In this document: positions 1-22,969 of the stretch, piece after piece
Layout: every line of letters starts with the position of its first letter
Numbering within the stretch: the stretch's first letter is position 1
Source of the DNA: a virus
IMG/VR virus record: IMGVR_UViG_3300027733_000212
Location: 1 to 22,969 of that record
Direction: 5' to 3' (one strand)
Length of the DNA: 22,969 bases
Notes under the pieces: model-generated
The model's input: the letters and a program-made list of their open reading frames with translations, nothing else
Told to the model about the DNA's origin: nothing
Database searches by the model: none
Program-made: the position numbers and the translations under genes

Positions 1-60
1 TAAATAAATAAAAAAACTTTACCAAGCCCCTTGAAACACGCCGACGCTCTAGACCCCTAT

Positions 61-84
61 ATAAGTATAAGGCGAAATACTTAT
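61..84. other. Inverted repeat (AT-rich hairpin) in the late-region leader
   Basis: ATAAGTAT at 61-68 is the exact reverse complement of ATACTTAT at 77-84, separated by eight bases. It sits about 50 bases upstream of the terminase reading frame. It could be a protein-binding operator, a weak terminator stem or an RNA processing site; nothing in the sequence decides between these. Confidence 0.4.
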
Positions 85-95
85 TGAGCCTTGGA

Positions 96-116
96 AGGCA
101 GGCTTAATGCCTGCCT
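96..116. other. GC-rich inverted repeat ahead of terL
   Basis: AGGCAGGC at 96-103 pairs perfectly with GCCTGCCT at 109-116 around a five-base loop. The 3' flank is GATGGTTTATATATG, which lacks a continuous T-tract, so termination would be weak. It may insulate terL from upstream transcription or stabilise the 5' end of the late transcript. Confidence 0.4.
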
Positions 117-136
117 GATGGTTTATATATGCATGA

Positions 137-2080
137 GTGGGGATACTTCTGCCCAGACCCCTCTGTACTACTACAGACACTGGAGTCCAATTGGAAAGAA
201 ACTTATCACCAGAAGAAGCTCGCAAAGAACTAATCGATTTGGTAAGACAAGGCAGGACAATTGCCGACGCCCTAAAGGTCATCGGGCGATCTCGCTCTTG
301 GTATGACACCCAACGCCGAGAAGCCGAGGGCTTCTCAGCTTATATGGATAATGCTCGGTTTAGAACTGCAGACCTCGCTGATAACGCTCGGTCTGAGCTA
401 TCTGGATTTGCGGAGTTCTCTGAGAAATACCTGGGAACTAAAGTACCACCCCACATGATGAACGTGGTAGACATGCTAGAAGGCAAAGATCCTTCTTGGT
501 TACATGACAGCATGGTCTACGAAAAGGGGTCAGCGGGGTTATCCCGCTTGTTGGTAAACGTACCACCTAACCACGCCAAGACGATGACAATCACGATTAA
601 CTACGTTACTTACCGTCTGGTTAAGAATCCTAACATTTCGGTCATGGTTATTTCCAAGACCCAAGAGCAGGCAAAGAAGTTTTTGTATGCGATCAAGCAA
701 CGCTTGACGCATCCGAGGTACGCTGACCTACAGGCAGCATTTGGTCCAGCAGATGGATACAAAGCTACCGCAGATCAGTGGTCAGCAACCAAGATCTATC
801 TTGGTGGCGACATCCGCGATAACGATGCTAAAGACCCTTCACTCGAAGCTATCGGTATGGGTGGACAGGTTTACGGAAACCGTGCAGACCTAATCGTTCT
901 TGACGACGTGGTCACTCTAAGTAATGCTTCAGAGTGGGCTAAGCAACAGGAGTGGATTCGCCAGGAAGTAGCTTCACGTCTTCCGCCAGGTGGTGGTCAA
1001 CTACTTGTAGTTGGTACACGAGTCTCGGCGGTTGACTTATATAAAGAGCTCCGCAACCCACAGCACTACACCGACGGCACATTGCCTTGGTCATATTTGT
1101 CCATGCCTGCAGTCTTAGAATATGCAGACAAGCCTGAAGACTGGAAATGTCTTTGGGAAAAGACCGAACAACCTCTTACGGATACTGACGTACCCGACGA
1201 GAATGGTTTGTTTGATCGATGGACAGGACCGCGTCTAACGGCGGTCCGTAATGAGGCAGGACCATCTAAGTGGTCTCTGGTATACCAGAACCTCGATATT
1301 GCGGAGAATGCAATCTTCGACCCGACATGCGTCAGAGGCGCAGTAAATGGAATGAGAAAGTCGGGTGCTTTAGTTGCAGGCGCAGCAGGACATCCCAAGA
1401 ACCCTGAGAACTTTTATAGGGTTATAGGTATCGACCCAGCAATGTCTGGTGATACCGCTGCTATCGCCTATGCGGTTGACCGCAGGTCACATAAACGCTA
1501 CGTCTTAGATGTTCACATCATGACAGCTCCTACACCTGCAGCAATTCGTTCTCTTATTCGGGAATGGACCGATGCGTATAAACCGCATACGGTCATTGTG
1601 GAATCAAATGCTTTTCAGCTTTTCCTTACACAAGACGAAGAGATTCGTAACTTCCTGTCGACCCGAGGTATTGCATATCGACCTCACTACACAGGAAACA
1701 ATAAACAAGATCCAGAGTTTGGCGTAGCCTCTCTGGCTCCATTGTTCGGAACCGTTACTAAGCGGGACGGTCTCAACAATAACTTCAAGCATGCTGACGA
1801 TAACTTAATTGAGTTACCAGACAGCTCGAAGAATGAACACATTAAAAAGTTAATAGAACAATTAGTAACCTGGCAACCAGGAGTACAGGGCAAGAAGCTC
1901 AAGATGGACGCCGTGATGGCGTTATGGTTCTGTGAGATTGTAGCCAGAGAAACTTTGTTAACTTCGACTAACGTACCAAACTTTATCAACAATCAATATA
2001 CACCTCGTGGTGAGATTGAATCAAGATACATCATCAACCTAGATGATCTCGCTGCACAACAGCGAGCTGTGAGATTGTGA
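137..2080 (+). CDS. terL: Terminase large subunit (packaging ATPase/nuclease)
   Basis: This is the motor protein that pumps phage DNA into the procapsid through the portal and cuts concatemers. The ATPase domain has a Walker A-like loop VPPNHAKTMT near residues 142-151 (Ala in place of the usual Gly before Lys) and a Walker B segment DLIVLDDV near 251-258. The nuclease domain shows the three expected acidic blocks: GIDPAMSGD near 431-439, VIVES near 486-490, and the Asp of KMDAVMAL at 591. The N-terminal part (about 42-63, ADALKVIGRSRSWYDTQR) resembles a helix-turn-helix. The length, 647 residues, is at the long end for TerL. The start is uncertain: the frame opens with GTG at 137 and no good ribosome site, while TTG at 191 has GGAG five bases upstream. 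The first 18 residues from 137 do not look protein-like. The portal gene follows after four bases. Confidence 0.96.
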   Translation: MGILLPRPLCTTTDTGVQLERNLSPEEARKELIDLVRQGRTIADALKVIGRSRSWYDTQRREAEGFSAYMDNARFRTADLADNARSELSGFAEFSEKYLGTKVPPHMMNVVDMLEGKDPSWLHDSMVYEKGSAGLSRLLVNVPPNHAKTMTITINYVTYRLVKNPNISVMVISKTQEQAKKFLYAIKQRLTHPRYADLQAAFGPADGYKATADQWSATKIYLGGDIRDNDAKDPSLEAIGMGGQVYGNRADLIVLDDVVTLSNASEWAKQQEWIRQEVASRLPPGGGQLLVVGTRVSAVDLYKELRNPQHYTDGTLPWSYLSMPAVLEYADKPEDWKCLWEKTEQPLTDTDVPDENGLFDRWTGPRLTAVRNEAGPSKWSLVYQNLDIAENAIFDPTCVRGAVNGMRKSGALVAGAAGHPKNPENFYRVIGIDPAMSGDTAAIAYAVDRRSHKRYVLDVHIMTAPTPAAIRSLIREWTDAYKPHTVIVESNAFQLFLTQDEEIRNFLSTRGIAYRPHYTGNNKQDPEFGVASLAPLFGTVTKRDGLNNNFKHADDNLIELPDSSKNEHIKKLIEQLVTWQPGVQGKKLKMDAVMALWFCEIVARETLLTSTNVPNFINNQYTPRGEIESRYIINLDDLAAQQRAVRL

Positions 2081-2084
2081 CATT

Positions 2085-3845
2085 ATGAAAGAACTTGTAA
2101 CAGCATTCGAGAACTTAAAAGCTCGTAACTCCGAGCGCGACAAGCGCATGCGCGAGGTTGCTTTGGTTAGAGCGGGTAATGCCGATCAAGTATTCCGTGG
2201 GCTATTCCCAGAGGGAATCTGGTCACGTCCTATCATTGCTAACCTTATTGACGTTGTTGCTCGAGATGTTGCTGAACAAGTCGGTGTTCTACCTACCATT
2301 ACTGCTGCTGGCGATTCATCTCTTGATGATAACCAGCGTTCCAAGGCTGACAAGCGAACCAAGATTGCCAACTATTATGTTGCGTCATCTCGGCTTGGAA
2401 CGGAACTACTGCGTGGCGCAGATCAGTTAGCAACCTATGGCTTCGTTCCTTTACGAGTTGAACCAAACTTTAAGGACAAGCGACCACACATCCATGTGGA
2501 AAATTCAATGGGTGCTTATTACGATATGGATCGCTTCGGTGTTGTTAACACCTACGCTCGTCTATATCACCGTAAAGCTGGAGACTTAGCTGCTCACTTC
2601 CCCGAGCATGCTGATGCAATTCTCCAATCAAATACTTACACACGTGGCGATGGCAACAGTTTGTTGCAGGTCGTACGTTGGACAGATAAACAAAAAACTG
2701 TTCTATTTTTACCAGATCGTGGAGGTTTAGTACTTGCGACAACACCGAACAAAGCAGGCGTCGTCCCAATTGCAATTGCTCAACGCCCTTCTTTGGATGG
2801 CGAGACCAGGGGTCAATTCGACGATGTACTACCTGTTTACGCAGCGAAAGCGCGACTTGCTCTCCTTACTATGGAAGCTGTTCAGAAGTCTGTTGAAGCT
2901 CCTCTTGCTCTTCCCAATGATGTTACTTCTTTATCCATTGGTCCTGATTCAGTCATCCGTTCTAACTCCCCTGAAAAAATTCGTCGTATCAATCTGGACG
3001 TACCTCAGTACGCGTTTGCGGAGAACAATGTCCTAGCGGACGAAATGAAATTGGGAACACGTTTCCCTCAAGCACGTGCAGGACAAGCAGAAGGATCAGT
3101 AGTTACTGGTCAAGGCGTAAAGGCTTTGATGGCAGGTTACGATTCACAGGTAAAGATTTACCAATCAATTCTTGGTGAGGCAATCGGACAAGCAATCTCA
3201 TTTGCATTCGCAATTGATGAAGCATACTTCCCTGATATCACTCGTGAAGTATCAGCAACTGCTAACGGAGTTCCTTACAAGTTAAAGTACAAGCCATCTT
3301 CCGACATCAATGGAAACTTTGGCGTGACCGTTGAGTACGGTCTTATGGCAGGATTAGATCCTAACCGCGCATTGGTATGGGGTCTACAAGCTCGTGGAGA
3401 TAAGTTAATCTCTCGCGGAATGTTGCGTCGCAACCTTCCTATCTCGCTTAACGCTGGTGAAGAAGAGCGAGCAATTGACATCGAAGAGATGCGTGATGCG
3501 CTTAAAGCTTCCGTATCTCAAATGGCTGCAGCAATTCCACAAATGGTAATGCAAGGTCAAGATCCGATGAAAATTGTAGAAAAGATGGCAAGTGTTATTA
3601 CAGATCGCAAGAAGGGTATCCCTCTTGAAGATGCTGTAGCAAATGCTTTCAAACCAGAACCAGTACCAGAACCACCAGCAGGACAACCAGGAATGCCAGA
3701 AGCACCTCCTGAACCTGCAATGGGTGGAGGACAAGCACCACAACTTCCTCAAGGTAGACCAGCTATGCAAGAACTTCTTGCAGGTCTAACAGGTGGAGGA
3801 AATCCAAATCTAGCAGCGAGAGTAACTCGTCAGATCCCAGCATAA
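2085..3845 (+). CDS. Portal protein
   Basis: This forms the dodecameric ring at the capsid vertex through which DNA enters and leaves and to which the neck attaches. The assignment rests on its place directly after terL, its 586-residue length, and a mixed alpha/beta body ending in a helical crown. The segment around residues 345-385 (GYDSQVKIYQSILGEAIGQA) reads like the clip/stem helices of portals. The C-terminus (about 525-570) is a flexible Pro/Gln/Gly/Met-rich tail, ending in a short basic segment. The ATG lies four bases after the terminase stop with only a weak ribosome site, so translation is probably coupled. No protease or scaffold fusion is visible. Confidence 0.93.
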   Translation: MKELVTAFENLKARNSERDKRMREVALVRAGNADQVFRGLFPEGIWSRPIIANLIDVVARDVAEQVGVLPTITAAGDSSLDDNQRSKADKRTKIANYYVASSRLGTELLRGADQLATYGFVPLRVEPNFKDKRPHIHVENSMGAYYDMDRFGVVNTYARLYHRKAGDLAAHFPEHADAILQSNTYTRGDGNSLLQVVRWTDKQKTVLFLPDRGGLVLATTPNKAGVVPIAIAQRPSLDGETRGQFDDVLPVYAAKARLALLTMEAVQKSVEAPLALPNDVTSLSIGPDSVIRSNSPEKIRRINLDVPQYAFAENNVLADEMKLGTRFPQARAGQAEGSVVTGQGVKALMAGYDSQVKIYQSILGEAIGQAISFAFAIDEAYFPDITREVSATANGVPYKLKYKPSSDINGNFGVTVEYGLMAGLDPNRALVWGLQARGDKLISRGMLRRNLPISLNAGEEERAIDIEEMRDALKASVSQMAAAIPQMVMQGQDPMKIVEKMASVITDRKKGIPLEDAVANAFKPEPVPEPPAGQPGMPEAPPEPAMGGGQAPQLPQGRPAMQELLAGLTGGGNPNLAARVTRQIPA

Positions 3846-3847
3846 CT

Positions 3848-3853
3848 AAGGAG
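3848..3853 (+). promoter_or_regulatory. Strong Shine-Dalgarno for a 49-residue ORF
   Basis: AAGGAG lies six bases upstream of the ATG at 3860. It is one of the best ribosome sites in the window and is the main reason for accepting the very short gene that follows. Confidence 0.75.
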
Positions 3854-3859
3854 AAACAA

Positions 3860-4009
3860 ATGTTCGGAAAGCAAGGAAAAGCAGCAAAAGCAAACGTCTC
3901 AACAGCAATTATGGGCAAGAAGCCAGCAGGCAAAGTAGTCGGTGGCGGAATGGTAAAGCAAGGCGTTACCCCAAAGGGTATCAAAGGCAACAATAACAAA
4001 CTTAAGTAA
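3860..4009 (+). CDS. Small basic Gly/Lys-rich protein, 49 residues
   Basis: The ORF starts MFGKQGKAAKANVSTAIMGK and ends GNNNKLK. It is strongly basic, has no cysteine, and has a central run of glycines (VVGGGMV). It sits 14 bases after the portal stop with a consensus ribosome site. The function is not recognised. The composition, with about ten Lys and no acidic residues, suggests nucleic-acid contact or a role inside the capsid. It belongs to a run of four consecutive Lys-rich products between the portal and the giant virion protein. The coding call is supported by the ribosome site and tight packing, not by recognised homology. Confidence 0.7.
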   Translation: MFGKQGKAAKANVSTAIMGKKPAGKVVGGGMVKQGVTPKGIKGNNNKLK

Positions 4010-4029
4010 TTAAAGAAAAGGATAATAAC

Positions 4030-4335
4030 ATGGCGCAAATGCGTAAGTCTGGACCAGCAAAGCCTGCGTACAAGACACCAGTAAAGAAAGACAATGCGTT
4101 AATTCAGGCTATTACAAATAGCTATCGAGTAACTGCAAAAGAAGCTGCACAGATCGTTAAGGTTATTAAAGAGTCCAAGCCAGTTCTAGGACCAATCAAC
4201 CCTGTAAACGAAGCAGCTAAGTTTGTTGGCGGAGCAGTAAAGGCAAACGTACAGCTTCCAGGCAAGGTTGCTGGAATGGCAGCACGTACTGCTAAGAATG
4301 CAGCCAAGAACTTCACATCAGGCTACAACAAGTAA
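4030..4335 (+). CDS. Basic Ala/Lys-rich protein of unknown function, 101 residues
   Basis: The N-terminus (residues 1-22) is basic and Pro/Lys-rich. It is followed by a predicted helix, about 26-48, with AITNSYRVTAKEAAQIVKVI, then a Gly/Pro hinge (VLGPINP) and a second Ala/Lys-rich amphipathic helix (about 66-96). The start at 4030 is preceded by AAAAGGATAATAAC, an acceptable ribosome site. The repeated AARTAKNAAKN pattern resembles DNA-condensing or membrane-surface helices. I do not recognise the family. Its place after the portal and before the LysM protein makes a minor virion component the most likely role. Confidence 0.8.
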   Translation: MAQMRKSGPAKPAYKTPVKKDNALIQAITNSYRVTAKEAAQIVKVIKESKPVLGPINPVNEAAKFVGGAVKANVQLPGKVAGMAARTAKNAAKNFTSGYNK

Positions 4336-4358
4336 TTTTAATTAGGTAAAGGACGGCT

Positions 4359-4787
4359 ATGGCTGACACTAGATGGTATTACGACACTAAAACAAAAACT
4401 TGGAAACCGATGAGTTCACTTCCTAAAGGTGGTTTATATTCTTTTCCAAAAGAATATATTAGAGATACTCCTCCCAAGAAACCTCAACCTGTGCCAACGC
4501 CTACCTTTACTACGGTAAAGCCAACACCAAAGCCAACGCCAACAGTAACTAAGAAGCCAACACCCAAGGTAACAAAAACACCAGAGGTAATTCTTCCACC
4601 AGTGGATACTTCAACAGCAACTGTTAAGCCTAAGCCAAAGGTTAAAAAACCAACAGTAACCCCTAAGCCAACACCTAAACCAACACCAAAACCCACACCT
4701 AAAGTAACAGTAACCCCTAAGCCAACACCTAAGCCAACACCTAAGAAAACAATCGGCTCCCAATTTGGCTACATAGGAAGAGGATAA
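4359..4787 (+). CDS. Lys-Pro-Thr repeat protein, 142 residues
   Basis: The first ~40 residues are a folded-looking segment (DTRWYYDTKTKTWKPMSSLP) with several aromatics. From about residue 47 to 135 the protein is a low-complexity (K-P-T-P)n array, broken by short Val/Thr pieces such as VILPPVDTSTATV. Such Pro-Lys-Thr tracts are usually extended and positively charged, as in cell-wall-spanning linkers or nucleic-acid-binding tails. No catalytic motif is visible. AAAGGA lies about ten bases upstream of the ATG. The next gene starts two bases after the stop. A virion role is inferred from position. Confidence 0.85.
   Translation: MADTRWYYDTKTKTWKPMSSLPKGGLYSFPKEYIRDTPPKKPQPVPTPTFTTVKPTPKPTPTVTKKPTPKVTKTPEVILPPVDTSTATVKPKPKVKKPTVTPKPTPKPTPKPTPKVTVTPKPTPKPTPKKTIGSQFGYIGRG
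4515..4746 (+). repeat. Degenerate 12-bp coding repeats (Lys-Pro-Thr-Pro)
   Basis: Units of the form AAGCCAACACCT repeat in frame, most regularly at about 4665-4745, and encode KPTP. Third positions vary between copies, so the array is old enough to have diverged but could still change length by slippage or unequal recombination. Confidence 0.8.
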
Positions 4788-4789
4788 AC

Positions 4790-6241
4790 ATGGCAGCGAA
4801 GAAACCAAAAGCTCCTAGAAAGTTTAAGCAAGCGCGTAAAGCTGCCGTTGCCGACGCTAAAGGTGCTTTCTCAACTGGAAAAACTAAAGCAGTATTAAAA
4901 GATCGTACGTTAAAGATTTCCGCTGATGACAAAAAAGCTCTTAGCGAAGTTAAATCTGAAGCAAAGCAGAATTATATTACCGACGATCGTGGCAATAAGA
5001 TTAATACTAAGCCTACGGAAACCGCTCAAGAGCGTTTTGCTCGTGACCGTCGTGAAGCTAAAGCTGCAATCGATCGTAAGTATGGCGTAGAAGATAAGCC
5101 TAAGAAGACAGCTACTCCTGCTAAAGCAGATGCACCTGCTGAAAAAAGCCCAACAGGAAAGAAGGCAACCAAGTCTGCTCCTAAGAAGCCTGGTGTAAAT
5201 AAGCCAGCAACTAAAGGATTTGCAGCAGGTAAGTCTCTTAACGCAACTGGTCAGATAAGATATGACGCTTTGATTAAAGAAGGCGTTGCTCCTAAGCGAG
5301 CAATGAATAAAGCTTTGTTTGAACAAGAAAAAGCAACTAAGCCTGTCAAGTCAAAGTCAATTAAGACACCAAAGGTAACACGTCCAACAGACGCATCGCT
5401 TACAAAGATGGAAGATGATTACCTAAAGAAGACAAAAGAAAGACTTGCAAGCAAGCCTTCTACATCTAAAACTGTTGCACTTCGCCCAAAGGGCGAAATG
5501 GTTTCAACTAAAGGAAAGAGCGTACAGACAGTTACTGCAAAGCCAGTTCCTGGTAGCGGTTCTACTCCTAAAAAGCTTAGCAAGACAAAGAAGTTTGTTA
5601 AAGGATCAGCAGCACTTGCAGTAGGAGCCGAAGCTATTTCACTGGCTAAAGGTTCAACTGCTAAAGATGCAAAAGAAATTATTAGACTTAAGAATAAACT
5701 AGCTGACATCCAAGGCAACAAGCGAGATAACGCAGGTGGTTCTTTTAGAGAAGGTGTTGGATCTGAAGTAGGTCAACTTGCTTCTCTCGTATCGTTTGGT
5801 TTAGTAGGTAAGACACGTCGCCAACGTATGGATGAACTTAATGCAAAAATTGCTAAAGCTACAGCTGCAAAAAATAAAGGTCTTCGTTATGGTCCTAACG
5901 GTGAAAGCCTAGTTCCAGGAACTGATGCTTACAAGAAGGGCTCGAAGACTCGCCCTGCTGCTGGCAAGGCAGCAGCTGGTGGCTCATCAGGTGGCTCATC
6001 AGGTGGTTCATCTGGTGGGGGCAAAGGCGGATCATCTGGTGGAACAACACCAGGAGCAGGCGGATCTACATCTAATGTCTACGTTGTAAAACGTGGAGAC
6101 AATCTTTCAAAAATTGCAAAGAACGAAGGCGTAAAGCTTTCTGATCTTATGGCAGCTAATACCAAGTTCAAGACAAACGCCAAGTACAAAGGCGGAAATA
6201 TGATCTGGGCTGGTACAACGGTGAAACTTCCAAAGAAATAA
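4790..6241 (+). CDS. LysM-domain protein with long basic N-terminus
   Basis: This 483-residue protein has a Lys/Ala-rich N-terminal half with strong positive charge. A helical segment at about 290-360 contains an Ala-rich patch (FVKGSAALAVGAEAISLAKG). An SGG repeat linker follows at about 396-420, then a C-terminal LysM domain at about 430-480 (VYVVKRGDNLSKIAKNEGV through MIWAGTTVKLP). LysM binds N-acetylglucosamine-containing glycans such as peptidoglycan, so it likely helps the particle engage or cross the host wall. A second, related LysM lies in the gene at 13993. GAAGAGGA upstream of the ATG is a good ribosome site. No lytic catalytic domain is visible, so calling it an endolysin would be unjustified. 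Confidence 0.88.
   Translation: MAAKKPKAPRKFKQARKAAVADAKGAFSTGKTKAVLKDRTLKISADDKKALSEVKSEAKQNYITDDRGNKINTKPTETAQERFARDRREAKAAIDRKYGVEDKPKKTATPAKADAPAEKSPTGKKATKSAPKKPGVNKPATKGFAAGKSLNATGQIRYDALIKEGVAPKRAMNKALFEQEKATKPVKSKSIKTPKVTRPTDASLTKMEDDYLKKTKERLASKPSTSKTVALRPKGEMVSTKGKSVQTVTAKPVPGSGSTPKKLSKTKKFVKGSAALAVGAEAISLAKGSTAKDAKEIIRLKNKLADIQGNKRDNAGGSFREGVGSEVGQLASLVSFGLVGKTRRQRMDELNAKIAKATAAKNKGLRYGPNGESLVPGTDAYKKGSKTRPAAGKAAAGGSSGGSSGGSSGGGKGGSSGGTTPGAGGSTSNVYVVKRGDNLSKIAKNEGVKLSDLMAANTKFKTNAKYKGGNMIWAGTTVKLPKK
5978..6013 (+). repeat. Three 12-bp Gly-Gly-Ser-Ser coding repeats
   Basis: GGTGGCTCATCA occurs at 5978-5989 and 5990-6001, with a variant at 6002-6013. The array encodes the flexible SGG linker just ahead of the LysM domain and continues as a degenerate Gly-rich stretch to about 6065. 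Confidence 0.8.
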
Positions 6242-6249
6242 GGTAACTA

Positions 6250-6663
6250 ATGTCAATGATGCAACCTGGTGAAGTGTCAGGTCCTGGAAAGCTTTCTAAG
6301 CGTACGGACCTACCTCCATCACAAGGTGCTAAAAGACTTCCCGATGCAGCCTATGGCGAGCAAAGGGATTTCCAAGCACAACAGGCTGGAGCACCAATGG
6401 CAAAGTCTTCCGACCCAATGGCTGGCATTATCCCATTATCTGCGCCAACTAACCGACCAAACGAACCTGTTACCGCAGGAGTCGATGCTGGTCCAGGACC
6501 AGGAAGAGAAATGTTAGGGCTAAAAAGTTCTGCAGAAACTATGCAGGAAGATTTAAGTGTATTGGCTAAGTACATGCCATTGATGGCAGCTTATGCTGAC
6601 ACAACCGAGTCAACTGGAACTATGAAAGCGTTTGTACGCTACCTAAGAGGTAATACTCAATGA
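6250..6663 (+). CDS. Hypothetical protein, 137 residues, Pro/Gly-rich with helical C-terminus
   Basis: The first ~95 residues are rich in Pro, Gly, Ala and Met and look disordered (for example PGEVSGPGKLSKRTDLPP). The last ~40 residues form an amphipathic helix pair (EDLSVLAKYMPLMAAYADT, then MKAFVRYLRG). The start has only a weak AAGGT ribosome site. Its stop overlaps the next ATG in an ATGA arrangement, which suggests translational coupling with the 59-residue gene downstream. The family is not recognised. A small virion or assembly factor acting before the giant protein is an inference from context. Confidence 0.8.
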   Translation: MSMMQPGEVSGPGKLSKRTDLPPSQGAKRLPDAAYGEQRDFQAQQAGAPMAKSSDPMAGIIPLSAPTNRPNEPVTAGVDAGPGPGREMLGLKSSAETMQEDLSVLAKYMPLMAAYADTTESTGTMKAFVRYLRGNTQ

Positions 6664-6839
6664 AGGTTTTTCAAAAATTTGAAGAAAACCTTGAGTACCT
6701 TGGATTTGATATGGCTCCAGTTGCCTGGGATTTAGCTCGCTTCCCTTTCGAATCCGACGAAGATCGTATTGCTTTGCTAAACGAATTAACGGATAAGACG
6801 GAAGGACCAGTAGATGGCGGACAACCGACAGTCATTTGA
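6660..6839 (+). CDS. Small acidic protein, 59 residues
   Basis: The ORF starts MKVFQKFEENLEYLGFDMAP and ends GGQPTVI. It is acidic, with aromatic-rich segments (FDMAPVAWDLARFPF) and a helical DEDRIALLNELTD stretch, which look like a compact folded domain. The ATG overlaps the upstream stop (ATGA at 6660) and its end overlaps the giant gene's start by 26 bases. It fills the only gap between these two genes. The function is not recognised. The protein-like composition and double overlap argue that it is real. Confidence 0.72.
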   Translation: MKVFQKFEENLEYLGFDMAPVAWDLARFPFESDEDRIALLNELTDKTEGPVDGGQPTVI

Positions 6840-9800
6840 TTTCTCTGGACTTGGACCATCTGTTAATGGACAACCAGTACCGCAAAAGCCACTATCAAAA
6901 GTAGATTCTTTTAAGAAAAATAACTTTGATGATGGGACTAAAGTTGGCGGTGTAGAAGGAGCAGTCCTTCCATTTATTGGCAAGCAGATTGAAAAAGCGC
7001 AAAAGGGTCCATTGGGATTTGCTGTTAATCCAGCACTGCGTGTCATGGAAAATCTGTACACACGTGTTATTCAACCAGCACAACGTGTTGTTACAACAGC
7101 AGCGTTGTTACCTGAAGCATTAGAAAAACAACCAGGCGGAATCACTGGAATTCCTAAAGCTTTTCAGTTGGCAGTTAATGAATCTAAAAATATTTCAATG
7201 GGTCAGGCTGTTACAAGAAGCTTTGCCGAATATATACCACTACCTGAAAGCATGTTGCCTACAGTAGCCAAAGAAAGTTTTGATATCTTTGACCAGCAAC
7301 AGCGAGACAAAGCATTCCGTGATGAATTCTTTGGAATCGTAACATCTGGTTCAACAGATCTTGCTATCAATGGCGTAATGAGCAAGATAACAGGTGCTGC
7401 CACGAAGGCAGCTATGGTAAAAGTACGTGGAACTTCACGTATTGTTACTGAAAAAGACATGCAGCAGTTTTCTACCAAGGCGGACGAGGCTGTTGCCTGG
7501 GCTGATGCTGGAAAATTAACAGATGCGCCTAGCGGTCTTGCTGTTTACATGGATGATGCAGTCAGAGAGCGTAACGTACAGCGTTTGCAGGCTAATCCCC
7601 TTATTGCTGAAACAAATAACCCGCTGCGTACAGCAACAATTGTCTCTCGTATTGACAACCACTTGGATCTTGCCGATTATCTCAAGGCAGAACGTGGTGA
7701 CGCAGCAGCATTTGATCGTTTCTTCCAGAAACAAGCACTCAGTGCTGACCATCTTGACAATTATGGGTTCAAAGATTTCGGTCCAGTCAGCGACTGGAGC
7801 AAGATTCACGATGAAGTTCTTACAGAGAACTTAGCACCACGATACCAAGCAATTATCAACGACTTAAAAGGTAAAGACAGAAACTTTGCTGCACAGTTAG
7901 ATGACTGGGCAAGCAAGGCAAACGTTGGTGATCGTGGAACTGGTTATGTACCAGGACGATTTGGTATGGTTGAGTCAGTTGCGTTGTCTGTTAGCAAGGT
8001 ACGCTCTGGTGCTCGCTTTGGTAGCGCAAAAATCTTTGGTGACGATCCAGGAAAAAATGGATGGCGCACAAAAGTATACCAATCCTCACCATACGACCGC
8101 GTTGTTCGCGTTATCACATGGGCAGGTGATGCTAGACCACAGGGTTACATCAACATTTCTAACCCACGTAAAGGCGAAGCGGTTAACGATGTTCTTTCAG
8201 AACTCAATCGTCTTCAATTCCTTAAAGGTAAGCAAGGCGAAATGTTTAAGCGTCAGATGGCTGAGAAGTTTCTTTCTGCTACGACTAACAGTGACCAGGC
8301 TCGTGTACTAGTTGCAATTGAAAAGGAAGTTATGCTTCGCCTTGCGAAGCAATACAACGTTCGTTCAATTGGTGGCATAGGTACTGACGCAGAACTTATT
8401 AAAATGGTTGAAAAGCTCCATGCAGCAGCAGACTCTCGCCGTACCACGGCAACAGAGTTTGCTCAGAAGCAAGGTCTTATCCCAGATGAAGACGGCAGTC
8501 TTAATATTATTCAACTTCGTTCACAGACAACAGAAGTTAACAACGTGCCTATGCTTGACTTCCGTAAACTCGAGATGGAAGTTATCCTTGGTACACAGGC
8601 ACGTGCGGGAGTACGTTCTGGCATAAGCAAGGGAACGATTGCTCGTACGTACGCAGGTAAATACGGCATGGCAGCTGGTCAATTCTTTGATATCGCTAAC
8701 ATGGTTTTCAATAACCTTAATCTTTTACGTGTTGCGTACATTCCAAAGAACGCAATCATTGATCCATTCATGCGTGGTTCTATGGCTCTTGAAAGTTCAG
8801 AGTTAGTACGTAACGCAATTCCTGGTTTTGGTAACATGCTGGAGAACTCCACAAAAAGAACTAGACTTGCACGTCGATACGTACCAGGAACAGCAAGCTA
8901 CGCTTCTCGTAAAGCAGAGCAGGCGATCCTTAAAGATATTGACGTTGCCTACGGCAAACTAAACCCATTGATTATGAAAATGGAAGCAACCGCTAAGGTT
9001 GAGAAGGACGCTACAGCGTTATGGCAAACAGCCAAACTTAATGCAGATAAGGCAGAGGCAGCATTAAAAGCAGCAAGCCCATCTTCTAAAGCAGCAGCTA
9101 CTGCTGCTAAGCATGAGGCAGATTACAAGTTATACCAAGCGCAATTAGAATATACAAAGTTTGCAGATGAAGCAAAGCTTGCATCTGATGCGGTAACTGG
9201 TTTATCAATTCTTATTGAAAAGAATCGATCATCAATATCAGGCGCAATTCGCCGTGAAGGTGATCTACTGCAACGTAAGTACATCGGCAAAGAAGCAGAT
9301 GTCATTACGGTTGATGGGAAAGACTACAATATTAAAGGTCTTGGAGATCCCAACGTACGTGGTACAGCTGTGTACTTAGACGAAATTGATTCAGCATCTA
9401 GTTTGTATTCAAAACTATTTGAATCAGAAGCGTCAATGAATGTACGTGCTCGCAGTCAGCAATGGGTAAAGATACAACGTGAAGACGGCAAGGCTTATTA
9501 CAACGCTATCGCTCACGTGCTTAACCGACAGATCCGTCAGGAACTTGACATGCCTCTTGGCATGATGCTTCGTGGTGAGTCTGACCAAGCAATATTAAAT
9601 TTCTTGTACAAGACTGAGGCTGGCAAAGAATACCGCCGTCGTATGTCATCTGATGCTGGAAGAACTCTTACACAAGATGACTTCCTGTCATGGACAAGTG
9701 AGACAAGTGCATATCTTCAGAAGCTTATACCAAGTGATGAACTACGCAGAATCGCTTTAGAGCGACCAGTAACCGTTAAAGAAGTAGAGAACTTTCTTAA

Positions 9801-11790
9801 GTCTCGACCAGACCTTCTTCCAGAAATTGATGGACCAAACGTAAGTCTTGCTGATCTAAGCAAGGGTGAGCGATTGGTATCACGTGTTGCTAATGCTCAA
9901 GGAACAGCATGGCGCATATTGGGTGCAGCTGAAAACAAGTTAGTACGTAACCCAATGTTTATGATCTACGCAAAAGAAGAAATGGAATACCTCATCAAGT
10001 CCGCTCGTCGTACTGGTGTAGATCCATCTGATGCAGTAGTCAACCATCAGTTCCGTCAGATTGCAATGCGTAACGCAGTTAAAAGAATTGAAGATACTCT
10101 TTATTCATCACGTCGTTTAACTAACGGAATGTATACAGCGCGGTATGCGATGGCATTCCCAATGGCATTCTTTAACAGCCAGGCAGTTGCACTCAAGCTT
10201 ATGGCTAAGAACCCGATGAATGCTTATTGGTATAACAGTATACAAGATTCGCTTTCATCATTTGAACCATATACTGACCAAGAAGGAAACACATACAAGT
10301 CAATGTCTGATGTTCCACCAGGGACAGTCGTATCTGTTAGCTATCCAATTCCTGCAAACATTACAACAAAGATTGAAAACATTCCAATAATCGGAAAAGC
10401 TGCAGCAGCAGCTTTATCCCCATACACAGATCCTCGTGGTGGTGGACTCAAGTGGAATCCAAAACAAATGGAGTTCATGATTGCAGATCCAAGCGTTGCT
10501 TGGTTTGGCAGCGTTCTTGTTTCATCTCTTATTAAAGGTCAACTCAATAGCCCACTATGGAAAACTCCAGACGGCGAAAAGGTTGTTACGTTTCTACGTA
10601 ATACTTTTGGTAACGACTTCTACGAGAATAGCATTCTCTACGGTGGATACGTTACAGGCGGAGGTAACTTAGCAACGACCGCACTTAATGCTATTAAGCC
10701 AGCGTATCTAGAGTCATTGTTCCCAACAGGTGAACGATACATGGATCAGGTATATACCAATTGGCAAGTTGCTTACGCACAATGGCATCGTGAAGGTCGC
10801 GTTGGTAACGCTCCCACAATGGAGCAAGCAGGAAAAGCTGCATCAAATCTTAATTTAATTAAGGCAATTGTTCAGTTCAATATGCCAATCTCTACAACGT
10901 TTGACCCAGTAACTCGATCAGCTAAAGCGTACTACGCAGATCTTCTTGAAAAAAACAAGGGAGATTATGCAGCTGCTGACAGAGCAATGATGACGGACTG
11001 GGGAATAGATGGACTGGCATTCCTTGGCTCACACCAAAAAAATATTGCTGGAGTTGCATCTACTGTCAATGACATCAAAATGATTCGTAGCAACCGTGAC
11101 CTACTTGCTTCTATCGCAAACGTAGATCCACTGTACGCACGTATGATGTCAAGCGGTTACGGAGATCTTGCTGTTGATTACTCAACAGAGGTTGCTGAAA
11201 TCTATAAGAACCTAAACTTCCCTGGAACCTTGACAAAGCTTTCACGTCAGAAGACAGAGAAAGAAATCAAGGACGAGACTGATGCTCGTCTTGGTTGGGT
11301 TTCTTACAATTTCGCAGTCGACGCACGTAACGGTGAGATGGCTCAATATGGAATCAATTCAACGCAGAGCTCTGCTTATGAATACACTGGAGTCAAAAGA
11401 AGGTTTGACGAAAGAGTTGCCGATATTAAAGCTAGTTATCCAGGATGGATTAACGACCGCACTGTACAACAAGGAAAGTTCTGGGATCAAACATTCCCAA
11501 CGCTAAAGAAAATTGCTAACGATCCTGTATGGCGCAAATATGTAGATCCAATCGATGGTGGCAAGTGGGCTGAGATTTCATACTGGATTGGTCAAGTAGA
11601 AAACTTCCGAGCAGGCTACGGACAACTTGGTTCAACAACAGCAAGAGATCAAGGGTTTTCATCTTCTTTGAATAACTTCCATTACAAATTTGTCCAAGGT
11701 GCAAGCGATGGGTTTGCAGCGTTTGCTGCGCGTTGGCTTGAATCAATGCCAGAACTAGATATAGAAAAGGTGGCAGTCCCTAATGGCTAA
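6814..11790 (+). CDS. Giant virion protein, probable internal/ejection protein
   Basis: At 1,658 residues (about 180 kDa) this is the largest gene in the window. It is mostly helical. Visible landmarks are an N-terminal low-complexity segment (1-50), mixed alpha/beta up to ~630, the segment FNNLNLLRVAYIPKNAIIDP near 630-650, an Ala/Lys/Glu coiled-coil-like region near 715-805, and a hydrophobic amphipathic stretch near 1107-1135 (ARYAMAFPMAFFNSQAVALK). Further apolar patches lie near 1190-1200 and 1265-1285. No transglycosylase, protease or polymerase motif could be identified. Its size, absence of catalytic motifs, membrane-active-looking segments and position with LysM proteins fit podovirus internal virion proteins (analogous to T7 gp16) that enter the host envelope with the DNA. 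A tape-measure role is less likely because no tail-tube genes are present. GAAGGA upstream of the ATG supports the start. Confidence 0.9.
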   Translation: MADNRQSFDFSGLGPSVNGQPVPQKPLSKVDSFKKNNFDDGTKVGGVEGAVLPFIGKQIEKAQKGPLGFAVNPALRVMENLYTRVIQPAQRVVTTAALLPEALEKQPGGITGIPKAFQLAVNESKNISMGQAVTRSFAEYIPLPESMLPTVAKESFDIFDQQQRDKAFRDEFFGIVTSGSTDLAINGVMSKITGAATKAAMVKVRGTSRIVTEKDMQQFSTKADEAVAWADAGKLTDAPSGLAVYMDDAVRERNVQRLQANPLIAETNNPLRTATIVSRIDNHLDLADYLKAERGDAAAFDRFFQKQALSADHLDNYGFKDFGPVSDWSKIHDEVLTENLAPRYQAIINDLKGKDRNFAAQLDDWASKANVGDRGTGYVPGRFGMVESVALSVSKVRSGARFGSAKIFGDDPGKNGWRTKVYQSSPYDRVVRVITWAGDARPQGYINISNPRKGEAVNDVLSELNRLQFLKGKQGEMFKRQMAEKFLSATTNSDQARVLVAIEKEVMLRLAKQYNVRSIGGIGTDAELIKMVEKLHAAADSRRTTATEFAQKQGLIPDEDGSLNIIQLRSQTTEVNNVPMLDFRKLEMEVILGTQARAGVRSGISKGTIARTYAGKYGMAAGQFFDIANMVFNNLNLLRVAYIPKNAIIDPFMRGSMALESSELVRNAIPGFGNMLENSTKRTRLARRYVPGTASYASRKAEQAILKDIDVAYGKLNPLIMKMEATAKVEKDATALWQTAKLNADKAEAALKAASPSSKAAATAAKHEADYKLYQAQLEYTKFADEAKLASDAVTGLSILIEKNRSSISGAIRREGDLLQRKYIGKEADVITVDGKDYNIKGLGDPNVRGTAVYLDEIDSASSLYSKLFESEASMNVRARSQQWVKIQREDGKAYYNAIAHVLNRQIRQELDMPLGMMLRGESDQAILNFLYKTEAGKEYRRRMSSDAGRTLTQDDFLSWTSETSAYLQKLIPSDELRRIALERPVTVKEVENFLKSRPDLLPEIDGPNVSLADLSKGERLVSRVANAQGTAWRILGAAENKLVRNPMFMIYAKEEMEYLIKSARRTGVDPSDAVVNHQFRQIAMRNAVKRIEDTLYSSRRLTNGMYTARYAMAFPMAFFNSQAVALKLMAKNPMNAYWYNSIQDSLSSFEPYTDQEGNTYKSMSDVPPGTVVSVSYPIPANITTKIENIPIIGKAAAAALSPYTDPRGGGLKWNPKQMEFMIADPSVAWFGSVLVSSLIKGQLNSPLWKTPDGEKVVTFLRNTFGNDFYENSILYGGYVTGGGNLATTALNAIKPAYLESLFPTGERYMDQVYTNWQVAYAQWHREGRVGNAPTMEQAGKAASNLNLIKAIVQFNMPISTTFDPVTRSAKAYYADLLEKNKGDYAAADRAMMTDWGIDGLAFLGSHQKNIAGVASTVNDIKMIRSNRDLLASIANVDPLYARMMSSGYGDLAVDYSTEVAEIYKNLNFPGTLTKLSRQKTEKEIKDETDARLGWVSYNFAVDARNGEMAQYGINSTQSSAYEYTGVKRRFDERVADIKASYPGWINDRTVQQGKFWDQTFPTLKKIANDPVWRKYVDPIDGGKWAEISYWIGQVENFRAGYGQLGSTTARDQGFSSSLNNFHYKFVQGASDGFAAFAARWLESMPELDIEKVAVPNG

Positions 11791-12607
11791 AGATAGTGAC
11801 TTTGATGGCATCCCAGATGCCGTCGATAAGTATCCATATGATTTTAATAATGGAAAAACTCCAGCAACTAATCAATACGGTAACGTACAAACAGACATTG
11901 CCCCTATCTATCTTCCTTGGTTAACTGATGCAAGTGGTCAGCCAATGCCAGTACCAGGTGGTTCTGCTCAAGCAATCAGAGCACTCGCTGCGCTTCGAGT
12001 AAACGATCGTGCTAAGTACGGCATAATTAAGTCTGGTATTGAATACAACCTTGGTCGTAAAGTAACTGACAAAGAAGTAGATGCAATTTGGAAAGATGCT
12101 GTCAATTGGACACAGTCTCCAGGAACAGCTAACGGAAACCCAGTTGATTACTTCAACCTTATGCGTCCTTCAGATTATGCTGGCACTGCTCCTGCTGGAC
12201 CAAAGTATGGAACATCAGCATTTAAGAATACACAGAAGACAGAGTACAGCGGTTCATCTGCTGCTCAACAGATTAGTGATGAGATGGAACGCAGGCTTGG
12301 TCGCAGAGCGACACAAGCTGAAATTGACGAGTATACCAAAGCCGTAAACGCAGAGGCAAAGAAAGATCCCTCAGTTACTGAAGGAACTACTACGACCAAA
12401 GCTCCTTCTGGAAAAAATACTTTAGGTTCATCTACAACAAACCAAACAGCAAAGACTGGATTTGATCCAACCATGTTTGCTCGTAACTTTGCAATGTCTC
12501 GACCAGACTATGCGGAGTCATTTGCAGCAAACACATTCCTAGGTCTTGTCGAAAAGTTACTTAAAGATCCTAACGCGATTGGACAGGTGGTAGGCAATGG
12601 CAGCTAA
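11783..12607 (+). CDS. Virion-associated protein with N-terminal calcium-binding-type motif
   Basis: The 274-residue protein opens with D4-S-D-F-D-G-I-P-D-A-V-D15-K-Y-P, which matches the DxDxDGxxDxxDxxP pattern of thrombospondin type 3 and similar calcium-binding loops. Further on, L90-GRKVTDKEVDAIWKDAVN recurs in diverged form at L172-GRRATQAEIDEYTKAVN, so the protein has an internal duplication. A Thr/Ser/Gly linker (about 205-225) precedes a helical C-terminus. The start codon lies within the last codons of the giant gene (8-base overlap), which implies coupled expression and a joint structural role. Beyond the motif I do not recognise the family. Confidence 0.85.
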   Translation: MAKDSDFDGIPDAVDKYPYDFNNGKTPATNQYGNVQTDIAPIYLPWLTDASGQPMPVPGGSAQAIRALAALRVNDRAKYGIIKSGIEYNLGRKVTDKEVDAIWKDAVNWTQSPGTANGNPVDYFNLMRPSDYAGTAPAGPKYGTSAFKNTQKTEYSGSSAAQQISDEMERRLGRRATQAEIDEYTKAVNAEAKKDPSVTEGTTTTKAPSGKNTLGSSTTNQTAKTGFDPTMFARNFAMSRPDYAESFAANTFLGLVEKLLKDPNAIGQVVGNGS

Positions 12608-13988
12608 TGAGCCAACTGCAATGAGCCTTCGTGCTGTTGCGATTCTTAACCGACTAAATGAAATCTCAACAAAGTCACGCAGTGGAACCGCTGGCGTTGG
12701 TCCAGATAAAGGTAAAACTTTTAAGTCATCAACATCTGCAGCAGATTACGCTGAATACGATAAACTCTATGCTGAGTTACAAGAACTTTACAAAAATGGT
12801 GCTGTTGTTTATAGCCCAGACTGGGGAGTTTTTTCGGCTACTGACACTGGTAACAAACGCACAGCCACTGGTTCTAGCCCAGCCCCCGATTCACCATTGC
12901 AAGCATATAAAATTGATTCAACTGGTAATACTCCAGCTTTTAAGCAGCTTCAACTTACATCAACGGCAACTAATACCGTTGGCAAAGTTGTATCCTCTAC
13001 AAGTTCGCCTGTCAAAACTACAGTCTCTACAGGCGCACCAACGAAAGTTGATACACTTGACAAGGCTACGCTTGCAGCCAAGTTTGGTATTGCTGCAGGT
13101 GTTATCGGTGCAGATGACAGTCTTTCTAAAGTTCTTCAAGAGATCCTTGATGGTGGTATTACATCTGAAACACTAATGACTCAGATGATTCAAGGAACAT
13201 TGTGGTACAAAAACCAGACAGATAAGCAACGTGCATTTGTTTTTGCCAAGGAAAGCAACCCAGGTCAGTTTGCTGCCGATCTACAACTTAACGCAAGCAA
13301 TATTGTTAAGCAGTTCATGGGCAATGGTATTAAAATTACAGCACAACAGGCTATTGAGTATGCCCAGCAAATGATGCAGTCAGCAATCATCGATGCAAAC
13401 GGTAAAGTTATTCGATACGACCAAGAGTTCCTTAATAAAATTATGGCTAACTCAATTGACTTTAGTAAAAAAAGCATCATTGGTGGCAAGCAAATTTTCA
13501 ATCTAACTGGAAAGTTAGAGACAGTATCTAATGAACTGTACAAGCGAGCCTATGAATATGGTTTTGATTCTAGTGTATCCAACGAACGATTTGATGGATG
13601 GTTTCGAAATAGCATCAAGGGTCTTATTTCTGGTACAACAAACCCAGAAGATATTGACAATGAACTTCAGAAGCAAGCTATGTCTATGTTTCCTGGTTTA
13701 ACCAACCAGCTTACACAAGGTCAAACATTACGTGAAGCAGCAGATCCATGGCTTGAGGCTATTGCAAATACATGGGAAGTTGACCGTAAGTCATTGTCAC
13801 TTAACAATGACTTTGTTCAACGAGCACTTAACTACACAGACGAAAAGGGAAATGTTACAACAATGAACCTTTACGATACAAAGAAGATGGCTCGTCGTTC
13901 TGGAAACTTTGACTTTACAAGTACAGCAAAAGAGGAGAAGACAGGTATTGCCAATACTATCCTCCGCGACTTTGGATTCTTGGGGTAA
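12597..13988 (+). CDS. Predicted internal virion/minor structural protein, 463 residues
   Basis: The N-terminal ~55 residues are helical. A Ser/Thr/Val-rich linker (about 75-150) leads into a predominantly helical domain (about 155-463). The C-terminal segment, with LREAADPWLEAIANTWEV and a later NLYDTKKMARRSGNFDFT, resembles C-termini I recall from structural proteins of actinobacterial phages encoded near LysM or transglycosylase genes. No enzyme motif is seen. The ATG overlaps the previous gene by 11 bases and the next gene begins four bases after its stop. The block 6814-15654 therefore looks like one co-translated module. Confidence 0.85.
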   Translation: MAANEPTAMSLRAVAILNRLNEISTKSRSGTAGVGPDKGKTFKSSTSAADYAEYDKLYAELQELYKNGAVVYSPDWGVFSATDTGNKRTATGSSPAPDSPLQAYKIDSTGNTPAFKQLQLTSTATNTVGKVVSSTSSPVKTTVSTGAPTKVDTLDKATLAAKFGIAAGVIGADDSLSKVLQEILDGGITSETLMTQMIQGTLWYKNQTDKQRAFVFAKESNPGQFAADLQLNASNIVKQFMGNGIKITAQQAIEYAQQMMQSAIIDANGKVIRYDQEFLNKIMANSIDFSKKSIIGGKQIFNLTGKLETVSNELYKRAYEYGFDSSVSNERFDGWFRNSIKGLISGTTNPEDIDNELQKQAMSMFPGLTNQLTQGQTLREAADPWLEAIANTWEVDRKSLSLNNDFVQRALNYTDEKGNVTTMNLYDTKKMARRSGNFDFTSTAKEEKTGIANTILRDFGFLG

Positions 13989-13992
13989 ATAG

Positions 13993-15654
13993 ATGGCGCG
14001 TATAACCGACAATATGTTTGATAATAGCGGATCATCTTCAGCACTTGCTTCAGCACTTGCTGATTTGACAGCAAGTGAAGCCAATGCTTCTGCTGCATCT
14101 AAAGCAAATGCAGCTACAGCTGCAGCAACTCCACGTGAATTTATTACAGTAAAACCAGGAGATACATTCTGGAAGATTGCTAAAGACAATGGCATGACAG
14201 TCAAGGAACTGTTGGCTATAAATCCAACCATTGACAATAACGCTAAATATAAAGACGGCGCAATGATCTGGTCTGGTACAAAGATTTATACAGAGCCAGC
14301 TAAAGCTGTAATAAAAAATACAGCAACTTCAGCAAATACATCTACCAGCACAATAACACCTACGGTTACTGCTACTGCTACGGCTACTAGTACAGCCTCT
14401 ACTGACACAAGTACCTCAACAGACACAAGTACCTCAACAGACACAAGTACCTCAACTGACACAAGTACCTCAACTGACACAAGTACTGCAGCAACAACAG
14501 AGTTTGACACTGGTACGCCATTCTCAACATCATATGTAACCAGTGCTCCAGTTGATCCAGTAATAGCAGCAACGTCAAACATTGATACACAGATCGCAGA
14601 TTTGCTTAAGCAAATTGCTAACATGCAAGCAGCAATGATAGAAAACAACAAGCCAACAGTTGCATACGAAAAGACTGTACGTAAAACTGGTGGAGTGGTA
14701 GAGGTCTACCAAGTTATGTCAGACGGAACTATGGGTCAGATGGTTGATTCATACAAGGACTTTGGTGCTCGTGACTCTGTGCTTAAGATGTTTGAGAACA
14801 CTGGTCTTGGAACAGAGTTCATGAATTCACTTATGGGATCTATCGACAAAGTGTATGAAGAGAATATCATGCCGACTGATGCCCAAGTTCTTAATAGTAT
14901 TTACGACAGCGATGCGTACAAGACTCGCTTTGCTGCTAACGAAACAATTGCTAAGCGTATGAAAGATGGCAAAGGTCGTCCTGGTGACAGACTGCTTAAG
15001 CCATTTGAATACATTGAAGCAGAAAAAGGATACAGAGAAATCCTAGCTAGCGCAGGATTACCTGAAGGATTTTATGACACACAAGATGACTTCCGTCGCC
15101 TTATTGAAAACTCTGTAAGCGTTGGTGAGTTAACAGACCGTGTCAACATTGCAAGAAATGCTTTACAGAATGCTGACTCCAACACAAAGAATGCTCTTAA
15201 GAATTACTATGGTTGGACAGAGGGCGAACTCGCAGCCTACATGCTTGATAGCGAAAAAGCTTTTGACTTGGTTAACTCTAAGTTTAAGTACACAACAGAG
15301 GAAGCTAAGCGCATGTACGGCTCTGCTGAAATTGGTGGTGCTGCTTCTCGCGCTAACCAACTCTCAGATAAAGCATTCTCTGAAGAAATTTACAATGCTG
15401 GCAAAGGTGCTCAAGCAGAAGGAGCATTCCAAACCGCAGCTGCTAACCAAGCCGATTACCAAAGACTTACAAAACTTTACGGCGAACAAAGTGGCACTCA
15501 AGATCTAGCTCGTGAAGAGCTTGCTCTTGCAGGTGGCGCAGATGTAACAATGAAGAAGAAGCGATTGGCTTCTAAAGAACGTGCGATGTTTGCACAAAAG
15601 TCAGCAATTGATACGACGTCTCTCGGACGTCGTGCTAAAAAAGCTGACGTATAA
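13993..15654 (+). CDS. LysM-domain virion protein with Thr/Ser repeat and helical C-terminus
   Basis: This 553-residue protein begins with an Ala/Ser-rich helix (1-48), then a LysM domain at about 50-101 (ITVKPGDTFWKIAKDNGMTV to MIWSGTKIY). A Thr/Ser/Ala linker follows, containing an exact STSTDT tandem repeat (138-165), and then a long helical domain (about 195-553). The segment NALKNYYGWTEGELAAYMLD near 398-417 resembles a motif I associate with structural proteins of actinobacterial phages. The LysM domain would tether the protein to host peptidoglycan. Its sister LysM in the 4790 gene shares NAKYKxGxMIWxGT. The C-terminus is Lys/Arg-rich. The coding end overlaps a perfect hairpin at 15613-15633. 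Confidence 0.88.
   Translation: MARITDNMFDNSGSSSALASALADLTASEANASAASKANAATAAATPREFITVKPGDTFWKIAKDNGMTVKELLAINPTIDNNAKYKDGAMIWSGTKIYTEPAKAVIKNTATSANTSTSTITPTVTATATATSTASTDTSTSTDTSTSTDTSTSTDTSTSTDTSTAATTEFDTGTPFSTSYVTSAPVDPVIAATSNIDTQIADLLKQIANMQAAMIENNKPTVAYEKTVRKTGGVVEVYQVMSDGTMGQMVDSYKDFGARDSVLKMFENTGLGTEFMNSLMGSIDKVYEENIMPTDAQVLNSIYDSDAYKTRFAANETIAKRMKDGKGRPGDRLLKPFEYIEAEKGYREILASAGLPEGFYDTQDDFRRLIENSVSVGELTDRVNIARNALQNADSNTKNALKNYYGWTEGELAAYMLDSEKAFDLVNSKFKYTTEEAKRMYGSAEIGGAASRANQLSDKAFSEEIYNAGKGAQAEGAFQTAAANQADYQRLTKLYGEQSGTQDLAREELALAGGADVTMKKKRLASKERAMFAQKSAIDTTSLGRRAKKADV
14404..14484 (+). repeat. 18-bp tandem repeat, about 4.5 copies (Thr/Ser/Asp linker)
   Basis: The unit GACACAAGTACCTCAACA is repeated from 14404 to 14484. 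The only variation visible is the last base of the unit (A in the first two copies, T in the next two). The near-identity indicates recent expansion. It encodes an extended DTSTST linker between the LysM domain and the helical body. Confidence 0.92.
15613..15633. other. Perfect 8-bp hairpin at the 3' end of the LysM gene
   Basis: ACGACGTC at 15613-15620 pairs with GACGTCGT at 15626-15633 around TCTCG. It lies within the last codons (TTSLGRR) of the 553-residue gene, immediately before the 140-base gap that precedes scaffold and capsid genes. There is no T-tract on the plus strand. It may act as a 3' stabiliser, processing site or weak attenuator; coding coincidence is also possible. Confidence 0.45.
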
Positions 15655-15794
15655 CTAGGTTCCATCCCAGATCTACCAGCCCTGGTGATGTGTATAAGTC
15701 TGGCAGTCATCACGTCTATGAATCACTTCCCCTAGTGAGGAGTACGTGTGGTGCAAACCCGATGAGGGTCCAACAACTAATAGGGAGAAACGCA
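15655..15794 (+). other. Intergenic region upstream of scaffold and capsid genes
   Basis: This is the longest gap inside the gene array. It contains small inverted repeats (ACCAG 15675-15679 with CTGGT 15682-15686; GTGATG 15685-15690 with CATCAC 15708-15713) and a TATAAG at 15693-15698 that could be a -10 box. No convincing -35 sits at the proper distance. A separate promoter or a structured leader for the capsid cassette is plausible here but is not proven by the sequence. Confidence 0.4.
15782..15787 (+). promoter_or_regulatory. Ribosome binding site that fixes the scaffold start at 15795
   Basis: AGGGAG stands seven bases upstream of the ATG at 15795. The same frame is open back to 15690, but that upstream segment has no ribosome site and encodes an unnatural-looking extension. 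The 15795 start is therefore preferred. Confidence 0.75.
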
Positions 15795-16250
15795 ATGGCA
15801 GAATACAACGAGTACGAAGTATACGAAGACGAGGAAGATTTCAGTAGCGGTACTGATCTTGTCAAGAAACTACGCAAGCAGGTAGATCAACTTTCCAAGC
15901 AATTAAAGGAAAGAGATTCACAGCTTGAGGAGTATCAGACATACAGTCACGAAGCAGCAATCGGAGAAGTCCTAGAAGGCTTTGGTCTCAATCCAAGAAT
16001 CGCAGCATTTATTCCATCGGATATTGAAGCCGACGAGGAAGCAGTAGCTGAATGGTTAAATGAATACGGCGATGCCTTTGGCATTACTGCCGTTGATGAA
16101 TCAGAGTCTGAAGACCCTGATGCTCAAGCATTTGAGCAAATGTCGGATTTTGAAGATGGTGATGTCGACCCAACTGTGGGTAGAGACATTGCTTCACTGA
16201 TCAGCAATGCTGGTTCAGCTGAAGAACTCACTAACTTCTTAAGGCGATAA
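15795..16250 (+). CDS. Probable capsid scaffolding protein
   Basis: The 151-residue protein is strongly acidic, starting AEYNEYEVYEDEEDF. A Lys/Gln/Glu coiled-coil segment lies at about 22-50 (LVKKLRKQVDQLSKQLKERD), followed by a small helical domain (about 52-90) and an acidic linker. The C-terminus (about 130-151, ending ELTNFLRR) is a short amphipathic helix with basic end residues. An acidic coiled coil and a basic terminal helix directly before the capsid gene is the usual design of scaffolds, whose C-terminal helix contacts the coat protein and which leave or are degraded as DNA enters. Length, charge and position support the call; no homologue was checked. The capsid gene begins 33 bases after its stop. 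Confidence 0.78.
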   Translation: MAEYNEYEVYEDEEDFSSGTDLVKKLRKQVDQLSKQLKERDSQLEEYQTYSHEAAIGEVLEGFGLNPRIAAFIPSDIEADEEAVAEWLNEYGDAFGITAVDESESEDPDAQAFEQMSDFEDGDVDPTVGRDIASLISNAGSAEELTNFLRR

Positions 16251-16270
16251 CAACCCAATCAACCCTAATA

Positions 16271-16276
16271 GAAGGA
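16271..16276 (+). promoter_or_regulatory. Ribosome binding site of the major capsid gene (GTG start)
   Basis: GAAGGA precedes the GTG at 16284 with seven bases between. This supports a GTG start reading MPTTPATST rather than a later ATG such as the one at 16323. Confidence 0.75.
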
Positions 16277-16283
16277 ATTAAAC

Positions 16284-17258
16284 GTGCCAACAACACCAGC
16301 CACGTCAACAACGACATCGACGATGTCGAACTTGATCCAAACGGCGTATGACAAGTACATTGAGTTTAACCTTCGTTCAGAACCAATGTTCCGCAAGTTT
16401 GCGGACAAGCGTCCTGTCGATGTAACAAACCCAGGTAACACTGTCGTATTTCAGGTCTACACAGATCTATCACGCCAAACATCAGCACTAACACAGACAC
16501 AAGATCCAGATGCAGTAGAGCTCAGCAACACCAACCGAGTTCACGTAACAGTGAACGAGTATGGTAATGCTGTTCTAACAACTGAGCGTCTTGCTCTTGA
16601 GTCTCTTTCAGCAATCGACCCAGCAGTTGCAGACATGTTGTCTTTCAACATGCGTGATTCATTAGACTCACTTGTGTGGACTAAGCTCACAGCTCTAGCA
16701 ACAGGTCGTTATACAGGAACAACTTCTGCTGACGAATCAACTGTCAACGGACAAGATGTTTCTGCTTCAACTTCAGCTCCTAACTTCACAGCAGCACTTG
16801 CTCGCCGTGGTGTTGCAAAGCTACGTGGAGCAAATGTACAGACACGCGAAGGCGGTCTTTACACTGCACTAATCCACCCAGATGTTTCATACGATCTTCG
16901 TTCTGAAGCACAAACATCAGGATCTGCCGTATGGCAGCTTCCTCACACATACACCGAAGCAGGTGTAGGTAACCTATGGTCTGGCGAAATCGGAATCTTC
17001 GATCAGGTTCGCTATATCGAAACACCTCGTGCCGAAGCCCTATCAGGTTCTGGTACATCAAAGGTATACGGAACAGTTCTTCTTGGAAAGCAGGCTCTTC
17101 TTGAGGCTGTCTCATACGAGCCAAAGACTGTTATCGGTCCAGTTACAGATAAGTTGATGCGCTTCCGCCCAGCGGGTTGGAAGGGTCTACTTGGATGGAA
17201 CGTCTTCCGTACAGAAGCACGTTACGTTATCAAGACCAAGTCAAGCATCGCTGTTTAA
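16284..17258 (+). CDS. Major capsid protein, N4-gp56 type
   Basis: This 324-residue protein builds the icosahedral shell. Its sequence reads like the N4-gp56 family of HK97-fold coat proteins. It has a Thr/Ser-rich start followed by a helix (LIQTAYDKYIEFNLRSEPMF), then KFADKRPVDVTNPGNTVVFQ entering the first strands. A long spine-helix region lies around residues 100-130 (ERLALESLSAIDPAVADMLS), followed by a Thr/Ser/Asp-rich loop (about 140-165). The C-terminal strands carry KALLEA-like, YEPKTVIG and WKGLLGWNVFR. The start is GTG with a good ribosome site. A strong hairpin follows the stop, as expected for the most abundantly translated late gene. No maturation protease is seen near it, so a cleaved delta domain is unlikely. 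Confidence 0.94.
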   Translation: MPTTPATSTTTSTMSNLIQTAYDKYIEFNLRSEPMFRKFADKRPVDVTNPGNTVVFQVYTDLSRQTSALTQTQDPDAVELSNTNRVHVTVNEYGNAVLTTERLALESLSAIDPAVADMLSFNMRDSLDSLVWTKLTALATGRYTGTTSADESTVNGQDVSASTSAPNFTAALARRGVAKLRGANVQTREGGLYTALIHPDVSYDLRSEAQTSGSAVWQLPHTYTEAGVGNLWSGEIGIFDQVRYIETPRAEALSGSGTSKVYGTVLLGKQALLEAVSYEPKTVIGPVTDKLMRFRPAGWKGLLGWNVFRTEARYVIKTKSSIAV

Positions 17259-17265
17259 TTTGGCG

Positions 17266-17291
17266 GAGAGGGGCAGGCAACTGCCCCTCTC
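17266..17291 (+). terminator. Stem-loop terminator after the major capsid gene
   Basis: An 11-bp perfect stem, 17266-17276 with 17281-17291, closes on a GCAA tetraloop (GNRA type, very stable). It begins eight bases after the capsid stop codon. The 3' flank TACTTTAAGG has only a short T-run, so it may be a partial terminator or a 3' mRNA stabiliser that lets capsid mRNA accumulate over the downstream genes. Confidence 0.8.
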
Positions 17292-17306
17292 TACTTTAAG
17301 GAAACT

Positions 17307-17519
17307 ATGAATGAAGATCTCGATCTAATAACACCGCTTCAGGCTTATGCCTTCGAAGCACATGAAATGTATAAAGCGTTTATGGACGCTGGTTTTTCAG
17401 ATGGTGAAGCTTGGGATTTATTACTACGCCAGTTACCAGAGTGGGAATTTCCCGCACCAATGTTCGATAACGACATGGATGATTATGAAGAAGAGGATGA
17501 AGATGACCAAGATGTGTAA
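17307..17519 (+). CDS. Small acidic protein, 70 residues
   Basis: The N-terminal 45 residues look helical and folded (LQAYAFEAHEMYKAFMDAGF, then DGEAWDLLLRQLPEW). The last ~20 residues are almost entirely Asp/Glu. AAGGA lies five bases upstream of the ATG at 17307, just beyond the capsid terminator. The function is not recognised. A capsid-associated or assembly role is guessed from position only. The acidic tail's last codons overlap the possible start of the next tiny ORF. Confidence 0.82.
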   Translation: MNEDLDLITPLQAYAFEAHEMYKAFMDAGFSDGEAWDLLLRQLPEWEFPAPMFDNDMDDYEEEDEDDQDV

Positions 17520-17556
17520 GAAGTGTGGCAAAGCTAAGTCAAAGTGTAAGTGCTAA
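17503..17556 (+). CDS. Putative 17-residue four-cysteine miniprotein
   Basis: The ORF reads MTKMCKKCGKAKSKCKC. The CxxC pair (C5, C8) and CxC pair (C15, C17) in a Lys-rich context resemble a minimal zinc knuckle. Its ATG lies inside the upstream acidic gene with GAGGATGA as a possible ribosome site; ATG at 17512 is an alternative start that keeps all cysteines. Its TAA shares an A with the ATG of the next gene at 17556. The same frame is open back to 17347, but that part reads as a shadow of the acidic gene. The coding status is tentative because of the size. Confidence 0.5.
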   Translation: MTKMCKKCGKAKSKCKC

Positions 17557-17714
17557 TGCCAAAGAAAAAGCAAGTCTGGGATAAACCAAACCCTAAAAAA
17601 GTTTCTAAGCCTTTAACTGCTGCCCAAAAGGCATCAGCTAAAGCAGCAGCTAAGTCTGCTGGACGACCATATCCAAACCTAGTTGACAACATGAGAGCAG
17701 CAAAGAAGAAGTAA
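17556..17714 (+). CDS. Small basic protein, 52 residues
   Basis: The ORF begins MPKKKQVWDKPNPKKVSKPL and continues with an Ala/Lys-rich helix, then GRPYPNLVDNMRAAKKK. It overlaps the preceding stop by one base (TAATG), and the next ATG follows its TAA directly. Such spacing indicates translational reinitiation in a chain of tiny genes. The high Lys and Pro content and the GRPYPNLVDN segment are reminiscent of short proteins I have seen near capsid genes of environmental phages, but I cannot name a function. Confidence 0.78.
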   Translation: MPKKKQVWDKPNPKKVSKPLTAAQKASAKAAAKSAGRPYPNLVDNMRAAKKK

Positions 17715-17990
17715 ATGGACCCAAGACTAAAACGAGCAGGTGTGTCTGGCTTTAATAAGCCAAAGGCAACACCTAACCATCCAAAAAAGTCTCACGTTGT
17801 TGTAGCCAAGTCAGGCTCACAAGTTAAGACTATTCGTTTTGGTCAGCAAGGTGTCTCTGGTTCACCACAGAAATCTGGTGAGACAAGCAAGTATCGTCAA
17901 CGACGCCAATCATTTAAGGCTAGACACGCAAAGAATATATCTAAAGGTGTTATGTCGGCAGCCTATTGGGCAGACAAGGTGAAATGGTAA
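17715..17990 (+). CDS. Conserved small basic phage protein (KSHVVVAK / SFKARHAKN type)
   Basis: This 91-residue protein starts MDPRLKRAGVSGFNKPKATP. It has NHPKKSHVVVAKSG, an IRFGQQGVSGSP core, an Arg-rich RQRRQSFKARHAKNI helix, and ends MSAAYWADKVKW. I recognise this as a short conserved family frequent in environmental phages, listed as a domain of unknown function (I believe DUF6321, but this needs checking). The basic helix and two beta-like segments suggest nucleic-acid binding. The start codon directly follows the preceding TAA, and its own stop overlaps the next ATG. Confidence 0.85.
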   Translation: MDPRLKRAGVSGFNKPKATPNHPKKSHVVVAKSGSQVKTIRFGQQGVSGSPQKSGETSKYRQRRQSFKARHAKNISKGVMSAAYWADKVKW

Positions 17991-18244
17991 TGGCAAAGGT
18001 ATTTCGTGGACCAACATACAAGTACAGACCTGGTCGTGAGTATGACCTATGGTTTGTTTCTTATCCTATTGGTAAGACCGTTGTTAAAGCTAATGGCGTT
18101 TGGAAAACAATTGTTGTCCCACAAGATTCAGATCTAAAAACATACCAGCGCGTATTACGTGGTGGTTATGACAACGTCATAACAGATGCAGAAGCAACAG
18201 AATTAACAGCAGCGGGATACGGAGATTACGTTTTCAATGTCTAA
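17990..18244 (+). CDS. Hypothetical beta-rich protein, 84 residues
   Basis: The frame is open from ATG 17966, but the TAATG overlap at 17988-17992 and AAGGTGA seven bases upstream favour the ATG at 17990. The product begins MAKVFRGPTYKYRPGREYDL and is rich in Tyr, Val and Gly, with alternating strands (WFVSYPIGKTVVKA, then VWKTIVVPQD). It ends with a helix and GYGDYVFNV. It is probably a small beta-barrel-like virion or connector piece; no family is recognised. It overlaps the next gene by eight bases. Confidence 0.8.
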   Translation: MAKVFRGPTYKYRPGREYDLWFVSYPIGKTVVKANGVWKTIVVPQDSDLKTYQRVLRGGYDNVITDAEATELTAAGYGDYVFNV

Positions 18245-18479
18245 TTGTAGATCAGGTTGTAAGACCCAAGACCATGCTAACTGGGGCGAGTGCGCCAAAG
18301 CAGCCAACTTCAGTATCACAGATCCGCTATCTAATGCAGCAAACAAGCTGGCTAATAGAGAACTTGATGCGTATAGAAACGCAAGAAAAGATGGCATTCA
18401 GCCAGCATCAACCAAGATGAAGGACATCCAGTCGGCTGTCCGTATGTCTGATAAAGCAGGAAAGGCGTTACAAGCATAA
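18237..18479 (+). CDS. Small cysteine-containing phage protein, 80 residues
   Basis: It begins MSNCRSGCKTQDHANWGECA, with three cysteines and a His (C4, C8, H13, C19) that could bind a metal. A helical remainder follows (LSNAANKLANRELDAYRNAR, then MKDIQSAVRMSDKAGKALQA). Short proteins with this CxxxC...GEC start and a DAYRNAR helix occur beside capsid genes in actinobacterial phages as far as I recall; the role is unknown. It overlaps the previous gene by eight bases, and its TAA overlaps the ATG of the adaptor gene at 18479. Confidence 0.83.
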   Translation: MSNCRSGCKTQDHANWGECAKAANFSITDPLSNAANKLANRELDAYRNARKDGIQPASTKMKDIQSAVRMSDKAGKALQA

Positions 18480-19378
18480 TGGCTACGTTAAATCAATTAA
18501 CAGAACAAACGCTTGGTGAGATGAATGGCTATGTCCGTAACCAGGAATCAGTCACGATTGCACTTAACGTTACCAACAGCAATGATTTATCTATTGCAGT
18601 TGATGACGCAACTGCTATTAGTAAGGGAATCATCGAGATCGATGATGAACTGCTATACGTAAAAAAGTCTATCGCAGCAAGTGGTACGTTATCAATCCTT
18701 GGAACCACAGCTAATCCTGTTGGTAGGGGATGGCGTGGAACCACAGCAACTAGCCACGTATCTGGCTCAGTCGTAAGAAACAATCCTTTATTCCCAAGGA
18801 CACAAGTTAAACGAGCGATACTTGAAACTATTAAGGGAATGAATTTCCCTGTCATTAAAGAAACAGATTTTGATTTTACTGGTTCACAATACGCATACTC
18901 AATCCCAGATGAAGTAGTAGATATTACTGGTGTCTCATGGGAACTTCCAGATTCAACTGGAGTATGGGCTCTTATTAAGAGATGGCGTATTGATACCAAC
19001 TACTATAACGAAACAACAAACACATACGGTCAGGCTATTGTGCTTAACGAAGCACCTATGGGTGGTGCTCGAGTTAACGTGCAGTACACAGCATACCCAA
19101 CAACCATCACAGCTAATCAAGAGTTGACAGTCAGTGGATTGCCAGCATCATGTGAAGACGTTGTACGTCTTGGTGCTATGTATCGCCTTCTTTCAACGGT
19201 AGACCCAGGCAAGGTTATTGCCACATCAGTTTCAGCAGACGCATTAGATCAACCAGTATCTGCTGGTGCATCTACTACTACTGCTAAATATCTTTTCCAG
19301 CTTTACTCCGTCCGCCTTGCGGAAGAGGTTGCAAAGCAGCAAGCCAACTTCCTCAACATAATCCAGTATCAGAGGTGA
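18479..19378 (+). CDS. Putative head-tail adaptor / neck protein
   Basis: The 299-residue product lies between capsid-associated genes and fibres, where podoviruses encode the adaptor joining the portal to the tail. The N-terminal ~110 residues are beta-rich: IIEIDDELLYVKK, then GRGWRGTTATSHVSGSVV, a strand-turn module also seen in the fibre N-terminus. A central part follows with NPLFPRTQVKRAILETIKGM and YSIPDEVVDITGVSWEL. The C-terminal helical part has CEDVVRLGAMYRLLS and ends RLAEEVAKQQANFLNIIQYQR. A helical C-terminus ending in a basic segment fits insertion into the portal, but this is inferred. It could alternatively be a nozzle or tubular protein. Confidence 0.72.
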   Translation: MATLNQLTEQTLGEMNGYVRNQESVTIALNVTNSNDLSIAVDDATAISKGIIEIDDELLYVKKSIAASGTLSILGTTANPVGRGWRGTTATSHVSGSVVRNNPLFPRTQVKRAILETIKGMNFPVIKETDFDFTGSQYAYSIPDEVVDITGVSWELPDSTGVWALIKRWRIDTNYYNETTNTYGQAIVLNEAPMGGARVNVQYTAYPTTITANQELTVSGLPASCEDVVRLGAMYRLLSTVDPGKVIATSVSADALDQPVSAGASTTTAKYLFQLYSVRLAEEVAKQQANFLNIIQYQR

Positions 19379-19381
19379 TGA

Positions 19382-21082
19382 ATGCCAACCCAATTACGTT
19401 TCTATAGTTCAACCGCAGCTAAAACGACTCTTGCTGCATCAATCAGTTCTTCAGCAACAAGCTTAACACTTGCTGCTGCAAGCAATCTACCTTCATCGTA
19501 TCCATACACACTCATTCTTGAAAAGGATACAGCCAATGAAGAAGTAGTTGAAGTCACCAGTCTGGTAGGTACTGCCTATCAGATCACTCGCAACATTGAT
19601 GTATCGGGTGCTAAGGCACACGCCTTCGGTGCTAACGTTGAACACGGTGTATCGGCTCGAGACTTTACCGAGTCTCGCCAACACGAAGTAGCAACCTCTG
19701 GTCACCACGGTGTAACTGGAGATATCGTTGGCACAGGTGGAGCACAGACCTTAACAACTAAGACACTCACCGCTCCTATTATTAACGCAGCCACAATCTC
19801 TGGTGCGTTTACATCAACAGCAACCATTACTGGTGGAACAATTACAGGTGCAGTAATCACTGGACTCGCAACACCTACCAATACATCTGACGCTGCTACT
19901 AAAGGTTACATCGATACGCAGACAGTATCGGCTGCTGCTTCAGCAAGCAGTGCTTCAGTGTCAGCATCAAGTTCTGCTACCTCTGCCTCATCTGCTGCCA
20001 CTAGTGCATCCAGTTCGCTAACTAGCCAAGGATCTGCTGCTGTGTCAGCAAGCTCTGCTGCTACCTCAGCATCAAGTGCATTTACGTATGCAAGTACAAT
20101 GGCTGCTAGTGTTACATCAGCTGGTATCAGTGCTTCAAGTGCAGCAACCAGTGCGTCATCAGCATTAACATCACAGAACTCAGCAGCAACTTCTGCAACC
20201 AGCGCAGCAACATCAGCCACTTCGGCTGCTGCTTCTGCTACAACCGCTGCTGCATCAGTGGCAACAATCTCAAGCCTTGCGACTACAGCAACTAACTCGG
20301 CTGCAGCTGCTGCTACGTCAGCAACTTCTGCAGCAACTAGCGCAACCAGTGCTGCTGCTAGTGCTACCACTGCATCAGCTTCTGCTGCTACTGCGGTAGC
20401 AAGCACAGCAACGGCAGTAACATCAGCAGCAACTGCAGTAAGCAGTGCTGCGACAGCAGTCACATCAGCAGCACAGGCAGCAACGTCTGCTGCGAGCGCA
20501 GCTACTTCAGCATCATCAGCATTGACAAGCCAGACAGCAGCAGCAACAAGTGCTGCTTCTGCTGCCACGTCAGCATCGTCTGCTGCTACAACTTATGACG
20601 ACTTTGATGATCGCTACTTAGGTAGCAAGGCATCTGCTCCTTCCGTAGACAATGATGGCAACACACTTCTTGTAGGTGCTATCTATTGGAACTCAGCACT
20701 TAACAATATGTATGTATGGTCTGGATCTGTTTGGGTTCAGATCGCTACTACCAGTATTTACTCAGCACCAACGCTTGGCAGCACGGTTATACCATCTGCC
20801 ACAACAGTAACAACTGTTGCAGCATTAACCCTCAATAATGCAACACTTACTGGGACCTTAACAGCGGGTGCTTCGTCTGGAACCAATGGTCAATATTTAC
20901 AATCAACAGCAACAGGAACTCAGTGGGCTTCTGTTGCTGGGTATTTAGCACCAACACTTGGCACAACAGTAGTTACATCTGGTGTGACGGTATCAACAAT
21001 TTCAGGATTAACCGACGTAGTACTCAACGGTCCAGGAAGTGTGGCAGATGAACTGGCACTACTTCTTATGGGCGCACTCTAA
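19382..21082 (+). CDS. Tail fibre protein with Ser/Ala/Thr shaft
   Basis: This 566-residue fibre has a virion-docking N-terminus (about 1-105), with EEVVEVTSLVGTAYQITRNI, then HAFGANVEHGVSARDFTESR. A beta-repeat segment follows (TISGAFTSTATITGGTITG) with the common fibre motif TPTNTSDAATKGYIDTQ near 160-177. Residues ~183-403 are a low-complexity Ser/Ala/Thr shaft with an approximate seven-residue period. The shaft is followed by YDDFDDRYLGSKASAPSVDN and a small beta domain with VGAIYWNSALNNMYVWSGS, typical of phage fibres. Two related C-terminal copies (APTLGSTVIPSATTVTT and APTLGTTVVTSGVTVST) close the chain. No intramolecular chaperone domain is visible. It likely forms trimers that contact the host; the glycine-rich protein downstream may supply the tip. 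Confidence 0.88.
   Translation: MPTQLRFYSSTAAKTTLAASISSSATSLTLAAASNLPSSYPYTLILEKDTANEEVVEVTSLVGTAYQITRNIDVSGAKAHAFGANVEHGVSARDFTESRQHEVATSGHHGVTGDIVGTGGAQTLTTKTLTAPIINAATISGAFTSTATITGGTITGAVITGLATPTNTSDAATKGYIDTQTVSAAASASSASVSASSSATSASSAATSASSSLTSQGSAAVSASSAATSASSAFTYASTMAASVTSAGISASSAATSASSALTSQNSAATSATSAATSATSAAASATTAAASVATISSLATTATNSAAAAATSATSAATSATSAAASATTASASAATAVASTATAVTSAATAVSSAATAVTSAAQAATSAASAATSASSALTSQTAAATSAASAATSASSAATTYDDFDDRYLGSKASAPSVDNDGNTLLVGAIYWNSALNNMYVWSGSVWVQIATTSIYSAPTLGSTVIPSATTVTTVAALTLNNATLTGTLTAGASSGTNGQYLQSTATGTQWASVAGYLAPTLGTTVVTSGVTVSTISGLTDVVLNGPGSVADELALLLMGAL
19928..20595 (+). repeat. Degenerate Ser/Ala/Thr coding repeat (fibre shaft)
   Basis: Units such as TCTGCTGCTAC and TCAGCAGCAAC recur with synonymous variation and encode SAATSAS-like blocks. 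The array produces a long open frame on the opposite strand (19906-20568) that is only a compositional shadow. The number of copies sets fibre length and could vary between relatives. Confidence 0.85.
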
Positions 21083-21099
21083 ACGAAAGGTAGTAACTA

Positions 21100-21402
21100 A
21101 TGGCTACAACAACTAAAGCACTGTTCCGTGGAGCAGCAGCAACATCCAGTACAACTCTATACACAGTACCATCAGCAACAACTACAGTAGTAACTAATAT
21201 TGTAGTAACTAATACAGCAGCAGCCGTAGGAAATTTTACACTACTTCTTGATGATGTATCTATTGCAACACTTGTTACCGTTGGTGCTAATGATTCAACA
21301 ACTATTGACTTAAAGCAAGTCCTTGCAACTACAAAAACAATTAAGGGTTTAGCAACTGCTACAACTATTAACTTTCATATTAGCGGAGTGGAGATTTCTT
21401 AA
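21100..21402 (+). CDS. Small beta-rich tail-associated protein, 100 residues
   Basis: The sequence alternates Thr/Val/Ala strands: TTLYTVPSATTTVVTNIVVT, then VGNFTLLLDDVSIATLV, IDLKQVLATTKTIKGLA, and a final TTINFHISGVEIS. This looks like a beta-sandwich of about eight strands. Proteins of this size and pattern commonly lie between fibre genes in environmental and actinobacterial phages; they are thought to be minor tail or fibre-joint proteins, but no function is established as far as I know. GAAAGG precedes the ATG, and its TAA overlaps the next ATG. Confidence 0.82.
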   Translation: MATTTKALFRGAAATSSTTLYTVPSATTTVVTNIVVTNTAAAVGNFTLLLDDVSIATLVTVGANDSTTIDLKQVLATTKTIKGLATATTINFHISGVEIS

Positions 21403-22325
21403 TGACTCCTGTTGCAAAATTATCTGGTGGTTTAAGATACAATAGTATGCTGGCAGGAAACCCTGCATATGTAAAAAGTGTTGTAGTTGAAGCACTTGTT
21501 ATTGCTGGTGGTGGTGGTGGCGGTAGCACTAATGCTGCATATTACTCAGGAGCAGGAGCTGGTGCTGGCGGTTTTCTTTATTTTTCTTCATTAACTATTG
21601 CTGGTGCAACAACTGTTACAGTTGGTGCTGGTGGTGCTGCTGGTACTGGATCGGGTGATGGAACAAATGGTGCTGATTCGCGCATTGGGACAGCAACTTT
21701 AGTTCTTGGCGGTGGTGGTGGTAAAGGTGCTGCTGGTGGTCCTGGTAAAAGCGGTGGTTCAGGTGGTGGTTCAACTCAAAACGGCGCAGTAGGTGCTGGA
21801 ACATCAGGACAAGGAAATAATGGTGGTGTGGGTAACCAAGGCGGTGGCGGTGGTGGTGGTGCTGGCGCAGTTGGTGGCACTGGCGATACACCACAAGGTA
21901 TAGGTCGTTCAGGTGGTGCTGGTTCTAATGCTTATTCATCTTGGGCTACAGCAACATCATCAGGTGTAAGTGGTTTTTACGCAGGTGGTGGCGGTGGTGG
22001 TTACACAACTTACTATCTTAGTTCAGGTATTGTTGCTAATGGTGGTTCAGGTGGTGGCGGTACAGGTGGTGGAGAACCATCTGGTTCAAAAATGTTAACT
22101 TCTACAGCAGGAACTGCAAACACTGGTGGCGGTGGTGGTGCTGCTGGTGGCTATACAGGTGGTGCTGGACTTGAACCTGCTAGAGCAGGTGGTAGTGGAA
22201 TAGTAATTATTCGCTATCCAGATACTTTTGATGCTATGACATCAACAACTGGCTCACCAACTGTTTATGTTACTGGTGGATATCGTTATTACAAATTTAC
22301 AGGTACAGGGAGCGTGACACCATAA
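21402..22325 (+). CDS. Glycine-rich receptor-binding/adhesin-like protein
   Basis: The 307-residue product has a short N-terminus, then VVVEALVIAGGGGGGSTNAA opening a glycine-rich domain (about residues 30-275) with many runs of 4-7 Gly. These are separated by beta segments such as ATTVTVGAGGAAG and ADSRIGTATLVLGGGGG, and the domain closes with the typical GGSGIVIIRYP. This arrangement is known from glycine-rich domains of phage tail tips, where polyglycine loops form the host-contact surface. The C-terminal ~35 residues (TVYVTGGYRYYKFTGTGSVT) form a final beta unit. GTGGAG upstream of the ATG is a good ribosome site. The TAATG junction on both sides suggests coupled translation. It probably determines host range together with the fibre. 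Confidence 0.87.
   Translation: MTPVAKLSGGLRYNSMLAGNPAYVKSVVVEALVIAGGGGGGSTNAAYYSGAGAGAGGFLYFSSLTIAGATTVTVGAGGAAGTGSGDGTNGADSRIGTATLVLGGGGGKGAAGGPGKSGGSGGGSTQNGAVGAGTSGQGNNGGVGNQGGGGGGGAGAVGGTGDTPQGIGRSGGAGSNAYSSWATATSSGVSGFYAGGGGGGYTTYYLSSGIVANGGSGGGGTGGGEPSGSKMLTSTAGTANTGGGGGAAGGYTGGAGLEPARAGGSGIVIIRYPDTFDAMTSTTGSPTVYVTGGYRYYKFTGTGSVTP
21507..22200 (+). repeat. GGT-rich polyglycine coding region
   Basis: Runs of GGT/GGC codons encode polyglycine tracts. The DNA is low-complexity and slippage-prone, and a 92-residue open frame on the reverse strand (21616-21894) is a compositional artefact. Copy-number changes here would alter the tip loops of the adhesin. Confidence 0.75.
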
Positions 22326-22969
22326 TGGCACATTTTGCACAAGTTGATGAGAATAATATTGTAACCCAGGTACTTGTAGTTACCAATGACGAAGAACACC
22401 GAGGTCAAGAATTTCTTGCAAACGATTTAGGTCTTGGCGGTACCTGGATACAAACTTCGTACAATGCCAACATTAGAAATAAGTTTGCTGGAATTGGAGA
22501 TATTTACGACCCAGTTAATGACATCTTTAAAATAGATGAAACTAAATATTCTTACAGAGATTCCTGGGTAGGGGTTACCAAGCCAACAAAGCCATCTATT
22601 ATGTTTGACTCTGTAGTTCGATCAGGAAATAACTGGACTATGGCTGTCATTAACCAAGCATTTCCTCAAGCGTTTCAACGATGGGGTTACATGCACCATC
22701 ACAACTTTGAAAGTTTCTCAAAAGGCTTAGATAATTTTGATGCTACTGTAACGGTAGTTCGTAACCCTGTTGATTCTCTTGCATCAAGCATCATTGCTTT
22801 TAAGCTTGAAACAGATGAACAGATCAAGCATCGTGCAAGTAGTGGAACGGCATCTTATGGAGGAGTAGGAGGTGCAGACTACAAAACTCGCACCAATGAT
22901 TTATGCCGTTCGATTGGTGCGTCTGGATTAGGAGATCCCAAAGACTTTGGATGCTTGTTAAATCCGGAT
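22325..22969 (+). CDS. Tail-region protein fused to a sulfotransferase-like domain (3' truncated)
   Basis: The gene runs off the window after 215 codons. Residues 1-70 (MAHFAQVDENNIVTQVLVV, then GGTWIQTSYNANIR and GIGDIYDPVNDIF) match a short domain frequent next to phage fibre genes, of unknown function. From ~90 the protein looks like a PAPS-dependent sulfotransferase. It has a strand and loop SIMFDSVVRSGNNWT (91-105), where R99-S-G-N-N-W corresponds to the 5'-phosphosulfate loop KSGTTW. A His cluster (H124-H126) follows, then TVTVVRNPVDSLASS (141-155), which matches the 3'-phosphate motif RNxxDxxxS with R146 and S154. The His-to-Arg spacing of 22 and Arg-to-Ser spacing of 8 equal those I recall for SULT1A1 (H108, R130, S138). 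The gap from loop to His is shorter (25 versus 60). The substrate is unknown. The start overlaps the previous stop (TAATG) with AGGGAG upstream. Confidence 0.82.
   Translation, partial: MAHFAQVDENNIVTQVLVVTNDEEHRGQEFLANDLGLGGTWIQTSYNANIRNKFAGIGDIYDPVNDIFKIDETKYSYRDSWVGVTKPTKPSIMFDSVVRSGNNWTMAVINQAFPQAFQRWGYMHHHNFESFSKGLDNFDATVTVVRNPVDSLASSIIAFKLETDEQIKHRASSGTASYGGVGGADYKTRTNDLCRSIGASGLGDPKDFGCLLNPD

Follow-up and report, generated by a model that had tools for sequence, protein, structure and literature searches.

Does the gene cut off by the right-hand end of this viral DNA encode a phage sulfotransferase, and if so, where would its sulfate donor come from and what would it modify? The window, meaning the whole stretch of 22,969 nucleotides that was analysed, is the entire IMG/VR record IMGVR_UViG_3300027733_000212, from a phage that we take to be freshwater, judging by the kind of metagenome and by its relatives. 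Here, we describe its last open reading frame (22325..22969, + strand), which runs for 215 codons with no stop before the window's end and, since the window is the entire record, is incomplete at 22969. Coordinates of this gene, its parts and its neighbours are collected in Table 1. A preliminary description had reported RSGNNW from residue 99, HHH from residue 124 and VVRNPVDSLAS from residue 144 (R146, S154) in one frame with the N-terminal MAHFAQVDENN, and all four lie exactly where it placed them.

Table 1. Features of the locus, with positions in the window unless another contig is named.
Feature	Position	Strand	Evidence or remark
Tail fibre protein (phrog_38058)	19382..21082	+	E 6e-124
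Small tail-cluster protein (phrog_1276)	21100..21402	+	PHROG match
Glycine-rich adhesin-like protein (Gly_rich_2)	21402..22325	+	Pfam E 2.4e-11; stop overlaps ATG at 22325
ORF of N-domain plus sulfotransferase domain	22325..22969	+	Gene cut by record end; intact length 274 aa in L004/L011
N-domain (phrog_7759), residues 1-69	22325..22531	+	phrog_7759 E 2.4e-21
Sulfotransferase domain, portion within window (residues 87-169)	22583..22831	+	Intact-gene comparison, profile and fold matches
RSGNNW, predicted 5'-phosphosulfate loop, R99-W104	22619..22636	+	Aligns with PKSGTHW of SULTs; R99 conserved
H126, candidate catalytic base	22700..22702	+	14/15 relatives; role suggested by place between two PAPS motifs
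RNPVDSLAS, predicted 3'-phosphate motif, R146-S154	22760..22786	+	Aligns with RNPRDVLVS of SULTs; R146, D150, S154 invariant
Divergent contig end	22832..22969	+	Absent from gene in three other contigs
P0003, APS-kinase-like plus NMNAT-like HxGH nucleotidyltransferase, 248 residues	L004:5567-6313 (outside window)		

The rest of the gene was recovered from three other near-identical IMG/VR contigs of the same phage, which carry an intact version of 274 residues (protein P0002) and match the window gene at 100% as far as 22831. Against the 41.5-kb contig (L004/L011), the window is 100% identical over 16325-22831 and 99.9-100% identical over the earlier aligned stretches. The final 138 bases of the window, encoding residues 170-215, are wholly different from the three other contigs and gave no match in same-phage contigs, IMG/VR (exact 31-mer) or the phage collection; they are probably an assembly join at the contig end, or a rare variant. 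The reading frame continues uninterrupted across this tail, as it would if the window carried a genuine variant with the second half of the domain exchanged and the enzyme broken, but the tail sits exactly at the contig end, is unmatched in all searches and gives way to an intact gene in the other three contigs from this phage, so that such a variant is very unlikely. Since an assembly join is the best reading of the tail, we leave residues 170-215 of the window uninterpreted, and the domain earlier drawn over residues 90-215 holds as far as residue 169, the remainder falling outside it.

With the window fragment as query, neither Pfam nor NCBIfam gave a match; identification took the full protein and a profile of the family. 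Residues 87-274 of intact P0002 on their own match Sulfotransfer_1 weakly (E 0.0065, under the Pfam cut-off). Further searches found relatives of the domain in contigs L012, L066-L073, L075, L077, L081, L083, L130 and L139, and none among 50,697 phage records. With a profile of 15 relatives searched against the PDB, the first 34 matches were all sulfotransferases (best a SULT, E 9.7e-8), with both PAPS motifs aligned to the SULT structures. Single relatives also pass the Sulfotransfer_1 cut-off of 22 bits, namely L067, which has the same two-part architecture (30.7 bits), and L077 and L130, which are without the N-domain (22.8 and 22.6 bits). A template-free model of P0002 (mean pLDDT 87.9) drew only the sulfotransferase superfamily in its top 43 PDB fold matches (best SULT1C3-PAP, E 1.1e-4), at TM-scores of 0.3-0.5 for a query that took in the N-domain too. 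Residues 87-274 of the intact protein are thus a sulfotransferase by homology and fold. The fusion of such a domain to a tail-cluster N-domain, as first proposed, is borne out by the profile, the fold matches and phrog_7759; the outcomes named beforehand as speaking against it failed to appear, in that the predicted structure resembles sulfotransferases and a fibre domain was not assigned by any profile. Single-sequence matches to KICSTOR, WalK and tailspike chains, and coronavirus-spike matches of the family profile at E > 0.6, were discarded as chance. A Colwellia locus (L005) proved a false relative, the matching ORF being unrelated to sulfotransferases.

Compared with the SULT family (PF00685 Sulfotransfer_1; SULT1C3 2h8k, SULT2A8 7eov), P0002 has a like fold, phosphosulfate loop and R...S 3'-phosphate motif, and the conserved H126 between the two motifs is a candidate counterpart of the SULT catalytic His; its domain is shorter (about 188 residues), shares 12-16% identity in fold alignments, has R for K in the loop and sits behind a phage tail-cluster domain. 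Conservation was assessed in 15 sequences, the query and 14 relatives at 17-42% identity. R146, P148, D150 and S154 are present in 15/15, H126 is kept in 14/15, and R99 stands in all 14 sequences with a letter at that position, query included; given this conservation across divergent relatives, the predicted motif set is beyond chance. The Lys-to-Arg change had been raised as a doubt about catalysis, a doubt that falls away now that Arg is seen to be usual, occurring in all relatives that have a letter at this position. Only part of the triple His is borne out, as H126 is conserved and H124 and H125 are without conservation across the 15 sequences.

Substitutions do occur: RCAN replaces the RSGN loop in L067 and L075, and Gln replaces the conserved His in L068, a fragment, which may mean loss of activity in some phages. 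These changes, together with the fusion to a tail-cluster domain, are what might be expected of a domain that has given up catalysis for a structural or ligand-binding part in the tail, for example for PAP or a sulfated ligand. This reading is quite improbable, as R99, H126, R146, D150 and S154 are retained in 14-15 of 15 divergent relatives and an APS-kinase-like gene lies directly behind the fusion in 8 contigs. Since the predicted catalytic residues are conserved, the binding-only use of a sulfated ligand would be the least likely of the roles first proposed. From motifs and model together, P0002 is probably an active enzyme.

P0002 shares its N-domain with a small protein from tail-fibre clusters of phages; in other phages the domain stands alone, at 83-133 aa. 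In phage DSL-LC04 the N-domain at first seemed to be joined to a 2OG-Fe(II) oxygenase, but the two turned out to be encoded by neighbouring genes. A glycine-rich gene is directly upstream of the fusion gene in 10/10 contigs with a readable upstream gene. The preliminary description took the fusion gene to be translationally coupled to this adhesin and to be the last of its cluster. Its start codon does overlap the adhesin stop. The second claim fails, for the fusion gene of the intact contig has P0003, a gene of 248 residues, behind it and then a DUF2061 gene (E 1.2e-15).

This arrangement recurs. The order glycine-rich adhesin, N-domain plus sulfotransferase, P0003-like gene (APS-kinase/nucleotidyltransferase) and DUF2061-like gene is found in 8 contigs (L011, L012, L066, L067, L072, L073, L075 and L081), comprising the window's lineage and seven with fusion proteins 30-46% identical to the query. 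DUF2061 is profile-confirmed in L004 and L012 only and was recognised in the remaining cassette contigs by sequence starts. Junctions between the cassette genes are mostly TAATG or TAGTG overlaps, or 1-base gaps. Contigs L069 and L070 have the fusion, and the kinase gene is absent at that place. Across many phage contigs a DUF2061 membrane protein gene (L004:6310-6525 and equivalents) follows the APS-kinase-like gene. The neighbourhoods of the latter in L074-L153 are islands of modification enzymes, with tryptophan halogenase, carbamoyltransferases, epimerases, glycosyltransferases, JmjC and 2OG-Fe(II) oxygenases.

The kinase half of P0003 matches APS_kinase over residues 2-84 (E 2.7e-16; 60.4 bits, cut-off 21.1) and also APS kinases in the PDB, and residues 4-81 align with human PAPSS1. 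Against the apsK equivalog TIGR00455 it scores 61.1 bits over residues 1-83 only, short of the cut-off of 138.7; by these profile matches P0003 is classed as APS-kinase-like, not as an equivalog. Its structure model is mediocre (pLDDT 71), with fold matches mostly to APS kinases. The nucleotidyltransferase half matched NMN adenylyltransferases first (E 5.7e-6) and other HxGH enzymes, with no ATP sulfurylase among the matches. Relatives of P0003 number at least 593 confirmed stretches in hundreds of viral contigs, with the motifs YGRDVGY and ISAT..R invariant.

With NMN adenylyltransferases as the first matches of one half and a weak nadR match, P0003 could instead be an NAD-salvage enzyme, NadR-like with the order of kinase and NMN adenylyltransferase swapped, in which case its adjacency would be coincidental and the sulfotransferase would use host PAPS. 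We regard this as unlikely. The kinase half is far closer to APS kinases (E 1e-16 to 3e-18) than to NadR and aligns with PAPSS1, and in different phages (L074, L077, L150) the gene immediately upstream of a P0003 relative encodes a sulfotransferase, of three Pfam types in all, a placement not easily accounted for if P0003 is unrelated to PAPS. Moreover, 17/50 contigs with P0003 relatives have a Sulfotransfer_1, _2 or _3 match (E <= 0.001; one further match with an internal stop left out), as against 0/48 control contigs found through the free N-domain, in which APS kinase also numbered 0. The difference gives a Fisher p of 3e-6 for sets unmatched in size and lineage, with related contigs non-independent, and a p of 4e-5, ignoring kinship and with lineage unmatched, when the P0003 side is limited to contigs under 45 kb. 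Such co-occurrence is support for the link, not proof of it. On balance, supply of PAPS by the neighbour P0003 is the reading towards which these matches lean.

PAPS occurs inside cells, and an active enzyme must therefore work during infection, not from the free virion. We propose that P0002, which has its N-terminal domain in common with a small tail-fibre-cluster protein, is a PAPS-dependent sulfotransferase, that the APS-kinase-like P0003 would make or replenish PAPS during infection, and that the sulfotransferase would move sulfate from PAPS to an acceptor in the cytosol. Whatever the acceptor, it is reasonably likely that the sulfotransferase is active and that the cassette serves it. 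More speculatively, the N-domain might dock the enzyme on the receptor-binding complex, with the phage's own adhesin or fibre as acceptor. Because the enzyme carries a tail-cluster domain and is consistently encoded behind the glycine-rich gene, the likeliest acceptors are the receptor-binding proteins of the phage itself, a tentative assignment that falls somewhat short of even chances.

The main rival acceptors are glycan precursors of the host. The enzyme could act on a molecule of the host, be it an envelope glycan precursor, a lipid or a small metabolite, for example as a superinfection block, with N-domain and gene position incidental. Free-standing sulfotransferases without the N-domain do occur in phages with P0003 relatives (e.g. 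L077, L083, L130, L139 and L150), and glycosyltransferases, epimerases and carbamoyltransferases share the same neighbourhoods; in the window's family, however, the enzyme is joined to a tail-cluster domain and comes behind the glycine-rich gene in all ten readable contigs, and a host acceptor seems somewhat unlikely. The full form of the proposal, that phages sulfate their own receptor-binding proteins, with a cassette making PAPS by means of a small two-domain synthetase and an adhesin-docked sulfotransferase changing virion binding, is put forward as a conjecture that is itself doubtful as a whole. An APS-kinase-type gene, a sulfotransferase and an adhesin together offer a testable case for sulfation at phage-host recognition, and some phages may carry a small sulfation kit beside their host-recognition proteins.

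Sulfotransferases have been reported in OM43 phages, where their function is unclear (PMC10580990). Among BFVD matches, the phage sulfotransferases A0A6J5MDE7 (uncultured Caudovirales) and E3SP23 (Prochlorococcus phage P-SSM7) have the same fold and are remote, at 13-16% identity. In the descriptions of these phage sulfotransferases we saw no N-domain fusion or P0003-like neighbour reported. The gene cysC (APS kinase) is found in freshwater and lake phages, where it has been read as assimilatory sulfate reduction (PMC10914622); the likeness to P0003 is that of an APS-kinase-type gene in lake phages, whereas here the kinase is fused to an NMNAT-like domain behind a sulfotransferase. In view of the cassette, some of the phage 'cysC' genes may work for sulfation, not cysteine synthesis. 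PAPS synthetase (PAPSS1/2) and bifunctional Sat/APS kinase resemble P0003 in having an APS-kinase domain on the same chain as a nucleotidyltransferase motif of HxGH type, but the nucleotidyltransferase half of P0003 is without detectable ATP-sulfurylase homology and resembles NMN adenylyltransferase. Phage sulfotransferases and phage cysC were each known already; for the fusion and the cassette, we found no report in the literature searched (phage sulfotransferases with PAPS synthesis or fibre sulfation; mostly open-access, no preprints).

Nearest to the terminase and major capsid protein are those of an uncultured phage (46-48%), followed by Streptomyces phages (42-45%), a weak hint that the host may be actinobacterial. 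The acI lake actinobacteria, one possible host group, have no assimilatory sulfate reduction (PMC5301498), so that a phage infecting cells of this kind would have to provide PAPS itself. If the proposal is true, a self-sulfation cassette could work in hosts without sulfate assimilation of their own.

Elsewhere in the window, at about 4690-4706, ORF 4359-4787 encodes 142 residues as compared to 124 in an otherwise near-identical contig piece (L155), apparently a repeat-unit change.
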